Positions 1 to 64,000 of a stretch of 64,000 bases of DNA are shown here, in pieces (position 1 is the stretch's first letter; every line of letters begins with the position of its first letter). Under the pieces are notes generated by a model. The model saw nothing but the letters and a program-made list of their open reading frames with translations. It made no database searches and had not been told where the DNA came from. Source of the DNA: Anoxynatronum buryatiense (GTDB lineage Bacteria; Bacillota; Clostridia; Peptostreptococcales; Tindalliaceae); contig NZ_FXUF01000018.1 in NCBI RefSeq assembly GCF_900182905.1, positions 1 through 64,000 on the forward strand, written 5' to 3'. The position numbers and the translations under genes were made by a program.

Positions 1-90
1 TAATGTTTCTTCCTTTTAATTGTGATCATGCCAGAGTAAATGTTTATTGTCACAGTGTAAATGTTTTTACGGCAGTGTAGATGTTTTGTG
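1..90. repeat. Short imperfect direct repeats, possibly an IS21-like element end
   Basis: Three imperfect copies of CAGWGTARATGTTT start at 32, 53 and 73 (spacing 21 and 20), and a partial fourth (TAATGTTT) sits at the window edge. Read on the minus strand the block is AAACATYTACWCTG repeats following TGTCCCATTACACA, which would start at about 100. Multiple 20-bp subterminal repeats and a TG...CA tip are typical of IS21-family ends. The transposase genes would lie beyond the left edge and are not visible, so this is an inference. Confidence 0.35.
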
Positions 91-125
91 TAATGGGACA
101 TGTGCCTGGGGCTGTCATATTTCTG

Positions 126-1955
126 CTATTCCACTGTCACGGATTTGGCCAGATTTTTGGGCTTATCCACATCTGCTCCACGGGCCACGGCAGTATAGTA
201 GGCAAAAAGCTGTAACGGAACCACTGCCAGAGCGGGTGTAAACTCATTGTGTGTATCGGGAATGGTAAGCACCACATCGGCAGAAAGCGCCACCTCTGCT
301 GCCCGGGGCTCTTCGGTAACGGCCACCACATAGGCGCCCCTTGCTTTCACTTCTTTCATGTTGGAAAGCATTTTGTCGTAGAGTTGTTCCTGGGTTGCCA
401 GCGCCACCACCAGAGTACCTTCCTCCAACAGGGCGATGGTACCATGTTTCAGTTCGCCGGCAGCAATGGCTTCTGAATGAATGTAGGAAATTTCCTTGAG
501 TTTCAAGGAACCTTCTTTGGCGGTATAATCATCAATGCCCCGGCCAATAAAGAAGACGCTTTGCTGGTTGAACTGTTTGTTGGCAAGCTCCTGAATGGTT
601 TCCTGCTGGTCCAGAATCTGCTGGATTTTGTCAGGCAGGGTTTTCAGCTCGGCCACTTTTTCACCCACCTGTTGACGGGTCATGGTGCCTTTAAGTTCTG
701 CCAGATACAGCCCTATGAGATAGAGTGCCACCACTTGGGTGATGTAGGCCTTGGTGCTGGCCACAGCTATTTCAGGTCCTGCCCAGGTATAGAAAACGTC
801 GTGGGCTTCACGGGAAATGCGACTCCCCACCACATTGGTAATGGTCAGTACATGAGCGCCTCTTGCTTTGGCTTCCCGCAGGGCTGCCAGGGTGTCGGCA
901 GTTTCTCCTGACTGGCTGACCGCAATGAGAAGGGTTCGTTCGTCAACAAAGGGATCCCGGTACCGGAACTCAGAGGCAATTTCCACTTCCACAGGAATAC
1001 GGGCAAAGGTTTCGATGGCATGCTTGCCCACCAGGCCGGCATGCATGGCAGTACCGCAGGCGACAATAGTGATTTTATTGAAGTGGTTCAGTTCTTCACC
1101 GGTGAGACGAAGTTCATCCAGCAGAATCCGGTTTTCGTCATCAATCCGGGGAGACAGCGTATCTTTTACAGCTTTTGGCTGCTCGTGCATTTCTTTGAGC
1201 ATAAAGTGCTGATAGCCGCCTTTTTCAGCTGCTTCGATATCCCAGGTGACATGGAAAGGCTCCCGAATCATGGTTTCTCCCAGCTCATTAAGAATCTGGA
1301 TATTTCCCTCTGTTAACACAGCCATTTCGCCATCCTCCAGGAAATATACATCCCGGGTATATTTCAGAAGTGCAGGGATGTCGGAGGCAATGAAGTTTTC
1401 TCCCTGGCCGATGCCCACCACCAGTGGGTTATCTTTACGGTAGCCAATGAGTGTATCTGGCTGGTCTTTGCAGATGACGCCGATGGCATAGGCACCCTCC
1501 ATGCGAAGAATGGCCTTTTGCACAGCCTTCACCAGATCCCCTTCATAATAGTATTCAATGAGGTGGGCGATGATTTCGGTGTCAGTTTCGGTGTGAAAAA
1601 CGGTGCCCTTCGTGGTGAGCCAGTCTTTCAGCTTCAGGTAGTTTTCAACGATTCCATTGTGAACTACAGCAATTTTGCCGTGGTGACTGGTATGGGGATG
1701 CGCATTGATGTCGTTGGGTTCACCATGGGTGGCCCAACGCGTATGTCCGATACCCACCTTGCCTGGCAGCGGATTTTCAGCCAGATGATCTGCCAGAACT
1801 GACAACCGTCCTTTAAATTTTTTAACCAGAATATCATTACCGCTGTAAATGGCCACACCAGCAGAGTCATACCCCCGGTACTCCAGTTTTTGAAGCCCCT
1901 CCATTAAAATGGGAACTGTTTGTTGTTGCCCAATATATCCAACGATACCGCACAT
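126..1955 (-). CDS. glmS: Glutamine--fructose-6-phosphate aminotransferase (isomerizing)
   Basis: Makes glucosamine-6-phosphate from fructose-6-phosphate and glutamine, the first committed step toward UDP-GlcNAc and peptidoglycan. The protein has 609 residues, the usual length. It begins MCGIVGYIG, so Cys2 is the glutaminase nucleophile after Met removal. The N-terminal Ntn amidotransferase domain (about 1-240) carries HTRWATHG and HNGIVEN. Two SIS sugar-isomerase domains follow (about 290-430 and 460-600), with SQSGETADT and STKAYITQ. It ends KPKNLAKSVTVE, typical of the family. The start has a GAGAGGAGAG ribosome binding site. glmM lies upstream on the same strand, and a glmS ribozyme precedes this gene, so glucosamine-6-phosphate is expected to destabilise its mRNA. 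Confidence 0.98.
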   Translation of the reverse strand: MCGIVGYIGQQQTVPILMEGLQKLEYRGYDSAGVAIYSGNDILVKKFKGRLSVLADHLAENPLPGKVGIGHTRWATHGEPNDINAHPHTSHHGKIAVVHNGIVENYLKLKDWLTTKGTVFHTETDTEIIAHLIEYYYEGDLVKAVQKAILRMEGAYAIGVICKDQPDTLIGYRKDNPLVVGIGQGENFIASDIPALLKYTRDVYFLEDGEMAVLTEGNIQILNELGETMIREPFHVTWDIEAAEKGGYQHFMLKEMHEQPKAVKDTLSPRIDDENRILLDELRLTGEELNHFNKITIVACGTAMHAGLVGKHAIETFARIPVEVEIASEFRYRDPFVDERTLLIAVSQSGETADTLAALREAKARGAHVLTITNVVGSRISREAHDVFYTWAGPEIAVASTKAYITQVVALYLIGLYLAELKGTMTRQQVGEKVAELKTLPDKIQQILDQQETIQELANKQFNQQSVFFIGRGIDDYTAKEGSLKLKEISYIHSEAIAAGELKHGTIALLEEGTLVVALATQEQLYDKMLSNMKEVKARGAYVVAVTEEPRAAEVALSADVVLTIPDTHNEFTPALAVVPLQLFAYYTAVARGADVDKPKNLAKSVTVE

Positions 1956-2169
1956 AAGCGGATCTCTCCTCTCGGTCTTCTATTTTTGGTTAAGCCTGCG
2001 CTTTTGTGATTTTACTGTGATTGGCCACTGGTCACACCCGCTGGTATAAAGCTTGCGTCATCATGGTGCCGTTGCCGATTCTATTAGGTTAATGCTGATA
2101 AATCTTTGTTGATGCCGACGAAGTTGCTGTCGTCTAAAAAATAGGCACACCAACAAGACCTCTGATTCA

Positions 2170-2319
2170 TGTCACAGGTCTTTCACTTAAGCCTTTTGTA
2201 CTGCCAATCACTTGCCAGTTTTGTGGGCTCTTTCTCGGTGGTGAAGTCACCGCAGGGCATCCGCCGAATTTTCGATTCTCCCTGTTCCTCGTCAACTCAT
2301 TTTAATGAGTTCAGGCGCT
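2170..2319 (-). ncRNA. glmS ribozyme (glucosamine-6-phosphate responsive self-cleaving RNA)
   Basis: On the minus strand the conserved start AGCGCC lies at 2319-2314, so cleavage is expected between 2319 and 2318. A P1-type helix of ACTCATT/AATGAGT and GACGAGG come next, then the hallmark core TCGAAAATTCGGCGGATG and a P3 region ending near AAGTGATTGGCAG and GTGAAAG. These match the glmS ribozyme consensus in the expected order, about 215 bases upstream of the glmS start. The 3' limit is approximate. The ~210-nt stretch between ribozyme and glmS shows no gene. Confidence 0.93.
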
Positions 2320-2380
2320 TGTATGACTATTCAGTTGTATTCTCTTCCAGTGGCATTCCCCCTCTCAGTGGTTTTTTAAG

Positions 2381-2422
2381 AAGGATGATCTGAAAATGGA
2401 CGGTCCGTTTCAGATCATCCTT
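2381..2422. repeat. Perfect 15-bp inverted repeat between glmM and the glmS ribozyme
   Basis: AAGGATGATCTGAAA (2381-2395) is repeated inverted at 2408-2422 around a 12-nt loop. It lies after glmM and just before the ribozyme. It could act as a terminator or RNA-processing hairpin, but on the minus strand it is followed by CTTAAAAAAC rather than a U-run, so intrinsic termination is doubtful. Confidence 0.55.
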
Positions 2423-2506
2423 TAATTAATGACGCTGCCTGTCCATAAAAGTTTCACGGCCGTTGGATCATATCCTTTTGATAATGCTGCTTTAGTGTTA
2501 ATGTTT

Positions 2507-3850
2507 CTATGATCCCAATCGCTGCTCAATGAGGCCGGCCAGACTGGCAGCCATGGTGTTGAGCTGCTGCTGATCGGCACCCTCCAGCATTACGCGTACC
2601 AGCGCCTCTGTGCCTGAAGGACGTATCAACACCCGCCCCTGACCAGCCATGCGGTCTTCCAGGTATTTAATCTCACGAACTATCTCAGGGTCTTTCAGAT
2701 AGGCTTCTTTCAAATGCTGGTGCACCCGGGCATTTACCAGCACCTGGGGGTAGGATGTCATGACTCTTGCCATCTGAGAAAGTGTTTCCTGTTTTTCCCT
2801 CACCAGCGCCGCCAGATGCAGGGCTGTTAAAATACCGTCACCTGTGGTGGTGTGTTCAGCCATAATAATATGCCCGGACTGTTCGCCACCCAGGGTATAC
2901 TGGTTTTTTTTCATCTCTTCCAGCACATATCGGTCACCCACTTTGGTGCGCATCAGCCTGCATCCTGCATCTTTCATAGCCAGTTCAAGTCCCAGATTGC
3001 TCATGACGGTCGACACCAGTGTGTTCTCAGGAAGCTTACCGGCTTCTTTCATTTTCAGGGCCAGCATGGCCATGATGCGGTCGCCGTCCACCTGGCAACC
3101 TGTTTCATCAACAGCAATCAGGCGGTCGGCGTCACCATCAAAGGCAAAACCCAGCTGACTGCCGGTTTCAACCACCTTTTGCTGCAAATCATGGGTGTGG
3201 GTTGAGCCACAGTTCCGGTTAATGTTCTGGCCGTCCGGCTCATGGTGAATCACATGAACGGTTGCCCCCAGTGATTGGAATATCGCCGGTGCCAGATAGC
3301 TGGCTGCTCCGTTGGCTGTATCCAGTACCATGGTAAGGCCTTCCAGGTCACCTTCAATAGTTTGCTTTAAATGCGCCTCATAGCGGGCTGGCAACTGCCT
3401 GTCTTCCCGCCATACACCAACTGTCTGGGGCTCAGTGAACTTCCATTGTCCTTCCTGTATCAGCGCTTCAATGGCATCTTCTGTTTCATCTGGCAGCTTA
3501 TATCCATCATGGCTGAAAAACTTAATACCATTATATTCTGCCGGGTTATGGGATGCTGAGATCATGACACCGCAGACGGCATCGGTTGACCGTGTCAGCC
3601 AGGCGACTCCAGGTGTGGGAATCACACCCAGTCGAATCACTGATAAACCCATGGATAGAAAACCGGCACTCAGTGCTGCTTCCAGCATATCACAGGATTG
3701 GCGGGTGTCTTTACCGATGAGCACCACCTGTGAAGGATGATCCTGACGCAGCACCACTGCACTGGCCTGCGCCAGCTGAAATGCCAGTGTTGCTGTCAAA
3801 TCCTGATTGGCAATGCCCCTTACCCCGTCTGTTCCAAAAAGTCTGCCCAC
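2507..3850 (-). CDS. glmM: Phosphoglucosamine mutase
   Basis: Interconverts glucosamine-6-phosphate and glucosamine-1-phosphate, the step after GlmS. With a GTG start at 3850 the protein begins MGRLFGTDGVRGIAN, the standard family start, and AGGAG sits 9 nt upstream. The in-frame ATG at 3856 is only 3 nt from that site and is less likely. The protein has 447 residues. The catalytic serine is in MISASHNP (about residue 100), the metal loop is DGDADR, the sugar loop is GGEQSGHI, and the phosphate-binding loop RPSGTEALVRV is near the C terminus. In most Firmicutes glmM directly follows cdaA-cdaR. Here it stands apart from them. Confidence 0.97.
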   Translation of the reverse strand: MGRLFGTDGVRGIANQDLTATLAFQLAQASAVVLRQDHPSQVVLIGKDTRQSCDMLEAALSAGFLSMGLSVIRLGVIPTPGVAWLTRSTDAVCGVMISASHNPAEYNGIKFFSHDGYKLPDETEDAIEALIQEGQWKFTEPQTVGVWREDRQLPARYEAHLKQTIEGDLEGLTMVLDTANGAASYLAPAIFQSLGATVHVIHHEPDGQNINRNCGSTHTHDLQQKVVETGSQLGFAFDGDADRLIAVDETGCQVDGDRIMAMLALKMKEAGKLPENTLVSTVMSNLGLELAMKDAGCRLMRTKVGDRYVLEEMKKNQYTLGGEQSGHIIMAEHTTTGDGILTALHLAALVREKQETLSQMARVMTSYPQVLVNARVHQHLKEAYLKDPEIVREIKYLEDRMAGQGRVLIRPSGTEALVRVMLEGADQQQLNTMAASLAGLIEQRLGS

Positions 3851-4012
3851 ACACATTCGCTCCTATTCTGATAACACTTCGAAATATTGGATTCATTGTA
3901 CCATATTGGTGCATCCTTGACAACAAAGCCCTTTGCCCTGCTTATCTGTGCTTATGGTGCCGGCTCAGCCTTTTTTATGATGAAACCACCCTGTGCATGG
4001 TGCAGCATCAAT

Positions 4013-4042
4013 ATGAAAAGGGAGAAGCCATTGGCTTCTCCC
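4013..4042 (-). terminator. Intrinsic terminator of the cstA transcript
   Basis: A 10-bp perfect stem GGGAGAAGCC / GGCTTCTCCC with a 3-nt loop (4020-4042) is followed on the minus strand by TTTTC. It lies about 50 nt after the cstA stop. Confidence 0.8.
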
Positions 4043-4089
4043 AGCATTGAAATGATGTACTTTGAAACGATTTGCCGATAAAGCAGCTG

Positions 4090-5694
4090 TTATTTGCTTT
4101 CTGCTTTGAACAGAATCCCGAAGCCCTGAATCAGCAGAACAATGGCCAGAACAAAAAGCACAACCGGGAAAAGAACCAGAATCAAGTTGCCAGATGCCAG
4201 GTTGGTGCGGGCCAGCAATATCAGTGCGATGAGCGTGGCTGAAAACATGAAGATAATGGGAATGGTGAACATTTTATTGTTTTTACCAGACTTCTTCAGC
4301 CAAACCGCAACAGCCATCAGTGCAAGGGCTGCCAATAACTGGTTGGCAGAACCGAACACCGGCCAGATTTGCTGCCAGCTGGTGGTTGCCAACAGACCAC
4401 CCAGTACCACTGTGATTCCGGTTGCAACATACATGTTGGTCATAATTGGTTTCGGTGCATTCACATCTTCGGGCTCAAAGAATTCTTGAAGAATGAAGCG
4501 ACCAAGACGGGTTCCAGTATCTAAGCTGGTGAGTGCAAAAGCTGATACAGCCAGCGCTACGAAAGATTTGCCAATTTCAAATGGAATGCCGAAGCTGGTC
4601 ATGAAGACCCCGATTCCGTCTGAGAATACGTTGGTGGGGCCGCCGGCAGCCAGCAGTTCTGCCAGTTTGTCGCCTGTGATATATGCAGCGGTGATGATGG
4701 CGATGGTTGCCAGTACACCTTCAATGAGCATACCGCCATATCCCACGATCTTTGCATCACTTTCTTTGTCCAGCTGCTTGGCAGATGTTCCGGAGCCTAC
4801 CAGGGAGTGAAACCCGGAGATGGCGCCGCAGGCGATGGTGATAAAGAGGATGGGGAACAGAAACTGGCCGTTCACCACAAATCCGGCATATGGGGTTAGT
4901 TGCATGGTGGGCCGGGTGATAATAAGACCCAATACTGCACCACCGATCATAGCGTACAGCAGGAATGAGTTCAGGTAATCACGGGGTTGAAGCAGAATCC
5001 ACACAGGGGTGGTGGAAGCAATGAAGATGTACACCAACAGGAAACCAATCCATACGTTGCGGGAAAGGACCAGTGGGAACACATTGCCAAGAGCAATACA
5101 GGCGATCAGCATTGCAACGCCGATCACTGTACCAATTTTCAGGGAGACACCCTTTCGATAAACGGCAAAACCAAATACGATGGCCAGCACGATGAACATC
5201 ATGGAAGCGGAGGCCGCTGCCGGCACACTGACAAAGGTATTGGCCACGATGTTGGTGAATGCAGCCACCACCAACAGCAATGTCAACCAGGCAAAGATGG
5301 AGAACAAACGTTTTCCTTTTGTTCCCATGTTCAGGTGAATTACCTCACCGATGGATTTGCCTTCGTGACGGATGGAGGCAAACAGAGAACTGTAGTCTTG
5401 CACGCCGCCGAAGAAGATACTTCCTACAATGATCCACAGCAGCACCGGTACCCAACCGAAAACAGCTGCGGCGATGGGACCTGTGATGGGGCCGGCACCT
5501 GCGATGGAGGCAAAGTGATGCCCCAGCAGTACAGGAGCGGAAGCCGGCACATAGTCAACACCGTCGGGGCGGGTATGGGCCGGAGTTGCCCTGGAATCAT
5601 CGACACCCCACTGCTTGGTGAGCCATGCACCATAAGTGACATAAGCAATGGAAAAAGCCACGATAGAAATAAGAATTAATACTAATGCGTTCAT
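4090..5694 (-). CDS. cstA: CstA-family carbon starvation / pyruvate transporter
   Basis: Polytopic inner-membrane protein of the CstA family, known for uptake of pyruvate or peptides. It has 534 residues, shorter than the ~700-residue E. coli CstA and typical of the Firmicute short form. Recognisable segments are the N-terminal membrane helix, GHHFASIAGAGPITGP, GGVQDYSSLFASIRHEGKSIGE and the GFHSLVGSGTSAKQL loop, with many hydrophobic helices between. The start has an AAGGAGGGTCAAC ribosome binding site. A 170-residue protein is encoded just upstream with 28 nt between them, probably as a two-gene transcript ending at the 4013-4042 terminator. The substrate cannot be fixed from sequence; pyruvate would suit this fermentative setting. 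Confidence 0.92.
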   Translation of the reverse strand: MNALVLILISIVAFSIAYVTYGAWLTKQWGVDDSRATPAHTRPDGVDYVPASAPVLLGHHFASIAGAGPITGPIAAAVFGWVPVLLWIIVGSIFFGGVQDYSSLFASIRHEGKSIGEVIHLNMGTKGKRLFSIFAWLTLLLVVAAFTNIVANTFVSVPAAASASMMFIVLAIVFGFAVYRKGVSLKIGTVIGVAMLIACIALGNVFPLVLSRNVWIGFLLVYIFIASTTPVWILLQPRDYLNSFLLYAMIGGAVLGLIITRPTMQLTPYAGFVVNGQFLFPILFITIACGAISGFHSLVGSGTSAKQLDKESDAKIVGYGGMLIEGVLATIAIITAAYITGDKLAELLAAGGPTNVFSDGIGVFMTSFGIPFEIGKSFVALAVSAFALTSLDTGTRLGRFILQEFFEPEDVNAPKPIMTNMYVATGITVVLGGLLATTSWQQIWPVFGSANQLLAALALMAVAVWLKKSGKNNKMFTIPIIFMFSATLIALILLARTNLASGNLILVLFPVVLFVLAIVLLIQGFGILFKAESK

Positions 5695-5722
5695 GTTGAC
5701 CCTCCTTCATGAATAATGGCAA

Positions 5723-6235
5723 TTATGTTAAAGTGGGTTTCGCCGGACCGTAAAGCTCGTTCACCTCCTTCCCTCGTTTGTTGTGAACCAGCGAGACGTC
5801 ATGCAGGTTCACAATAACCAGCCGAACATAAACCCAGCCTTTGAGGCCGAAAAGAAATGACTTTTCATATTTTTTCTTCTGTATGATTTGCTGAAGTAAA
5901 AGATCTGGACTTTCCGTGGTAAGGATGATTCCGTTAATAATGGTCGACATATGTTCTTCATGTGGCACCGGCAATTCATCTGCCGCTTTTACCAGCATCT
6001 GCCAGAAATCTTCAAGGTTTCGCTCTGTCAATCTGTCAATCGTTTTGATGAAAACGTGTTCCATATTCTCAATGGCATATACTTTAATTTTTTTTGAGGC
6101 AAAATAGCGTTCATTTCGAATCGATGAACTGGCATACATTGCCAGCGGATGCCGCTGATATTCAGCAGGCCTCTCAATATCAAAATAGGCTGCCAGCCTG
6201 CCTTCAATCAAGTCGAGATAGGCAGTTTCTTCCAT
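5723..6235 (-). CDS. Conserved protein of unknown function, cstA partner
   Basis: A 170-residue soluble protein with no signal peptide or membrane helix. I do not recognise a named family. It has a charged N-terminal region (MEETAYLDLIEGRLAAYFDIE), a basic stretch near residue 45 (RYFASKKIKVYA) and a C-terminal hydrophobic patch that resembles beta strands (GWVYVRLVIVNLHDV). The start has a strong GGGAGGTACCC ribosome binding site. Placement 28 nt upstream of cstA suggests a cytosolic partner or regulator of the transporter. It lies 110 nt after the ubiquitin-like operon, with no clear terminator between, so read-through from that operon is possible. Confidence 0.75.
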   Translation of the reverse strand: MEETAYLDLIEGRLAAYFDIERPAEYQRHPLAMYASSSIRNERYFASKKIKVYAIENMEHVFIKTIDRLTERNLEDFWQMLVKAADELPVPHEEHMSTIINGIILTTESPDLLLQQIIQKKKYEKSFLFGLKGWVYVRLVIVNLHDVSLVHNKRGKEVNELYGPAKPTLT

Positions 6236-6345
6236 GGGTACCTCCCTGAGTGAAAAGGTTTTTTGAATGTGATCATTACAATTATGACTCTATGCTTATT
6301 GTAAACTTTTTCGCTTTAAAGCGCAACAAAAAAGTGGGAAATTAT

Positions 6346-6705
6346 TCACAAAAACTTGACAATATAAATGCCGCCGCTCAAAATCAGCACCACTGCTGCC
6401 GCTATCATCCATGCCTTCCACCGCCGAAACATACCGCTTGAAACCGGAGAGGGGTCATCAAAATCAATTTCAATAATCGGCAGTTTCTGGCGTCGGTGGG
6501 GCGATATGGATGGGTTCGCCAGTCGATGTCCCTTGCAGCCGTAGGTGGTGCAGCGTCCATTTTCCATCCAGCATTGTAAATGGTGGGGCATTTTGCAGCA
6601 GGAACAAACCACCGTGTTTTCTCCCATTCGAATCGGGGCCTGACAATAGGGACAGATTGCATTTTCGAAGACATGCTGTTGTTGACGTTTTTGCATATTA
6701 ATCAC
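6346..6705 (-). CDS. Tail-anchored RING-type zinc protein of the ubiquitin-like operon (candidate E3)
   Basis: A 119-residue protein. Residues 18-57 form a binuclear treble-clef pattern: C18-x2-C21, C34-x2-C37, H41/H42, C45, C52 and C57, with CPYC and HHLQCW as clear RING-like landmarks. A polar linker is followed by one hydrophobic segment at the extreme C terminus (about 98-117, AWMIAAAVVLILSGG), predicting a tail-anchored membrane protein with the zinc domain in the cytosol. Prokaryotic RING families with membrane helices in Ubl/E1/E2/JAB neighbourhoods have been predicted computationally. An E3-like role is inferred, not shown. The start is GTG, overlapping the JAB stop by 8 nt; an ATG three codons later is the alternative. 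It is the last gene of the operon. Confidence 0.85.
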   Translation of the reverse strand: MINMQKRQQQHVFENAICPYCQAPIRMGENTVVCSCCKMPHHLQCWMENGRCTTYGCKGHRLANPSISPHRRQKLPIIEIDFDDPSPVSSGMFRRWKAWMIAAAVVLILSGGIYIVKFL

Positions 6706-7774
6706 CAGTTTTGTATAATAATAAGTACTGCCCCACTTCCAGATTGTCCGGATTCTCCAAATTGTTCAATCGCATGACATGTTCGTACTCCATGGGGTCT
6801 TGATAGAATCGCCGGCTGATGGACCACAGTGTATCCCCCGGATTGACAGTATACAGGAAAAACCGCTCGCCGGATAGCTGGACCACCAGTTCGCCCATCT
6901 CCTGATTTTCCTGCTGTATTTCAAGCAACTGCTGTTCAAGTCGATCCACCTGATCTGCCAATGCCGTCGCCTGCTCCTGGTATAGTTGCTGTTCCATAAC
7001 CGGCGGAGCTTCGTCCGGCGTGACCAATCGATGGGCATTGGAAGCTGCCAGTAACAATACCAGCAACACCATCAGCAGGTTCATCCACAAAGGCACCGAT
7101 TTTCTGCTGCCCGTAGATTTGGTGCCTGTGATGGGCTTTTGATGGCTGCTTCTCCTGACTTGCTTCTGCGTTTGATATGCCGATACATTTTTGTTCTGTT
7201 GCAAATCCATCGACTCTTCTGTATCTGCCTCTTGCCAGTGATCAGTCTCTCCCAAACGATACACAGCCGGCTTGATTTCCGACCCTTCCCAGGCAAAAAA
7301 ACCCTGCTCATGCTTCACCGGATCAATGACATAAGCCACCTGCCATGGCAAGTTGAAAAAGTTTTGCTGGATGAACAGATCGTAGGCAGACAGAAAAATC
7401 CCAAAACCGGGATGAGTATGAAACCAGCCGACGATTTTCAGCTCGGGATAAAGGATTTCTTTCTCATGGTGAATCTGATCCCATGTTTCATGTGTGAAGG
7501 TGAGGGATGTTTTATTGGCTGACGTTTTTTTCGCCTTCAGCATTGCCGTCACTTCCAGCATCACCTGCTCTTCTGTTTCCTGAGGGATTCCCAGCAATAT
7601 ACCCCCCAACTCCTTACCGGTGTCCGATGATGCATAATCATAAATCTGCTGATACACCTGGGGATCAAGAGAGATACGCACCTGTTGATGCCGGGGCGGC
7701 AATGCCCGCACTTCACCCAGCTCAATGTCAAAATCCAGGGACTGATCACCGGTCTCCCGGGGGGTAGCCGTCAT
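6698..7774 (-). CDS. Membrane-anchored JAB/MPN metalloprotease with coiled coil and LysM
   Basis: A 358-residue candidate deubiquitinase-like peptidase. The N-terminal JAB/MPN domain (about 32-175) has the complete JAMM set: E55, H119-T-H121 (GWFHTHPG), S129 and D132. A low-complexity linker (about 185-225) leads to one transmembrane helix (228-247), a predicted coiled coil (about 262-300) and a C-terminal LysM domain (307-354, YTVNPGDTLWSISRRFY...LEVGQYLLLY). The likely topology is JAB in the cytosol with coiled coil and LysM outside, near peptidoglycan. The start ATG has AGGAGGAACCAAC. In known bacterial Ubl systems the JAB enzyme trims the Ubl precursor or removes it from targets. The fusion to a wall-binding module is unusual. 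Confidence 0.93.
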   Translation of the reverse strand: MTATPRETGDQSLDFDIELGEVRALPPRHQQVRISLDPQVYQQIYDYASSDTGKELGGILLGIPQETEEQVMLEVTAMLKAKKTSANKTSLTFTHETWDQIHHEKEILYPELKIVGWFHTHPGFGIFLSAYDLFIQQNFFNLPWQVAYVIDPVKHEQGFFAWEGSEIKPAVYRLGETDHWQEADTEESMDLQQNKNVSAYQTQKQVRRSSHQKPITGTKSTGSRKSVPLWMNLLMVLLVLLLAASNAHRLVTPDEAPPVMEQQLYQEQATALADQVDRLEQQLLEIQQENQEMGELVVQLSGERFFLYTVNPGDTLWSISRRFYQDPMEYEHVMRLNNLENPDNLEVGQYLLLYKTGD

Positions 7775-7808
7775 GTTGGTTCCTCCTCTTCAAAGAATGG
7801 TTGCCGGA

Positions 7809-8378
7809 TCACCAAAGCTTGATATCCACATCATCGGGCTTCTCCAGCTTCCGCTTCGCCGGTTTTAGGGTGATGGAAAAGTCATCCTGTTCCCGGTTGC
7901 CCATGAGAATCTCCGGTTCAGGCTGCCACAAGTCCACATTATCCGCCGGAAATAGATGGGTATTTTCGCGGGCCCAATGAGAGGCTTCGATATTCAGCGG
8001 ACTTTTGGGATTGTAGTTTTTATACTGAATCATGTCACCTATCTGAATGATGATATCTGTCAACCGCTCACCGGCACCCCAATAATCGCCGATACACACC
8101 TGAAAACGGAAATTAGGGTGAAAAATAGGTGTTTTCATCTGGCAGCGGGGCTTTTCCCTGGGATAGGCGGCATGCAGGTAAACCTCCACCTGATGACGGT
8201 TGGTCAGTACCGGCTTTCCCGTTCTTTCGTCCAACTTGAATCCCTTCACCTTATATGTGACCAGATACTTATCTGGCGGGTCGCCTGAAATGGGCTCAAT
8301 ATCAATATGGGGATGTCGGGCAAATTCCAGCTTCAGATTATCATAATCCGACGCCAGTCGCCGTAATCGCGCACTCAT
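7809..8378 (-). CDS. E2-like (UBC-fold) ubiquitin-conjugating enzyme
   Basis: A 189-residue protein with a strikingly eukaryote-like UBC core: a YPREKP loop, then TPIFHPN (HPN at 87-89), the putative catalytic Cys95 in VCIGDYW, and a following helix containing DIIIQIGDMIQY and NYNPKSPLN. About 50 residues of charged C-terminal extension follow. The ATG at 8378 overlaps the E1 stop as ATGA and has GGAGG 8 nt upstream; the in-frame ATG at 8384 is too close to that site. It should accept the Ubl from the E1 encoded just upstream as a thioester and pass it to a target. Function is inferred from fold motifs and the operon. Confidence 0.92.
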   Translation of the reverse strand: MSARLRRLASDYDNLKLEFARHPHIDIEPISGDPPDKYLVTYKVKGFKLDERTGKPVLTNRHQVEVYLHAAYPREKPRCQMKTPIFHPNFRFQVCIGDYWGAGERLTDIIIQIGDMIQYKNYNPKSPLNIEASHWARENTHLFPADNVDLWQPEPEILMGNREQDDFSITLKPAKRKLEKPDDVDIKLW

Positions 8379-9592
8379 GGGCATTTCCTCCCTGTCTGTT
8401 CTGTTGCGGAAAATTCAGCCGGGCTGCTGAAGACCCGCTGAATATCGCCGGTTAATTCAATATACACGTTTTGGAGACCATCTCTGCCATGTAGGATCTC
8501 CCCCGGGGCAAAGCCCAGAGCTTGAAGTGTTTCATTGGCAAAGACCTCGGTTCCTGTAAAGCGATGGGTCATTTCCAGGCTCATTTCATCTCCGCAAGCA
8601 CTGCAACGAGCCTCTTCCTGGGCCACCTGAATGAGCGGTCTGTAAAAAGACTTCTCCCCGCCACAAAGACATGTACCTGTGAGCACCCATTCCTGAGGGG
8701 TTTCCAGAACGGTTTTCGGCGTGAGCTGTTGCTGCAATGCTTCAACAGCCTGTGCCAGTGTGGTGTTTGCCGCTGTGAAAAGACGCTCTGTCACCGGTTC
8801 CCAGTTTTCATGACTGAAGCAGTCCTCCCGCCTTGTATAGGTAACCGTGTAGGAATCATGGGTGAGCCCATTAAAGACAAAGCCCTGGCCTGACAAGGGT
8901 CTCAAGGCAGGGTCACCATGAATCAGTTTCACTGCCTCCTGCACCTGAATGCCGGCAATGACAGAGGCCGTGGTGGGGGTGGTGGGCACCTTGCCTGAGA
9001 GCATTTCCTGCCGGGTAAGCAGTGAGCAGGATTTTCTGAAATTCAGCAGACGATAGTCTGTTTCATTCATGGTGCATTCATAGCAGGCACTTGCAGGGGG
9101 TATGAACACCCGGGCAAATCCCTGAAACACTTCAATGGCACCGTCAATCCAGGGGGTGCCCGCTTTCCAGCATTTCTGGTTGATGGCCAGCCGGGCTTCC
9201 CGGTTATCCAGACCGCCCAGCACCACATCCACATGGCGAAAAAAACCATTTCCCACATCAGTAATGATATTTCCCGTCATGGGAATGGCCTTCACATCCG
9301 GGTTAAGGGCCATCACCTGCCGGGCAGCTGTTTCAGCTTTCAGGGCACCTTCATCGGTTTCCCGGTAGAGCACGGCCCGGGATAGGTTGGAGTTTTCGAT
9401 ACGATCCATATCCACCACCAGGATGGTTCCCACACCCAAAAGCGCCAGGTTTTTAAGTATTTCGTTACCGATGGCACCGGCTCCCACCACCATGACCCGG
9501 GCCTGCCGCAGTTTTTCCTGATCCCACCAGGGAATCAGCCGCAGCCGCGCATAGCGATCTTCCCTTTCCAAGTCAATTTCAATGGGTTTCAA
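8375..9592 (-). CDS. E1-like ThiF/MoeB-family Ubl-activating enzyme
   Basis: A 405-residue adenylating enzyme. The Rossmann ATP site is VVGAGAIGNE (about 35-44), followed by DMDRIENSNLSR (61-72), GGLDNREAR and the typical PTTPTTASVIAGIQVQEAV helix (203-221). CYEC (170-173) supplies one metal-binding pair, and Cys189 in KSCS is the best candidate for the thioester cysteine. The C-terminal part has CLCGG and CSACG, a probable second zinc ribbon. The start is TTG at 9592 with GGGAGG 7 nt upstream; no Met-initiated alternative preserves the N-terminal helix. It probably activates the Ubl encoded 22 nt upstream and loads the E2 encoded downstream. Confidence 0.93.
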   Translation of the reverse strand: MKPIEIDLEREDRYARLRLIPWWDQEKLRQARVMVVGAGAIGNEILKNLALLGVGTILVVDMDRIENSNLSRAVLYRETDEGALKAETAARQVMALNPDVKAIPMTGNIITDVGNGFFRHVDVVLGGLDNREARLAINQKCWKAGTPWIDGAIEVFQGFARVFIPPASACYECTMNETDYRLLNFRKSCSLLTRQEMLSGKVPTTPTTASVIAGIQVQEAVKLIHGDPALRPLSGQGFVFNGLTHDSYTVTYTRREDCFSHENWEPVTERLFTAANTTLAQAVEALQQQLTPKTVLETPQEWVLTGTCLCGGEKSFYRPLIQVAQEEARCSACGDEMSLEMTHRFTGTEVFANETLQALGFAPGEILHGRDGLQNVYIELTGDIQRVFSSPAEFSATEQTGRKCP

Positions 9593-9600
9593 TGGGTTTC
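9581..9600. repeat. 10-bp tandem duplication at the E1 start
   Basis: AATGGGTTTC is repeated exactly twice in tandem (9581-9590 and 9591-9600). The copies cover the space between the E1 ribosome binding site and the first codons. Loss or gain of one copy would shift the TTG start relative to the Shine-Dalgarno and the frame, so this may be a slippage-prone site. Confidence 0.8.
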
Positions 9601-9614
9601 CTCCCGGCTAAAGC

Positions 9615-9887
9615 CTATGATCCGGCTGTAATCTCAGGCTGCAAACGCAACACGTCATCTTCAGCCACGCCGGCTTCTTCAAGGGTCTGTTCATCCGTTA
9701 GCTGTTTGCCTGAGGCTTTATGAATAAATTTGTAGCTGATGGGATTCCCGTCGGGACCGGTCATCGGAAGTTCCATTTTCTCTGCCAGTTTCACCAAAAT
9801 CCGATTTACCGGCACATCATCGGGTAAACTGGCCTGTTGTTCCTTGTTGCCTGTTGTATCCACTATATACACATTTACTTTTCCCAT
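9615..9887 (-). CDS. Ubiquitin-like protein (YukD/EsaB-like beta-grasp)
   Basis: A 90-residue protein with a beta-grasp pattern: the first strand pair around VNVYIVDTTG and QQASLPDDVPV, a helix (VNRILVKLAEKMELP), strands with YKFIHKASGKQL, the TLEEAGVAEDDVLRL turn, and a short tail ending ...EITAGS. It does not end in Gly-Gly: Gly89 is followed by Ser90, so a conjugable end would need loss of one residue, plausibly by the operon's JAB enzyme. The start ATG has GGAGGAGCAGC. It is the first gene of the five-gene operon. Conjugation is inferred from the co-encoded E1, E2, RING-like and JAB proteins. YukD/EsaB relatives also occur in type VII secretion loci, but no such genes are visible here. 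Confidence 0.88.
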   Translation of the reverse strand: MGKVNVYIVDTTGNKEQQASLPDDVPVNRILVKLAEKMELPMTGPDGNPISYKFIHKASGKQLTDEQTLEEAGVAEDDVLRLQPEITAGS

Positions 9888-9906
9888 GCTGCTCCTCCTT
9901 CTTCCA

Positions 9907-9918
9907 GTGCCATGGCAC
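9907..9918. promoter_or_regulatory. 12-bp perfect palindrome upstream of the Ubl gene
   Basis: GTGCCATGGCAC is a perfect palindrome 20 nt upstream of the Ubl start, just before its ribosome binding site. It could be an operator for an unlinked regulator. No consensus was recognised, and a clear -35/-10 pair for the operon was not found. Confidence 0.3.
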
Positions 9919-9948
9919 AGGTTATATTCTAATACCTCTATTCTATCA

Positions 9949-9994
9949 CAAAAAAGAAGAGGATAGTAGCGGCCAGCCGCTGCCCTCCTCTTCT
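9949..9994 (-). terminator. Terminator of the ptb-buk-vor operon
   Basis: The arms AGAAGAGGA and TCCTCTTCT pair, with further pairing around AGCGGC/GCCGCT, and a T6 run follows on the minus strand. It lies after vorC and just upstream of the Ubl gene, separating the two operons. Confidence 0.85.
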
Positions 9995-10100
9995 GTGGTT
10001 GGTACCTCGTGAACTTGAATCAACTTTCGTTTCGTAATGAACCGACGAGCAGATGATGACCATATGGTGATCAGGTGATGATTATCAGATCATCATTTGA

Positions 10101-10652
10101 CTACTGTACTTCCAATACTGCTTTGGCGCCTTCTGCCAGCGCCTGCTGGTTCATGGGTATAAAATGCTCTTTACCGGCACCATACACTTTTTTAAAGGCT
10201 TCCACCACTGAATCGGTGGAAACAAGGCCAGTCAGCGCCAGGTACGCTCCCAGCATCACCATGTTGGCCACCCGGGGATTTCCCACCTGGTCGGCAATGG
10301 CATTGGCCGGGAGTTTGTACACTTCAATATCGTCTCTTGACGGCTCCCGGTCAACCAGCGAGGTGTTGATGATCAGTTTGCCGCCAGGAACCAGATTCTG
10401 TTCAAATTTCAACATAGAGGGCAGGTTCATGACAATGGCGCAGGTAGCATCCTGAGTGATGATGGGCGATCCCACCAGGCTGTCTGAAACAATAACGGAG
10501 CAGTTGGCTGTTCCGCCACGCATTTCAGGCCCATAAGCTGGCAGCCATGAAACCTGTTTGTTTTCAATCATACCGGCATAGGTGAGCAGCTGTCCCATGG
10601 ACATGACGCCCTGACCGCCGAAACCTGCCATAATAATTCGTTCAGTGGCCAT
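10101..10652 (-). CDS. vorC: 2-oxoacid:ferredoxin oxidoreductase, gamma subunit
   Basis: A 183-residue gamma subunit of a 2-oxoacid:ferredoxin oxidoreductase. It begins ERIIMAGFGGQGVMSMGQLL, the family signature, followed by PAYGPEMRGGTANCSVIVSD and SPIITQDATCAIVMN. It works with the alpha, beta and delta subunits encoded upstream in the order vorD, vorB (alpha), vorA (beta), vorC. Linkage to ptb-buk points to branched-chain 2-oxoacids (2-oxoisovalerate type) as substrate; 2-oxoglutarate is possible by subunit similarity alone. It is the last gene of the operon, before the 9949-9994 terminator. Confidence 0.93.
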   Translation of the reverse strand: MATERIIMAGFGGQGVMSMGQLLTYAGMIENKQVSWLPAYGPEMRGGTANCSVIVSDSLVGSPIITQDATCAIVMNLPSMLKFEQNLVPGGKLIINTSLVDREPSRDDIEVYKLPANAIADQVGNPRVANMVMLGAYLALTGLVSTDSVVEAFKKVYGAGKEHFIPMNQQALAEGAKAVLEVQ

Positions 10653-11402
10653 TTATTTCCCCTCCTCTGGTGTCCGGAAATTGCCAAGCGGAAAATAGGG
10701 CAGCATATTATCCTTCAACCAGGCCAGTGAATCAACGGGTGTGATTCCCCAGTTGGTGGGACATGTGGAAAGTACTTCCACCAGGGCGAATCCTTCGCCC
10801 CTCAGCTGCACTTCAAACGCCTTCTTGATGGCTTTTTTGGCTTTTCGAATGTGGGGAACATCATGTACAGATACCCGCTCCACAAAGACTGCTCCATCAA
10901 TGGTAGCCAGCATTTCACACACACGCAGGGGTTTTCCTGTGTCGGCTTCGCTGCGGCCATAGGGAGAGGTGGTTGCTTTCTGGCCAATGAGAGTGGTGGG
11001 AGCCATTTGGCCGCCTGTCATACCATAAATAGCGTTATTGACAAAAATAGTGGTGATTTTTTCTGCACGCAACGCCACATGGACGATTTCTGCCGTCCCA
11101 ATGGCTGCCAGATCGCCATCACCCTGGTAAGTGAACACCGTGTTATCCGGCCGCACCCGCTTAATGCCGGTGGCCACTGCCGGTGCACGGCCATGGGCAG
11201 CTTCATGCATATCACAGTTAAAATAGTCGTAGGCCAATACAGAACAGCCAACAGGTGCCACCCCAATGGTTTCACCGGTAACACCCAACTCTTCCAGCAC
11301 CTCTGCCACCAGTCGGTGGATAATGCCGTGGGTACACCCGGGGCAGTAATGGAACTGTTTATCAGTCAGACCCTTGGTTTTTTCAAATACAGGTGTCGCC
11401 AT
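10653..11402 (-). CDS. vorA: 2-oxoacid:ferredoxin oxidoreductase, beta subunit (TPP-binding)
   Basis: A 249-residue beta subunit carrying the thiamine diphosphate site. The landmarks are HYCPGCTHGIIHRL near the N terminus, the TPP motif region GDGDLAAIGTAEIVHVA and NNAIYGMTGGQMAPTT. It decarboxylates the 2-oxoacid and, with CoA and ferredoxin, yields acyl-CoA and reduced ferredoxin. Its start overlaps the alpha-subunit stop by one base, and its stop directly abuts vorC. The substrate is inferred from the ptb-buk context. Confidence 0.94.
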   Translation of the reverse strand: MATPVFEKTKGLTDKQFHYCPGCTHGIIHRLVAEVLEELGVTGETIGVAPVGCSVLAYDYFNCDMHEAAHGRAPAVATGIKRVRPDNTVFTYQGDGDLAAIGTAEIVHVALRAEKITTIFVNNAIYGMTGGQMAPTTLIGQKATTSPYGRSEADTGKPLRVCEMLATIDGAVFVERVSVHDVPHIRKAKKAIKKAFEVQLRGEGFALVEVLSTCPTNWGITPVDSLAWLKDNMLPYFPLGNFRTPEEGK

Positions 11403-12463
11403 TACTTCACACCTCCCAGAATTTCTTTCACTTTGTCAACGATGGCCTGAGGCTCAGGGCACATACCGCCGGATCGTCCATAGAAATGAACCGGCAGACG
11501 GCCTTCATTGGCAATTTTCACATCATCAATCATTTGACCCATGCTCATTTCCACCGTCAGAATGGCTTTGGCTGTCCCGGGGATTTCCCGGAATGCCTGA
11601 TGGGGAAATGGCCACAGAGTGATGGGACGAATAAGACCCGCTTTAATGCCCTCTGCTTCCAGCAGTTCAATGGCATTCTTGGCAACACGGGCTGTGGTGC
11701 CATAGGCTGTCAGTACCACTTCAGCCTCTTCCATGTTGAAGACTTCCACACGCACTTCATTTTTTTCCATTTGCTGGTACTTCTTGTCCAGTTTAATGTT
11801 GTGCTCTTCCAACACCGCGGGGTCAAGGGCCAATGAGTTGATAATGTTGGGCTTTCGGCTGTTTTTAGTGCCATCGGTGGCCCAGGTTTTTTCCGGTAGT
11901 TCCCGGGAAGGCATGTCGCGGAACTCAACAGGTTCCATCATCTGACCAATCATTCCGTCAGCCAGAACAAATACCGGGTTTCGGTAATAGTCTGCAATAT
12001 CAAATGCTTCTGTCACCAGGTCAACCGCTTCCTGTATGCTGGCAGGCGCCAGGGCAATGTGGCGGTAGTCGCCGTTTCCACCACCCCGGGTGGCAATGAA
12101 ATAATCTCCCTGGGACGGCTGAATGCTGCCCAGCCCCGGGCCGCCGCGGCTCACGTCCACAATCACACAGGGAAGCTCGGCTCCTGCAATATAAGTGATG
12201 CCTTCCTGTTTCAGGGCAATCCCTGGCGAAGACGAGGATGTCATGACCCGAACGCCTGCGCCCGCTGCGCCATAAACCATATTAATGGCCGCCACTTCAG
12301 ACTCAGCCTGAACAAAAACACCCCCACTTTTTGCCATTTCCCGGGACATATATTCGGGAATTTCATTTTGTGGTGTGATGGGATAACCAAAGAAAGCCTT
12401 ACATCCAGCCTTAATGGCAGCTGCACCAATGGCTTCGTTCCCTTTCATCAATACCTTGCTCAT
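11402..12463 (-). CDS. vorB: 2-oxoacid:ferredoxin oxidoreductase, alpha subunit (VorB type)
   Basis: A 353-residue alpha subunit of the kind annotated VorB (3-methyl-2-oxobutanoate dehydrogenase). It begins VLMKGNEAIGAAAIKAGCKAFFGYPITPQNEI and contains QAESEVAAINMVYGAAGAG, TSSSSPGIALKQEGI and GGPGLGSIQPSQGDY. The C-terminal domain ends VDKVKEILGG. It makes branched-chain acyl-CoA from 2-oxoacids produced by valine, leucine or isoleucine transamination. The 2Fe/4Fe ferredoxin-like delta subunit lies 24 nt upstream, and the beta subunit overlaps downstream. Confidence 0.94.
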   Translation of the reverse strand: MSKVLMKGNEAIGAAAIKAGCKAFFGYPITPQNEIPEYMSREMAKSGGVFVQAESEVAAINMVYGAAGAGVRVMTSSSSPGIALKQEGITYIAGAELPCVIVDVSRGGPGLGSIQPSQGDYFIATRGGGNGDYRHIALAPASIQEAVDLVTEAFDIADYYRNPVFVLADGMIGQMMEPVEFRDMPSRELPEKTWATDGTKNSRKPNIINSLALDPAVLEEHNIKLDKKYQQMEKNEVRVEVFNMEEAEVVLTAYGTTARVAKNAIELLEAEGIKAGLIRPITLWPFPHQAFREIPGTAKAILTVEMSMGQMIDDVKIANEGRLPVHFYGRSGGMCPEPQAIVDKVKEILGGVK

Positions 12464-12487
12464 GGTGATATCCTCCTTGAGATCAGA

Positions 12488-12742
12488 TTAATCTTCTTTA
12501 TAAACGGTGATGATCAGGTCTGGACAAATGGTGGCACAGTTGGCACAGGCGATGCATTTATCCATTTCCTGAACGCCAGCCGGGTGATAGCCTTTGCTGT
12601 TGATCTGTGTCTGATCCATTTCAACGATCTTCACGGGACAGGCTGTGACACACAACCCACACCCTTTACAGCGTTCGACATCAAATTCGACGCGGCCTTT
12701 TGCTTTTACCATGTTTAAACCTCCTGCTTTCATAGTATTCAT
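12488..12742 (-). CDS. vorD: Ferredoxin-like delta subunit, 2x[4Fe-4S]
   Basis: An 84-residue bacterial-type ferredoxin subunit with two CxxCxxCxxxC(P) motifs: CKGCGLCVTACP and CIACANCATICP. It passes electrons from the TPP-bound intermediate to soluble ferredoxin. An ATG at residue 11 (MVKAKGRVEFDVERCKGC) with an AGGAGGTTTAAAC ribosome binding site is a plausible start; the longer reading begins at 12742. Confidence 0.9.
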   Translation of the reverse strand: MNTMKAGGLNMVKAKGRVEFDVERCKGCGLCVTACPVKIVEMDQTQINSKGYHPAGVQEMDKCIACANCATICPDLIITVYKED

Positions 12743-12758
12743 TCAGCGGGAAAAGGGA

Positions 12759-13439
12759 CTAAGACATCCACGTTTCCCGCATCATAAGTGATAACGGAAA
12801 AATAATGCCATCAAGTATCTCAGTTGTTTTCAATTGTGGTACCAGGGTTTCCAGTAAACTTGTGTACCGGAGGGGAAGGCCCGTGGCCTCAGACAGCTGA
12901 CGGCACAGCGCCTGCCCCCTTATCACATCTTCAAGTGTGGTTTCTTTCACCAGGTGAGTATTGTTGACCAATGCCGTGACAGGGATTTGAGACACCCGCT
13001 GAATGGCCTCCAATTGTTCCAGGGCACCATCTAAAGTGGCGGTTTCAGGCCGGTTGGCATTCACCACAAAAAACATGTCATATTCACCAGGCTGTAAGTA
13101 GGTGCGGTAGCGGCTCAAAACTCTTGCTCCCATGGCATCACCACCCACATCCAGCACCACCTGCCAGCTGGTATCCTGCAGGGGCGCGGCGGCTTCTGCC
13201 GATACTGCCGGCAGGTCAGCCCCCCGTCCCTTGATGGAGCTGGAAATCACCCGCACACCGGCAGCTTCCAGCTCTTGCTGTTTTTCGCGGCTTCTGAAGT
13301 ATAGATTGATCACATCCAGATCCACCAGCGCGGTTTTGTTTCCCGCCGCCGCCATTTTCAGGGCATAATTCACGGAAAACTCGGTTTTTCCAGTGCCGTA
13401 ACTGCCGGTGATCACGCGAATGCGGTTATCATTCAGCAT
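12759..13439 (-). CDS. P-loop ATP/GTP-binding protein of the ptb-buk-vor operon
   Basis: A 226-residue protein of the MinD/CobQ-like P-loop group. Walker A is GSYGTGKT near residue 12, and a Walker B-like hydrophobic strand ending in Asp occurs at [30 protein letters not shown] and ALVNNTHL resemble the nucleotide-base and switch regions of SIMIBI proteins. It overlaps buk by 11 nt and precedes vorD, so it is co-translated with the pathway. Its job is unknown; assembly or metallocluster maturation of the Vor complex is a possibility but is not shown by sequence. Confidence 0.85.
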
Positions 13440-14529
13440 GGAGCGTGTCCTCTTCTATCTGATATTCCTTTGAGTTTTCTTCACCCCGCAGAATGCGCAG
13501 GGCACCTTCAGCCAAAGCAATCATTTCATCTTCGCCGGGGTACACCTTTACCGGGGCAATGAACGATACACGTTCCTGAATCCATCCGGTGAGAATCTGG
13601 TCATACGCCAGACCGCCGGTGAGCACAACGGCATCCACCCGGCCTTTCAGCACTGCCGCGGCACTGCCGATTTCCTTGGAGACCTGATATGCCATTGCCT
13701 GGTAAACCAGTTCAGCTTCTTTGTCTCCCTCTTTGATGCGAGCCACCACATCCCGGCCGTCGTTGGTTCCCAGGTAAGCCACCAAGCCGCCCCGACCAAG
13801 GATTTTTTTATACAGTTCAGCCTGGGTAAATTCTCCGCTGAAGGCTGCCCGCATCAAATCTCCCGCCGGCACGCCGCCTGCTCTTTCAGGTGAGAAAGGG
13901 CCGTCCCCATCCAGTGCATTGTTCACATCAATGATCCGACTGTTTGCGTGGGCACCCACTGAGATACCGCCGCCCAAATGGGCCACAATCAACCGCACTT
14001 CGTCGTAGCCTTTGCCCAAATCACGGGCGGCCCGGCGACCAACGGCCTTCTGGTTCAGAGCGTGGAAAATACTTTTGCGGGGGAATTCTGGAATCCCCGA
14101 AAAACGGGCCACCGGCTCCATTTCATCCACCACCACCGGGTCGACGATAAAGGCGGGAATATTTAGCTGAGCTGCAATCTCGAAGGCCAATACGCCTCCC
14201 AGATTTGAAGCATGCTCTCCCTGTACCCCCGTTTTCAAATCTTTCAGCATGGCGTCATTCACCTGATAGGTACCGCCGGGGATGGGATGAAGCAAACCGC
14301 CCCGGCCCACCACTGCTGCCAGTTTGGTAATATTAATGTCTTTCTGGCTTAGCGTCTCCAGAATAACTTCCTTCCGAAAGCTGTATTGATCGAAGATGGT
14401 TTTATAACGACCGATTTCTTCTGCCGAGTGACGCAGCACCTCTTCAAAAAGGGGCTTTTCGTTGTCGAAAATCGCTATTTTCGTTGAGGTGGAACCCGGG
14501 TTAATGGCCAGAATTCGATATACATCCAT
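13429..14529 (-). CDS. buk: Butyrate kinase (branched-chain acyl kinase)
   Basis: A 366-residue ASKHA-fold acyl kinase making ATP and the free acid from acyl phosphate. The N terminus [20 protein letters not shown] and the motifs [13 protein letters not shown] and [12 protein letters not shown] are classic for butyrate/isobutyrate kinases. With ptb upstream and Vor downstream it completes 2-oxoacid to acyl-CoA to acyl-phosphate to acid plus ATP, probably for isobutyrate, isovalerate and 2-methylbutyrate. Confidence 0.96.
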
Positions 14530-14549
14530 AAGTGGTCACATCCTGTAAT

Positions 14550-15458
14550 TTAGAATAGTTTTGCCGCACATAACACACCCAAAGCGATGGAGTTGAGTTT
14601 TGACTCATCGCTGTCTGCCCGGGAGGTGAGAACGATGGGAGCTTTGGCTCCCAGAATCACGGCCGCACTTTGGGCAAAAGCCATAAAGCCCAGGGTTTTA
14701 TAAAGAATGTTGCCGCCTTCGATGTCAGGCGCCACCAGAACGTCAGCGTAACCGGCGACGGGGTGGTTAATGCCCTTATGTTTGGCTGCTTCAACAGACA
14801 CGGCATTATCAATGGCGAAGGGACCGCCCACGATGCAGCCGGTGATTTCTCCTTTTACGTTCATTTCTGTCAATGCTGCTGCATCCATGGTATCCGGCAT
14901 GGCTTCATTAGCCTTTTCCTTGGCACAAATCACCGCTACTTTGGGTTCTTCGATATCCAGCGCCTTGGCAACCACTACCGCGTTTTCAATGATTTGTTTT
15001 TTAGTTTGCAGGTCAGGCGCGATGTTCATGGCGGCATCTGTCACCAGGAACAGCCGGTCAAACCCTTTCACCTCAAAGGCAGCTATGTGGCTCAATACAT
15101 TGCCGGTTCGCAGACCGACTTCTTTGTTCAAAACGGCTTTAAGAATGACAGAAGTATCCACCATTCCCTTCATGACCATATGTGCTTTTCCGCTGGAAAC
15201 CAGTTCAACCGCTTTCAGAGAGGCTTCCGCCGGGTCTTTAATGTCAACAATTTCAAAACCGGTTAAATCAAGTTGGTGTTCTGCAGCAATGGCTTCAATC
15301 TGTTCTTTGTCACCTACCAGAATAGCATCAGCCACACCTGCCGCTTTCGCTTTCGTAACAGCTGTCAACACATCTGAATCCTGGGCACAGGCTACAGATA
15401 CTGTTTTGGGTCCCCGTTCTCTGGCAATCTCCATGACTTGTGCTAATGTTCTAATCAT
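14550..15458 (-). CDS. ptb: Phosphate butyryltransferase
   Basis: A 302-residue enzyme converting (branched) acyl-CoA and phosphate to acyl phosphate. It contains MVMKGMVDTSVILKAVL, FLVTDAAMNIAPD, GPFAIDNAVS and VAPDIEGGNILYKTL, all typical of Ptb/Pta-family enzymes. The ATG at 15458 (MIRTLAQVMEIA) is chosen because GAGGTG lies 8 nt upstream; the in-frame ATG at 15482 has no such site. It is the first gene of the operon, 67 nt after a sigma-54 promoter. Confidence 0.96.
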   Translation of the reverse strand: MIRTLAQVMEIARERGPKTVSVACAQDSDVLTAVTKAKAAGVADAILVGDKEQIEAIAAEHQLDLTGFEIVDIKDPAEASLKAVELVSSGKAHMVMKGMVDTSVILKAVLNKEVGLRTGNVLSHIAAFEVKGFDRLFLVTDAAMNIAPDLQTKKQIIENAVVVAKALDIEEPKVAVICAKEKANEAMPDTMDAAALTEMNVKGEITGCIVGGPFAIDNAVSVEAAKHKGINHPVAGYADVLVAPDIEGGNILYKTLGFMAFAQSAAVILGAKAPIVLTSRADSDESKLNSIALGVLCAAKLF

Positions 15459-15499
15459 CCAGTTTGCACCTCTTTCTCCCAAATTTGGTTTTTGACACG

Positions 15500-15537
15500 A
15501 AAAAACACATCCTTCATATATCTATGCAAAGGATGTG
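15500..15537 (-). terminator. Terminator of the sigma-54 activator gene, overlapping the ptb promoter
   Basis: A 9-bp stem CACATCCTT / AAGGATGTG (15506-15514 and 15529-15537) is followed on the minus strand by T6. It lies after the activator gene and shares bases with the -24/-12 elements at 15525-15540. Transcripts started at the ptb promoter would begin inside the hairpin and escape it. Confidence 0.75.
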
Positions 15538-15540
15538 CCA
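15525..15540 (-). promoter_or_regulatory. Sigma-54 (-24/-12) promoter of ptb-buk-vor
   Basis: TGGCACATCCTTTGCA read on the minus strand is an exact match to TGGCAC-N5-TTGCA. Transcription should start about 12 nt downstream, roughly 55 nt before the ptb ATG. The activator gene next door has the required AAA+ sigma-54-interaction domain. Confidence 0.93.
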
Positions 15541-15645
15541 TGGTTAATGATTGCATGAATCTAAATTTAGATGTTGTATTTGCAGTGCTTTTACTCTATC
15601 GAACTTTCAGATAAGCTGCAGAAGGGTGACCAGCCGGGTTAGTCG

Positions 15646-15695
15646 TGCAATATTTTGCATGCAATATTTTGCATTTAACTATGCAAAATATTGCA
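15646..15695. promoter_or_regulatory. Three TGCAA-N4-TTGCA activator sites (UAS) for ptb
   Basis: Sites at 15646-15659 and 15660-15673 (both TGCAATATTTTGCA, directly abutting) and at 15682-15695 (TGCAAAATATTGCA, the same palindrome in the other orientation). They lie about 105-170 bp upstream of the -24/-12 promoter, a normal enhancer distance, and directly before the activator gene stop. The Fis-type C terminus of the activator is the likely binder. Confidence 0.85.
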
Positions 15696-15727
15696 TCTCC
15701 TCTTCCATCGGTTCCTGTCAACTTTCT

Positions 15728-17458
15728 TTATAATTCTACCGGGTCACCGATCTGGTACTTTTCCATTTTATAGTAGAGATTTCGAATGGAAATGCCCAGG
15801 GCACTCGCTGTTTTGCTTCGGTTTCCGTGATAACTTCCAAGCGTTGCCAGAATGAGTTCACGTTCAGTGGCCTCCACCGCTTCTGCCAGTGTGACGGCAG
15901 TTTTAGCCGGGGTGAGTTCAATGTCAGATTTAACTGCGGCAGGCGCCAGATCGTTGTCAAAAAACTTGGGCAGATGCCGTTCCTCAAGCTCTGAATCAGT
16001 GACTTTCATGTTCACCATGGCTCGCCCCACGTAGTTTTGAAGCTCTCTCACATTACCTGGCCAGTGGTAGGCCAGCAGACGTTCCATCACCCGTGGCGAA
16101 ACCGCCTGGGCACTGCGCCCGTATTCCTGATTGTATTTCTGAACCATGCTCATGACCAGCGGCTGGATATCTTTTCTTCGGTCTCTCAGAGGTGGAATAA
16201 CAATGGGAATCACATTGAGACGGTAATAGAGATCTTCTCTGAAACGACCTGCCTCCACCGCCTTTTCCAAATTTGCATTAGTGGCAGCAATCACCCGGAC
16301 ATCCACGTTGATGGTGCGTGTGGAGCCCACCGGCATGATTTCTTTTTCCTGAAGCACTCTGAGCAGCTTTACCTGGGTACTCACTGGTATTTCAGCAATT
16401 TCATCCAGGAAAATAGTGCCATTGTGCGCCTCCAAAAATAAGCCGTTTTTGCCGCCCTTCCGCGCGCCTGTAAACGCTCCCTCTTCATAGCCAAATAATT
16501 CGCTTTCCAACAGATTTTCATTGATGGCTGCGCAGTTCACCCGAATAAACTGATTGTATCGCCTGTCTGAAAGGTTGTGAATGGCATGGGCAAAGAGTTC
16601 TTTGCCGGTGCCGCTTTCTCCCCGAAGCAGAATGCTGGCCGGCGTCATAGCCGCCTGTTTCCCTTTTTCCACCTGAAGGCGCGTTTTGGGATCCAGGGCA
16701 ATGATGTCGTCAAAAGTATACTTTGCTTCCAGTTTTCTGATGATCTGACGGGCCAGCATCAGTTCCCGGCTCAACTTCTTCATTTCTGTCAAATCCTGTA
16801 AGATACCCACGCTTCCCCTCAGCTCACCATCAACAATGATGGGAGCGGCACTGGCTATAATTTCTTTTTGATGTCTGCCCACAGTCAGGCGGGCATTGGA
16901 TATTGGTTTTTTTTCTTTGAGGACCCGCAAGTGAATGCTTTCGCCGTCGACAATATCAACAGTCACCGGCTTCCCGATAATTTCTTCCTGAGAAAGGCCT
17001 GTCAGCCGGGTATACGCCGGGTTAATGATGACATGAATGCCGTTTTCATCACAGACAGAAATGGCATCCTGCGTAGAATGCAGAATGCCTTCCAGAAGAC
17101 TTTGCATTTCCTTCAAACGGTCAATCTGGCGGCTGAGATCAGCCACTTCACTGACATCACGGAACACCGCCACTGCCCCTGTCACCTGGCCGTCCCGCAC
17201 CACCGGCACCCGGTTCACGATGATTTCCACACCACTGAGACGCTGACGCTGCTCCAGCTCGGCAACACCTGTTTCCATGACTTCAGGCAGCCGGCTTTCT
17301 GGAAAAACGGTGGTAACCGACTGCTGCAAAACGCTCGCAGCATGCCATCCTGTGATGATTTCTGCAGCCTGGTTGAAAAGAACGATTCGGTGATGGCGGT
17401 CGGTGGCCATCACCGCTTCTTTGGTGGTTTTCAAGATGGTTTCAATCATCCGGTCCAT
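15728..17458 (-). CDS. PAS-PAS sigma-54-dependent transcriptional activator (BkdR-like)
   Basis: A 576-residue activator. Two PAS domains (about 5-115 and 120-230), the second with DENGIHVIINPAYTRLTGLSQEEIIGKP, sense a signal. The AAA+ domain (about 250-485) has Walker A GESGTGKE, the sigma-54 contact loop GAFTGA and DEIAEIP. A Fis-type helix-turn-helix is at the C terminus (NRSKTASALGISIRNLYYKM). It probably activates the ptb-buk-vor operon from the three palindromes at 15646-15695, like BkdR for branched-chain acid catabolism in Bacillus. The start is at 17458; AAGGAG lies 12 nt upstream, slightly far. Confidence 0.95.
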   Translation of the reverse strand: MDRMIETILKTTKEAVMATDRHHRIVLFNQAAEIITGWHAASVLQQSVTTVFPESRLPEVMETGVAELEQRQRLSGVEIIVNRVPVVRDGQVTGAVAVFRDVSEVADLSRQIDRLKEMQSLLEGILHSTQDAISVCDENGIHVIINPAYTRLTGLSQEEIIGKPVTVDIVDGESIHLRVLKEKKPISNARLTVGRHQKEIIASAAPIIVDGELRGSVGILQDLTEMKKLSRELMLARQIIRKLEAKYTFDDIIALDPKTRLQVEKGKQAAMTPASILLRGESGTGKELFAHAIHNLSDRRYNQFIRVNCAAINENLLESELFGYEEGAFTGARKGGKNGLFLEAHNGTIFLDEIAEIPVSTQVKLLRVLQEKEIMPVGSTRTINVDVRVIAATNANLEKAVEAGRFREDLYYRLNVIPIVIPPLRDRRKDIQPLVMSMVQKYNQEYGRSAQAVSPRVMERLLAYHWPGNVRELQNYVGRAMVNMKVTDSELEERHLPKFFDNDLAPAAVKSDIELTPAKTAVTLAEAVEATERELILATLGSYHGNRSKTASALGISIRNLYYKMEKYQIGDPVEL

Positions 17459-17606
17459 GGCAGATTCAGTCTCCTTATGGCCTGTGGTTGCCAGGGTTTC
17501 CCTGGCTTAATCCACCACGGCTTTCATCTGGCGGCATCAATGTACATGGGCGTTATCCTGTCATGCGATACCCTGGTCACCGCACCCTTTCGCCTGTTCC
17601 TCTTTG

Positions 17607-18830
17607 TCATTCACGGGGGGTTAATTCCACTGAAAAAGATTCCGGTGAAATCGCCGTTGTGGCAATACTCATTTCCATATTCATGGGCAGTCGCACATCA
17701 GGTTCAATGAGATGAATCCCGGCTTCAAGGTCATCCAGATCGACATAGACCTGAATGGTGCGGGGGTCCAGATTTTCAATGATGCTTTCCAGTGCACGAA
17801 CCGTTATTTCCATCCGTTCCGGCAATGTTTCCTGCTCCAGCACCAAATCGGCAGACAGATTCATGATCCGATAGCTTTCCCGTTGCACCACATAGGTCTC
17901 TTCCAGCACCTCTTCCACATTGATGCGAACAATCACCGACTGGCGTTCAAAACCTCGCACCCCTTCAGGGAATGCCAGAAACACTTCAATTTCCTGACTT
18001 TCAGAAAGTTCTTCCAACACCAGTGATTCTGTGGAGATACGATTGATACCGGAAAGAAGGCCTGCCTGTCCCTGTATGGTCACATTGATTGGTTCGATCA
18101 CCGTGCTGACCACTTGATAATTTTCGGCTGTTTCAATGTCCAGGTTCATATCCACCGCCACCGACTTCAACTGGTCAACGGCAACAAACAAGTCAACTGA
18201 TGTGCTGCGCACATCCACCTGGTTCACTTCTTCACCCCGGCTGTTCACCGCCCGCAGGGGCAGACTCACCGACAGGTTTTCCTGCTGGTCTTCCAGTGTT
18301 AGCTGAGCCAACACCCGTTCCACAGAATTCACGTAGCTTTCAGGCCCCTCTATCCACACCAGGCTGGGCCGCAGCTCCGGTTCTCCCAGTACATACCCCG
18401 AGGCTGCCTGGCCTTCAATTTCGACAGAGACTTCTTTCTGACGGCTGATGATCCTTTCCAGTTCGATGGTGGCGAACTTGGGACTCCAGTCCACTTCCAC
18501 CCCTCCAGGTACGTTCACCTCAATGGGTATGGAGTTGACGCCTTCAGTATACCCCCTCAGGTCAAGACGTGCTTCAATCTGTTCCCGGGAAATACGATGC
18601 ACCTGATCCCGATTGCCTGTCAGACGCACCCGAATAGTGGGCTCCGGTTGTCCGAAAACCACCAGCCCCGATTGCCGAATCACCGACTCATTCACCAGCT
18701 GCACCGGTATATTCAGTTGTTCTGATGTCACCCGGGGATTAATGACACTCATCACATACAACCAGAGAATCATCGCAAAAAACACCGCAACGAGCTTGGC
18801 TGCCAAATTTCGATTCATGAGCTTAGTCAT
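17607..18830 (-). CDS. cdaR: CdaR-type YbbR-domain regulator of diadenylate cyclase
   Basis: A 407-residue protein with one N-terminal membrane helix (about 10-29, LAAKLVAVFFAMILWLYVM) and an extracytoplasmic series of about three to four YbbR repeats (recurrent V-x-V-x-L/I strands with NIxVxL and GYxVxG-type turns). CdaR homologues bind and modulate CdaA at the membrane. It overlaps the cdaA stop by 8 nt, with GTGGAGG 7 nt before its ATG inside cdaA. glmM normally comes next but is about 14 kb downstream here. Confidence 0.95.
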   Translation of the reverse strand: MTKLMNRNLAAKLVAVFFAMILWLYVMSVINPRVTSEQLNIPVQLVNESVIRQSGLVVFGQPEPTIRVRLTGNRDQVHRISREQIEARLDLRGYTEGVNSIPIEVNVPGGVEVDWSPKFATIELERIISRQKEVSVEIEGQAASGYVLGEPELRPSLVWIEGPESYVNSVERVLAQLTLEDQQENLSVSLPLRAVNSRGEEVNQVDVRSTSVDLFVAVDQLKSVAVDMNLDIETAENYQVVSTVIEPINVTIQGQAGLLSGINRISTESLVLEELSESQEIEVFLAFPEGVRGFERQSVIVRINVEEVLEETYVVQRESYRIMNLSADLVLEQETLPERMEITVRALESIIENLDPRTIQVYVDLDDLEAGIHLIEPDVRLPMNMEMSIATTAISPESFSVELTPRE

Positions 18831-19650
18831 TTTTACGCCTCCACTTATACTTCCAGAACTTCCACTGTTGGTTGTCTTTCATTTCGAAGCTGCTGTCAAT
18901 ACGTTTTTTTAGAGTATCCACATCCAGGTAGCGGGTAAGTTTGCCATTTTCAGCAATGGAAATAGCCCCGGTTTCTTCAGAAACAATGACCACCAGCGAA
19001 TCTGATTTTTCGGTGATCCCCAGGCCGGCCCGGTGACGGGTGCCCAGTTCTTTGTTCAGGTAGGTATTTTCAGTGAGGGGCAGAAAACAGCCCGCTGCCA
19101 TGATTTTGTTTTTTCGAATCACCACCGCCCCATCGTGCAGAGGGGTGTTGGGAATGAAAATATTAATTAAAAGTGCACGGGACACCAGTCCGGTGATCAG
19201 CGTGCCGGTTTCCACCACTTCATTAAGCCCGGTATCTTTCTCAATCACAATCAGTGCCCCGATTTTTTGGCGGGAAAGGGAAGCCGCCGCTTCTCCCACC
19301 TCTTCCACCAGCCGTTGAATTTCTTCCTGCTCAATATCCGCAATGGATTTTGTCAAAAACTTGGTGCGGCCGATATACTCCAGCGCCCGGCGCATTTCAG
19401 GCTGGAATACAATCAGAAGGGCAATCAGCCCCACTGTCATGGTGTTCCTTAAAATCCAATGAATCACATGGAGCTGCAGCACTTCGCTGAGGGGCGTGGC
19501 AACAAGCAACACTAATATACCCTTGATCAGCTGTTCTGCCCGGGTTTCACGAATCAAAGTATAGAGCTTGTAAAAAACAAAGGCCACAATGGCCATATCG
19601 ACAATATCCCAGATGCCAATATTTCGAAAAATGTTGATGATATCCTGCAT
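18823..19650 (-). CDS. cdaA: Diadenylate cyclase CdaA
   Basis: Makes c-di-AMP from two ATP. The ATG at 19650 gives 275 residues beginning MQDIINIFRNIGIWDIVDMA, the usual CdaA start, with AGAGGTGG 5 nt upstream; the reading frame stays open to 19773 but without support. Three membrane helices occupy about residues 10-80, followed by the DisA_N cyclase domain with LHDGAVV and the GTRHRAGLG motif. Forms one transcript with cdaR. The second messenger controls potassium and osmolyte homeostasis in Firmicutes. Confidence 0.96.
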   Translation of the reverse strand: MQDIINIFRNIGIWDIVDMAIVAFVFYKLYTLIRETRAEQLIKGILVLLVATPLSEVLQLHVIHWILRNTMTVGLIALLIVFQPEMRRALEYIGRTKFLTKSIADIEQEEIQRLVEEVGEAAASLSRQKIGALIVIEKDTGLNEVVETGTLITGLVSRALLINIFIPNTPLHDGAVVIRKNKIMAAGCFLPLTENTYLNKELGTRHRAGLGITEKSDSLVVIVSEETGAISIAENGKLTRYLDVDTLKKRIDSSFEMKDNQQWKFWKYKWRRKND

Positions 19651-19711
19651 GGAGTCCACCTCTGGTTTTCTTGGTGTCACGAATCGGTCATGATGCCATG
19701 ACTGCCCTTTC

Positions 19712-19717
19712 ATTATA
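19712..19717 (-). promoter_or_regulatory. Extended -10 of the cdaA promoter
   Basis: On the minus strand TGTTATAAT is an extended -10 (TG-N-TATAAT) about 60 nt upstream of the cdaA ATG. No good -35 is seen, which suits an extended -10 promoter. Confidence 0.55.
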
Positions 19718-19779
19718 ACATCTACCGTACAAAAAGATAAGGGTGATGAAAAAATGCATAAAACTGACATCACTATGCC

Positions 19780-20048
19780 AACTTATCAATTAACCGTGTC
19801 ATTCTCTCTCCTCCTGTATTGCCCGTCCAGTTAACGTGATTGTACCCACTGCGCCCGAACGAACTTCGCTTGTAGTCCACTCCACCATCTCTGTAAAGGA
19901 CGCTTAGCTGGTTTACTTGTCTGTTTCCCCATCACCATGCGTGGCTGAATAAATGAGATCATTTGACTACCTCATCGCTTGTGATCCCACCTCTTTCACC
20001 GGCCAATCCGCGTCTCCACAGATTCCGAAAAGTATTTTTATAAAAGGT
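19780..20048. other. Non-coding stretch between divergent cdaA and argG
   Basis: About 270 bases without a supported gene. Only short frames occur and no RNA gene or strong hairpin was recognised. The cdaA promoter is to the left and the argG promoter with its ARG box to the right. Confidence 0.5.
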
Positions 20049-20078
20049 ATTGCATTTTTATTCATATTCACGTATAAT
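20049..20078 (+). promoter_or_regulatory. argG promoter overlapped by an ARG box
   Basis: TTGCAT (20050-20055), a 17-nt spacer and TATAAT (20073-20078) form a good sigma-A promoter. Over the -35 lies ATTGCATTTTTATTCAT (20049-20065), whose reverse complement ATGAATAAAAATGCAAT matches the Bacillus ArgR/AhrC half-operator consensus CATGAATAAAAATKCAAK. Arginine-dependent repression of argG is expected. Confidence 0.88.
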
Positions 20079-20117
20079 ATCCATAAACATTTGAAAGATT
20101 GATGAGGAGGGACTACC

Positions 20118-21326
20118 ATGTCAAAAGAAAAAATTGTTCTGGCCTATTCCGGCGGCCTTGATACATCTGTTATTCTAAAGTGGCTGCAAACCCATTATAA
20201 CTATGATGTTATCACTGTTTGTGTGGATGTGGGTCAGGAAGAGGATCTGGAAGAAGTGTACCAAAAGGCCCTAAACACCGGTGCCATTAAAGCCTATACA
20301 GCCGATGTCACAAAAGAGTTCATCACCGATTATGTATACCCCACCCTGAAAGCCGGGGCCATTTACGAAGATGACTATCTACTGGGAACTTCTTTCGCCC
20401 GGCCATTAATGGGTAAAGTGCTGGTGGAAATTGCTGAAAAAGAAGGCGCCGTCGGCATCGCACATGGCTGCACCGGAAAAGGAAATGACCAGGTACGTTT
20501 TGAAACCACTGTGAAAGCGTTGAATCCCCATTTGAAAATTATTGCTCCCTGGCGAACCTGGGATTTGAAATCCCGTGAAGACTGCATTGATTTTGCCACC
20601 GAGCATGGTATTCCCATTCCTGTGACGAAGAAAGACATTTACAGCCGCGACCGCAATATTTGGCATCTCAGCCATGAGGGTGGCAATCTGGAAGATCCGT
20701 GGAACGAACACGAACAGTCCATCTATAAAATGACCACCCCTCCCGAGCAGGCCCCCGACGAGCCCACCTACGTGGAAATTGAGTTCGAAGCCGGTATTCC
20801 AGTAGCCGTTGACGGCGAAAAGCTGGACCCGGTGACAATGCTGAAGAAGCTGAATAAAATTGGCGGTGCCAACGGCGTTGGTGTCATTGATATCGTTGAA
20901 AACCGACTGGTGGGCATGAAATCCCGCGGGGTTTACGAGACTCCTGGCGGCACCCTGCTTTTCGAGGCCCATAAAATTCTCGAAAAACTGACGCTGGATC
21001 GCATGACCCTGAGCTTCAAAAAGACAGTGGCAGAGAAGTATGCCCAGATGGTATATGATGGTCTTTGGTTTACACCCCTGAAAGATGCGCTGGATAAGTT
21101 TGTTGACAGCACTCAGGAAACCGTCACCGGAAAAGTGAAGCTGAAGCTTTACAAGGGTAGCTGCATGAACGCAGGTTCTTCTTCTCCCAACTCTCTTTAT
21201 AATGAAGAGTTTGTTACTTTTGGTGAGGATGAAGTGTATAACCAGTATGATGCAGAAGGCTTTATCAACCTGTTCTCGCTGCCACTGAAAATTCGCGCCA
21301 TCATGAACGAAAAAAAATCTCAGTAG
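20118..21326 (+). CDS. argG: Argininosuccinate synthase
   Basis: Joins citrulline and aspartate with ATP to form argininosuccinate. The protein has 402 residues. The ATP-binding N terminus [18 protein letters not shown] is diagnostic, followed by [37 protein letters not shown] and [18 protein letters not shown]. The start has GAGGAGGG upstream. argH does not follow; the gene is alone and ends in a strong terminator. In an arginine fermenter it may serve biosynthesis when arginine is scarce. Confidence 0.98.
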
Positions 21327-21336
21327 TCCTCCCTTC

Positions 21337-21381
21337 TTAAAAGCGGGAAGCCCTTCACATCGAGGGCTTCCCGCTTTTTTA
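21337..21381. terminator. Bidirectional terminator between argG and the dipeptidase gene
   Basis: AAAAGCGGGAAGCCCT pairs with AGGGCTTCCCGCTTTT around a short loop, with T6 on the plus strand for argG and TTTTAAG on the minus strand for the convergent dipeptidase gene. Confidence 0.9.
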
Positions 21382-21457
21382 CACCTTGTTTCGCTTTTTC
21401 CGCCGGCCATTGACGGCCATTAAAACGGCGTGGTGAACCTCTTTTGGGGGATTCCAG

Positions 21458-22420
21458 CTATCCTGCAAGAACCTTTTCATACAGACTCACAAAGTTTTCG
21501 TAGGCAATTTTTTCGATGTCACTTGTCTGATAGCCCCTTTTTTTCAGTTGCTGCAGCACAGCTCCGGCAGCAGACACGTTTTCAAGCCCGCAGGTTTCCA
21601 GAACATCTGCGGGATCTTTGCCGGGGTCAAGCGGAAGAAAATCACAAAAATCGAAACCCAGTGCCACCTGACTGATACCAACCAGCTCCACCAGGTATTC
21701 AATCTGATCGATGTAGTGGTTCAGACTGGGATGCTTTTCATGAAGAAAATCTGGCCAGGCATTCACCCCTATCACCCCTCCGGCCTCTCCAATGGCTTTG
21801 ATCTGATCATCTTTCAAATTCCGGGGATGCCGGCACAGGGTCCATGCATTGGAATGCGAAGCCATCACCGGTTTTTGGGTGATCTTCATCAAGTCCCAGA
21901 AACTGGTTTCATTTAGATGGGAGACGTCCACCAGCATCCCCACAGCCTCCATGAAACTCACCACTTCTTTTCCCCGGTCGGTCAATCCCCGCTGCGGGGT
22001 TCCTTCCACTCCCGTTGCCAGCAGATTCTCCTCATTCCATGTGAGGCTGGCACAACGAACACCCGCCTCGTAAAGCCTGCTCATCCAGTTAAGATCCTTC
22101 CCAATGGCCGACAATCCTTCCATGCCCATCACCAGCGCCAGTTTCTGTTGTTGCTCTGCAAGGCGGAAGTCAACCGAATGCTTCACCATCTGCACATCCA
22201 ATGCTGCCTGTGTCAACTCATTATTGACATGCGTCAGTGCCTGTTGAATGTCCTCCGGCCCGGCCTTTCCCGGCTCAAGCCACAGGGCAAAGTTGGCAGC
22301 AGTCACACCCCCCTGCTGCAACTTATCCCAATGGTATCTCCTGATAACCGTTTCTTCACCCCGACTTCTCTTATCCGCAATGTCTGCGGGAATATCTGTG
22401 TGACCGTCAAAGATCTTCAT
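21458..22420 (-). CDS. Membrane dipeptidase family (M19) metallopeptidase
   Basis: A 320-residue renal-dipeptidase-type enzyme. The N terminus FDGHTDIPADI carries the first metal ligands (HxD). Other landmarks are LVMGMEG, VRCASLTWNEEN, the zinc-ligand region VDVSHLNETSFWD, VMASHSNAW and GVIGVNAWPDFL, with LGFDFCDF near the end. Members hydrolyse dipeptides, some with D-residues, in the cytosol or at the surface; no signal peptide is seen. Monocistronic, convergent with argG and divergent from the B12 gene. Confidence 0.92.
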   Translation of the reverse strand: MKIFDGHTDIPADIADKRSRGEETVIRRYHWDKLQQGGVTAANFALWLEPGKAGPEDIQQALTHVNNELTQAALDVQMVKHSVDFRLAEQQQKLALVMGMEGLSAIGKDLNWMSRLYEAGVRCASLTWNEENLLATGVEGTPQRGLTDRGKEVVSFMEAVGMLVDVSHLNETSFWDLMKITQKPVMASHSNAWTLCRHPRNLKDDQIKAIGEAGGVIGVNAWPDFLHEKHPSLNHYIDQIEYLVELVGISQVALGFDFCDFLPLDPGKDPADVLETCGLENVSAAGAVLQQLKKRGYQTSDIEKIAYENFVSLYEKVLAG

Positions 22421-22607
22421 GCTGTTGCCTCCTGCCTTAAATGATTTTTTCGCATCTCATCTGACAACTAACCCGGCCGACGCCAGACACTGTCACTGCT
22501 GTTATTCTACCATAATGACATTCCCATCGGTTGAATGATATGGTTTTCATGACAGGAAAATGTTATGATGAGGTTAATCCTTGGCTTCCGTGAAAGGAGC
22601 TTATCCG

Positions 22608-23681
22608 ATGATTAATCGATTTCTCTGGCTGGAACATCTTCGCAGCCAGCGTTCCCGAATTGTGACTACCATTCTCCGCCATATGTATCAATCGGATTTT
22701 CACCTCATGGATGATGAGACCCATCTTCAGGCGACGAATGATGCCAATTTTCACCTGGACAATCTATTCACATCAATCGAAATTGAAAGTCAAGCTCTTT
22801 TCAATGCCTACGCCCAATGGGCCGCTGAGTTGATGACTCACCCAAACTCTTCTTTCATCACACCTACTGATTTTTTTGAAGTGGTCATGGAAGTTTTGTT
22901 GCAGGAAGTGGACGACATTCATTTTACCACCGCCCATTACCAACGCATCAAAGAAATCATTTCCCAGGGTTTTGCTCACATGAAGTCAAACACTGGTTCA
23001 GCGTCTGCCGCAGAAGCACCAGCAACGCCTCTCCAGGATGAGCTGACACGATACACCCGGCATTTACTGGCTTCCGACCGATCCGGAGCGGCCAAACTGG
23101 TTCAGCAGTTGCTTCAGAATGGCGTGGATGTGAAAGACCTTTATCGCCACCTTTTCCATCCTTTTCAAATTGAACTGGGGCGCCTGTGGCAGGCAAATAA
23201 AATCAACGTCGCACAGGAACACTTCGCCACTGCAGCCACCCAGTATATTATGTCATTATTGTACGACCATATTCTTTCTCTTCCCAAAGGCGACAAAGTT
23301 TTTCTGGCCACCTGTGTTTCCGGTGAACTTCATGAAATGGGCATCCGAATGGTTTGTGATTATCTGGAATGCCTCCATTGGAACACCCACTATCTGGGAG
23401 CCAACATGCCTGAGTCAGCTGTGATTCAGGCGGTCATGGAAAATCAGCCTGACGTGATAGCCATTTCCTGCACCATGATGTACCACATACCCAAAGCAAG
23501 TCATTTGATACAGCGTTTAAGGAAGGCTGATATTCCCATTCCCATACTGGTGGGCGGGTATCCCTTCAACATCGATCCCCTGCTGTGGCATAAAACCGGC
23601 GCCAATGGCACTGCCGGCAGCTTTGATGCCATTTACGATACCATCGAAACACTGACAGGAGGCGAAGTTCTTGAGATCTGA
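22608..23681 (+). CDS. CarH-like cobalamin-binding photoreceptor-type protein
   Basis: A 357-residue protein. The C-terminal half (about 145-355) has a four-helix cap with the W-x9-EH signature (W194, E204, H205 in LWQANKINVAQEHF) and a B12 Rossmann domain with GELHEMG (E240-x-H242-x2-G), the ExHxxG cobalamin ligand motif. The W-x9-EH motif is characteristic of AdoCbl photoreceptors such as CarH. Instead of a MerR DNA-binding head there is an N-terminal ~125-residue helical domain of unknown type. The ATG at 22608 has AAGGAG 8 nt upstream. Its stop overlaps a histidine kinase gene, suggesting a sensor-kinase pair. Confidence 0.85.
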   Translation: MINRFLWLEHLRSQRSRIVTTILRHMYQSDFHLMDDETHLQATNDANFHLDNLFTSIEIESQALFNAYAQWAAELMTHPNSSFITPTDFFEVVMEVLLQEVDDIHFTTAHYQRIKEIISQGFAHMKSNTGSASAAEAPATPLQDELTRYTRHLLASDRSGAAKLVQQLLQNGVDVKDLYRHLFHPFQIELGRLWQANKINVAQEHFATAATQYIMSLLYDHILSLPKGDKVFLATCVSGELHEMGIRMVCDYLECLHWNTHYLGANMPESAVIQAVMENQPDVIAISCTMMYHIPKASHLIQRLRKADIPIPILVGGYPFNIDPLLWHKTGANGTAGSFDAIYDTIETLTGGEVLEI

Positions 23682-24891
23682 AAACCAATCAGGTCACCAA
23701 TGGTGTGTTTTTCTCTGCGATGCGGCGTTTCACATCAACCATATTCTGGGTCTGCAAGAGATCTCTTTCTCCCTTCGACCCGGCGATTCTATGGCACAGA
23801 TCATTGCTCCCGATTGTCTGGAACGATACTTCACCTTTATTCATGAAGCACAAAATAAGAAATCTGTTTTTTTTCATGAGATACCTGTCATCGACAGTGA
23901 GAACAAACCTTTACTCCTCGATTTCAGCTGCATCTGCCATAATGATCTTTATCTGGTGGCGGGAACTTCAAGAGAAATGGATCTTTGTGAAGAACTTGTC
24001 CAAATCAATCATGAGCTGACTCAAACACTTCGAAACAGAATAAAGACCGAAGTGCCTCCTGCCGATTATATGGAGCAAATGAGCGGCCTTAACAACGAGC
24101 TCATCAACATGAAACGGGAGCTGATGAAAAAAAATGCAGCCATCTCCCGGTTGCTGGATCAAAAAGAAGCACTTAACTCACAACTGCAGGAGCTTATTGA
24201 TACCAGGGACCTTCTCTTCTCCATCATTGCCCACGACCTCCGCTCCCCCTTATCCAGCGTCATCAATTTGATGAGCCTTGTTTCCATTGATCAAGGCAGT
24301 TATGAGGATGCCATGAAAGCAGGCCTTTTTCGAACCGTTCAACAAACCACTGCCAAGACAATGCAGTTTTTGGAGGATTTGCTTCAATGGTATCGCTATT
24401 CTCAGAATAATGACCTGGTGCAACCCTTACAGATGGATGCCGGCGAACTTGCAAATGAAGCCCTGTCTCACTTTAAGGAAGAAGCCGACCGCAAGCAGGT
24501 TCGATTGAAGGTGTTCGGTAACGATACCAGCGTGTATGCAGATCGGCAAATGATTGCCGCGGCACTTCGCAACCTGGTGTCCAACGCCATCAAATACACC
24601 GAATCCGGGGGAAGTATCACAGTCGAATACCGGGGCGATGGCCAGTATTGTCAGTTTAGTGTTATTGACACCGGCGTGGGTATACCTGCCCATCGACTGG
24701 ATTCACTTTTTGACATCAAAGCCAATAAGTCAACCCCAGGGGTTTCCGGCGAGCAGGGAGCTGGTTTCGGGCTGGTGCTGACCCGATTGATGGTGGAAAA
24801 AAATCGGGGAAGTCTGAAAGCCTACAGCGAACCGGGACAGGGCACCCGTATTTGTCTCACCCTGCCGGCAAACCAGGATGCTCAGACATAA
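23671..24891 (+). CDS. Cytosolic PAS-type sensor histidine kinase
   Basis: A 406-residue kinase without membrane helices. A degenerate PAS-like N terminus (about 10-100) is followed by a coiled coil (about 105-180), the HisKA H-box SIIAHDLRSPLS (His188), and the HATPase domain with NLVSNAIKYT, DTGVGIP and GAGFGLVLTRLM. The start is TTG at 23671 with GGAGG 8 nt upstream, inside the B12 gene end (11-nt overlap). No response regulator is encoded nearby. The B12 protein is the likely upstream signal input. Confidence 0.92.
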   Translation: MRSENQSGHQWCVFLCDAAFHINHILGLQEISFSLRPGDSMAQIIAPDCLERYFTFIHEAQNKKSVFFHEIPVIDSENKPLLLDFSCICHNDLYLVAGTSREMDLCEELVQINHELTQTLRNRIKTEVPPADYMEQMSGLNNELINMKRELMKKNAAISRLLDQKEALNSQLQELIDTRDLLFSIIAHDLRSPLSSVINLMSLVSIDQGSYEDAMKAGLFRTVQQTTAKTMQFLEDLLQWYRYSQNNDLVQPLQMDAGELANEALSHFKEEADRKQVRLKVFGNDTSVYADRQMIAAALRNLVSNAIKYTESGGSITVEYRGDGQYCQFSVIDTGVGIPAHRLDSLFDIKANKSTPGVSGEQGAGFGLVLTRLMVEKNRGSLKAYSEPGQGTRICLTLPANQDAQT

Positions 24892-25059
24892 AATGAATCA
24901 TACCCTCTCCAACCCCAGCCGCTGTTTTTGACACAGTGGTTTTTTGTCAAACGCTGCCCGAAGAATCGTTGCTCGTTTCTGTGAACACTCTGCGAATTGT
25001 CAGAATGCCCTCAAAGAACATGGCGGCTTTACAACTTTTTACCGAATTAACAGAAACAG
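24892..25059. other. Non-coding stretch after the kinase gene
   Basis: About 170 bases with no supported gene and no convincing terminator. A weak inverted repeat TTTGACA/TGTCAAA occurs near 24930-24955. The etfB promoter starts at its right edge. Confidence 0.4.
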
Positions 25060-25088
25060 TTGACCAGTGATTCTTCCTACATTATACT
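25060..25088 (+). promoter_or_regulatory. etfBA operon promoter with a ~215-nt leader
   Basis: TTGACC (25060-25065), a 17-nt spacer and TATACT (25083-25088). The transcript would have a leader of about 215 nt before etfB. I recognise no riboswitch class in that leader. Confidence 0.7.
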
Positions 25089-25309
25089 GGTCTAAACCCA
25101 CCAGGTGAATTTTTTTTCATTTGCCTGTTTTTTTATTCTCATCGCTTTTATCAGGCAGTGCGGCGAATTGGTAAATTGCCGGCATCTGCCTCCATTTTGT
25201 TTGACAAATGAACCACTTGCCGAATCGAGTTCAACGTTCGGGAAACGGCTGAAACGAAGCCACACCATCATCAAAGCCATATAGAGATCAGACTAAAGGA
25301 GGTGTTCCG

Positions 25310-26119
25310 GTGCATATCATTGTTTTAATGAAAGAAGTGCCGGATATGGAGAAAGTTCGATTTGATACTGAAAAAGGGGTCATTGACCGGAAATCTGCGG
25401 GAACAGAGGTGAATCCCTTTGATTTAAATGCATTGGAAGCCGCCGTTCAGCTGAAGGAGTCTGCGGGTGCAACGGTCACCGCCCTCTGCATGGGGCCCCC
25501 CCAGGCAGAAAAAAGCTTGAAGGAAGCCCTGTCACGGGGGGCAGATGAAGCCCTGCTTCTCAGCGACGCCGCCTTTGGCGGTTCTGATACCTGGGCTACT
25601 GCCCGTACGCTGGCGGCTGCCATTGGAAAAATCGGCGCTTATGATGCCATTTTTGCCGGGGAAAAAACGGTGGATGGTGATACGGGACAAGTAGGTGCCC
25701 AGGTGGCCCAGCTGCTGGCCCTGCCGCTGGTGAGCTATGTGGAGTCACTGTGCTGGGAGGAAGGGAAGAGACTGGCAGCAGTGGTCTCTCTATGGGATGG
25801 ATTCTACCGTAAAACTGTGACAGGCAAAGGCCTCTTTACCTTCACAAAAACCGCCAACACCCCTCGCCTGCCGGGTGTCAGGGATAAAATGAAAGCCCGG
25901 AAAGCTGTCATCCCCTGCTGGAAACTGGCAGATCTGGCGGGCCATTTGGATGCTTCTGAAACCGGTTTTTCCGGCTCACCCACTAAAGTGAAACGAATTG
26001 TCATTCCTCCTGCACCTCAGCGTCAGGGGCAATGCTATCGGGACGCCCTGCCTGAAGCGCTGGACCATCTGGAAACCTTGCTGAAATCAAAACATCTGTT
26101 GAAGGAGGTGGAGGCATGA
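25310..26119 (+). CDS. etfB: Electron transfer flavoprotein, beta subunit
   Basis: A 269-residue EtfB with IIVLMKEVPDMEKVRFD at the N terminus, VNPFDLNALEAAVQLKE and the nucleotide-loop region FAGEKTVDGDTGQVGAQVA. The GTG start at 25310 has AAGGAGGTGTTCC. It overlaps etfA by ATGA. In clostridia EtfAB next to a GlcD-type dehydrogenase forms an electron-confurcating lactate dehydrogenase (LctBCD type), which fits here since a GlcD homologue ends the operon. Whether this Etf bifurcates cannot be decided by eye. Confidence 0.94.
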   Translation: MHIIVLMKEVPDMEKVRFDTEKGVIDRKSAGTEVNPFDLNALEAAVQLKESAGATVTALCMGPPQAEKSLKEALSRGADEALLLSDAAFGGSDTWATARTLAAAIGKIGAYDAIFAGEKTVDGDTGQVGAQVAQLLALPLVSYVESLCWEEGKRLAAVVSLWDGFYRKTVTGKGLFTFTKTANTPRLPGVRDKMKARKAVIPCWKLADLAGHLDASETGFSGSPTKVKRIVIPPAPQRQGQCYRDALPEALDHLETLLKSKHLLKEVEA

Positions 26120-27105
26120 GCCCCGCTCAACCAAGCATCCTCATTGTGGCAGAACCTCAGGGACAGCAGCCCCATCCTGTTGCTTATGAACTGCTGCACA
26201 AAGGCCGCCAGCTGGCAGATGCCCGTCAGGCCTCCCTAGATGTACTGCTCTGCGGCACGCCGGGCATGGAAACAGCCGCACTGATTCACCGGGGGGCAAC
26301 CCGGGTGTATCTGATGGAAGACCCCTGCTTCGCCCTGCCGGAGGAACAGATCTTCGTTGCCCAAATGACTGCTTTCCTCAAGGAGCTGAAACCGGAAGTG
26401 ATCCTCACCGGTGCCACTTCTTTTGGCCGTTCCCTGGCCCCCCGGCTGGCGGCGGCCCTGAACACCGGCCTGACGGCAGACTGCACCGATCTTCACATGG
26501 ATGAAAACGGCCGGCTGGTACAAACCCGCCCCGCCTTCAGCGAGAATATTCTGGCCAACATCATGACCGACACCCTGCCTCAAATGGCCACTGTCCGTTA
26601 CCAGGAATTTCCCCAGGCGATGCCGGACCCGGAACATCAGGGAGAAGTGGTGCGCCTGCCGCTCCCCCTTCCTGTACCCGATACAGGAGTCCTCATTGAA
26701 AAACTCCGACAGCTGGAAGTGGACATCACCAAAGCTTCTGTGGTGGTCTCCGGCGGCCGCGGCCTGAAACAGCAGGATGATTTTGCCATGCTCCGGGAAC
26801 TGGCCCGGACTTTGGGCGGCGAAGTGGGTGCCAGCCGCACGGTGGTGGAAGACGGCTTCATTTCCAAAGATCATCAGGTGGGCTATTCCGGCCACCGGGT
26901 GAAACCTCAGGTATACATTGCCTGCGGCATTTCAGGTTCTCCCCAGCATCTGGCCGGTATGAAAGAAGCCGATGTCATCGTGGCCATCAACACCGACCCT
27001 TCTGCCCCCATTTTTCAGGTGGCTGATGTGGGTATTGTGGGAGACCTTTATGAGGTGGTGCCCCAGATGATTCGCCGTTACGGCGGCATCTGGCCGGTTC
27101 TTTAG
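26116..27105 (+). CDS. etfA: Electron transfer flavoprotein, alpha subunit
   Basis: A 329-residue EtfA. The C-terminal FAD domain is clear: [55 protein letters not shown] (within 260-310) and [20 protein letters not shown]. No N-terminal ferredoxin-like cysteine cluster is present, unlike some LctC proteins. It partners with EtfB for electron transfer to or from the downstream GlcD-type enzyme. Confidence 0.94.
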
Positions 27106-27179
27106 CCGGGGCAGGCCATCACAGGTGCCACACATGATCGGATCACCTTCTCTGCCTTCGGCAGGGAATTTCATCCAGT

Positions 27180-27200
27180 GATCAGGCTCACCGCCTGATC
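27180..27200 (+). repeat. Intercistronic hairpin between etfA and the transporter gene
   Basis: GATCAGGC and GCCTGATC form an 8-bp perfect stem with a 5-nt loop in the 123-nt gap. No U-run follows directly, so mRNA stabilisation or processing is more likely than termination. Confidence 0.45.
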
Positions 27201-27228
27201 CGGAAATTAAAAAAGCGAGGTGTCATGA

Positions 27229-28398
27229 ATGAATCAACAGGCAGCAAAGTCCGGCGTATTAACCCTGGTGTTCGTCTGGTTTACCACCCATTTTGGCGGC
27301 GGATTTGCCTCCGGCCGTCAGATTATCTCCTTCTTTGTGGAGTATGGCTGGTATGCGGCACTCATGCCCGTTGTTGCCATTGGGCTGCAGGCGGTGGTCT
27401 TTTACTTTGCCTGGCGGTATGCAGTGGAGCACCGACTCTATGACTACCGCAGCTGGGCACTCTCTTTCTACCGTCCGATGGAAGGGCTGTTTTCCAGTCT
27501 CTTTGAAGTGATGTACCTGCTGGTGCTGCTCACTGCCACTGCCGTGGCCTTCGCCACCGGAGGAGCCACCATCACCACGGTCACTGGAAGCCCCTATCTG
27601 CTGAACACCTTCGTCATTGCCGCAGCCCTTCTCCTCCTCACCATATTTGGAGCCGGGGTGGTGCGCAAAGCTGCCAAGTACATTGCCTATTTAATTATTG
27701 CCGGTCTTCTGGTGATCTATATTCCCAACGTGATTGTTTCCTGGTCTCAAATCTGGGAAAATATTGGAGCACTCCAAAGTGGTGCCCTGGAAAATCCCGG
27801 CACCTTTGGCGGTGCTCTGTGGAGTGCCATTCTCTATGCCGCCTTCCAAACCTGTGCCCTGGGTGCTTACCTGGCCCACTCCGACGCCATTAAAGACGCT
27901 GCTGAAGCCAAAAAAGCCGCCATCGGCGGGTTCATTCTCAACTATGGCCTGTTGGCCCTGGCCACCTTCGGCATTTTGATCTACTACCATGAAGGGATCG
28001 CCGCTGAAGCCGTGCCGGCACTTTACATTGTACAAAACGGCATCGGTGCCGCCTGGATGGTGCCGCTGATTTCTGTGCTCATCGTGTTGGGAGCTGTTTC
28101 CACCGGTGTCAACTTTATTTATGGCATGACCAACCGGATTGTCACCTGGCTGGGAAACCGTGATGCCACCCCCGCTTCCCCCGCCCTGCTTCGCAAACGA
28201 AGCATCGCCAGTTCTTCTGTCTATGTACTGCTTACCTGGTCCATTGCACAGTTCGGCCTGATTCCCCTGGTGGCCCGTGGTTACGGATTCTTGGGCTATG
28301 TGGGAATTGTGGTCATCATCATTCCGGTCCTGCTGAAAGGGTTTCTGCCCGGGCTGTTCAAGTCTGTCCCCGCTCCGGCTCCCGGCACCGATGCCTGA
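27229..28398 (+). CDS. YkvI-family membrane transporter
   Basis: A 389-residue polytopic membrane protein with about ten helices. The first helix contains WFTTHFGGGFASGRQ, typical of the YkvI/LeuT-like group, and the C terminus ends with a Pro/Ala-rich tail. It sits between etfA and the GlcD-type gene, so uptake of the 2-hydroxyacid (for example lactate) or export of its product is a reasonable guess; no family member with a proven substrate is recalled. The start has AAGCGAGGTG upstream. Confidence 0.8.
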   Translation: MNQQAAKSGVLTLVFVWFTTHFGGGFASGRQIISFFVEYGWYAALMPVVAIGLQAVVFYFAWRYAVEHRLYDYRSWALSFYRPMEGLFSSLFEVMYLLVLLTATAVAFATGGATITTVTGSPYLLNTFVIAAALLLLTIFGAGVVRKAAKYIAYLIIAGLLVIYIPNVIVSWSQIWENIGALQSGALENPGTFGGALWSAILYAAFQTCALGAYLAHSDAIKDAAEAKKAAIGGFILNYGLLALATFGILIYYHEGIAAEAVPALYIVQNGIGAAWMVPLISVLIVLGAVSTGVNFIYGMTNRIVTWLGNRDATPASPALLRKRSIASSSVYVLLTWSIAQFGLIPLVARGYGFLGYVGIVVIIIPVLLKGFLPGLFKSVPAPAPGTDA

Positions 28399-28498
28399 GA
28401 CCGGTTTGTCCCGCCATACTAAAATCAGATTGTTTTAACATCTTTTAATTTCCTGTCAGATAAATATATATCAGAAAAAATATTAAGGAGAAGGTGCC

Positions 28499-29926
28499 AT
28501 GAAAAATCGTGAAGCTGTCATCGAAAAAATGAAATCCATCACCGGCCCCGACTGGGTACTCACCGAGCTGGAACAAACCCTGGGCTATCTGTATGACGAA
28601 ACCGAGCCCCTGCTGCGCCCCCAGGCGGATGAAACCTGCCTGGTGGTAAAACCGGGAACACCGGAAGAAATCGCCGCCATCATGACCTACGCCACCGAAA
28701 GCAGTGTACCCGTATTTCCCCGGGGTGGCGGCACAGGCCTTTGCGGTGCAGCCATTCCCACACTGCCGGGGATTGTCTTAAGCCTGGAGAGGCTGAATAA
28801 AATTGTGGAACTGGACGAAGACAATCTGATGATTACCGTGGAAGCCGGTGTTACCCTGGAACAACTGAATGCCTTTCTTTCCAAAGAAAACGACCTGTTT
28901 TTCCCGGTGCACCCCGGTGATGAAGGCGCCCAGGTGGGCGGCATGGCGGTGGAAAACGCCGGCGGCGTGGGTGCGGTGAAACACGGCATCATGCGCAACC
29001 ACATCAAGGGAATGGAAGTGGTGCTGCCCACCGGCGAGGTGGTGATGATGGGAGGCAAGCTGCTGAAAAACAACATGGGGTATGACCTGCTTCATCTGAT
29101 GATTGGCAGCGAAGGCACCCTGGGCGTTGTCACCAAAGTGATTCTGCGCCTCTACCCCCGATTGGCATACAAGGGCACCCTGCTGATTTCTTTCGAAACC
29201 CGACAGGCTGCCGCCAAGTCGGTTTCTCAGATTTTAAAGCAGGGAATGGTCCCTTTGGCCATGGAGTACATTGACCGGTCAGCTTCCCAGGAGGCGGCAG
29301 ATCATCTGGGCCTCACCTGGCCGGCAGAAAAAGGATCGGTGGATCTGATGCTGATTCTGGAAGAATCCACTGAAGACGACCTTTTCGACAACACGGAAAA
29401 AATAGTGGATATCTGCGATGCCAATGGTGCCGTGGACAGCCTCATTGCCGAAACAGGCAAGGAGCAGAAAGTGATCCTGGATATCCGCAGCAATGTCTAC
29501 ACTTCCTTTAAGGAAAAAGCAGCCGATGCCATCGATATGGCCGTTCCCCCGGCTCACTTCCCGGCTTTTCTTGACGAGCTGATGCAAGTGGTTGACCAGT
29601 ACGGCACCCAGTCACCCACCGTGGGGCATATTGGAGACGGTAATATTCATAACATCATCCTCATGGTGGATGGCAAACTCCCGGACTATTTTGAGGAAAT
29701 GCGCCAGGCCATGTATGAGGTGGCCATCCGCTTCGGCGGCACCGTGAGTGCGGAGCACGGCACCGGCCGTACCCGCAAGGCCTTTATGTCACTGCAGTTC
29801 AGCCCCCGGGAAATACAGATCATGCAGCTGGTGAAGCGGGCCTTTGATCCGGCGATGATCTTGAATCCCGGCGTTTTCTTCGACGAACCCAACGGCACCG
29901 AAAACGGGCTTACCGGTATTCATTAA
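28499..29926 (+). CDS. FAD-linked 2-hydroxyacid dehydrogenase (GlcD / LctD-like)
   Basis: A 475-residue flavoenzyme of the vanillyl-alcohol oxidase group. FAD-binding signatures are PVFPRGGGTGLCGAAIPT, GDEGAQVGGMAVENAGG and GSEGTLGVVTKV; the C-terminal domain has GHIGDGNIHNIIL and SAEHGTGRTRKAF. Members oxidise glycolate or D-lactate. With etfBA and a transporter in the same transcript it resembles the LctBCD lactate-oxidising unit of acetogens, which drives NAD reduction with reduced ferredoxin. Substrate not proven by sequence. A strong terminator follows. Confidence 0.93.
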   Translation: MKNREAVIEKMKSITGPDWVLTELEQTLGYLYDETEPLLRPQADETCLVVKPGTPEEIAAIMTYATESSVPVFPRGGGTGLCGAAIPTLPGIVLSLERLNKIVELDEDNLMITVEAGVTLEQLNAFLSKENDLFFPVHPGDEGAQVGGMAVENAGGVGAVKHGIMRNHIKGMEVVLPTGEVVMMGGKLLKNNMGYDLLHLMIGSEGTLGVVTKVILRLYPRLAYKGTLLISFETRQAAAKSVSQILKQGMVPLAMEYIDRSASQEAADHLGLTWPAEKGSVDLMLILEESTEDDLFDNTEKIVDICDANGAVDSLIAETGKEQKVILDIRSNVYTSFKEKAADAIDMAVPPAHFPAFLDELMQVVDQYGTQSPTVGHIGDGNIHNIILMVDGKLPDYFEEMRQAMYEVAIRFGGTVSAEHGTGRTRKAFMSLQFSPREIQIMQLVKRAFDPAMILNPGVFFDEPNGTENGLTGIH

Positions 29927-29956
29927 CGCCTTGATTGAGATAAACGGATTTACACC

Positions 29957-30002
29957 AAAAGACGGGCAGGGGTCCATTCATTGATCCCCGCCCGTCTTTT
30001 TC
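29957..30002. terminator. Bidirectional terminator between the GlcD and xylB genes
   Basis: AAAAGACGGGC with GGGGTC pairs with GATCCCC and GCCCGTCTTTTT. U-rich ends exist on both strands for the convergent transcripts. Confidence 0.88.
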
Positions 30003-30022
30003 TGTTTTTTGACTCTGGCATA

Positions 30023-31507
30023 TCACCCTTTTGCCAGGCTGCTCAACTGGTCATGCAGTCCCTTCACGGCATGGTAACTATTTTTGTAAACTTGATATAG
30101 ACGATTGTATTTTTCAACAATTTCCTGATCAGGCTTCACGACTTCCTTAACAGTGACAATGGCCTGACAAGCCTCTTCCACATTTTCATAAAGTCCGTCT
30201 CCCACTGCCGCCAGTATGGCAGAACCCAGAGCAGGGCCTTCCTCATTGTCCAGTATTCCCACTTCGATGCCCAGAATATTGGCAACCATTTGCTGCCATA
30301 GTTTGCTTTTGGCTCCGCCGCCGCAGAATGTGGCAAACGTCACCACCACCCCCGCTTCCCTGATAACCTCAAGGGAATCCCGAAGACCAAAGGCGACACC
30401 CTCAAGCACTGCCTGGGTCATCTGCTGTCTTGTGGTTCCCATGGAAAGACCCAGAAAAGCCCCGCGTGCATTGGGATCATTATGAGGTGACCGTTCGCCC
30501 ATGAGATACGGCAGATAAATCAGGTGATTATGCCCCAAGTCTTCAATGGCATTCTGTTCCATTGAATAGTCATTGGTTCCCAGAATTTTCTCCATCCACC
30601 AATCGTTGCAGGATGCTGCACTGAGCATGCAGCCAAGAAAATGATAAGTGCCGTCAGCATGGGCAAAATTGTGGACCGCATGATTCTTTCCTTCCTTAAA
30701 GTCCTTGCTTGCCACAAATACAGTTCCGCTGGTTCCGATGGAAATATTGCACCTTCCGTCACCAACGGTTCCAGCTCCGATTGCCGCCGCTGCATTGTCT
30801 CCCGCACCTGCAACTACCTTCACATGATTTCCGAGACCCAGCTTCTCCGCCATGTCGCTTTTAAGGGTTCCCACCACTTGATAGCTTTCATATAGCTTTG
30901 GTAAATTTGCTTCAGTAATGTGGCAAATTGCCATCATTTCCTGTGACCACTGCTTCTTCTCCACATCCAAAAGCAACATACCAGAGGCATCGGAGTAATC
31001 TGATGAGAGGATTCCTGTCAACATGTAGTTCAGGTAGTCTTTCGGAAGCATGACACGCTTCATTTTTTCAAAGTTCTCAGGTTCATTCTTCCTTACCCAC
31101 ATGATTTTAGGAGCTGTAAACCCTGCGAAAGCGATGTTTCCTGTGAGTTCTGAAAGCTTGCTCTTTCCGATTTCATCGTTTAGATAGGTTACTTCTTCTG
31201 TGGTTCTGGTATCATTCCATAGAATGGCCGGCCTGATCACCTGATCCTGTGAATCAAGCATCACAAGGCCGTGCATCTGGCCATCAATGCCAATGGCTTT
31301 AACCGCTTCAGGAGCAATTCCTTTTGTCAGCTTCCGGATGCCTTTAACAAGCGCATTGAACCAATCTGTGGGTTCCTGCTCCGCCCAGCTTTGAAAAGGA
31401 TAGGCAATGGGGTATTTTTCTGTTCGCGAAGCGGTGATTCTGCCGGTTTCATCTATCAAGATCATTTTAAGCCCTGTGGTTCCCAAGTCAGCTCCAATAT
31501 AGTACAT
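30023..31507 (-). CDS. xylB: Xylulokinase
   Basis: A 494-residue FGGY-family kinase phosphorylating D-xylulose to xylulose-5-phosphate. The N terminus YYIGADLGTTGLKMILID, the xylulokinase signature GIDGQMHGLVMLD, WNDTRTTEE and the FGGY-type motif GVAFGLRDSLEVI are present. It lies 3 nt after the polyol dehydrogenase gene and is the last gene of the lacI-ABC-dehydrogenase operon. Confidence 0.95.
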   Translation of the reverse strand: MYYIGADLGTTGLKMILIDETGRITASRTEKYPIAYPFQSWAEQEPTDWFNALVKGIRKLTKGIAPEAVKAIGIDGQMHGLVMLDSQDQVIRPAILWNDTRTTEEVTYLNDEIGKSKLSELTGNIAFAGFTAPKIMWVRKNEPENFEKMKRVMLPKDYLNYMLTGILSSDYSDASGMLLLDVEKKQWSQEMMAICHITEANLPKLYESYQVVGTLKSDMAEKLGLGNHVKVVAGAGDNAAAAIGAGTVGDGRCNISIGTSGTVFVASKDFKEGKNHAVHNFAHADGTYHFLGCMLSAASCNDWWMEKILGTNDYSMEQNAIEDLGHNHLIYLPYLMGERSPHNDPNARGAFLGLSMGTTRQQMTQAVLEGVAFGLRDSLEVIREAGVVVTFATFCGGGAKSKLWQQMVANILGIEVGILDNEEGPALGSAILAAVGDGLYENVEEACQAIVTVKEVVKPDQEIVEKYNRLYQVYKNSYHAVKGLHDQLSSLAKG

Positions 31508-31510
31508 GTC

Positions 31511-32563
31511 TTATTCCCTTCCTATTCTCACAACGGCTTTGACGACTTCGTCTTTCTTGTTGATGGCGTCTGAAAGCGCCGTTTTGATATCTTCAAAATC
31601 ATAGGTATGTGTTACGATGTCTTTGACATTGATATCTCCTGATGAAACGGCATTAATCGCTGTGGGATAGCTGTTTCTGTACCGGAAAACTGTTTTGAAA
31701 GTCAGTTCTTTGTCGAGGGCCATTCCAATTGGAAGGGTTTCTTCACCCGTTGGACTGTAACCCACCAAAACAAGATTTGCGCCCTTTTTAGCACTTTCGA
31801 TGAGCTGCCGGGTGGTGATTTCCGAACCTGCTGTCTCGATTCCGATGTCAAACCCTTTTCCTCCTGTTATCTCAAAAATGCGCCTGACAGTATCTTCATT
31901 TTTTCCGTTGATAGTGTAGTCTGCTCCAAGTTCCTTTGCTTTTTCAAGCCGCTGGTCCACCAAATCCACAACAATGACGGTTGAAACCCCCATGGCCTTC
32001 AGGGCCAGCATTGAAGTGAGGCCGATGCAACCGGTGCCAGTCACCACAGCCGTCTGGCCGATGGTGGCTCCTCCCTGAAATACGGCATGCAGTCCCACCG
32101 ACAGGGGTTCCATCAGTGCCCCTTCCATGGTGCTCACATTTTCAGGGAGCTTAAAGCACAGGTTGGCCTTGTGGGCCACATATTCCTGAAAAACACCGTC
32201 AACGGGAGGAGTGGCAAAAAAGACCACATCACTGCACAGATTGTACTTCCCACTTTTACAAAATTCACATTCACCACAAGTGATCTGCGGCTCAAGGGCT
32301 ACCCTGTCATTCACCTGCAAGTGCTTCACTTCATCTCCCAGGGCAACCACAGTTCCTCCCACTTCGTGTCCCAGCACAAAGGGGTATTCCACGATGAAGT
32401 TCCCGATTCTTCCATGTTCCAGATAGTGAAGGTCTGAGCCGCAGATTCCCACATAATCCACTTTGACAAGCACTTCGTCTGCTTGTGGCGTTGGCACATC
32501 TCTTTCCTGCATTTCCAATTCATTTAAGGCTGTCATCACAGCGACTTTCATTTTTTCGCTCAT
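31511..32563 (-). CDS. Zinc-dependent polyol (xylitol/sorbitol-type) dehydrogenase
   Basis: A 350-residue medium-chain dehydrogenase. GICGSDLHYLEHGRIG carries the catalytic zinc Cys, followed by LGHEVGGTVVALG, a four-Cys structural zinc loop (CGECEFCKSGKYNLC) and the NAD site VTGTGCIGL. The ATG at 32563 has GGAGGAGATCC upstream; the frame is open to 32608 without support. With xylulokinase it suggests oxidation of xylitol or D-arabitol to D-xylulose. Confidence 0.92.
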   Translation of the reverse strand: MSEKMKVAVMTALNELEMQERDVPTPQADEVLVKVDYVGICGSDLHYLEHGRIGNFIVEYPFVLGHEVGGTVVALGDEVKHLQVNDRVALEPQITCGECEFCKSGKYNLCSDVVFFATPPVDGVFQEYVAHKANLCFKLPENVSTMEGALMEPLSVGLHAVFQGGATIGQTAVVTGTGCIGLTSMLALKAMGVSTVIVVDLVDQRLEKAKELGADYTINGKNEDTVRRIFEITGGKGFDIGIETAGSEITTRQLIESAKKGANLVLVGYSPTGEETLPIGMALDKELTFKTVFRYRNSYPTAINAVSSGDINVKDIVTHTYDFEDIKTALSDAINKKDEVVKAVVRIGRE

Positions 32564-32627
32564 TGGATCTCCTCCTGGAAGCGTTGGGATGGCACACGAT
32601 GATGCCATCCCTGTTGTGTGAACCGAA

Positions 32628-33611
32628 TTAGTTAATCAGACCTCTTTCTGTATACATATCAACATATGCCTGTGCGTTTTCCCCTGTAATGAGGATGGCA
32701 TCGATGTCCATGTGAATTTCATCTTCTTCTCCTGTGAGAAGCTTGTGCACGGTGCTTATGTTTGCTTCGGCCAGGTCAATGGCTGATTGTAAGCATGTGG
32801 ATGTCATCGTTCCTTCATTGATCAGAAGTGTTGCCTCTGGAGTTCCGTCCACTCCATAGGACAGTATATCGCTAAGAGCAGGGTTGTTCTTCACCACTTC
32901 CAGTGCTCCTGCAGCCATGTTGTCGTTCATTGAGATGATGGCGTGGATTTCACTGTTGGCTGTTACCCAGTCTTCCATATACCGAACGGCTTCATCCTTG
33001 TTCCAGCCTGCAATCTGTTCTCCAACAATTTGAACATCAGGGCGTTTTTCAAAGAATTCCACTTCCCACGCCCGGCGCCGTTCGTCTGCATGGAAGTTGC
33101 CTGACGGCCCGTTCAATACAACGACTTTTGCATTCTGAGGAATTTGATCAATGGCGATATCCGCATTCACCTTTGCCTGTACATATGGATCTGCATCCAC
33201 TGAAGAGGCTCCGTCGATTCCTTCAATTCTGGCATTGGTTGTAATGGCAATAATGCCGGCTTCGACGATGCTTTCAACGTACGGCCTTTGTGCTTCTCCA
33301 TTGTTGGGCTGCACAATAATGGCATCGTATCCGTTGGTGATGGCATTTTCAATTGCAGCGTTCACTTTTTCATCATCAGCCTGTCCGTCGAAGACATCCA
33401 GTGTTAAATCCGGATATTGCTCTGCCGCTGATTTCATTTCATTAACGAGCCATGCAGCAAATGAATCTGCCTGTGTACGTGCCACAAATGCCACTCGGTA
33501 TGTGTCTGTTTCGGCGCCGCCTGAAGATGATCCACCGCTGTTGCAACCTGCCAAACTGACGATCATCATTGCCACCATCAAGAATACCGCGATCATTTTC
33601 TTCATGTTCAT
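32628..33611 (-). CDS. Sugar/polyol ABC transporter substrate-binding lipoprotein
   Basis: A ribose-type periplasmic-binding-fold lipoprotein of about 327 residues. The signal peptide ends VSLAGC, a lipobox, with a Gly/Ser-rich tether. The mature part has ARTQADSFAAWLVNEM, DAIIVQPNNGEAQ, GPSGNFHADERR and ISMNDNMAAGALEVV. The ATG at 33611 has AGGAG 7 nt upstream; the ATG at 33617 overlaps that site. It delivers ligand to the permease/ATPase encoded upstream in the operon. Confidence 0.93.
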   Translation of the reverse strand: MNMKKMIAVFLMVAMMIVSLAGCNSGGSSSGGAETDTYRVAFVARTQADSFAAWLVNEMKSAAEQYPDLTLDVFDGQADDEKVNAAIENAITNGYDAIIVQPNNGEAQRPYVESIVEAGIIAITTNARIEGIDGASSVDADPYVQAKVNADIAIDQIPQNAKVVVLNGPSGNFHADERRRAWEVEFFEKRPDVQIVGEQIAGWNKDEAVRYMEDWVTANSEIHAIISMNDNMAAGALEVVKNNPALSDILSYGVDGTPEATLLINEGTMTSTCLQSAIDLAEANISTVHKLLTGEEDEIHMDIDAILITGENAQAYVDMYTERGLIN

Positions 33612-33663
33612 GCTCATTCTCCTTTTCTCCCTTGTTGTTGATTTTCAATGATTCAACACCAGA

Positions 33664-34662
33664 CTAACCTTCCACTGACTGTTCAGGATTCTTCTCACCT
33701 CTTATTTTTCTGGTTGTTTTTCTACCTCCCCTCTTGGATTTAATGTCCCATACAACAGCAACAGCAATGATAGTACCCTTCACAATTTGCTGTATATACG
33801 TATTGACACTTGTCAGATTCATGATGTTGTTCAAAACACCGATGATCAGTGCACCTATCAATGTGCCAAAGGTGGAACCTGCTCCGCCTGAAAAACTGGT
33901 GCCGCCGACAATGGTTGCGGTTAATCCTTCCATTTCATAGCCAATGGCTCCGTTGGAAAGACCGGCATTGACACGGGACATAAAGAGGATTCCCGCCGCT
34001 CCCACAAGAAGTCCGTTGATCATGTAGGTCAGATATTTGTTTTTCTTCACATTGATGCCGGAAGCAATTGCGGCTTCTTCGTTGCCGCCAATGGCATACA
34101 TTGACCTTCCCAGTTTGGTGTGCTTCATAATGTAGTAAATGATTCCGGTGACCGCCGTCATGATGATGACCGATATGGGAATGGGGCCAATATGCCCCTG
34201 GCCAAACACAGTGTAACTGCCAATTTGCAGAATGTTTTGTCCGCCGGTATAATGAAGGGCCGCGCCTCTGGCCACCATTTGCATGGCCAGTGTGGCAATA
34301 AACGCCGGCACTTTAAACTCCACCACCATGAGAGCATTGATGAGATTTGCAAACACGCCTACTGCCAAACCTACAACCACAGCCACTGCCAGTGATCCGG
34401 TTATTTTGTACGAACTGACTGACAGCACTCCTGCCAGGGCCAGAACAGAACCTGCTGAAAGATCTATCATGCCGCTGATGACCAGCATCATGGCTCCAAA
34501 GGACAGCAATACAGGGACCGCCAGCTGTCTTAAGATGTTAATGATGTTTCCGCTGGAAAGAAAATTCGGGTTCAGAAAGCTGGAAACAATGATGAAGAAT
34601 ACCAATATCAGAAAGATGGAAAACTTACTTATATCGACACTGCTTTTTTTAAATGAGAACAT
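33664..34662 (-). CDS. Sugar/polyol ABC transporter permease (RbsC-like)
   Basis: A 332-residue integral membrane protein of the ribose/xylose permease family with about eight to ten helices. LVISGMIDLSAGSVLALAGV and YAIGGNEEAAIASGINVKKNK (the latter the cytoplasmic ATPase-contact loop region) are typical, as is VGGTSFSGGAGST. It forms the channel with the double ATPase encoded 16 nt upstream. Confidence 0.94.
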   Translation of the reverse strand: MFSFKKSSVDISKFSIFLILVFFIIVSSFLNPNFLSSGNIINILRQLAVPVLLSFGAMMLVISGMIDLSAGSVLALAGVLSVSSYKITGSLAVAVVVGLAVGVFANLINALMVVEFKVPAFIATLAMQMVARGAALHYTGGQNILQIGSYTVFGQGHIGPIPISVIIMTAVTGIIYYIMKHTKLGRSMYAIGGNEEAAIASGINVKKNKYLTYMINGLLVGAAGILFMSRVNAGLSNGAIGYEMEGLTATIVGGTSFSGGAGSTFGTLIGALIIGVLNNIMNLTSVNTYIQQIVKGTIIAVAVVWDIKSKRGGRKTTRKIRGEKNPEQSVEG

Positions 34663-34678
34663 GCTCCCCCTCCTTATG

Positions 34679-36163
34679 TTACATTGTTGCGTATTTCATA
34701 ATTACTTCCTGGTCGAAGGCTTCTCTTTTCAGCTCTCCGGTGATGGTTCCCTGATTCATGACGTAGATTCTGTCACACATACCCAAAAGCTCCGGCAACT
34801 CTGATGAGACAATGAGAATGGCCTTCCCTTCTCTTGCGATTTGCTGCATCAGTTGGTAGATGGCAAATTTGTTTCCCACATCAATTCCTCTCGTGGGCTC
34901 ATCCATGATCAGCAGGTCAGGTTCCCGCATCATCCATTTGGCAAGAATCACCTTTTGTTGATTCCCCCCGCTCAGTGTTTGGATCAGTGTTTCAAGAGAG
35001 GGTGCTTTGACATCCATTTTTTCGAAGTAATCTCTGTTGGTTTCTTCTTCTTTTTTCCATTGAAGTCTTCCACCAGTGAAAAATTTTTCAAGACTCGCCA
35101 GAGAACCGTTTTCTTTGATACTTCTGACAGGCACGATTCCTGAGCGCTTTCTGTCTTCTGTTATCATTCCAATGCCTGCTGCGATGGCGTCCCGCGGGTG
35201 ATTGATGTTGATCTCCTGTTCCTTCAGGTAAACTGATCCTGAGGTATGTGGATCAAGGCCAAACAGCGCCCGCATCACCTCTGTTCTTCCCGAACCCACA
35301 AGTCCTGCAAAACCTACAATTTCGCCTCTTTTTACATTGAATGTGATTCCCTTAAACTCACCTTCACTCGTAAAGTCTTTGACTTCGAAAATGGTCTGCC
35401 CCACCGCAACCGCTTCCTTGGGATAGACGTTATCAAGCTTTCTGCCCACCATCAGGCGTATGATATTCTCCTCATCCATCTCTTCGATGGGATAGCTGCC
35501 CACGACAGTTCCGTCTCTGAGAATGGTTACTTCATCGGCAATCCTGAAAATTTCATCAAGTTTGTGAGAAATATAGATGATTGACCGTCCCTGATTTCTC
35601 AGCTGTTCAATTTTTTGGAAAAGTGTTTCCACTTCTTTATTGGATATGGAAGATGTCGGCTCATCCATGATGATGATCTGGGCGTCAATGGACAGGGCCT
35701 TTAATATTTCCAGTTGCTGGATTTCTGAAATGGACAACGTTTTCATCAGTTGGGTTGGTTTGAAGGGGAGGTTTTCTCTCTCAAGCAACTCAATGGTGCT
35801 TTTTCTCACTTGTTTCCAGTCGACACGTGCAGAACTCCCAGGGAGCCTTCCGAGAAACAGGTTTTCCTCCACGGTGAGTTCCGGAACAAAGTTAAGCTCT
35901 TGGGCAATCATGGCAATTCCCAACTGTTGTGCATGTTGGGGATGATTGATGGCCACTTTTTCACCATCTATGTGGATATCCCCTGCATCCTGACGATGAA
36001 TTCCGTTGATGATTTTCATCAGGGTGGATTTGCCGGCTCCGTTTTCGCCGCAAAGTGCATGCACTGTTCCTTCTTTTACTTCAAAATGAACACTGTCAAG
36101 GGCTTTAACGCCAGGAAAGGATTTCTCAATTCCTGAAACCTTCAACTTCACTTTCCCCCTCAT
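34679..36163 (-). CDS. Sugar/polyol ABC transporter ATP-binding protein (RbsA/XylG-like)
   Basis: A 494-residue tandem-ABC ATPase. The first domain has Walker A GENGAGKST, a LSISEIQQLEI signature-like helix and IIMDEPTSS; the second has GLVGSGRTE (degenerate Walker A), TLSGGNQQK and LIMDEPTRGID. This is the standard architecture for ribose-class sugar importers. A 103-nt gap separates it from lacI. Confidence 0.95.
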   Translation of the reverse strand: MRGKVKLKVSGIEKSFPGVKALDSVHFEVKEGTVHALCGENGAGKSTLMKIINGIHRQDAGDIHIDGEKVAINHPQHAQQLGIAMIAQELNFVPELTVEENLFLGRLPGSSARVDWKQVRKSTIELLERENLPFKPTQLMKTLSISEIQQLEILKALSIDAQIIIMDEPTSSISNKEVETLFQKIEQLRNQGRSIIYISHKLDEIFRIADEVTILRDGTVVGSYPIEEMDEENIIRLMVGRKLDNVYPKEAVAVGQTIFEVKDFTSEGEFKGITFNVKRGEIVGFAGLVGSGRTEVMRALFGLDPHTSGSVYLKEQEININHPRDAIAAGIGMITEDRKRSGIVPVRSIKENGSLASLEKFFTGGRLQWKKEEETNRDYFEKMDVKAPSLETLIQTLSGGNQQKVILAKWMMREPDLLIMDEPTRGIDVGNKFAIYQLMQQIAREGKAILIVSSELPELLGMCDRIYVMNQGTITGELKREAFDQEVIMKYATM

Positions 36164-36266
36164 GGTGCACCTCCCATTGGTTTTCCATGGAATGGATTAC
36201 GCCTTATAACAGGCTGTTTTAATTTTTTTCTGGCACTTTCTGTCATTTTATTGCTTTGAATCACCC

Positions 36267-37244
36267 TTAGGTTGATCCTGTTGTGTCCCGCCTGATCAGT
36301 TTCACCGGTATAATTCTATTCGCAGTGGAACGGCAGGTTCCATCCATCAGATCTTTCAGGCAATGATAGCTTACCTGGGCGATTTCCTGTGGTGACTGCT
36401 CAATGGTGGTCAGTCTGGGCAAATTCATTTCCGACAAATAGGAGTTATCGAATCCAATGACCTGAAGATCTCCGGGAATGGCGAATCCCTGTCTCCTTAA
36501 ATAACTGATCACGTGAATACAGTTGATATCATTGAACACAAACAGTCCGTCATACATTCTGAAATCCACTTGATTCAGTGCTTTATCCAGGTCTTCCTCC
36601 AAAAGATAGTCGGTGCTCAGCTCCAGCACTTCAACTGCGACGTCTTTATCTGCCGATGCATCGAGAAAACCTTTGCATCTTTCCTCAGGTGCAATAAATC
36701 CTTTGGGTCCCTTAATGTGGATCATCTTTCTGCAGCCCTCTTCATACAGATGTTCAAAGGCCATTCGGCCCCCCTGGTAGTTGTCTGCACTGACTGTGAT
36801 AATCTCATCTGAGATAATGGACTCAAAGGAAATCACCGGAATGGAAAGCTTCTGAATTTTATCCACTGACCTACCCCTTGCAACGATGATGCCATCGACC
36901 CGGTATCCTTTCAGAAGATCCAGCGCATCCTCCTCTTTCTCGGGAATATCTTCGGTAAAGCATAAAACGCAGCCGTAACCATCATCCTGAATTTTGTTGC
37001 CGATAATGGTTGCCATTTCCGAAAAAAACGGGTTCACCAGACTTGGAATGACCAGGCCGATGCTGCCAGATTTCTTGTTGAAAATCGCCTGGGCATTTCT
37101 GTTGGGAACATAATCCATTTCATCAATGACTTTCTGAATGAGTTCAGCAGAGTCTTTACTCACATAGCCTGATGAATTGATGTATCTGGATATGGTGGAG
37201 ATGCTGAGACCTGTGGATTTTGCAATATCTCTGATGGATGCCAC
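36267..37244 (-). CDS. LacI-family transcriptional regulator of the polyol operon
   Basis: A 325-residue repressor: an N-terminal helix-turn-helix (ASIRDIAKSTGLSISTISRYI), a hinge and a periplasmic-binding-like effector domain (IGLVIPSLVNPFFSEMA, VIGFDNSYLSEMNLPRLTTIEQ). The GTG start at 37244 has AGGAGGTG 5 nt upstream. Two palindromic operators sit just upstream, so it likely represses itself and the transport operon. The inducer is presumably the transported pentitol or a product. Confidence 0.95.
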   Translation of the reverse strand: MASIRDIAKSTGLSISTISRYINSSGYVSKDSAELIQKVIDEMDYVPNRNAQAIFNKKSGSIGLVIPSLVNPFFSEMATIIGNKIQDDGYGCVLCFTEDIPEKEEDALDLLKGYRVDGIIVARGRSVDKIQKLSIPVISFESIISDEIITVSADNYQGGRMAFEHLYEEGCRKMIHIKGPKGFIAPEERCKGFLDASADKDVAVEVLELSTDYLLEEDLDKALNQVDFRMYDGLFVFNDINCIHVISYLRRQGFAIPGDLQVIGFDNSYLSEMNLPRLTTIEQSPQEIAQVSYHCLKDLMDGTCRSTANRIIPVKLIRRDTTGST

Positions 37245-37258
37245 TGTTTCACCTCCTG

Positions 37259-37338
37259 TGGAACATGTTCCATAATGAATGAAACATGTTCCATATTTTG
37301 CATGTTATTATCATATACCGATTATCACTATTTGTCAA
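37259..37338 (-). promoter_or_regulatory. lacI operon promoter with two operators
   Basis: On the minus strand TTGACA (37338-37333), a 17-nt spacer and TATGAT (37315-37310) form a strong promoter. Downstream lie TGGAACATGTTCCA (37259-37272, perfect palindrome) and TGAAACATGTTCCA (37280-37293), 21 bp apart (two helical turns). They are probable LacI operators placed to block transcription. Confidence 0.88.
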
Positions 37339-37374
37339 ACAATTTTGACTAAAAATTCTGCTGTGTTCCATTTC

Positions 37375-37468
37375 AAAAGGCAGAGAAGCATCATTGGCTG
37401 ATTCTTCTCTGCCCGGAATGTCGACAGCACATGCTAAAACCGACACCTTCAGCAGGTGCCGGTTTTTT
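37375..37468 (-). terminator. Tandem terminators of the aspA-frd-hdr-flx operon
   Basis: Two minus-strand hairpins follow the CoA-transferase gene: AAAACCGGCACCTGCTGAAGG-type stem at 37436-37467 with TTTT, and GGCAGAGAAG/CTTCTCTGCC at 37379-37413 with TTTT. They separate the operon from lacI. Confidence 0.8.
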
Positions 37469-37481
37469 ATGTTTGAGTTAA

Positions 37482-38978
37482 TCAGGGTTTCATGGTGCCT
37501 GTCTCTTCAAAACGCTGGTGCCAGCTGAGGGCTTCGTGCATGAGCTGGGCCGTATGCCCGGGTTCTTTCATGCCGGCTGCCAGATAATCCCGCAGAGCGG
37601 GACGGTAATCAGGATGGGCGCAGTTTTCGATGACACTTTCTGCCCGCTCCCAGGGGCTGAGGCCCCGCAGATCTGCCAGCCCCTGTTCAGTCACAATCAC
37701 CTTCACGTCATGCTCTGTGTGGTCCACATGGGATACCATGGGAACAATGGCGGAGATGGCGCCGCCTTTGGCCATGGAAGGCGTGGCAAAAATGCTCAGA
37801 TACCCGGCCCGGGCAAAATCGCCGGACCCGCCGATACCGTTCATCATGCGGCGGCCCATGATATGGGTGGAGTTCACATTGCCAAAAATATCAGCCTCAA
37901 TGGCGGTATTCATGGCGATGGAACCAATACGGCGGATGATTTCCGGGTTGTTGCTGATTTCCATGGGACGGAGCATGATCTGATTCCGGTACTTTTCCAT
38001 ATTGGCATATAACCGATCAAATCCATCTGGTGAGAGGGTGAAAGATGTTCCCGATGCAAACCGGAAGGTGCCGTTGTCAAGCAGGTCCAGCACATTATCC
38101 TGGATGACTTCTGAATAAAACACCAGGTTTTTAAAAGGACTGTCTGACATCCCTTTCAGCACCGCGTTGGCCACACTGCCCACACCAGACTGAAGGGGCA
38201 GCAGCTGTTCCGGCAGACGACCTGCCATGACTTCCTGCTGAAAAAAGCTGATGAGGTGACGGGCAATTTGCTGACTGTCTTCATCGGCAGGGGTAAAACT
38301 GATGGGATCATCATCCAGATCAGTGAACACAATGGCTTTGATTTTGGTGGGGTCACAGGGAATGGCAGTGGTGCCGATGCGGTCTTCCGGATTCACCAGC
38401 GGGATGGGCTGCCGGTGGGGTGGATCCTGGGGCTGGTAGATGTCATGCATCCCTTTCAGCGACAGGGGCTTGCGGGTGTTGATTTCCACGATCACCGTCT
38501 CTGCCTGGCTGATAAACACCGGGCTGGCTCCCACAGAGGTGGTGGGCACAATATGTCCCTCTTCGGTTATTTCCAGGGCTTCCACCAGCGCCACATCCAC
38601 TTTTCCATAAAATCCATAGCGGACTTCCTGGGCAAAATGACTGAGATGGATGTCGCTGTAGCGAATGTCACGCTGGTTTAATTTTTTTCGAACCGTTGTG
38701 TTGGTTTGATAGGGCATGCGCCGGTTAATGGCACCGGCTTCCGCCAGGGCGCCGTCCAGCCCTTTGCCCACCGAGGCACCGGTGTACAGGTTGATGCAGC
38801 AGCCTTTTTCCTTTTGGAACCTGGCTGCCAGAGCCGCAGGTACGGCCTTGGGGTAACCCGTCGGTGTAAACCCGCTGGTTCCCAGAGTCATCCCCGAGCG
38901 AATCAGGGTGGCAGCGGCTTCCGCTGTGGTGATGCGGTCTTTCAGTGCTTCGCATTTCATGCGTTCAGAGTGATTCAT
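37482..38978 (-). CDS. Acetyl-CoA hydrolase/transferase family, probable succinate:acetyl-CoA CoA-transferase
   Basis: A 498-residue family I CoA-transferase of the Cat1/SucC type. GTSGFTPTGYPKAVP is near the N terminus, the catalytic-glutamate region is VFYSEVIQD, and the C-terminal half has IGSIAMNTAIEADIFGNVNSTHIMG and GGIGGSGDFARAGYLSIFA. The ATG at 38978 has GGAGG 7 nt upstream; the frame is open to 39008. As last gene of an operon that makes succinate from aspartate, it may activate succinate to succinyl-CoA at the expense of acetyl-CoA, or the reverse. Confidence 0.92.
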   Translation of the reverse strand: MNHSERMKCEALKDRITTAEAAATLIRSGMTLGTSGFTPTGYPKAVPAALAARFQKEKGCCINLYTGASVGKGLDGALAEAGAINRRMPYQTNTTVRKKLNQRDIRYSDIHLSHFAQEVRYGFYGKVDVALVEALEITEEGHIVPTTSVGASPVFISQAETVIVEINTRKPLSLKGMHDIYQPQDPPHRQPIPLVNPEDRIGTTAIPCDPTKIKAIVFTDLDDDPISFTPADEDSQQIARHLISFFQQEVMAGRLPEQLLPLQSGVGSVANAVLKGMSDSPFKNLVFYSEVIQDNVLDLLDNGTFRFASGTSFTLSPDGFDRLYANMEKYRNQIMLRPMEISNNPEIIRRIGSIAMNTAIEADIFGNVNSTHIMGRRMMNGIGGSGDFARAGYLSIFATPSMAKGGAISAIVPMVSHVDHTEHDVKVIVTEQGLADLRGLSPWERAESVIENCAHPDYRPALRDYLAAGMKEPGHTAQLMHEALSWHQRFEETGTMKP

Positions 38979-39054
38979 GTGAATTCCTCCATTTGCTGAT
39001 TCTTTCACGGCGTCTTACCACGGTCAATGCTTCTGACAAAGGACTATTTCTATT

Positions 39055-39876
39055 TTAACAGAAATCACACTTGATTTGTTCCAGTTCCGACAGATAAAAC
39101 ACGGGGCCGTCTTTGCAGATGTAATGCTCGTCCAGATTGCATCGCCCGCATTTACCCACACCGCATTTCATCTTGTATTCCAGGGTGGTGACAATTTGAT
39201 TCGGTTTAAATCCAAGCTTTTCAAGGGTTTGCAGCACGTATTTGATCATAATGGGAGGGCCGCAGGTGATGCCGATGGTGTTTTCAGGACTGGGTGCCAG
39301 GGCTTCCAGATAGGCGGGAACAAAACCCACATGACCATCCCACCCGGAACTTGCCACATCAACGGTCAGATCCACTTTAAAATCGGGGGCTTCCGGCCAC
39401 TGGTTCAGGATATCACGGCGAAAAAGAAGATCATCGGCAGACCGGGATCCATACACCAGTTGAAAAGCATCCGGGTACTCCTCACGACGGTCAAGGGTGT
39501 ACTGCACCAACGACCGAAGGGGTGCCAGGCCAATGCCGCCGCCAATGAACAGGAGCCGTTTTCCCTTTAAGTCTTCCACGGGAAAATGGTTGCCGTAGGG
39601 GCCCCGAATGCCCACCTGGTGCCCCACTTCCATCTGATGCAGGGCCTCTGTCAGTTTTCCCACCCGCTTAATGCTGAACTCCAGATAATCTCTGCCGGGG
39701 GGAGACGTGATGGAAAACAGTGCCTCGCCCACTCCCAACAGAGAGAGCATGGCGCATTGTCCCGGCATGTGTGCCATGGGAACTTCAGGACGCACCTGAA
39801 AGGTTTTGACATCGTGACTTTCTGTGAGAATGGTGATCACTTCTCCATTAATGGGTACCAGGGGATTATGCGTCAT
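39055..39876 (-). CDS. flxA: FAD/NAD(P)-binding electron-transfer subunit, FlxA-like
   Basis: A 273-residue ferredoxin-NADP reductase-type protein related to AsrB and the dihydroorotate dehydrogenase electron-transfer subunit. An N-terminal flavin domain (FSITSPPG), an NAD domain with LLFIGGGIGLAPLRSLV and a C-terminal iron-sulfur loop (KCGVGKCGRCN plus the final CDFC) are seen. In Flx-Hdr complexes this subunit oxidises NADH. It overlaps flxB by 11 nt. Confidence 0.88.
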   Translation of the reverse strand: MTHNPLVPINGEVITILTESHDVKTFQVRPEVPMAHMPGQCAMLSLLGVGEALFSITSPPGRDYLEFSIKRVGKLTEALHQMEVGHQVGIRGPYGNHFPVEDLKGKRLLFIGGGIGLAPLRSLVQYTLDRREEYPDAFQLVYGSRSADDLLFRRDILNQWPEAPDFKVDLTVDVASSGWDGHVGFVPAYLEALAPSPENTIGITCGPPIMIKYVLQTLEKLGFKPNQIVTTLEYKMKCGVGKCGRCNLDEHYICKDGPVFYLSELEQIKCDFC

Positions 39877-40930
39877 GGCGGTCGCCTCCTATCCGATTCA
39901 GCACCGTGTCCATGGATATACCCACCGGACAGGCGTCACCACAGCGTCCGCAGCCCACACAGGCCAAGGGACCCTGCTTTTTGACAAAATAGTTGAGTTT
40001 ATGGAAGAAACGGTTTTGAATCCTGTCTTTTCGGTGCGGCCGCGGGTTGTGACCACCGGCCATATTGGTGAAACTGGTGAACATGCAGGAATCCCAGGTG
40101 CGGTATCGTTCACCGGCTTCCTGCCCCTGTCTGCTGAAGTCGCGGATATCATAACAATGGCAGGTGGGGCAGTAATAGGTACAGGTGGCACAGCCCAGGC
40201 AGCGCATGGCCAGTTCTTCCCAGAGGGGATGTTCAAAAAGGGTGTCCATCTGATCTTTTACTTCCTGAGGAGAAAGGGGCTTCTCCCCAGGCGGCACCGC
40301 CTGCCAGGGAATCTCTGTTACCGCCACTGCCTCTCCTTCAGTGCCACACTTCATCATTTCTTCAAGAAAGGTTTCCCCGGCCGGCGTCAGGGATTTAAGA
40401 TACAGGGGTTCGGCGGCATCTGCCGTCTCCTGGTACATGGTCACATCTGCCGCCGGATTGATGCGGTCAACACCAAAGGATTCACATCGGCAATAGGTTC
40501 CCTGCTGTCGGCAGGGAGCCGCCAGAATCAAGGTTTTGGCTCTTTTTTCTGCATACAGTGTATCCACCGGATCTGCCAGAAACACCCTGTCGATGAGATT
40601 CAAACTTTCCAAGTCGCAGGCTTTTGCCCCCACCAAAATTTGCGACATCATCTCTCCCGGTGTTTCCATCACCATGCGGCCTTCTTCTTTTCGGTAGGTG
40701 AGATAGGTTTCGGTATCAGGAAAGAACAAAGATTTGATGCTGTTTCTCAGGGGTTTTTCCTGGAATGTGAGGGCCGTCATTTGAGCCAGATCCACTTTGT
40801 TCAGGGACCCCAGCGGCACATGACCTTCTTTTCCCTCTTCTGAAACGGGAACAAATACCTGCTTTTCCCCCAGCCCTTGTTGCAGGTAATGAATCAACAT
40901 TTCATACCCGGGCAGTTTCACCATCATCAT
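39866..40930 (-). CDS. flxB: 4Fe-4S dicluster protein, FlxB-like
   Basis: A 354-residue AsrA/FlxB-type protein. The N-terminal 200 residues form the AsrA-like domain with VGAKACDLESLNLIDRVF and a CRQQGTYCRC pattern; two ferredoxin motifs follow, CLGCATCTYYCPTC and CVGCGRCGDACP. It likely relays electrons between FlxA and FlxC/FlxD. It overlaps flxC by 4 nt at its start. Confidence 0.85.
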   Translation of the reverse strand: MMMVKLPGYEMLIHYLQQGLGEKQVFVPVSEEGKEGHVPLGSLNKVDLAQMTALTFQEKPLRNSIKSLFFPDTETYLTYRKEEGRMVMETPGEMMSQILVGAKACDLESLNLIDRVFLADPVDTLYAEKRAKTLILAAPCRQQGTYCRCESFGVDRINPAADVTMYQETADAAEPLYLKSLTPAGETFLEEMMKCGTEGEAVAVTEIPWQAVPPGEKPLSPQEVKDQMDTLFEHPLWEELAMRCLGCATCTYYCPTCHCYDIRDFSRQGQEAGERYRTWDSCMFTSFTNMAGGHNPRPHRKDRIQNRFFHKLNYFVKKQGPLACVGCGRCGDACPVGISMDTVLNRIGGDRHDA

Positions 40931-41943
40931 TTCTTTGCCTCCTTTCCGAAGGGATCAACTTCATGGGCACCGGCACAGGACAGGGGATTGGGAACTTCAT
41001 CAACACCTGGTGTAAAGGCACCATAATGCTGTGTCAGATCCTGAATCAACTTTTGATTCAGCAGGTGAAGGGGAATCCCTTCGGGACACACTCTGGCGCA
41101 CTCACCGCAGCCAACACAGCGGTCTGCCACATGAAAGGCCCGAATAACGTGATAGAACTGATGTTGTGCCGGCTGATTCTTGGCAGCATCCAGATAATCC
41201 GGGTTTTCCCTGTCGAAAATACAACTGCGGCAGGTGCATACAGGGCAGGCATTTCGGCAGCTGTAGCATCGAATGCACCGGTTCAGCTGTTGCATCCAAA
41301 ATGCATGGCGTTCTTCTGCCCCCATTTTTTCAATGGTTTCGATATCACTGAACGCTTCTTTCGGCGGGATGTTTTTTCCCTTAACCAAGGCTTTTTCACC
41401 GCTTCCGGCAATGATCTGATCCACTTCTGTCACCGCCGGGGTGGCATGCTGGCAGGTCAGACAAAAGGGGGAAAGAACCGCTTCATAGGAAAGGGTTTGG
41501 CTCCCTTTTCTGCCCGTCAGTTCCACGCCTTCCGACTGCCAGGTGAGTGTCAGTTGATGGAGAGGCTCCCCTGCCGCTGCTTCCAGTTTTTCCCGGGGTA
41601 TCATCCCCTGACACTGAACCCCCAACACCACCAATTTTTCCCGATCAACACGGCTTTCGCTGATCATCAGGCGCAGCGCCCTTGCGTCGCAGCCTTTCAT
41701 CACCACGGCCACCCGCTTATTCTGGTAGCTTTCTTCCATCAGGTATGGTGCCAGGGCTTTTTCACAGAAAGGGTCCCAGTGAAGCTGGGCTGCTGCCGCC
41801 GGTGTGGTGGCCACAAAAGGCACCGACTGATGAGGCCGTTCTCCTCTGGTGTATCCCAGTACCAGATCCACTTCTCCTGCAGCCAGTAACGCTGCGGCTG
41901 TTTGCTGAATTGACTGAGTGATTGACGCCATTATCGACTGCAT
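40927..41943 (-). CDS. flxC: 4Fe-4S dicluster protein, FlxC-like
   Basis: A 338-residue iron-sulfur protein. The N-terminal FrhB/AsrA-like part contains VMKGCDARALRLMI, and two ferredoxin motifs are at CIRCYSCRNACPVC and CVGCGECARVCP. Paired with FlxB it would carry electrons to FlxD and HdrA. It overlaps flxD by 13 nt. Confidence 0.85.
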   Translation of the reverse strand: MQSIMASITQSIQQTAAALLAAGEVDLVLGYTRGERPHQSVPFVATTPAAAAQLHWDPFCEKALAPYLMEESYQNKRVAVVMKGCDARALRLMISESRVDREKLVVLGVQCQGMIPREKLEAAAGEPLHQLTLTWQSEGVELTGRKGSQTLSYEAVLSPFCLTCQHATPAVTEVDQIIAGSGEKALVKGKNIPPKEAFSDIETIEKMGAEERHAFWMQQLNRCIRCYSCRNACPVCTCRSCIFDRENPDYLDAAKNQPAQHQFYHVIRAFHVADRCVGCGECARVCPEGIPLHLLNQKLIQDLTQHYGAFTPGVDEVPNPLSCAGAHEVDPFGKEAKK

Positions 41944-42365
41944 CTGAGATCCCTCACTTTGTCTGAAGCTCCCATGGCCCTCAACTCCTGGGTAAAGGCT
42001 GTCACAGTTGCCTGAAATTTATCGGCTTCATTGCCTGATATCCATCGAAGCCAGAGACGTTCCGGTGACAGTCCCATGAAATCCATGAGGCTGGTTAGCA
42101 GATGTATGCGTTTGCGGGTGTGGTAGTTACCCGTATCGTAGTGACAGTCTCCCGGATGGCAGCCTGCAATGAGCACACCGTCGGCACCGTTCTGGAAGGC
42201 ACGAAGAATCATGGCCACCTCTACCCGGCTGGAACAGGGTACACGGATAATGCGAATGTTCTCCGGGTATTTCAGGCGGCCGGTACCCGCCAGATCAGCC
42301 CCTGCATAACTGCACCAGTTACAGCAGAAAGCCACTATTTTAGGTTCATAGATTTCGTTCATCAT
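41931..42365 (-). CDS. flxD: MvhD/FlxD-type [2Fe-2S] subunit
   Basis: A 144-residue protein beginning MMNEIYEPKIVAFCCNWCSYAGADLAG, with further cysteines in RVPCSSRVE and GCHPGDCHY, the hallmark of the hydrogenase iron-sulfur subunit MvhD family. MvhD links the NADH- or H2-oxidising unit to HdrA. The ATG at 42365 overlaps the hdrA stop as ATGA, and GGTGG lies 7 nt upstream. The longer open frame to 42464 lies in hdrA and is rejected. Confidence 0.92.
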   Translation of the reverse strand: MMNEIYEPKIVAFCCNWCSYAGADLAGTGRLKYPENIRIIRVPCSSRVEVAMILRAFQNGADGVLIAGCHPGDCHYDTGNYHTRKRIHLLTSLMDFMGLSPERLWLRWISGNEADKFQATVTAFTQELRAMGASDKVRDLRCSR

Positions 42366-44338
42366 AAGCTGTCCACCTCCGCCATTAATTGTCGGCTGGT
42401 GAAGCCGCCCAGATCCATGGCCCCGCTGCGGCATAACCCGGCGCAGGCACCACATCCCTGGCAAAGCGCCCGGTTCACTGTAGCAACGGCACGCTGCCGC
42501 TCTTTACCATGAACCCGCTCCACCACCATTTCCTGACTGATGGCTTCGTAGGGGCACACGGGCTGACACTGCATGCATCCGCTGCACCGGTCTTTTTCCA
42601 CCATGGCCGTGGTGGGAACACTTTTCACCTGCCCCTTGTTAAAGAGGATGATGGCTTTGACCGCTGCCCCGCTGGCCTGGGATACCGCTTCCGGAATATC
42701 TTTGGGGCCATGACAGACACCTGCCAGGTACACCCCCTGGGCCTGGGTTTCCACGGGGCGCAACTTGGCGTGAGCTTCGGTGTAGAAACCGTTCAAATCG
42801 GTGGATATGCCCAGCATGCCTCCCAGGGTTTTGGCATTGGGTTGAGCTTCCATGCTGGTGGCCAGCACCACCAAATCAGCGGCTATCTCCACCTGTCGTT
42901 GCAGGGAACCGTCAAAACCTCTCACCAGCACCCGGTTGTCTGCGTCTCCCAGGGGTTCCACCTTTGATACCTGCCCCCTGAGGTACATGGCCCCTTGCTG
43001 CCGCGCCCGCTCATAAAACTCTTCATAGTTCTTACCGGCGGTGCGCACGTCCATGTAAAAGACATAGCTTTCTGTGCCCGGAAATTTTTCGTTCAACAGC
43101 AGGGTATGCTTGGCGGTGTAAAGGCAGCATACCTTTGAGCAGTACGGGTTGCCGTCATGCCTGTCACGGGAACCCACACACTGGATAAAAACAATGCGCC
43201 GGGGCATTTTCCCATTGGAGGGACGTATCACTTTGCCACTGGTGGGACCGGAGGCATTCAGCATTCGTTCCAGTTCAAGGCTGGTGATCACATCGGGATG
43301 CTGCCCATAGGCATACTCTCCCAGGTGGTCGGGTACTTTCAGTTCATAACCGGTGGCCACCACAATGGCACCATACTGGTTTTCGATCATTTCGTCCTGC
43401 TGCTGGTATTCAATGGCACCTGTTTGGCATACTTTGGCGCAAAGACCACATTTTCCCGTGGCAAAATAAATACAGTTGTCCCTGTCGATCACCGGCTTAT
43501 TGGGTACCGCCTGGGGAAACAGGGTGTACACAGCCTTTCGCTTGCTGCTGCCACAGTCGAACTCATTGGGTACTTTTTTAGGGCACTTGGTGACACAATC
43601 ACCGCAACCATTGCATTTTTCAGGGTTCACACTGGTGGCTTTCTGTTTAATGGTGACATTGAAGTTGCCCACATAGCCAGAAACTGCCGCCACTTCTGCA
43701 TAGGTGTACAGGCGGATATTTTCATGGGTGGCGGCTTCCACCATTTTAGGTGTGAGAATACAGGCGGAACAATCCAATGTGGGAAAGGTTTTGTCAAACT
43801 GTGCCATCTTTCCTCCAATGGACGATTCTTTTTCCACCAGATCCACCGGATAGCCGGCATCAGCGATGTCCAGCGCCGCCTGAATACCTGCGATGCCCCC
43901 GCCAATGACCAGCGCCCGCTTGGTAACAGGAAGCTGGTCTGATGTGAGGGGAATGGCAAAGGCCGTCTTGGCAACCGCTTTTTTCACCAGGTCAATGGCC
44001 TTTACGGTGGCTTTTTCTTTATCAGTATGCACCCAGGAGCAATGCTCCCGAATGTTGGCAATTTCAACATAATAGGGGTTGAGACCTTTGGCGGCCATCA
44101 ATTTTTGAAAAGTGGTTTCATGCATACGCGGTGAACAGGCGGCCACCACCACTCTGTCGAGCCGGTGGGTGTCGATGGCCTGGCCAATTTCCGACTGCCC
44201 CACTTCTGAACACAGATACTGGACATCCTGGGCATAGACGACCTGTGGCATGGTTTTCGCCCGGGCTGTTACCGCATCCACATCCACTGTGTTTTTAATG
44301 TTACTGCCACACCAGCATACAAATACTCCGATTCTCAT
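42362..44338 (-). CDS. hdrA: Heterodisulfide reductase subunit A (bifurcating flavin subunit)
   Basis: A 658-residue full-length HdrA. The N-terminal domain has FVCWCGSNIKNTVD and CSPRMHE; the FAD Rossmann motif is VIGGGIAGIQAALDIA; iron-sulfur motifs include LDCSACILTP, CNGCGDCVTKCP, CGLCAKVCQ, CSGCMQCQPVCP and CQGCGACAGLC. In methanogens and Flx-Hdr bacteria, HdrA carries the FAD that splits electrons between a low-potential ferredoxin and a high-potential acceptor. Overlaps flxD; 28 nt after hdrC. Confidence 0.95.
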   Translation of the reverse strand: MRIGVFVCWCGSNIKNTVDVDAVTARAKTMPQVVYAQDVQYLCSEVGQSEIGQAIDTHRLDRVVVAACSPRMHETTFQKLMAAKGLNPYYVEIANIREHCSWVHTDKEKATVKAIDLVKKAVAKTAFAIPLTSDQLPVTKRALVIGGGIAGIQAALDIADAGYPVDLVEKESSIGGKMAQFDKTFPTLDCSACILTPKMVEAATHENIRLYTYAEVAAVSGYVGNFNVTIKQKATSVNPEKCNGCGDCVTKCPKKVPNEFDCGSSKRKAVYTLFPQAVPNKPVIDRDNCIYFATGKCGLCAKVCQTGAIEYQQQDEMIENQYGAIVVATGYELKVPDHLGEYAYGQHPDVITSLELERMLNASGPTSGKVIRPSNGKMPRRIVFIQCVGSRDRHDGNPYCSKVCCLYTAKHTLLLNEKFPGTESYVFYMDVRTAGKNYEEFYERARQQGAMYLRGQVSKVEPLGDADNRVLVRGFDGSLQRQVEIAADLVVLATSMEAQPNAKTLGGMLGISTDLNGFYTEAHAKLRPVETQAQGVYLAGVCHGPKDIPEAVSQASGAAVKAIILFNKGQVKSVPTTAMVEKDRCSGCMQCQPVCPYEAISQEMVVERVHGKERQRAVATVNRALCQGCGACAGLCRSGAMDLGGFTSRQLMAEVDSL

Positions 44339-44366
44339 GGTTTCCCTCCCCGCCAGTTGTTGGCAT

Positions 44367-44756
44367 TTATCGGCGATGCTTTCTCATGGATGCAATCATG
44401 GCCTGCCGGGGAACAGTCAGATCACCGTCGCAGGTTTCTTCACGATTGGGCGTTTCTCTTAACAAGGTGACCCGAAAACTCTCCATCACACTGGCCGGTT
44501 CCAAATCCCGGGGACAGCGGCTGGAACAGGCCATGCAGGAAGCGCAAATCCACAGGCTTTTGCTGGCATATACCTCTTCCAGCAGTCCCAGCTTGGCCAA
44601 TTGCATCATTTCATGGGGCAACCGATCCATGTGGGATGCCATGGGGCATCCGGCACTGCATTTCATGCACTGGTAACAGTCTTTCACTTCTTTGCCAGTC
44701 ATGTGCTTCACATCTTCCCGCTGGGAATTACTGGCTGTTTTCTCCGGAAAACGCAT
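44367..44756 (-). CDS. hdrC: Heterodisulfide reductase subunit C (2x[4Fe-4S])
   Basis: A 129-residue iron-sulfur protein with CYQCMKCSAGCP and CASCMACSSRCP, connecting HdrA to HdrB. The ATG at 44756 has AAAGGAG 9 nt upstream, within the hdrB end (29-nt overlap); the ATG at 44780 has no such site. Confidence 0.92.
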   Translation of the reverse strand: MRFPEKTASNSQREDVKHMTGKEVKDCYQCMKCSAGCPMASHMDRLPHEMMQLAKLGLLEEVYASKSLWICASCMACSSRCPRDLEPASVMESFRVTLLRETPNREETCDGDLTVPRQAMIASMRKHRR

Positions 44757-45597
44757 GGGACGGATCTCCTTTCTCACCATTCTGGAAGGCCATTTGCTCC
44801 AGACGCTGCACGCCTCCCAGCGCCTTTACCAGGGGGGCTGTCATATATGCCACCGGCAGACGTTCCTTTTGAGGCAATGAAGCCTGACAGGCTTCCAGGT
44901 TATGCTTGCACAAGGGGCAGGCTGTGATAATTTGAGTGGCACCCGCTTCCCGGGCCGCTGTGATCACCTTTAGGCTGGCAGCGGCTGCCAGGGGAGCTTC
45001 CCGATAAACATGATAGGCGCCACAGCAGTCTGTCTGATAAGGAAACCGAACTGTTGTTGCTCCAAGTGTTTCCATGAGGGCTTCCATGAGCCGGGGGTTT
45101 TCACTGTCAACCAGTCCCAGTTCTTCTTTGGGACGAAGCAGCATACACCCGTAGTAACAGGCCATTTTTTCTCCTTTTAAAGGGGTCACCACCGCCTCCT
45201 GAATACGCGGATAACCCACCAGATCGCGGAGTACTTCCAACAGGTGAAACACTTTCGTTTCGCCCTGGTACATGTTTCCCAGATAACCACCCACCCGTCG
45301 CTGTGCCTCTTCATCCCGCTTCATTCTGTGGTTGACCCGTCTCATCACATGAAAGCAGGCACTGCAAAGTGTCAACATCCCCTGGGAACCTGCGTCCCAA
45401 GTGCGTTGCAAAGCTCTCACCGAAGACAGCAGTCCCACATATTCATCCCGGGCTTCAGGATAAACCGCACCGCAGCATTCCCACTCTTCCAGCTCGTGAG
45501 TCTGAATGTCCAGGCTGGCCAAAAGGGCAAGTGCTTCCCTTTCGAATCCGTCATCTTGTTGAGCCCGAACGGTACATCCGGGATAATAACTTAACAT
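44728..45597 (-). CDS. hdrB: Heterodisulfide reductase subunit B (two CCG domains)
   Basis: A 289-residue HdrB. Two complete CCG cysteine sets are visible: C8, C41-C42, C78-x2-C81 and C147, C151, C191-C192, C227-x2-C230. These bind the two non-cubane [4Fe-4S] clusters that reduce disulfides in methanogens. Bacteria lack CoM-S-S-CoB, so here the acceptor is likely a partner protein, plausibly the FrdAB encoded just upstream. The start has ACAGGAGCTGATGTC. Confidence 0.95.
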   Translation of the reverse strand: MLSYYPGCTVRAQQDDGFEREALALLASLDIQTHELEEWECCGAVYPEARDEYVGLLSSVRALQRTWDAGSQGMLTLCSACFHVMRRVNHRMKRDEEAQRRVGGYLGNMYQGETKVFHLLEVLRDLVGYPRIQEAVVTPLKGEKMACYYGCMLLRPKEELGLVDSENPRLMEALMETLGATTVRFPYQTDCCGAYHVYREAPLAAAASLKVITAAREAGATQIITACPLCKHNLEACQASLPQKERLPVAYMTAPLVKALGGVQRLEQMAFQNGEKGDPSHAFSGENSQ

Positions 45598-45629
45598 GAC
45601 ATCAGCTCCTGTCTTTGTTCTGTGGCAGT

Positions 45630-47249
45630 TTAGTCCTGAAACCGCGGATTTAAATTTTTCTTCAGCGGAATGAGTATGGGCGATGTCAAGTGCCCACTAA
45701 GTTCCTGTTCATTCAGTTCCTGAACATAAGCTGTCACATGGGAAAGTGTGAGATCCACTGGCTGGCGGCTGGTTTCAAGCGCCCGGGCCGCTGCGTTGCG
45801 ACCTGCCCGGCGGCCAAAAACCAGGATATCCAGCAGGGAATTACCCATGAGTCGATTGCGGCCGTGAACACCGCCGGATACCTCACCTGCAACAAAGAGG
45901 TTTTCCACCGTGCTTTCTGCCTGGTCATTGATGAGAACGCCGCCATTCTGATAATGGAGGGTGGGGTAGACTAAAATGGGATCTTTACGGATGTCCACGC
46001 CAAATCTGATGAACTGGCGCAACATGGCCGGCAGTTCCTTTTCGATGGTACCCTCTCCATGAATTGTTTCAATGATGGGGGAATCAAGCCAGACACCCTG
46101 CATGCCTGAGGGCGCTGTGATTCCCTTGCCCCGGGCGCATTCCCTGATGATGGCAGAAGCTTCCACATCCCGTGTTTCCAGATGATACACAAACTGTTCA
46201 CCTTCTATGTTAAGAGGTGTTGCTCCCAGCCCTCTCACTTTTTCTGTGATGAGAAATCCTTCCACCTGCTCTGGATAAGAGGCTCCTGTGGGATGGTACT
46301 GGACCGTATCCATAAAAGCCAGCTTTGCTCCTGCCCGGTAGGCCATCACCAGGCCGTCTGCAGTGGCCCCGTAGTGGTTGGAGGTGGGAAAACCCTGGGT
46401 ATGCAGCCGTCCCAAACCGCCGGTGGCCAGCACCACTGTTTTCGCCCGCACCATCTGATATTCCTGGGTTTCCATATTGTAAAGAATCGCCCCTGCTGCC
46501 CGACCCTGTTCGTCCAGCAACAATTCCACTGCCGGGCTGAATTCCACCACCGGAATATTGCGGCAAAGTACTTCATCACGCAACACCCGCATGATTTCTG
46601 CGCCGGTGTAATCCCGGGCAGAATGCATCCGTTTACGGGAGGTGCCGCCACCATGATTGGTGTGCATGCTTCCGTCGGTGTCTTTATCAAACATGGTGCC
46701 CAGAGACTCCAGCCAGTCAATGACAGCTGGCGCATCACTCACCAGCGCTTTAACCAGCTCTGGAATATTGGTATAATGCCCGCCTCCCATCACATCAATG
46801 TAGTGGGTTGGCGGAGAGTCCTGGGGTTTGTCGGCTGCCTGAATGCCTCCCTGAGCCATCACCGTATTGGCATCTCCAAAGCGCAGCTTCGTTGCCAGAA
46901 GCACATTGGCACCCGCCTCATGGGCCAGGAGAGCCGCTGAAGCACCGGCACCGCCGCCGCCGATAATCAGCACATCCACCTCCTGGTCATTCACTGTGGG
47001 CGGGATGGCCAGGGGGCTGATGCGGGGATGGGCTTCCAACACATCACACAGTTCGTGGGGAAAGCGATCACCTTCATTTACCCCCACCTTCACCTGACGA
47101 AACTGGCTTTCAATATAATCAGGATGGTAGCTGCGCAGCACTTCCTGCTTTTCTTCCGGTGTCATGCGGGGAAAATAGTACCCCAATCGCTGATGACGGG
47201 TTTCTTCAACACGCTTGATTAGTTCTCTCATGGCCTGTGTGTAGCTCAT
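45630..47249 (-). CDS. frdA: Fumarate reductase / succinate dehydrogenase-type flavoprotein
   Basis: A 539-residue FAD flavoprotein. The Rossmann motif VLIIGGGGAGASAALLAHEAG, the flavin-attachment-like region THYIDVMGGGHYTN, substrate motifs HTNHGGGTSRKRMH and VQYHPTGA, and MNSLLD-type end (LMGNSLLDILVFGRRAG) fit the FrdA/SdhA/TfrA family. No membrane anchor subunit is encoded. The neighbours hdrBCA and flxABCD suggest a soluble fumarate reductase fed by Hdr rather than by menaquinol, as in the methanogen thiol:fumarate reductase. The first 80 residues are an unusual N-terminal extension. Confidence 0.93.
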   Translation of the reverse strand: MSYTQAMRELIKRVEETRHQRLGYYFPRMTPEEKQEVLRSYHPDYIESQFRQVKVGVNEGDRFPHELCDVLEAHPRISPLAIPPTVNDQEVDVLIIGGGGAGASAALLAHEAGANVLLATKLRFGDANTVMAQGGIQAADKPQDSPPTHYIDVMGGGHYTNIPELVKALVSDAPAVIDWLESLGTMFDKDTDGSMHTNHGGGTSRKRMHSARDYTGAEIMRVLRDEVLCRNIPVVEFSPAVELLLDEQGRAAGAILYNMETQEYQMVRAKTVVLATGGLGRLHTQGFPTSNHYGATADGLVMAYRAGAKLAFMDTVQYHPTGASYPEQVEGFLITEKVRGLGATPLNIEGEQFVYHLETRDVEASAIIRECARGKGITAPSGMQGVWLDSPIIETIHGEGTIEKELPAMLRQFIRFGVDIRKDPILVYPTLHYQNGGVLINDQAESTVENLFVAGEVSGGVHGRNRLMGNSLLDILVFGRRAGRNAAARALETSRQPVDLTLSHVTAYVQELNEQELSGHLTSPILIPLKKNLNPRFQD

Positions 47250-47263
47250 GGCATTGCCTCCTC

Positions 47264-47983
47264 TTATTCGATATCCCGATTGTCGTAGCGTTCTGCCAGA
47301 CTTTGGCGATCTGCTTCCATTAATTGCTGCAGGTCTGCTTCATAGTGTTGGGCTTGAATTTCAGCCACCCGGTCTTTCACATGGCTGTTTTGGGGAGACA
47401 GGTGCTTGCCATGCAACCGCCGACAGAGAAGGGCCACTTTATACTGAACTATATTGGCAGGACATCGGGAAGCACACAGCCCACACATAAGGCAATCAAA
47501 GGATTCATCGGCCGCCTTGCTAATTTCTCCCCGAATGGCGTGGGAGACATATTTCATCACCTTCAGATCCTGAGGGCATACATTGGAACAGGAGTTGCAG
47601 CCCAGGCATTTGGTAATTTCAGGGTAAATGGCAACCACCTGATTGCCGCTGGGCTGCAGCTCCTGCAGATCATACGTCACTTGATGAGCTGGAAAAAATG
47701 GAATCTGGGTCAGGTACATGGCTTCTTCCACCTTGGTCTGACAAGCCAATCCCACTTTCAGTTCATGCCGGTTTCCAATGCGGTAAACGGTGGAACAGGC
47801 ACCGCAGAAGCCTGCCCGGCACCCACACCCGCGTATCAGCGTGTATCCAGCATACTCAAAAGCTTTCATAATGGTGAGGGATGCAGGCACCTCATAGTGC
47901 TTTCCCATGATGAAAATATTCACAGATTCCTTTTCAATGGCACTTGGGGGGGCTGCTTCAGATGTGGTGCGAATTTCTTCCAT
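47264..47983 (-). CDS. frdB: Fumarate reductase iron-sulfur subunit
   Basis: A 239-residue protein with an N-terminal [2Fe-2S] domain (CGCRAGFCGACS) and C-terminal cluster motifs CLGCNSCSNVCP and CLMCGLCASRCP. It resembles FrdB/SdhB and the N-terminal part of TfrB. TfrB of methanogens carries a fused CCG domain; here that function is supplied by the separate hdrB gene. The start has AAGGAGG. Confidence 0.92.
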   Translation of the reverse strand: MEEIRTTSEAAPPSAIEKESVNIFIMGKHYEVPASLTIMKAFEYAGYTLIRGCGCRAGFCGACSTVYRIGNRHELKVGLACQTKVEEAMYLTQIPFFPAHQVTYDLQELQPSGNQVVAIYPEITKCLGCNSCSNVCPQDLKVMKYVSHAIRGEISKAADESFDCLMCGLCASRCPANIVQYKVALLCRRLHGKHLSPQNSHVKDRVAEIQAQHYEADLQQLMEADRQSLAERYDNRDIE

Positions 47984-48056
47984 AACAGTGGCCTCCTTAT
48001 CACAAAGGTAGGCCCGCCTCTTATGACGGCGGGCATCATCCCGTTCTTATTCTCTT

Positions 48057-49559
48057 TTAATGATCCATGCGACCACCGGCAATGCCTGGTTCAGTCATTT
48101 CCCGGGGCTGAAGAATACGATCCAGCTGTGCTTCGGTCAAAATGCCTTTTTCCAGCACCACTTCCCGGACACTGCGTTTGCTGTCAAGGGCTTCTTTGGC
48201 TATTTCAGCGCTTTTTTCATAACCAATGTGTGGATTCAGTGCTGTTACCAGTCCCACACTTCGGTTCACCTGCTGGGTGCAGCGGGCTTCATTGGCCTGG
48301 AGGTCGCGAATGCATTTCTCCACCAGTGCATCCACCCCGTTGGTGATCAGTTCCATGGATTCAAAAAGGTTCTTGAAGAGTACCGGCCCCATGACATTGA
48401 GTTCAAACTGACCGGCTTCTGACGCCATGGCAATGGCATGGTCATTTCCCTGTACCTGGAAACAGATCTGGTTCATCATTTCTGGCATCACAGGGTTCAC
48501 CTTGCCCGGCATGATGGAAGATCCGGGCTGCATGGCAGGCAGGTGAATATCCATAAGACCGCAGATGGGACCGGAGGCCATGAGGCGTAAGTCATTACAC
48601 ATTTTTGACAGATTGAGCGCACAGGTGCGCAGCGCTCCGGAAACATGCACATAGGCATCTGTGTTCTGTGTGCCGTCCACCAGGTCTTCTGCCAGCCGAA
48701 TGTCGAATCCGGTGATTAAAGCCAGTTCTTCAATGGCTTTTTCAATGTATGCCATATCGGCATTGAGGCCCGTCCCCACGGCGGTGGCACCCAGGTTAAC
48801 CGTCTTCAGGTCTTCCATGGACTCTTTGATGCGTTCGATATCCCGTTTGACGAATTTGGCATAGGCACCGAAACGCTGGCCCAGGCGAATGGGGATGGCA
48901 TCCTGCAGATGTGTGCGTCCGATGGTGACGATTTCATCGAAATCCATTTCTTTGCGCTGTAAAGTTTCATGCAGTTTTACCAGGCTTGAAATCAACGCTT
49001 CATGCATCATGAGCACCGCCACTTTGAAGGCAGTGGGTACCACATCATTGGTTGACTGGGCCATGTTCACATGGGTGTTGGGAGAAACCACTCCATAGTC
49101 GCCTTTCCTGCCTCCCAGTATTTCAATCGCCCGGTTTGCCAAAATTTCATTGACATTCATATTGATGGAGGTACCGGCGCCTCCCTGAATGGCTTCCACA
49201 ATCATGTCCTGCTGGTACTGCCCGGCAATGAACTCAATACAGGCTTGCTTGATGGCTTCTGCAATGCGGGGCTCCAGGCTGTCAGTTGCTTGATTGGCTT
49301 CGGTACAGGCCAGTTTTACCATTCCCATGGCTCTGATGAGCTGCGGGTGTACCCGGTTCCCGGTGAGGGGAAAGTTTTCCTGCGCACGAATGGACTGCAC
49401 ACCGTAATAAGCCGCTGCCGGCACTTCCTTGGCACCCAGCGAATCCATTTCAATGCGGGTATCTGTGCAATCGTTTTCTTTCTCTGTTAACCATTGCTGC
49501 TGTGTATCGACGGAGCCAATCTGCGAAACCAATGCCTGCTGATTTTTTGCCTGATCCAT
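48057..49559 (-). CDS. aspA: Aspartate ammonia-lyase
   Basis: A 500-residue class II fumarase/aspartase family enzyme. EVPAAAYYGVQSIRAQENF, GGAGTSINMNVNE, STNDVVPTAFKVA, and the signature SS-loop GSSIMPGKVNPVMPE (typical of aspartase rather than fumarase) are present. It releases ammonia and fumarate from aspartate, which fits the downstream fumarate reductase. A 37-residue N-terminal extension precedes the usual RIEMDSLG start; the ATG at 49559 has TGGAGGG 8 nt upstream, so the extension is probably real. Confidence 0.93.
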   Translation of the reverse strand: MDQAKNQQALVSQIGSVDTQQQWLTEKENDCTDTRIEMDSLGAKEVPAAAYYGVQSIRAQENFPLTGNRVHPQLIRAMGMVKLACTEANQATDSLEPRIAEAIKQACIEFIAGQYQQDMIVEAIQGGAGTSINMNVNEILANRAIEILGGRKGDYGVVSPNTHVNMAQSTNDVVPTAFKVAVLMMHEALISSLVKLHETLQRKEMDFDEIVTIGRTHLQDAIPIRLGQRFGAYAKFVKRDIERIKESMEDLKTVNLGATAVGTGLNADMAYIEKAIEELALITGFDIRLAEDLVDGTQNTDAYVHVSGALRTCALNLSKMCNDLRLMASGPICGLMDIHLPAMQPGSSIMPGKVNPVMPEMMNQICFQVQGNDHAIAMASEAGQFELNVMGPVLFKNLFESMELITNGVDALVEKCIRDLQANEARCTQQVNRSVGLVTALNPHIGYEKSAEIAKEALDSKRSVREVVLEKGILTEAQLDRILQPREMTEPGIAGGRMDH

Positions 49560-49651
49560 CGTGACCGCCCTCCAGTTCTGATAGTTGATTCATTCATTTT
49601 GTGTCCACGCGATAATCTGAAAATTGATGGTTATTTTCTTCAAAAACTAAG

Positions 49652-49665
49652 TTATTTTTTTAACT
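49652..49665. promoter_or_regulatory. Rex-like site, one mismatch, upstream of aspA
   Basis: GTTATTTTTTTAAC matches the clostridial Rex core GTTAA-N4-TTAAC except at one position. It lies about 93 bp before the aspA start. Rex senses NADH/NAD+. Confidence 0.4.
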
Positions 49666-49843
49666 ATATTTCCTTGTGTGTTTCTCTATTTTCTGATTGA
49701 TACGCTTCTTTTTCTGTCATTCTGACACCATCTGCCGTCGCATCACTCTCCGGATTTCCTTTATTTCCTGCATGTACTTTTTTTGGATGGATCTGTTTCA
49801 TTACCCTGGATGTATTTTTATAAATTTATCGAAAACTCATTTC

Positions 49844-49857
49844 GTTAATATTTTAAC
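49844..49857. promoter_or_regulatory. Rex-like site upstream of the aspA operon
   Basis: GTTAATATTTTAAC fits GTTAA-N4-TTAAC perfectly, and on the minus strand the flank reads TGTTAA...TTAACG, close to TTGTTAA-N4-TTAACAA. An NADH-responsive repressor over an NADH-oxidising operon makes sense, but the rex gene is not in this window. The rest of 49560-50003 is AT-rich, and no gene is seen. Confidence 0.5.
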
Positions 49858-50003
49858 ATTATTGCGTCAAAAAGCAACCCTTTCTCGAATAAAAGTTATA
49901 GTCTCTATTCTCTCTATCATTTCTATTTTGTGATTTTTCTGTTATTGGATTTGAAATGGCTTTAGCCTTAAAATAGTCACCGGCAAATCTCCCAAGCACA
50001 CAA

Positions 50004-50044
50004 CAAAGCCCGTTAATCAGGGTGTTCCCCTGATCACGGGCCTT
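50004..50044 (-). terminator. Terminator of the nucleoside/MTA operon
   Basis: On the minus strand GCCCGTGATCAGGG pairs with CCCTGATTAACGGGC around a short loop and is followed by TTTG. It lies about 45 nt after mtnP. Confidence 0.8.
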
Positions 50045-50089
50045 GTCATGATAAGTATTTCGCATGAGAAACATGCTTTTGGGATTCTT

Positions 50090-50860
50090 TTACAAAGTGA
50101 CCACCGAACGATTGCAGGTACACTGCTGTTGATCCAGCGACTGGTCAAATACCCTGAGAAATGCCCGGGTCAGCTTTTCCTTGTTGTTTCCCAGTGCCGT
50201 TTCAATATCATGCAGGGCGATCTGCTCCTGTTGCATACCGGTGCACCAGTTGCTGATCATCCCCACTGTGGCGTAGCACATCCCCAGCTCTTTGGCAAAA
50301 ATGGCTTCGGGTATATTGGTCATTCCCACCACATCGCCTCCCAGCATCCGAAACATGCGAATTTCCTGATGGGATTCAAACCGGGGCCCTTCGGTGCATA
50401 CATAGACCCCTTCTCCTTTAACGGTGATGTTCTCCACCTTTGCAGCCGCCATGAAATGATCCCGGAGCATGGGGCAATAGGGGGTGGTCATATCCACATG
50501 CCCCACCGGTTCACCGCCGCCTTCAAAAAAAGTGACGGGCCGATTTTTGGTGAAATCCAGAAAATCGTTGATCACCACCAGGTCTCCCGGGGCAAAATCT
50601 TCATTGCAGGAACCCACTGCCGCCGTGGCATAGATCCACTTTACGCCCAGTTGTTCCAGTGCTTTCATGTTGGCCCGATAGTTGATGAGATGGGGAGGTA
50701 CCGAGTGCTTTTTACCGTGACGGGCCAGAAAAACAACCTCTTCGTTCCCCAGGGTCACCAGGTCAACTTCCACAGGGCCGTAGGGGGTTGTTACTGTCTC
50801 AATGCGGGCTTCTCCCCCCATGCCGTAAACACCGGTACCGCCGATAATGGCTTTTTTCAT
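50090..50860 (-). CDS. mtnP: 5'-methylthioadenosine phosphorylase family
   Basis: A 256-residue purine nucleoside phosphorylase of the MTAP class. AIIGGTGVYGM, VVFLARHGKKHSVPPHLINYRANMKAL, the phosphate/base-binding GVYVCTEGPRFESHQEI and GMTNIPEAIFAKELGMCYATV are present. It cleaves methylthioadenosine (or inosine/5'-deoxyadenosine analogues) to a sugar 1-phosphate and a purine base. It lies 12 nt after mtnA. Confidence 0.92.
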   Translation of the reverse strand: MKKAIIGGTGVYGMGGEARIETVTTPYGPVEVDLVTLGNEEVVFLARHGKKHSVPPHLINYRANMKALEQLGVKWIYATAAVGSCNEDFAPGDLVVINDFLDFTKNRPVTFFEGGGEPVGHVDMTTPYCPMLRDHFMAAAKVENITVKGEGVYVCTEGPRFESHQEIRMFRMLGGDVVGMTNIPEAIFAKELGMCYATVGMISNWCTGMQQEQIALHDIETALGNNKEKLTRAFLRVFDQSLDQQQCTCNRSVVTL

Positions 50861-50872
50861 GACTGCACCTCC

Positions 50873-51910
50873 TTATTTCAACTTTGGAATCTGCTCGTTG
50901 AAAGGCGCTCTGACGATGCCTTTTTCAGTGATGATACCGGTAATGTTCTCGTGGGGGGTAACATCAAAGGCCGGGTTATATACTCCGATGCCTTCGGGGG
51001 CTGTGCGGTGGCCGTCAATATGGGTCACCTCTTCACTGCTGCGTTCTTCAATGACAATCTCACTGCCGCTTACCATATCAAAGTCGATGGTGGTGGTGGG
51101 GGCCACCACATAGAAGGGTACATTGTAGGTTTTTGCCAGCACCGAAAGCATAAAGGTGCCGATTTTATTGGCGGTATCGCCATTGGTGGCAATGCGGTCA
51201 GCACCCACCAGAATCACATCGATTTTACCATCACGGATCAGTGTGGCGGCCACACTGTCTGCTATGAGGTTTGCGGGAATTCCCTCCTGCATCAGCTCCC
51301 AGGCAGTGAGGCGCCCGCCCTGGAGCCGGGGCCGGGTTTCATCTGCATACACAAAGATGTTCTTGCCGCTGCGGAAGGCCTGACGCACCACTCCCAAAGC
51401 AGTGCCGATTCCCACCGTTGCCAGGGCACCGGTGTTGCAGTGGGTGAGAATGGTGGCTTTCTCAGGAATAATGGTGTTACCATGGTTACCCATGGCAATG
51501 TTAATGGCCTGATCTGCCGCCACCACTGCATGGGCCTCTGCTTCAATGCGTTCCACCAGTTGTTCAACGTTTTCCTGTTGATGCCTGTCCAACAGGTTAC
51601 GCATACGTTTGACCGCCCACATTAAATTCACTGCTGTGGGACGGGATTCGTTGAGGGCCGCCAGGCTCTCTTCCATTTTCGACAAAAAAACATCCTTGCT
51701 TTCCTGTTCGTACTCTCTGGCTGCCAGGGCTGCGCCGTAAGCTGCTGCCGCTCCAATGGCCGGTGCTCCCCGCACCACCATGTCCTGTATGGCAAAATCC
51801 ACCTCTTTCCAGGTTTTGCAGACGAACATTTCAAAAACCTGGGGCAGTTTCCGCTGATCAATCATGTGCAGCTCACCCTGCTTATATTCCAATGCAATGA
51901 TTTCCTTCAT
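50873..51910 (-). CDS. mtnA: S-methyl-5-thioribose-1-phosphate isomerase
   Basis: A 345-residue eIF2B-related isomerase. MVVRGAPAIGAAAAYG, SRPTAVNLMWAV, ILTHCNTGALATVG, YADETRPRLQGGRLTAWEL and GADRIATNGDTANKIGT are all diagnostic. It opens the ribose-1-phosphate made by MtnP. Some homologues accept 5-deoxyribose 1-phosphate. No later methionine-salvage enzyme follows here. Confidence 0.95.
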   Translation of the reverse strand: MKEIIALEYKQGELHMIDQRKLPQVFEMFVCKTWKEVDFAIQDMVVRGAPAIGAAAAYGAALAAREYEQESKDVFLSKMEESLAALNESRPTAVNLMWAVKRMRNLLDRHQQENVEQLVERIEAEAHAVVAADQAINIAMGNHGNTIIPEKATILTHCNTGALATVGIGTALGVVRQAFRSGKNIFVYADETRPRLQGGRLTAWELMQEGIPANLIADSVAATLIRDGKIDVILVGADRIATNGDTANKIGTFMLSVLAKTYNVPFYVVAPTTTIDFDMVSGSEIVIEERSSEEVTHIDGHRTAPEGIGVYNPAFDVTPHENITGIITEKGIVRAPFNEQIPKLK

Positions 51911-51963
51911 TCTATTTCCTCCTGTTATCTGATTTCCTCTGTCTGCCTAAGTGGCTTCAGCCG

Positions 51964-52695
51964 CTATTTCATACGATTCACCCGAAATTTGAACAGTTCC
52001 GGGTTGAAATAATCCATGGAATAGATCAACGGCTCACGCTGGCGGTCATAATGAATCTGGTGCAATAACAGCAGCAGCTGATTTTTCTGCATGCCGGCGT
52101 CCAGCATCATGCGCTGATCTGTCAGCGTGGGGACTATTTCTGCAACCGCATAGGCCGGATAGAGCTGACAGTGTTCTTCCAGGTACTCAAACATGGATTC
52201 TTCTGTGACTTCCAGGGGTACAGGGCCGCTGATCGCCGACCGGCGTACCGAATCGACACAATAGGCGGCCACACGGCCGCTGGCTGTGCGCAGCCGGGTG
52301 AAAGTGACCACGGTTTCTCCAGGCTTTAACGCCAGTTTTTCCACCATGTCCTGAGTGGGACTCACCTCTGCGATGCTGAGCCACCTTGTTCCCGGCTCAT
52401 AACCGGCGTTTTCAATCATGCGGGTGATGCTTTCCAGCTTTTCCAGGCCGCCTTCAATGGGTACCGGTGGAATACTGACAAAAGTGCCTTTTCCCTGTAT
52501 TTTGTAAATAATGCGTTCCTGTTCCAGTAAGGCCAATGCTTCTCGAACAGTGTGGCGACTGACGCCCATGCTTTCCATGAGAACGGCCTCCGGTGGCAGC
52601 TGGTCATCACCTTTTAGTTCTTTTTCCTGAATATATTCCAGAATTTTCTTTTTTGCCTGTGTGCTCAATGAGACGGTTTTTTCCTTGATTTTCAT
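51964..52695 (-). CDS. GntR/HutC-family transcriptional regulator
   Basis: A 243-residue regulator: an N-terminal winged helix (LPPEAVLMESMGVSRHTVREALALLEQERIIYKIQGKGTF, about 33-72) and a UTRA effector domain with EESMFEYLEEH and HYDRQREPLIYSMDYFNPELFKF. It is encoded in the middle of the BMP-transporter/mtnAP operon and probably represses it. The effector may be a nucleoside or its phosphosugar. Confidence 0.92.
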   Translation of the reverse strand: MKIKEKTVSLSTQAKKKILEYIQEKELKGDDQLPPEAVLMESMGVSRHTVREALALLEQERIIYKIQGKGTFVSIPPVPIEGGLEKLESITRMIENAGYEPGTRWLSIAEVSPTQDMVEKLALKPGETVVTFTRLRTASGRVAAYCVDSVRRSAISGPVPLEVTEESMFEYLEEHCQLYPAYAVAEIVPTLTDQRMMLDAGMQKNQLLLLLHQIHYDRQREPLIYSMDYFNPELFKFRVNRMK

Positions 52696-52784
52696 GGTTC
52701 ACGACTCCCCCCGCGGCCAGCCTTCTGTATGATGCTGCCTGTTTACTGCTGTTAAATCCATTATATTTGATTGATTGGTTTTAT

Positions 52785-53747
52785 TTATCGTTTTCCTTTG
52801 TCATAGATTTCTCCCAAAGACCGGGGAACACGGTTGGTTTTTGAGAAAAAGATGAGCAATATCAATGTCAGCACATAGGGCAGGGTCATGGTGATATCGT
52901 TGAAGGTGCTGCTCATCTCCAGTGCCCGGGCCAGCTCATATCCTCCGGATCGGGCAAAACCAAACAGAAGTGCCGCTCCCAGTGTGGTGGTCATCCCCCA
53001 GTTGCCAAAAATGAGGGCGGCAATGGCCAAATAGCCGTAGCCCATGTAGATCATGGGTGAAAAGTTGGCTGAAATGGAATAGGCAAAGCTGATGCCCCCC
53101 AAGCCTGCCAGTGCTCCCGAAATTACCACCGCTGAAAAACGAATGCGTTCCACGTCCACTCCTGCTGCTGCCACCGCATGAGGATTGTCGCCGCAGGCCC
53201 GCAGCCGCATTCCATAACGACTTTTTTCAAAGAGGACATAGGCGGCGACCGCCACCAGGATAATGGCAATCTGAAAGGGGTACAGATTTCTGAAAGCAGC
53301 TCCCAGCACGGGTATTTCCGAAAGACCGGGGATGGTGATGCGGTTGGCCACGCCCAGCTGAAACCGGTCTGAAGGGGCTTTGAAAATCAGGCTGTTCAGT
53401 TGCCGGGTCAGAAAGGCGGTGAGGGAGACGCTGAGAATATTGATGACCACACCTGAGATCACCTGATTGGCCTTGAAATAGATACACAGGGCGGCATGAA
53501 TGGTGGCAAACAAAGCCCCTCCCACCATGGCAAATATCATGGCAATGTAAATTCCCTGGGGTTGCAGCCCGGGAAAGGACCGCAGCACCAGTACCACCGC
53601 CAGGGCTCCTGAAAAAGCACCAAAGCCCATCAGGCCTTCCAGTGCCAGGTTGATGATGCCGCTGCGCTCACTATAGATGCCTCCCACAGCAATAATGAAC
53701 AGGGGGAGTGCAAACGCCAGTCCGTCAATGATCATCCGATCCATCAT
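52785..53747 (-). CDS. Nucleoside ABC transporter permease 2 (NupQ-like)
   Basis: A 320-residue membrane protein with about nine helices, of the BMP-class nucleoside importer permeases. GIYSERSGIINLALEGLMGFGAFSGAL and RACGDNPHAVAAAGVDVERIR (ATPase-contact loop) are typical. It overlaps the first permease by 4 nt. Confidence 0.92.
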   Translation of the reverse strand: MMDRMIIDGLAFALPLFIIAVGGIYSERSGIINLALEGLMGFGAFSGALAVVLVLRSFPGLQPQGIYIAMIFAMVGGALFATIHAALCIYFKANQVISGVVINILSVSLTAFLTRQLNSLIFKAPSDRFQLGVANRITIPGLSEIPVLGAAFRNLYPFQIAIILVAVAAYVLFEKSRYGMRLRACGDNPHAVAAAGVDVERIRFSAVVISGALAGLGGISFAYSISANFSPMIYMGYGYLAIAALIFGNWGMTTTLGAALLFGFARSGGYELARALEMSSTFNDITMTLPYVLTLILLIFFSKTNRVPRSLGEIYDKGKR

Positions 53748-54976
53748 GCTTCATCGCCCCCTTCTTTCAGGTTGGCCTCCCGGCTTTTTTCCACCTGCTG
53801 GGCCGACACTTCACCCGGTGCAGGTGAAGCGGATTGTTCTTCAGGCGGCTCCCGGTGTTCCTGCTGCTCTTTTTGTTCCTGCCGCTGGCGGTTCACCCGG
53901 TACCGAATATAGGTGCCGGTAGCGCTGAAGAGAAGAATCAGGCTGGTGATCACGCCGGAGATTTCCCGCACCACCCCCACCTTTGAGCTCATGTAGGTGG
54001 CGCCTTTATCAAGTGTGGTGATGAGCACCGATGCCAGCAACACCCCCAGGGGATGATTGTTCCCCAAGAGAGAAGTGGCAATGGCGTCGTAGCCAAGACC
54101 CGCCAATACCCCTGGCTGCATGGAAGCATAATGACCCAGATAGAAGGTGGCGCCTGCCAAACCCGCCAGGCCGCCGCTGATCATCATGGCTGTCACCGTA
54201 GTTTTTCCGATGTGAATGCCCGCGTATTCCGCCGCCTGCTTGTTGGCTCCCACTGCCTTGATTTCAAACCCCAGGCGGGTTTTATACAGTAAATAGTACA
54301 CCAGCAGGGCAGCTGCCACGGCCAGCACAATGCCAATGGACACATCGATGCGAACACCTCCCACCCGAAGATTCTTGAGGGTGAGGGAGGCCGCCGGCTG
54401 AATGTATTCCGACTGGCGGGACACCGGGTTGACAAAATAGCTTTTGATATAATAACTGGTGACATAGGCAATAATGTAGTTCATCATAATCGTGGAGACA
54501 ACCTCACTGATGTTGAAACGATGCTTCAGGTAGCCCACCAGGCCTGCCGCCAGTGCGCCTGCCGTCACGGCTATGATGAGCACCAGCGGCTTTGCCAGAT
54601 ACCAGGGCAGATCACTGTAACCCACCAGCAGTGTGGCAAAAAAACCGGCCAGCAGCATTTGTCCGGCGATACCGATGTTGAAAAGGCCTGCACGGAAGCC
54701 AACCGTCACCGCCAGCGCGGCAAAAATCATGGGCGCCAGGGCATCAAGAAAGCTGGTGAAATCGGTGAGCATGCCCGTACCGCCTGCATAATTGGGTTTG
54801 GGCACCAGGCCCGCTCCCTGAAGAATGCCCACATAAGCTGCCAGGGGATTTTTTCCCATAAGAAGCATCACCACACTGCCGGCCACTATGGAAAGCACCA
54901 CGGCAAAAACGGGGATGGAAAGCCACTGCCATTTTTCGTTGCCCAGGAAGGCGGTCAGTGGATTTTTTTTATTCAT
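53744..54976 (-). CDS. Nucleoside ABC transporter permease 1 (NupP-like)
   Basis: A 410-residue permease. GFRAGLFNIGIAGQMLLAGFFATL and KAVGANKQAAEYAGIHIGKT mark the family. The last ~50 residues form an unusual Gln/Glu-rich soluble tail (RQRQEQKEQQEHREPPEEQ...), likely cytosolic and disordered. It overlaps the ATPase gene by 8 nt. Confidence 0.92.
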   Translation of the reverse strand: MNKKNPLTAFLGNEKWQWLSIPVFAVVLSIVAGSVVMLLMGKNPLAAYVGILQGAGLVPKPNYAGGTGMLTDFTSFLDALAPMIFAALAVTVGFRAGLFNIGIAGQMLLAGFFATLLVGYSDLPWYLAKPLVLIIAVTAGALAAGLVGYLKHRFNISEVVSTIMMNYIIAYVTSYYIKSYFVNPVSRQSEYIQPAASLTLKNLRVGGVRIDVSIGIVLAVAAALLVYYLLYKTRLGFEIKAVGANKQAAEYAGIHIGKTTVTAMMISGGLAGLAGATFYLGHYASMQPGVLAGLGYDAIATSLLGNNHPLGVLLASVLITTLDKGATYMSSKVGVVREISGVITSLILLFSATGTYIRYRVNRQRQEQKEQQEHREPPEEQSASPAPGEVSAQQVEKSREANLKEGGDEA

Positions 54977-56507
54977 GCTCTTTCACCCCCATCATATAGG
55001 CGCCGATCTCCATGGCCGTCAGGGCAGATGCCGGCTGAATTTCCAGCATTTCACCATTATAGATGACGCCAATGGTATCTGCCAGGGCCATGATTTCGTC
55101 CAGCTCCAGAGAGATCAGCAGAATGGCCTTTCCCTTCTCCCGCTCCCTTAGAATTTGCTGCCAAGTGTTTTCGATGGCACCCACATCAAGCCCTCGGGTG
55201 GGCTGCACAAAAATGATGAGGGGGGTATCCTGTTCGATTTCCCGGGCAATGATCATTTTTTGCTGGTTACCGCCGCTGAGACTGCGGGTGATACTGGCTT
55301 CGCCTCTGTTGCTGCGAATGTCGTAGGTGTCAATCAGGCGTCGTGCGTAACTGACGAAGGCTTCTGGTCTTAACTTTCCGCCCGGCGTTGAGAAAGGCTC
55401 CTGAAAATACCGCTTCAGTGCCAGGTTATCGGTGATGGGATCTTCCAAAATCAGTCCGTAAGCCTGGCGGTCCTCCGGAATATAGGCGATGCCTTCCAGG
55501 TTGCGCTGACGCACCGGGTAATGGGTGATCTCCACCTGATTCAGCCGGATGGTTCCGTCTGTGACAGGCTTAAGGCCAGTGATGGCTTCGGCAATTTCTG
55601 CCTGTCCGTTTCCGGAGACACCGGCAATGGCAAAGATTTCTCCGCCCCGAATCTGGAAAGAGACCCCCTTCACCACCTCCACCTGGTCCTGGTTTTTCAC
55701 CCGAAGGTTTTCCACTTCCAACACCACTTCTCCAAAGGCGGGAGCCGGCTTGTTAACCTCCAGCATCACTTCCCGGCCCACCATGAGATTGGCCATTTCC
55801 CGGGTTGATGTGGTGGCAACGTCTCTGATATCCACCAGGCGTCCCCGATTTAAAATCGCACAGCGGTCGGCCACTTCCTTGATTTCTTCCAGCTTGTGAC
55901 TGACCAGAATGATGGTTTTACCGTTTTCACGGAGTTCGCGGATGATTTCCAGCAGGTATTCGATTTCCTGAGGGGTGAGAATGGCTGTGGGTTCGTCAAA
56001 AATCAGAATGTCCGCTTCCCGGTAAAGCATTTTAAGAATCTCCACCTTTTGACGGGTGGCCACATTCACCTGCTCAATCCGGGCCCGGGGATTCACATCC
56101 AGCTTATACCGGTGTGACAGAGCCTCAATTTCCTTTTCACTCTCTGTCAGGTTCACGAGAGGCAGAAATCCCAGCGTTTTCTTCACCGGCTCCATGCCCA
56201 GCACAATGTTTTGGGCAATGGTGTAGTTTTCCACCAGTTTGAAATGTTGGTGCACCATGCCTACTCCCATGCGGGCTGCCTGACGGGGAGAGTAATCTGT
56301 CACCCGCTGGCCTTTAATCCATATGTCACCCTCGTCGGGCTCATAGAGCCCAAAAATCATGCTCATCAACACGGATTTTCCGGCACCATTCTCACCCAGC
56401 AGGGCAAAAATCTCCCCTTTCCGGATCTCCAGTGAAATGTTGTCGTTGGCCACAATGCCGGGAAACCGCTTGGTCACGTTCCTGATGCTGATCATTGCAT
56501 CTTTCAT
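54969..56507 (-). CDS. Nucleoside ABC transporter ATP-binding protein (NupO-like)
   Basis: A 512-residue tandem ATPase. The first domain has GENGAGKSV, with Val instead of the usual Ser/Thr-x at the end of the P-loop, and LIFDEPTAILT; the second has GVSGNGQAE, SLSGGNQQKMI and FVQPTRGLD. The ATG at 56507 has AAAGGAG 7 nt upstream; the open frame to 56537 is not supported. Confidence 0.93.
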   Translation of the reverse strand: MKDAMISIRNVTKRFPGIVANDNISLEIRKGEIFALLGENGAGKSVLMSMIFGLYEPDEGDIWIKGQRVTDYSPRQAARMGVGMVHQHFKLVENYTIAQNIVLGMEPVKKTLGFLPLVNLTESEKEIEALSHRYKLDVNPRARIEQVNVATRQKVEILKMLYREADILIFDEPTAILTPQEIEYLLEIIRELRENGKTIILVSHKLEEIKEVADRCAILNRGRLVDIRDVATTSTREMANLMVGREVMLEVNKPAPAFGEVVLEVENLRVKNQDQVEVVKGVSFQIRGGEIFAIAGVSGNGQAEIAEAITGLKPVTDGTIRLNQVEITHYPVRQRNLEGIAYIPEDRQAYGLILEDPITDNLALKRYFQEPFSTPGGKLRPEAFVSYARRLIDTYDIRSNRGEASITRSLSGGNQQKMIIAREIEQDTPLIIFVQPTRGLDVGAIENTWQQILREREKGKAILLISLELDEIMALADTIGVIYNGEMLEIQPASALTAMEIGAYMMGVKEHE

Positions 56508-56615
56508 GGGACAGCTCCTTTGCCAAAGGTACAGCATACCTGAGATGAACAGAAAGCAGGAGAAAAACGGTTGTCATTTTTCTCCTGCCGGTGATGCGAT
56601 GAATTGTCTGAGTGA

Positions 56616-57770
56616 TTAGAGACCGGGGAAATTATCAGGGCTGTGGCCGTTGAAGTTGGCTGAAGGCACAATGGTGCCGGCCTGTACCAGCTCATAAACC
56701 TCTTCCAGTTTCTCCATGGTTTCTGCCGACAGCTGATGCCGGTCGTCACCCCATACAAATCCGGTGGAATCGGTGTTGGCCCGCAGTAATTCATTGGATC
56801 CCTGGAAAGATCCTTCCACAATGGCATTCAGCTGACGTTCTACGTTGATGGACATATTTTTAAGCACCGAGGTGAGAATCACATTGCCGCCGCTGTAAAC
56901 GCCGTCGTCAAACTGATCCACATCACAACCAATCACATAGATGCCTTCTGCTTCCATGGCGGCGGTGAACACGCCCATACCGGAACCGCCGGCAGCCACA
57001 AAGAGAATGTCAACCCCTTCGTTGATGAGGGCATTGCCCACCACCTTGCCGGTGGCCGGATCAGCAAAGTTACCCACATAGTTGCCACCCACATTGGTGT
57101 TGGTCACGTCTGTGCCGGCATAGGAGGGCAGCTCCACCACCTGGGCACTGGTACCGAAATGCTTGTTGGCATACATAACGCCCGATTCAAATCCCCACTG
57201 ATAGTTCACATTGGAAGGAAAGGCAATACCGTTGACCACGGACACTTTGCCTGTCTTGGTTTCAAGGGCTGCTGCCACACCTGCAAAGAAACCACTTTCT
57301 TCTTCTGCAAAGGTCATGGCATAGACATTGTCAAAAAGCTCCTGCCCATCCTGAGGTGTCGGGTTGGCATCCACCAGAATGAATTTCTTTTCAGGATTGT
57401 CTTTGGCAATACTGGAAATGTCGGCAAACTGGAAGCCGGGTGTGACGATGACATCATAATCTGCCACCACATCAGCCACTGCCTGTACAGCCGCCGCCAC
57501 ATCACCGGTGGTTTCCTGAACCGCATTCACCGTGGCATTGCCGTGGTTTTCCACAAAAGCCAGAATTCCGTTGTAGTTGTCTTGATTGAAGCTGCCGTCA
57601 TCAACACCGGAAGGGCTGGTGACAATGGCAATGCGCAGTGCCTCTCCATCTGCCTCTGCCTGGCCGCCATTGCCTGCTGCCGGTTCTGAACCGCCGCCAC
57701 AGGCTGTGACCAACATGGCCGCCAACAACAGTACTGTTACTAACATCCACTTGCTTCGTTTTGCTTTCAT
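56616..57770 (-). CDS. BMP-family nucleoside-binding lipoprotein
   Basis: A 384-residue lipoprotein. The signal peptide ends LVTACGGGS, a lipobox. The mature domain has VTSPSGVDDGSFNQDNYNGI, VTPGFQFADISSIAKDNPEKKF, EEESGFFAGVAAALETKTGK and VAAGGSGMGVF, typical of BMP/Med nucleoside receptors (PnrA, NupN). Purine nucleosides are the likely ligand; methylthioadenosine or 5'-deoxyadenosine would fit the linked mtnAP. Confidence 0.93.
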   Translation of the reverse strand: MKAKRSKWMLVTVLLLAAMLVTACGGGSEPAAGNGGQAEADGEALRIAIVTSPSGVDDGSFNQDNYNGILAFVENHGNATVNAVQETTGDVAAAVQAVADVVADYDVIVTPGFQFADISSIAKDNPEKKFILVDANPTPQDGQELFDNVYAMTFAEEESGFFAGVAAALETKTGKVSVVNGIAFPSNVNYQWGFESGVMYANKHFGTSAQVVELPSYAGTDVTNTNVGGNYVGNFADPATGKVVGNALINEGVDILFVAAGGSGMGVFTAAMEAEGIYVIGCDVDQFDDGVYSGGNVILTSVLKNMSINVERQLNAIVEGSFQGSNELLRANTDSTGFVWGDDRHQLSAETMEKLEEVYELVQAGTIVPSANFNGHSPDNFPGL

Positions 57771-57809
57771 TAATAAACCCCCTTAATCATTTGTCTCTAC
57801 GTTTTTTGA

Positions 57810-57834
57810 TTGTCTGTTGTCAGACAAGTGACAA
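57810..57834. promoter_or_regulatory. Overlapping palindromes upstream of the BMP operon, probable GntR operator
   Basis: TTGTCTG-TTGT-CAGACAA (57810-57827) and TTGTCA-GACAAG-TGACAA (57817-57834) overlap, about 40 nt before the BMP start. On the minus strand a -10-like TATGAT precedes them. The GntR-type protein of the operon is the obvious candidate binder. Confidence 0.6.
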
Positions 57835-57969
57835 CCTGATATCATCATACCATGAAAGGTGTTTTTTTTCATCCATCATGTGCAGGTTTTTCTGAATTAT
57901 TTGTCCTTTACTGATAAAATGAAGCATGACACCCCTTCTGACCAAATACGGGAAAGCAGGTGAAAAACC

Positions 57970-59118
57970 TTGAAAGCAGCTATTTTAGGCACCGGAACCA
58001 TCGCCCATACCCACGCGGCCGCTCTCCGGTCCAGCGGCATTGACATTCAGGCGGTGGTCAACCGTCATCTGAGTAAAGCCCAGGCTTTTGGCGAAACCTG
58101 GCAGGTGCCTGTGATCACTCAGGACCCCAGCGTACTATTGGCCGATGAGATTGACTGTGTTCACATTTGCACACCGCCAACCCTTCACGCTCCCATGATT
58201 CGGATGCTGCTGGAAAAGGGAAAGGCTCTTATTTGCGAAAAACCCCTGACCCTGACAACCGATGAAGCAAGAGATCTGGTGGCGCTGGCGGAAAGCAGGG
58301 ACAGTATCTGTGCTGTCAATTTCAATGTGCGGTACCATGATGCCTGCCAAAAAGCCAGGGAAATTGTTCAGGCCCCTGATTTTGGAAACATGTTGCTGAT
58401 TCACGGCACCTATCTCCAGGAGTTTCACGCCCTTCCCGCACCTCTGGACTGGCGTTACCAGCCGGAACTGGCCGGCAGCATGCGGGCAGTGACAGAGATT
58501 GGATCTCATTGGCTGGACCTGGCCCAACACCTCAGCGGACAGCGAATTCAGGCTGTCGCTGCTGTGTTTGGCTGTTTTCGCCCGGAGCGCCAGCTCAAAG
58601 AAGGCCTGATGACATCGCCTTCAACCACTTCTGCTTCTGAGGAAGCCCCTCAGGGTTTGCCCATTCCTTCTGAGGAGACTCCCCAGATCATCCGTGTTGA
58701 TTCTGAGGACGCCGCCTGTGTGCACCTGCGTTTCGAGAACGGGGCCATTGGCTCCATGGTGCTTTCTGAAGTTTCCCAGGGGCGTATGAATCACCTGACC
58801 ATGGAAATCACCGGTACACGCCGGAATCTCTGGTGGAATTCGGAAGCGCCGGGAAAACTTCATCAGGCGGAGAAGGGCAGCGGCATTCAAACAGAGGTGA
58901 TGGCCTTTGGCGGCGGTTTCACCGACAGTTTTACCCGTCTTTTTCAGGAAGTTTATGCTGATCTTCGCGCCAGAAAACATACCGGGGTTTCAAGTCGTTC
59001 AAAAGGCCACCCTTATCCCACCTTTCGGGAGGCCTCACGAATCGTGGCCCTGTCCAACGCCATTGAAACCAGCGCCAGCGAGGCAGGAAAGTGGGTGACC
59101 GTTCATGAAACCTTCTGA
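57970..59118 (+). CDS. Gfo/Idh/MocA-family NAD(P)-dependent oxidoreductase
   Basis: A 382-residue dehydrogenase. The N-terminal NAD site is AAILGTGTIAHTHAAAL, the catalytic Lys-Pro region is ICEKPLTLTTDEA, and EIGSHWLDLAQHLSG fits the active-site helix. A low-complexity Ser/Glu/Pro-rich insertion (about residues 217-240) interrupts the C-terminal domain. The TTG start at 57970 has AGCAGGTG upstream. Substrate (a sugar or inositol derivative) unknown. It overlaps the cupin gene by 14 nt. Confidence 0.9.
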   Translation: MKAAILGTGTIAHTHAAALRSSGIDIQAVVNRHLSKAQAFGETWQVPVITQDPSVLLADEIDCVHICTPPTLHAPMIRMLLEKGKALICEKPLTLTTDEARDLVALAESRDSICAVNFNVRYHDACQKAREIVQAPDFGNMLLIHGTYLQEFHALPAPLDWRYQPELAGSMRAVTEIGSHWLDLAQHLSGQRIQAVAAVFGCFRPERQLKEGLMTSPSTTSASEEAPQGLPIPSEETPQIIRVDSEDAACVHLRFENGAIGSMVLSEVSQGRMNHLTMEITGTRRNLWWNSEAPGKLHQAEKGSGIQTEVMAFGGGFTDSFTRLFQEVYADLRARKHTGVSSRSKGHPYPTFREASRIVALSNAIETSASEAGKWVTVHETF

Positions 59119-59788
59119 TGAAATCAATACCACCCCACAGCACCGTCTTGTTTCCGCCCCTGCGTTCACTGCCCAAGAGCTCATTCACCTGCTGAACCTG
59201 GAACCGCTGGAAGACGAAGGTGGCATGTACCGGAATACCTACACTTCGACAGAGACCCTGCCCCTCCATTGTCTCCCTCTCCGGTTTCGTTCAAAACCCT
59301 CTCAGGCCGAAGGCAGGTCCGGCGAGTCGTCAGAAAGCAGTCTTGCAGAAAAGACACCGACAGTTGAAAGTATGCCGGCAGTTGAAAGTACGCCGGCAGC
59401 AGAACGCCCCTTTGGCACCGCCATTTATTACCTCCTCACCGCCGACAGCTTTTCCCATTTTCACCAGCTGAAAGCCGATGAGGTCTACCATTTTTATCTG
59501 GGTGACCCCGTGGAACTATGCCAGCTTCACGAAGACGGTTCAAGCTCTGTGACCCTTCTGGGAAATCAGCTTTTGGAAGGGATGACTTTGCAGCAGGTGG
59601 TACCCGCCGGCATCTGGCAGGGGCTTCGCCTGAAGCCCGGCGGCACCTGGGCTCTGCTGGGCACCACCATGGCACCGGGGTATCATCCCGATGACTACAC
59701 CATTGGCAGCCGGGAAACACTGATGGAACGCTGGCCAAAGGATGCTGAACTGATTCTTTCCCTGACTGGAAAGCTGGTTTACACCTAA
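59105..59788 (+). CDS. DUF985 (Cupin_5) family protein with low-complexity insert
   Basis: A 227-residue cupin. ELIHLLNLEPLEDEGGMYRNTY and FGTAIYYLLTADSFSHFHQLKADEVYHFYLGDPVEL, split by an insert, then LLEGMTLQQVVPAGIWQGLRL and LLGTTMAPGYHPDDY form the DUF985 double-stranded beta helix. Between residues about 60 and 99 is a Ser/Glu/Pro-rich insertion encoded in part by an 18-bp tandem repeat (59361-59396). Function unknown; sugar binding is sometimes proposed for the family. Confidence 0.88.
   Translation: MKPSDEINTTPQHRLVSAPAFTAQELIHLLNLEPLEDEGGMYRNTYTSTETLPLHCLPLRFRSKPSQAEGRSGESSESSLAEKTPTVESMPAVESTPAAERPFGTAIYYLLTADSFSHFHQLKADEVYHFYLGDPVELCQLHEDGSSSVTLLGNQLLEGMTLQQVVPAGIWQGLRLKPGGTWALLGTTMAPGYHPDDYTIGSRETLMERWPKDAELILSLTGKLVYT
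59361..59400 (+). repeat. 18-bp tandem repeat inside the cupin gene
   Basis: CAGTTGAAAGTATGCCGG is followed directly by CAGTTGAAAGTACGCCGG and then a partial CAGCAGAA. Encodes the VESMPAVESTPAAE stretch. In-frame expansion is possible. Confidence 0.75.
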
Positions 59789-59798
59789 AGAATTGCAA

Positions 59799-59850
59799 CA
59801 AAACAGCCAGTCGACCCGCTCAAAAGAACGGGTTAACTGGCTGTTTTTTG
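59799..59850. terminator. Bidirectional terminator between the cupin and NlpC/P60 genes
   Basis: AAAACAGCCAGT with ACCCG pairs with CGGGT and ACTGGCTGTTTTTT, with U-runs on both strands. Confidence 0.9.
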
Positions 59851-59853
59851 ATG

Positions 59854-60903
59854 TTATAAAATCCGGGCTGCTCCATACTGCCGGGGACCCCAGTAAGAGG
59901 GGTCGTCCACCTGGTCGAAAGAAACCGTTCTTCCTGAAGAAGGCGCGTGAATGAATTCATTGTTGCCTACGTAAATTCCCACATGGGAGGGTCCTGACTG
60001 ATATCCCTGAAAAAATACCAGGTCTCCCGGTTCCAGTTCATCCATGGAAATCCGTTCCGTCGCCCGATACATGGCCGCACTGCTGCGGGGCAGTGAAATG
60101 CCGTGCTGTTCCAGTACGTAAGTGACAAAACCAGAACAGTCGAAACCTGCAGGTGTGCTGCCGCCCCTCCGGTAAGGAATTCCCTGCAGCTCCAGCGCTG
60201 TTTCCAGGATGCTTTCCCGGAGCTTTTCCGCTTCTGCCTCCTGGGTTTCCATGTAACGTGCCGCCGCTGCTTTCATTTCTTCCACCCGGCTCATGGCCCC
60301 ATCTCCCAGTGATTTGGTCAGCATCACCGATGCCTCCGCCCGGGTGACTTCATTGGCCGGTCTGAACTCACCACCAGGGTAACCGGAAAGCCACCCCTGG
60401 GCAACTGCCTGATGCACGTAAGGCCGATTCGCCTCTTTCACATCTTCCATATCCGAAAAAACGGTCAAAGGATCCGCCGGCTGCTCCAGTCCCTCTTCTC
60501 CCGCGGTTCCTACCAGAATCCGGGCAGCTTCTTCCCTGGTAATGGAAGCATTCATTTTCATCACAGCAGCTTCTCCCGGACCAATGGCTCCCAGCGCTTC
60601 TGCTTTTCGCATATAATTCATTGCCCAGTGTTCGCCCGATGCCGGCATAATGTCATCATGGCGCGCCTTAACGGCCAGCACAATAAATTCGGCTTTACTA
60701 ATGATCTCATTGGGCTTAAAGGTACTGTCACTGTACCCTCTGACCACATCCATACTGGATAGGGTCATCACATAACCGGCATGCCAATCTGTCGGCTTGA
60801 TATCTGAAAACGTCATTTCCGGCATCGCCCATACCTGCAGGCCTCCGCTTGTCAAGACACTCAGTGTCACTCCCAAAATAACTCCCGCCATTTTCTTCCC
60901 CAC
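59854..60903 (-). CDS. Exported SLH-domain NlpC/P60 peptidoglycan hydrolase
   Basis: A 349-residue cell-surface protein. A signal peptide (about 1-26, ending VWA) is followed by three SLH repeats (about 30-200, e.g. VVRGYSDSTFKPNEIISKAEF and WLSGYPGGEFRPANEVTRAEA) and, after a helical linker, a C-terminal NlpC/P60 domain with Cys256 (FDCSGFV), His307 (HVGIYVG) and His319 (FIHAP), the catalytic triad. It likely cleaves D-Glu-diamino-acid bonds in stem peptides while bound to wall polymers. The GTG at 60903 has GGGAG 7 nt upstream; ATG at 60891 is the alternative. A c-di-GMP riboswitch precedes it. Confidence 0.94.
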   Translation of the reverse strand: MGKKMAGVILGVTLSVLTSGGLQVWAMPEMTFSDIKPTDWHAGYVMTLSSMDVVRGYSDSTFKPNEIISKAEFIVLAVKARHDDIMPASGEHWAMNYMRKAEALGAIGPGEAAVMKMNASITREEAARILVGTAGEEGLEQPADPLTVFSDMEDVKEANRPYVHQAVAQGWLSGYPGGEFRPANEVTRAEASVMLTKSLGDGAMSRVEEMKAAAARYMETQEAEAEKLRESILETALELQGIPYRRGGSTPAGFDCSGFVTYVLEQHGISLPRSSAAMYRATERISMDELEPGDLVFFQGYQSGPSHVGIYVGNNEFIHAPSSGRTVSFDQVDDPSYWGPRQYGAARIL

Positions 60904-60958
60904 ATTTCCACTCCCGTTTCCTCATTGATTTCCAATCCGCCAACAACCGAACTGCTGC

Positions 60959-61056
60959 AAAAAAACAAAAAAACATTCATCGGTAACTGGCTGCCCTAAA
61001 CAGGCCCTGTAGCTTTGCGTCCTGCAGTTTCCCGCAGTTTGCCTTTTCCTGAATAT
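60959..61056 (-). promoter_or_regulatory. Cyclic di-GMP-I (GEMM) riboswitch
   Basis: On the minus strand GGCAAACTGCGGGAAACTGCAGGACGCAAAGC, split here as GCAAACTGCGGGAAACTGC and GGACGCAAAGC, is followed by ACAGGGCC, GGCAGCC and GTTACCGATGA, the ordered GEMM-I consensus. P1 pairs ATATTCA (61056-61050) with TGAATGT (60980-60973). Directly after P1 comes T7-G-T7 (60973-60959). That placement suggests ligand-stabilised P1 also terminates transcription, an OFF switch, though this is inferred. Confidence 0.92.
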
Positions 61057-61112
61057 TTTGAGGTCGTCTCTTTATAGGAGGTGGTTGAAGTTCATGGTTT
61101 CAACCCTCTTGC

Positions 61113-61141
61113 AGTATATCACAGGTGGTTTTTTATGTAAA
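61113..61141 (-). promoter_or_regulatory. Promoter of the riboswitch-NlpC/P60 transcript
   Basis: On the minus strand TTTACA (61141-61136), a 17-nt spacer and TATACT (61118-61113). A 7-bp hairpin (GGTTGAA/TTCAACC) lies between it and the riboswitch. Confidence 0.75.
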
Positions 61142-61278
61142 CCGACGATTGTCTTTCTTTTTTTGCCCAATAGTCCTACAAAACAGCTGTCTCCAGGTCA
61201 TTTGTCCCCTTTTCAAGGGGTTTTATGGTGGTTTTTTAGTGGTTTTTTAGTAGCGAACCCTTCGTTATCCTGTCTATT
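61142..61278. other. Non-coding stretch between the NlpC/P60 promoter and the msrB promoter
   Basis: T-rich on the plus strand, with duplicated ggttttttagtggttttttag near 61230-61250. No supported gene. Confidence 0.4.
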
Positions 61279-61308
61279 TTGACATTTTTTATTTGAGAAT
61301 CATTCTCC
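61279..61308 (+). promoter_or_regulatory. msrB upstream region with a Fur/PerR-like box
   Basis: TTGACA (61279-61284) is a likely -35. TGAGAATCATTCTCC (61294-61308) is a 7-1-7 inverted repeat resembling Fur-family boxes (TGATAATNATTATCA). A peroxide- or metal-responsive Fur-family repressor would suit a repair gene. The -10 is poor. Confidence 0.5.
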
Positions 61309-61455
61309 TGGGTATCAATACAATGTATTATGTATCCTGAAAGAAACCGCCTGCGGCGGGCTTTCAACAGACCTGCATTAAGCAGTCCCGAAGCGTCATT
61401 ACCGGCTTTGAAAGCCCTTAATGGCTTTACCCAGATTTTGATGGAGGTGATCGCT

Positions 61456-62073
61456 TTGTATGTATTTCATTCGCGCCGTTTATCCCTTTTAGGTGTGCTT
61501 TTGTTGATGACCTTACTGTTCTGGCGTTTTCAGCGTCAACAAGACCCTGCTGCCGAAATAGCAGGGGTTGAGAGTGGTGTCCTGCCGCCACCGCCTGTCG
61601 TTTATTTCAGCACAGATCAGTGGCAGGGATTTGAAAAGCCCTCAGATGACCAGCTGAAAGCGTCGCTGACTCCTCTGCAATATGAAGTAACCCAGCATAA
61701 AGGAACTGAACGGCCCTTTCAAAATGAATTTTGGAACCATAAAGAAGCGGGCATCTATGTGGATGTGGTTTCCGGCGAGCCGCTTTTCAGCTCACTTGAT
61801 AAATATGACTCAGGATCGGGGTGGCCCAGCTTTACCCGTCCTTTAGTGCCAGAGTTGATTGTTGAGGAACATGACAGCAGCTTCGGCATGAAGCGCATCG
61901 AAATTCGGAGCCTGCACGGCGGATCCCATTTGGGTCATGTTTTTCCCGACGGACCTCCACCCACCGGGCTTCGTTATTGTACCAACTCTGCCGCCTTTCG
62001 GTTTATACCGGTGGATGAGCTTGAAAACGAAGGTTACGGCGAATTTCTTGCCGCCTTCTCCTCAAAAGAATGA
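61456..62073 (+). CDS. msrB: Membrane-anchored peptide-methionine (R)-S-oxide reductase
   Basis: A 205-residue MsrB. The TTG at 61456 has GGAGGTGATC directly upstream and gives an N-terminal membrane helix (about 9-24, [15 protein letters not shown]), so the catalytic domain is probably outside. MsrB motifs are [36 protein letters not shown] and [11 protein letters not shown] with the catalytic Cys175. The zinc-binding CxxC pairs of classic MsrB are absent (VSGEPLF instead of CxxC). The frame is open upstream to 61330 without a ribosome binding site. It repairs oxidised Met in envelope proteins. Confidence 0.92.
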
Positions 62074-62075
62074 TG

Positions 62076-62111
62076 AAAAGCAGCCGGTCTTTGATTAACC
62101 GGCTGCTTTTA
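62076..62111 (+). terminator. Terminator after msrB
   Basis: AAAAGCAGCCGGT pairs with ACCGGCTGCTTTT. A second stem GGACAAGGG/CCCTTGTCC follows at 62116-62140. Confidence 0.85.
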
Positions 62112-62158
62112 CTTTGGACAAGGGAAATCATCCCTTGTCCTTCACTATTCTATCCGTT

Positions 62159-62254
62159 TTACAGCTTGAACTGAAGAATTGCCTGATTCATTTCATCTGC
62201 CAGCTCTGACAGGGCATGGCTCGCCTGTAACAATATGTCACTTCGCCGCCATGC
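62159..62254 (-). pseudogene. Remnant of a methyl-accepting chemotaxis protein C terminus
   Basis: The minus strand encodes about 31 codons, ...LLQASHALSELADEMNQAI then LQFKL and stop, matching the typical C-terminal tail of chemoreceptors (eLs.LAeeM...v..Fkl). An upstream in-frame stop and no start show it is a fragment. It probably marks an old deletion next to the polymerase gene. Confidence 0.6.
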
Positions 62255-62260
62255 CTCTTA

Positions 62261-62290
62261 TTGACACCGAACTCACGTTCCGTGTATGAT
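62261..62290 (+). promoter_or_regulatory. Y-polymerase promoter with LexA (Cheo) box
   Basis: TTGACA (62261-62266), an 18-nt spacer and TATGAT (62285-62290). CGAACTCACGTTCC (62268-62281) lies in the spacer and matches the Firmicute LexA box CGAAC-N4-GTTCG at all but the last base. SOS control is expected. Confidence 0.88.
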
Positions 62291-62309
62291 GAAGGTGGAG
62301 GCGAAACTA

Positions 62310-63578
62310 ATGTTCTATGTCTTTCATGTAGATGTGAACAGTGCTTATTTGTCCTGGGAGGCGGTATACCGTCTGCAACAGGGCGATTCTATCGATCTGC
62401 GCACCATTCCCGCAGTGGTGGGGGGCAGCGAAGCTGACCGCCATGGGATTGTGCTGGCCAAATCCATTCCCGCCAAGAAATTTGGGATTCATACGGGAGA
62501 AACCCTCTACGGTGCCCGACAAAAGTGTCCGGGCCTGGTGGTGGTGCCTCCCCGTTATGGATTGTACATGCAGTGCAGTGAGGCCATGGTGGCCATCATG
62601 AACCAGTATGCACCCCTGATTCAACGGTATTCCATTGACGAGGCCTTTTTGCATTACCAGCTTCCCCCGAGTATGATACAGGGACAAGGAGCAGAAGCCG
62701 CCGCTGTGGCGGCAGCCTTGCGGCTGAAAGCCCAAATTCGACAGGAACTGGGCTTTACGGTGAATGTGGGCATCGGCCCCAATAAGCTGTTGGCAAAAAT
62801 GGCTTCGGAGTTTCAGAAACCAGACCAGGTGCACACTCTTTTTCGCCATGAGGTGCCTGAGAAAATGTGGCCCCTGCCGGTGCAGGAGTTATTTTTCGTG
62901 GGCCGGGCCACCGCCCGAAAGCTGCGCGGGTACAATATTTTCACCATTGGCCAGCTGGCGGCGGCTGACCCCCAGTTAATTCACTGCTGGTTAAAAAAAC
63001 CGGGGCTGCTTATCTGGCAGTATGCCAATGGGCTGGATGATTCTCGGGTGACGGATGAACCCATGCCCATCAAGAGTATCGGCAACTCCAGCACCCTGCC
63101 TTTTGATGTGACCGACCGGGCCACGGCCCATCAGATTCTGCTGGCCCTCTGTGAGACTACAGCCATGCGCCTTCGAAAAATCCGGCGCTGTGCCCAGGTG
63201 GTATCTGTGACCCTTCGGTCCAGCGAACTCATCACCTACCGTCACCAGTGTCGTCTGGCATCCCCCACCGATGTCACTTCCCTCATCTGGCAAGAAAGCT
63301 GCCGTCTTTTTGATAATGTTTGGAAGAAAGAACCCCTGCGGCACATGGGGGTGCATCTTTCTGATCTTTGCAGCAATGAGTATTACCAGTTGTCACTCTT
63401 TCATCAACATCTGGAAAAACACCATCAACTGGACAGGACCATTGATGCCCTCCGATTACGATTTGGCACCCGGGCGGTTTTTCGGGGTTGTTTCTCCCAC
63501 TCTTCCATTCAGCCCCTCATGGGCGGAGTACTGCAGGACCAGGAGGTGGATTACCCCATGATGGCCAGTTATCTGTAA
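62310..63578 (+). CDS. dinB: Y-family DNA polymerase (DinB/Pol IV-like)
   Basis: A 422-residue translesion polymerase. FHVDVNSAYLSWEAV holds the first catalytic Asp, SIPAKKFGIHTGETLYGARQKCP the finger region, YSIDEAF the second acidic pair, VNVGIGPNKLLAKMASEFQKP the palm, and a little-finger domain follows. The ATG at 62310 has GGTGGAGG 8 nt upstream; the earlier ATG at 62288 lies inside the -10 and cannot be used. Slightly longer than E. coli DinB (351), typical of the Firmicute UvrX/UV-repair branch. Confidence 0.93.
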   Translation: MFYVFHVDVNSAYLSWEAVYRLQQGDSIDLRTIPAVVGGSEADRHGIVLAKSIPAKKFGIHTGETLYGARQKCPGLVVVPPRYGLYMQCSEAMVAIMNQYAPLIQRYSIDEAFLHYQLPPSMIQGQGAEAAAVAAALRLKAQIRQELGFTVNVGIGPNKLLAKMASEFQKPDQVHTLFRHEVPEKMWPLPVQELFFVGRATARKLRGYNIFTIGQLAAADPQLIHCWLKKPGLLIWQYANGLDDSRVTDEPMPIKSIGNSSTLPFDVTDRATAHQILLALCETTAMRLRKIRRCAQVVSVTLRSSELITYRHQCRLASPTDVTSLIWQESCRLFDNVWKKEPLRHMGVHLSDLCSNEYYQLSLFHQHLEKHHQLDRTIDALRLRFGTRAVFRGCFSHSSIQPLMGGVLQDQEVDYPMMASYL

Positions 63579-63722
63579 TGACCGGTTGACTTCAGTGATG
63601 TGCTGACTGTTGCGACAACTGTTGTGGCAAATTTTCCAACCAAACGCTTTGCACAACAAAAAAGAAAAATGGCTGGCATTTTCCTTAAGATTTCTCATTT
63701 TCTCGCTGGGAGGCGAATGTTG

Positions 63723-63995
63723 ATGAAGGTATGGATGCATCCCATTGAAGTCATTGCTTTTTTTGATTCTCAGGGTCTTCCCCGGCCGCTGCGGTACCGC
63801 TGGAATGGGAAAGATCAACCCCATCAGGAGCCTGTGGTGATTAAAGTGGATCGGATTCTTCAGCACCACGAAGAAAAACTGGCAGGGAACCGGATGCTGG
63901 TTTACCGCTGCCAGAGTGTGATTCACGACCTTGAGAAGGTGTATGAACTGAAATATGAGCTGAGTACCTGTAAGTGGTTTTTGTATAAGATGTAA
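63723..63995 (+). CDS. Small conserved partner of the Y-family polymerase (DUF6504-like)
   Basis: A 90-residue protein. The pattern GLPRPLRYRWNGK, VIKVDRILQH, a central YRCQSVI and a final YELKYELSTCKWFLYKM resembles the DUF6504 group found beside Y-family or ImuB-type polymerases. The ATG at 63723 has GGAGG 9 nt upstream. It probably shares the SOS transcript with dinB, 144 nt upstream. Function unknown. Confidence 0.7.
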   Translation: MKVWMHPIEVIAFFDSQGLPRPLRYRWNGKDQPHQEPVVIKVDRILQHHEEKLAGNRMLVYRCQSVIHDLEKVYELKYELSTCKWFLYKM

Positions 63996-64000
63996 GTTGT

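Follow-up and report, generated by a model that had tools for sequence, protein, structure and literature searches.

A bacterial five-gene operon for a ubiquitin-like protein, with a conserved PEITAG tail and a candidate docking motif shared by its enzymes

Introduction

What does a bacterium do with a row of genes for a ubiquitin-like protein (Ubl), an E1, an E2, a JAB peptidase and a RING-type protein, and where in the cell do their products act? The question is raised by Anoxynatronum buryatiense, where these genes lie together in the window analysed here (the whole stretch of 64,000 nucleotides). They form a complete minimal set of the parts of a ubiquitin-like cascade in a bacterium. Below we describe a tail signature of the Ubl and a short motif shared by several of its putative partners, which together turn this question into small, direct tests. 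The motif also bears on whether Ubl-binding motifs like the SUMO-interacting motif (SIM) predate eukaryotes.

Results

A compact operon encodes five cascade parts

The initial annotation had proposed a five-gene operon and had named its products. All five open reading frames were found at that place and are co-directional, and the gene identities were borne out by a Pfam profile search in which the YukD, ThiF, UQ_con, JAB and RING domains each matched above the curated cut-off.

6346-9887, minus strand: five-gene Ubl/E1/E2/JAB/RING set
9615..9887, minus strand: Ubl, 90 aa, YukD-type beta-grasp (YukD PF08817, 7e-10)
8375..9592, minus strand: E1, 405 aa, ThiF domain and C-terminal domain, TTG start (ThiF 9e-57)
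7809..8384, minus strand: E2, 191 aa from the first ATG, likely start at the second ATG, 8378 (UQ_con 1.6e-8)
6698..7774, minus strand: JAB metallopeptidase with TM segment and LysM, 358 aa (JAB PF01398 5e-12, LysM 2e-11)
6346..6705, minus strand: Prok-RING_1 protein with C-terminal TM segment, 119 aa, GTG start or ATG 6696 (PF14446 1e-10)

The Ubl and E1 genes are 22 nt apart and the E2 and JAB genes 34 nt apart. The E1 and E2 genes overlap by 4 nt with the second E2 ATG (8378), which has a GGGAGG site, and by 10 nt with the first ATG. The JAB and RING genes overlap by 8 nt with the RING GTG at 6705 or are separated by 1 nt with the ATG at 6696. The gaps and overlaps claimed previously are thus recovered when E2 starts at 8378 and RING at 6705. 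The TTG start of E1 at 9592 is also preceded by GGGAGG. Because the set recurs in about 80 loci, we do not regard the operon as a product of chance. In a scan for promoters and terminators, promoter predictions were not above shuffles and terminator predictions were mostly within genes.

The neighbours of the operon, some of them named from reading the sequence, are glmS, glmM, cstA, a 2-oxoacid:ferredoxin oxidoreductase cluster, butyrate kinase/phosphotransbutyrylase-like genes and a sigma-54 activator. The downstream gene P0006 (5723-6235) was considered as a sixth part and rejected; it is found in the family only, and it stays beside cstA even where 2.8 kb parts it from the RING gene.

Catalytic residues of the E1 and E2 are conserved

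9026..9028, minus strand: C189, predicted E1 thioester cysteine (FRKSC), invariant in 51 E1s
8094..8120, minus strand: E2 active site HPNFRFQVC (C97), from conservation in 41 E2s

In an alignment of 51 E1s, the nucleotide-site residues, the CYEC...C-x2-H zinc knuckle and C189 are all invariant. C189 lies about 16 residues past CYEC, a placement that we take to be like that of the catalytic cysteine of UBA3. The best PDB sequence matches of the E1 were UBA7, UBA1 and UBA3 (122 to 89 bits), with MccB (76 bits), ThiF (71 bits) and MoeB (69 bits) lower. Judged by its sequence, the protein is therefore nearer to eukaryotic E1s than to MoeB/ThiF (122 versus about 70 bits). The AlphaFold model (pLDDT 90) has a MoeB/ThiF core and an extra C-terminal domain, and by Z it is closest to MoeB and ThiF (31). 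It also aligns over residues 9-383 with UBA3, SAE2, UBA7 and UBA1 at an rmsd of 5-8, which points to a probable difference in domain placement. The C-terminal domain fits a UFD-like, E2-binding domain, an assignment that the model supports but does not settle.

The PDB sequence matches of the E2 protein are E2s. Its H89, P90 and N91 are invariant among the 41 E2s, and C97 is conserved in at least 90% of them. In gut Clostridia there is an E2-FHA fusion with the FHA domain at the E2 C-terminus.

The Ubl ends in a conserved PEI-x-AG tail

9621..9638, minus strand: PEITAG, predicted mature Ubl C-terminus from conservation in relatives (Ser90 would be trimmed)

The Ubl is one single domain that also matches ubiquitin in Pfam below the cut-off (8e-4). 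It has no C-terminal GG and ends in ...PEITAGS. P84, E85, I86, A88 and G89 are each conserved in at least 90% of 47 Ubls. Among 79 Ubl open reading frames, 30 end exactly at AG and 38 continue for 1-11 residues that have no common sequence (the Ubl of one relative reads ...PEITAG-RGRACLTGWN); of the remainder, four have longer tails and seven do not have the motif. Because a conserved glycine followed by a free-running tail resembles ubiquitin and SUMO precursors, we predict conjugation through G89 here, after removal of Ser90. The pattern argues for a C-terminal glycine that would be used in chemistry.

Sequence identity within the family is 90-94% for the Ubl, compared with 65-69% for the E1, 45-55% for JAB and 47-55% for RING. 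Few proteins here evolve more slowly than the Ubl (dN 0.055-0.10), although JAB and RING evolve fast. A protein that has many partners would be expected to be this conserved.

The JAB and RING proteins are predicted to be membrane proteins

7379..7420, minus strand: JAMM metal site H-x-H-x7-S-x2-D, read from the sequence
7022..7099, minus strand: JAB TM segment, aa 226-251, positive charges on the N-terminal side (hydropathy scan)
6719..6853, minus strand: LysM domain, aa 308-352, predicted outside the membrane (PF01476 1.7e-11)
6535..6654, minus strand: zinc finger C18, C21, C34, C37, H42, C45, C52, C57 (conservation in 40 relatives)
6358..6414, minus strand: RING-protein TM segment, aa 98-116 (hydropathy; helix 91-118 in the model)

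A hydropathy scan supported the earlier claim that the last two proteins of the operon are membrane-anchored. Because positive charges lie N-terminal of the JAB TM segment, the JAB domain is predicted to be inside and LysM outside. The RING protein is predicted to be tail-anchored with its finger inside. By hydropathy, TM segments were predicted in 71/101 JAB proteins and in 78/93 RING proteins. The JAMM motif served to sort relatives.

Related operons are widespread and patchy

An E1-alignment scan of one genome per species gave 80 further loci. These are in Bacillota (including gut Lachnospiraceae and Oscillospiraceae), Armatimonadota, Planctomycetota, Acidobacteriota, Actinomycetota, Ignavibacteriota, Nitrospirota, Bacteroidota, Chloroflexota and some candidate phyla. 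The family covers at least nine phyla. Among 87 loci, of which many lie on short contigs, 86 had a Ubl by local HMM, 71 an E2, 75 a JAB and 70 a RING protein. Within the home order, the E2 was found only in the home family (5/60 genomes). In the E1 tree the genome groups with Tindallia (Tindalliaceae, Bacillota). No E1 relatives were found in 2.9 million viral contigs and no E2 relatives in 50,697 phage records, and a viral origin of the operon was rejected on these results.

Two extra genes recur. A trypsin/HtrA-like protease with a membrane segment is present at 37 loci, with TM segments predicted by hydropathy in 36 of the 37 proteins. A glycine-rich membrane FHA-domain protein is present at 28 loci, a count taken from a BLAST cluster that includes unrelated open reading frames such as ABC ATPases. 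One relative locus has an M48 peptidase. Neither the protease gene nor the FHA gene belongs to the A. buryatiense operon, which is a minimal form of the set.

A short motif recurs in E2, JAB, RING and protease proteins

Components that are unrelated to one another share an alternating acidic/hydrophobic strand (for example, DFDIEL): it recurs in the tails of E2 and protease proteins, at the N-terminus of JAB and in some linkers of RING proteins. A motif matrix trained solely on nine protease tails gave four matches in the A. buryatiense operon.

7863..7886, minus strand: docking-like motif DDFSITLK, E2 tail (13.0 bits)
7812..7835, minus strand: docking-like motif DDVDIKLW, E2 C-terminus (14.0 bits; score reached by 4/400 shuffles)
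7715..7738, minus strand: docking-like motif LDFDIELG, JAB N-terminus (15.4 bits; score reached by 0/400 shuffles)
6457..6480, minus strand: docking-like motif PIIEIDFD, between RING finger and TM segment (7.6 bits, weak; score reached by 6/400 shuffles)

Across the loci, the matrix matched 31/74 E2 tails (shuffles: mean 5.4, maximum 11), 27/100 JAB N-termini (mean 3.8, maximum 8) and 12/93 RING linkers (mean 1.3, maximum 3). The ends of neighbouring genes gave no clear excess over shuffles (3/383 and 9/383, versus 5.3 and 7.0), and neither did FHA (c1) N-termini with the same matrix (2/30). At 10 bits or more, the motif was present in 32/66 loci with E2 and 34/69 with JAB versus 12/386 control open reading frames, in a scan that used automatic gene starts, where some controls are not genes and where counts are not independent because loci share ancestry. 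Matches at the E1 N-terminus (the EDRY region) were excluded from the counts because they are part of the conserved E1 start. In Planctomycetota and Acidobacteriota loci, the motif has other forms or no clear form.

Discussion

A possible docking code for the Ubl

The acidic/hydrophobic pattern resembles SIMs. In the JAB and RING proteins of this operon and in the protease tails, the motif is predicted to face the cytosol, which is where we expect the Ubl to be. For these two reasons we read it as Ubl-docking: non-covalent, SIM-like binding to the Ubl is the most likely role of the two copies on E2 and of those on JAB and RING. In its fuller form, the proposal is that E2, JAB and RING carry a SIM-like docking code, present in relatives also on the protease's cytosolic tail, through which they bind a single, highly conserved Ubl non-covalently. 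Bacteria would then have their own version of the SUMO and SIM logic, coupled to a conjugation cycle that is tethered to membrane and wall and that uses PEITAG, not GG, as its conjugating end. We hold this tentatively, as a proposal with slightly less than an even chance of being right in full.

The motif might instead bind a partner other than the Ubl, such as the E1 C-terminal domain, the FHA domain or a common scaffold. The protease tails of gut Clostridia read RTDFDID, which would suit FHA binding if the Thr were phosphorylated, but the motif also occurs where there is no FHA gene, as in this operon, and where the Thr is missing. This seems to us a rather doubtful but serious alternative to Ubl docking.

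A proposed conjugation cycle at the membrane

On balance, we think it probable that the operon encodes a self-contained machine for Ubl conjugation and deconjugation at the inner face of the cytoplasmic membrane, where it would mark envelope-associated proteins. In Ubls that carry a tail, JAB would probably cut it off and leave ...PEITAG as the end. The E1 would then adenylate the Ubl, bind it at C189 and hand it to C97 of the E2. Guided by the tail-anchored RING-like protein, the E2 may attach the Ubl covalently to proteins at or near the membrane. It may be taken off again by JAB, whose TM segment would hold it in the membrane with LysM facing the wall. The motifs could hold the enzymes around the Ubl and so keep the cycle in one place. 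A likely purpose is that, under stress, envelope-associated proteins are tagged for handling by membrane proteases. We favour handling of envelope proteins because the recurring partners are membrane proteins and a protease.

The main competing reading is anti-phage defence, for two reasons: related Ubl systems serve in defence, and in gut Clostridia the operon adjoins XRE regulators, ImmA/IrrE peptidases and integrases. The Ubl would be put on phage or host proteins during infection, as with Bil, and anchoring would place the enzymes where phage DNA enters or virions leave. CBASS Cap2 and Bil act in defence and Bub is a putative immunity system (PMC10097602, PMC12687455, PMC13373217). The patchy spread (an operon-type E1 in 3/398 genomes of the phylum) and a distant plasmid-borne E1 with E2 and JAB in the cyanobacterium Crinalium also fit defence. 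By contrast, the position beside the 2-oxoacid:ferredoxin oxidoreductase and cstA genes is constant in this genome and in the family, and the Ubl evolves slowly, though JAB and RING do not. Among the five proteins, PADLOC models recognise no more than the folds of E1 and JAB; E2 and Ubl are unmatched and RING has only a match at E 0.95. Taken together, a defence role appears unlikely to us. The initial annotation had described the setting as metabolic and not a defence island. The setting is indeed metabolic in this genome, but a conclusion against defence would be unsafe given the different context in gut Clostridia.

The role of the RING-type protein

Conjugation could be real and the Prok-RING_1 protein could still be a zinc-finger membrane adaptor rather than an E3, with the E2 transferring the Ubl directly. 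All 40 relatives examined match Prok-RING_1, seven zinc ligands are invariant among them and C57 is conserved in at least 90%. Because the ligands come in the order C4-H-C3, the name "RING" stands for a family assignment rather than for proof of E3 activity. The same caution follows from the commonness of Prok-RING_1 without the conjugation system (over cut-off in 26/398 genomes versus 3/398 for operon-type E1). Fold comparisons of the model were weak and mixed: Foldseek ranked PHD fingers first with no match reaching E 0.05, whereas VIA-align ranked the RING E3s HRD1 and RNF165 first (Z 4.8 and 4.7). The finger is nevertheless present in 70/87 loci, and we consider an adaptor without E3 function improbable, though less so than a Ubl that is never conjugated. 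That last reading, a sulphur carrier or non-covalent scaffold as in ThiS/MoaD or YukD, draws on the ThiF family and MoeB/ThiF-like model of the E1 and on the Pfam relative YukD of B. subtilis, reported to be unconjugated (PMC1779556), and it is very improbable in view of a dedicated E2 with invariant HPN and near-invariant Cys, a JAMM peptidase, the UBA3-like cysteine placement and an E1 C-terminal domain that MoeB and ThiF do not have.

Comparison with known systems

In the papers that could be searched, a set without the most relevant ones, we came across neither the PEITAG pattern nor the shared motif, so the novelty of these two points is provisional; papers within reach gave no function for the operon family. 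The initial annotation did not contain the PEITAG tail, the docking-like motif or the FHA and protease partners.

The T7SS protein YukD/EsaB shares the Ubl fold family (PF08817) but has no E1 or E2 partners, and the neighbours that Pfam identified here are metabolic and include no T7SS genes. CBASS Cap2/Cap3 and 6A-MBL cap2_3 have E1, E2 and JAB chemistry in common with this operon, but in those systems E1 and E2 are fused and here they are separate genes. The 6A-MBL model NF058523 scored 41 bits against a cut-off of 320, and no cGAS-like gene was found among the identified neighbours. Bil (BilABCD, anti-phage) is alike in having Ubl, E1, E2 and JAB, but BilA is a two-domain ISG15-like Ubl (PMC11354881) and there is no RING; the A. 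buryatiense Ubl has a single domain, and the BilD model matches the E1 over the nucleotide-binding fold only. Membership in CBASS or Bil was rejected on the E1-E2 fusion and the Ubl architecture.

The closest likeness is to the operon kind of Burroughs 2011. Here we found a single-domain beta-grasp Ubl, a ThiF-type E1 with a conserved thioester-type Cys and a C-terminal domain, a stand-alone E2 with HPN and Cys, a JAB with intact JAMM residues and, by its Prok-RING_1 match, a RING-type finger. Burroughs, Iyer and Aravind 2011 (Mol Biosyst 7:2261) are said to have predicted YukD-like Ubls and an E1 UFD. The first Ubl/E1/E2/JAB clusters were described by Iyer 2006 (PMC1779556). The review PMC4197634, citing Burroughs 2011, gives the same five parts in one bacterial operon, reports operons related to the five-gene C. 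subterraneum set in several phylogenetically diverse bacteria and places related five-gene operons in Actinobacteria, Planctomycetes and Acidobacteria. The kind was thus already predicted in 2011 and is not new; the A. buryatiense set is a further example. According to the same review, the Caldiarchaeum subterraneum operon (Nunoura 2011) likewise has five genes, for Ub, E1, E2, RING and an Rpn11-type JAB (PMC4197634). The A. buryatiense operon differs from it in a YukD-type Ubl with a PEITAG end and in its predicted membrane and wall anchors. The archaeal Caldiarchaeum ubiquitin is closer to eukaryotic Ub.

Zinc fingers and genes of related loci

Prok-RING_1 fingers above the cut-off were found in 26 of the 398 Bacillota genomes scanned (loci L008-L036), and most of these fingers occurred without any Ubl system. 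They often lie within proteins of about 300 aa. The loci considered below include:

Window 5723-6235, minus strand: 170-aa protein without any family match
L038:4861-15665 (genome G147): Ubl, E1, JAB, LysM and RING genes
L059:11183-13063: E2 with a membrane segment rich in glycine and an FHA domain fused to its C-terminus
L049:5938-6774 (Gelria): gene for a peptidase of the M48 family, flanked by E1 and JAB
L059:7448-9637 and L085:2575-3780 (gut Clostridia): XRE regulator, ImmA/IrrE and zinc-ribbon genes ahead of the Ubl operon

The gene for the 170-aa protein adjoins cstA in the Tindalliaceae, and in three relatives it is separated from RING by genes for proteins of 564 and about 265 aa. At the G147 locus, no E2 was found near the Ubl, E1, JAB, LysM and RING genes; this set is followed by two large genes that, judged from their sequence, appear GTPase-like. 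The E2-FHA fusion occurs in many Lachnospiraceae and Oscillospiraceae. Four operons (L048, L061, L066 and L049) each encode a pair of E2s, of which the first lacks the long tail, together with two or three proteins each of the JAB and RING types.

Genomic setting

In gut Clostridia, XRE regulator, ImmA/IrrE (Peptidase_M78) and zinc-ribbon genes stand before the operon, with a tyrosine integrase gene also ahead of it in several copies. The setting of these operons is mobile and possibly stress-induced. A distant E1, E2 and JAB set is carried by the mobilizable cyanobacterial plasmid NC_019754.1 of Crinalium (L126), where a coupling gene for type IV secretion follows immediately downstream of the set.
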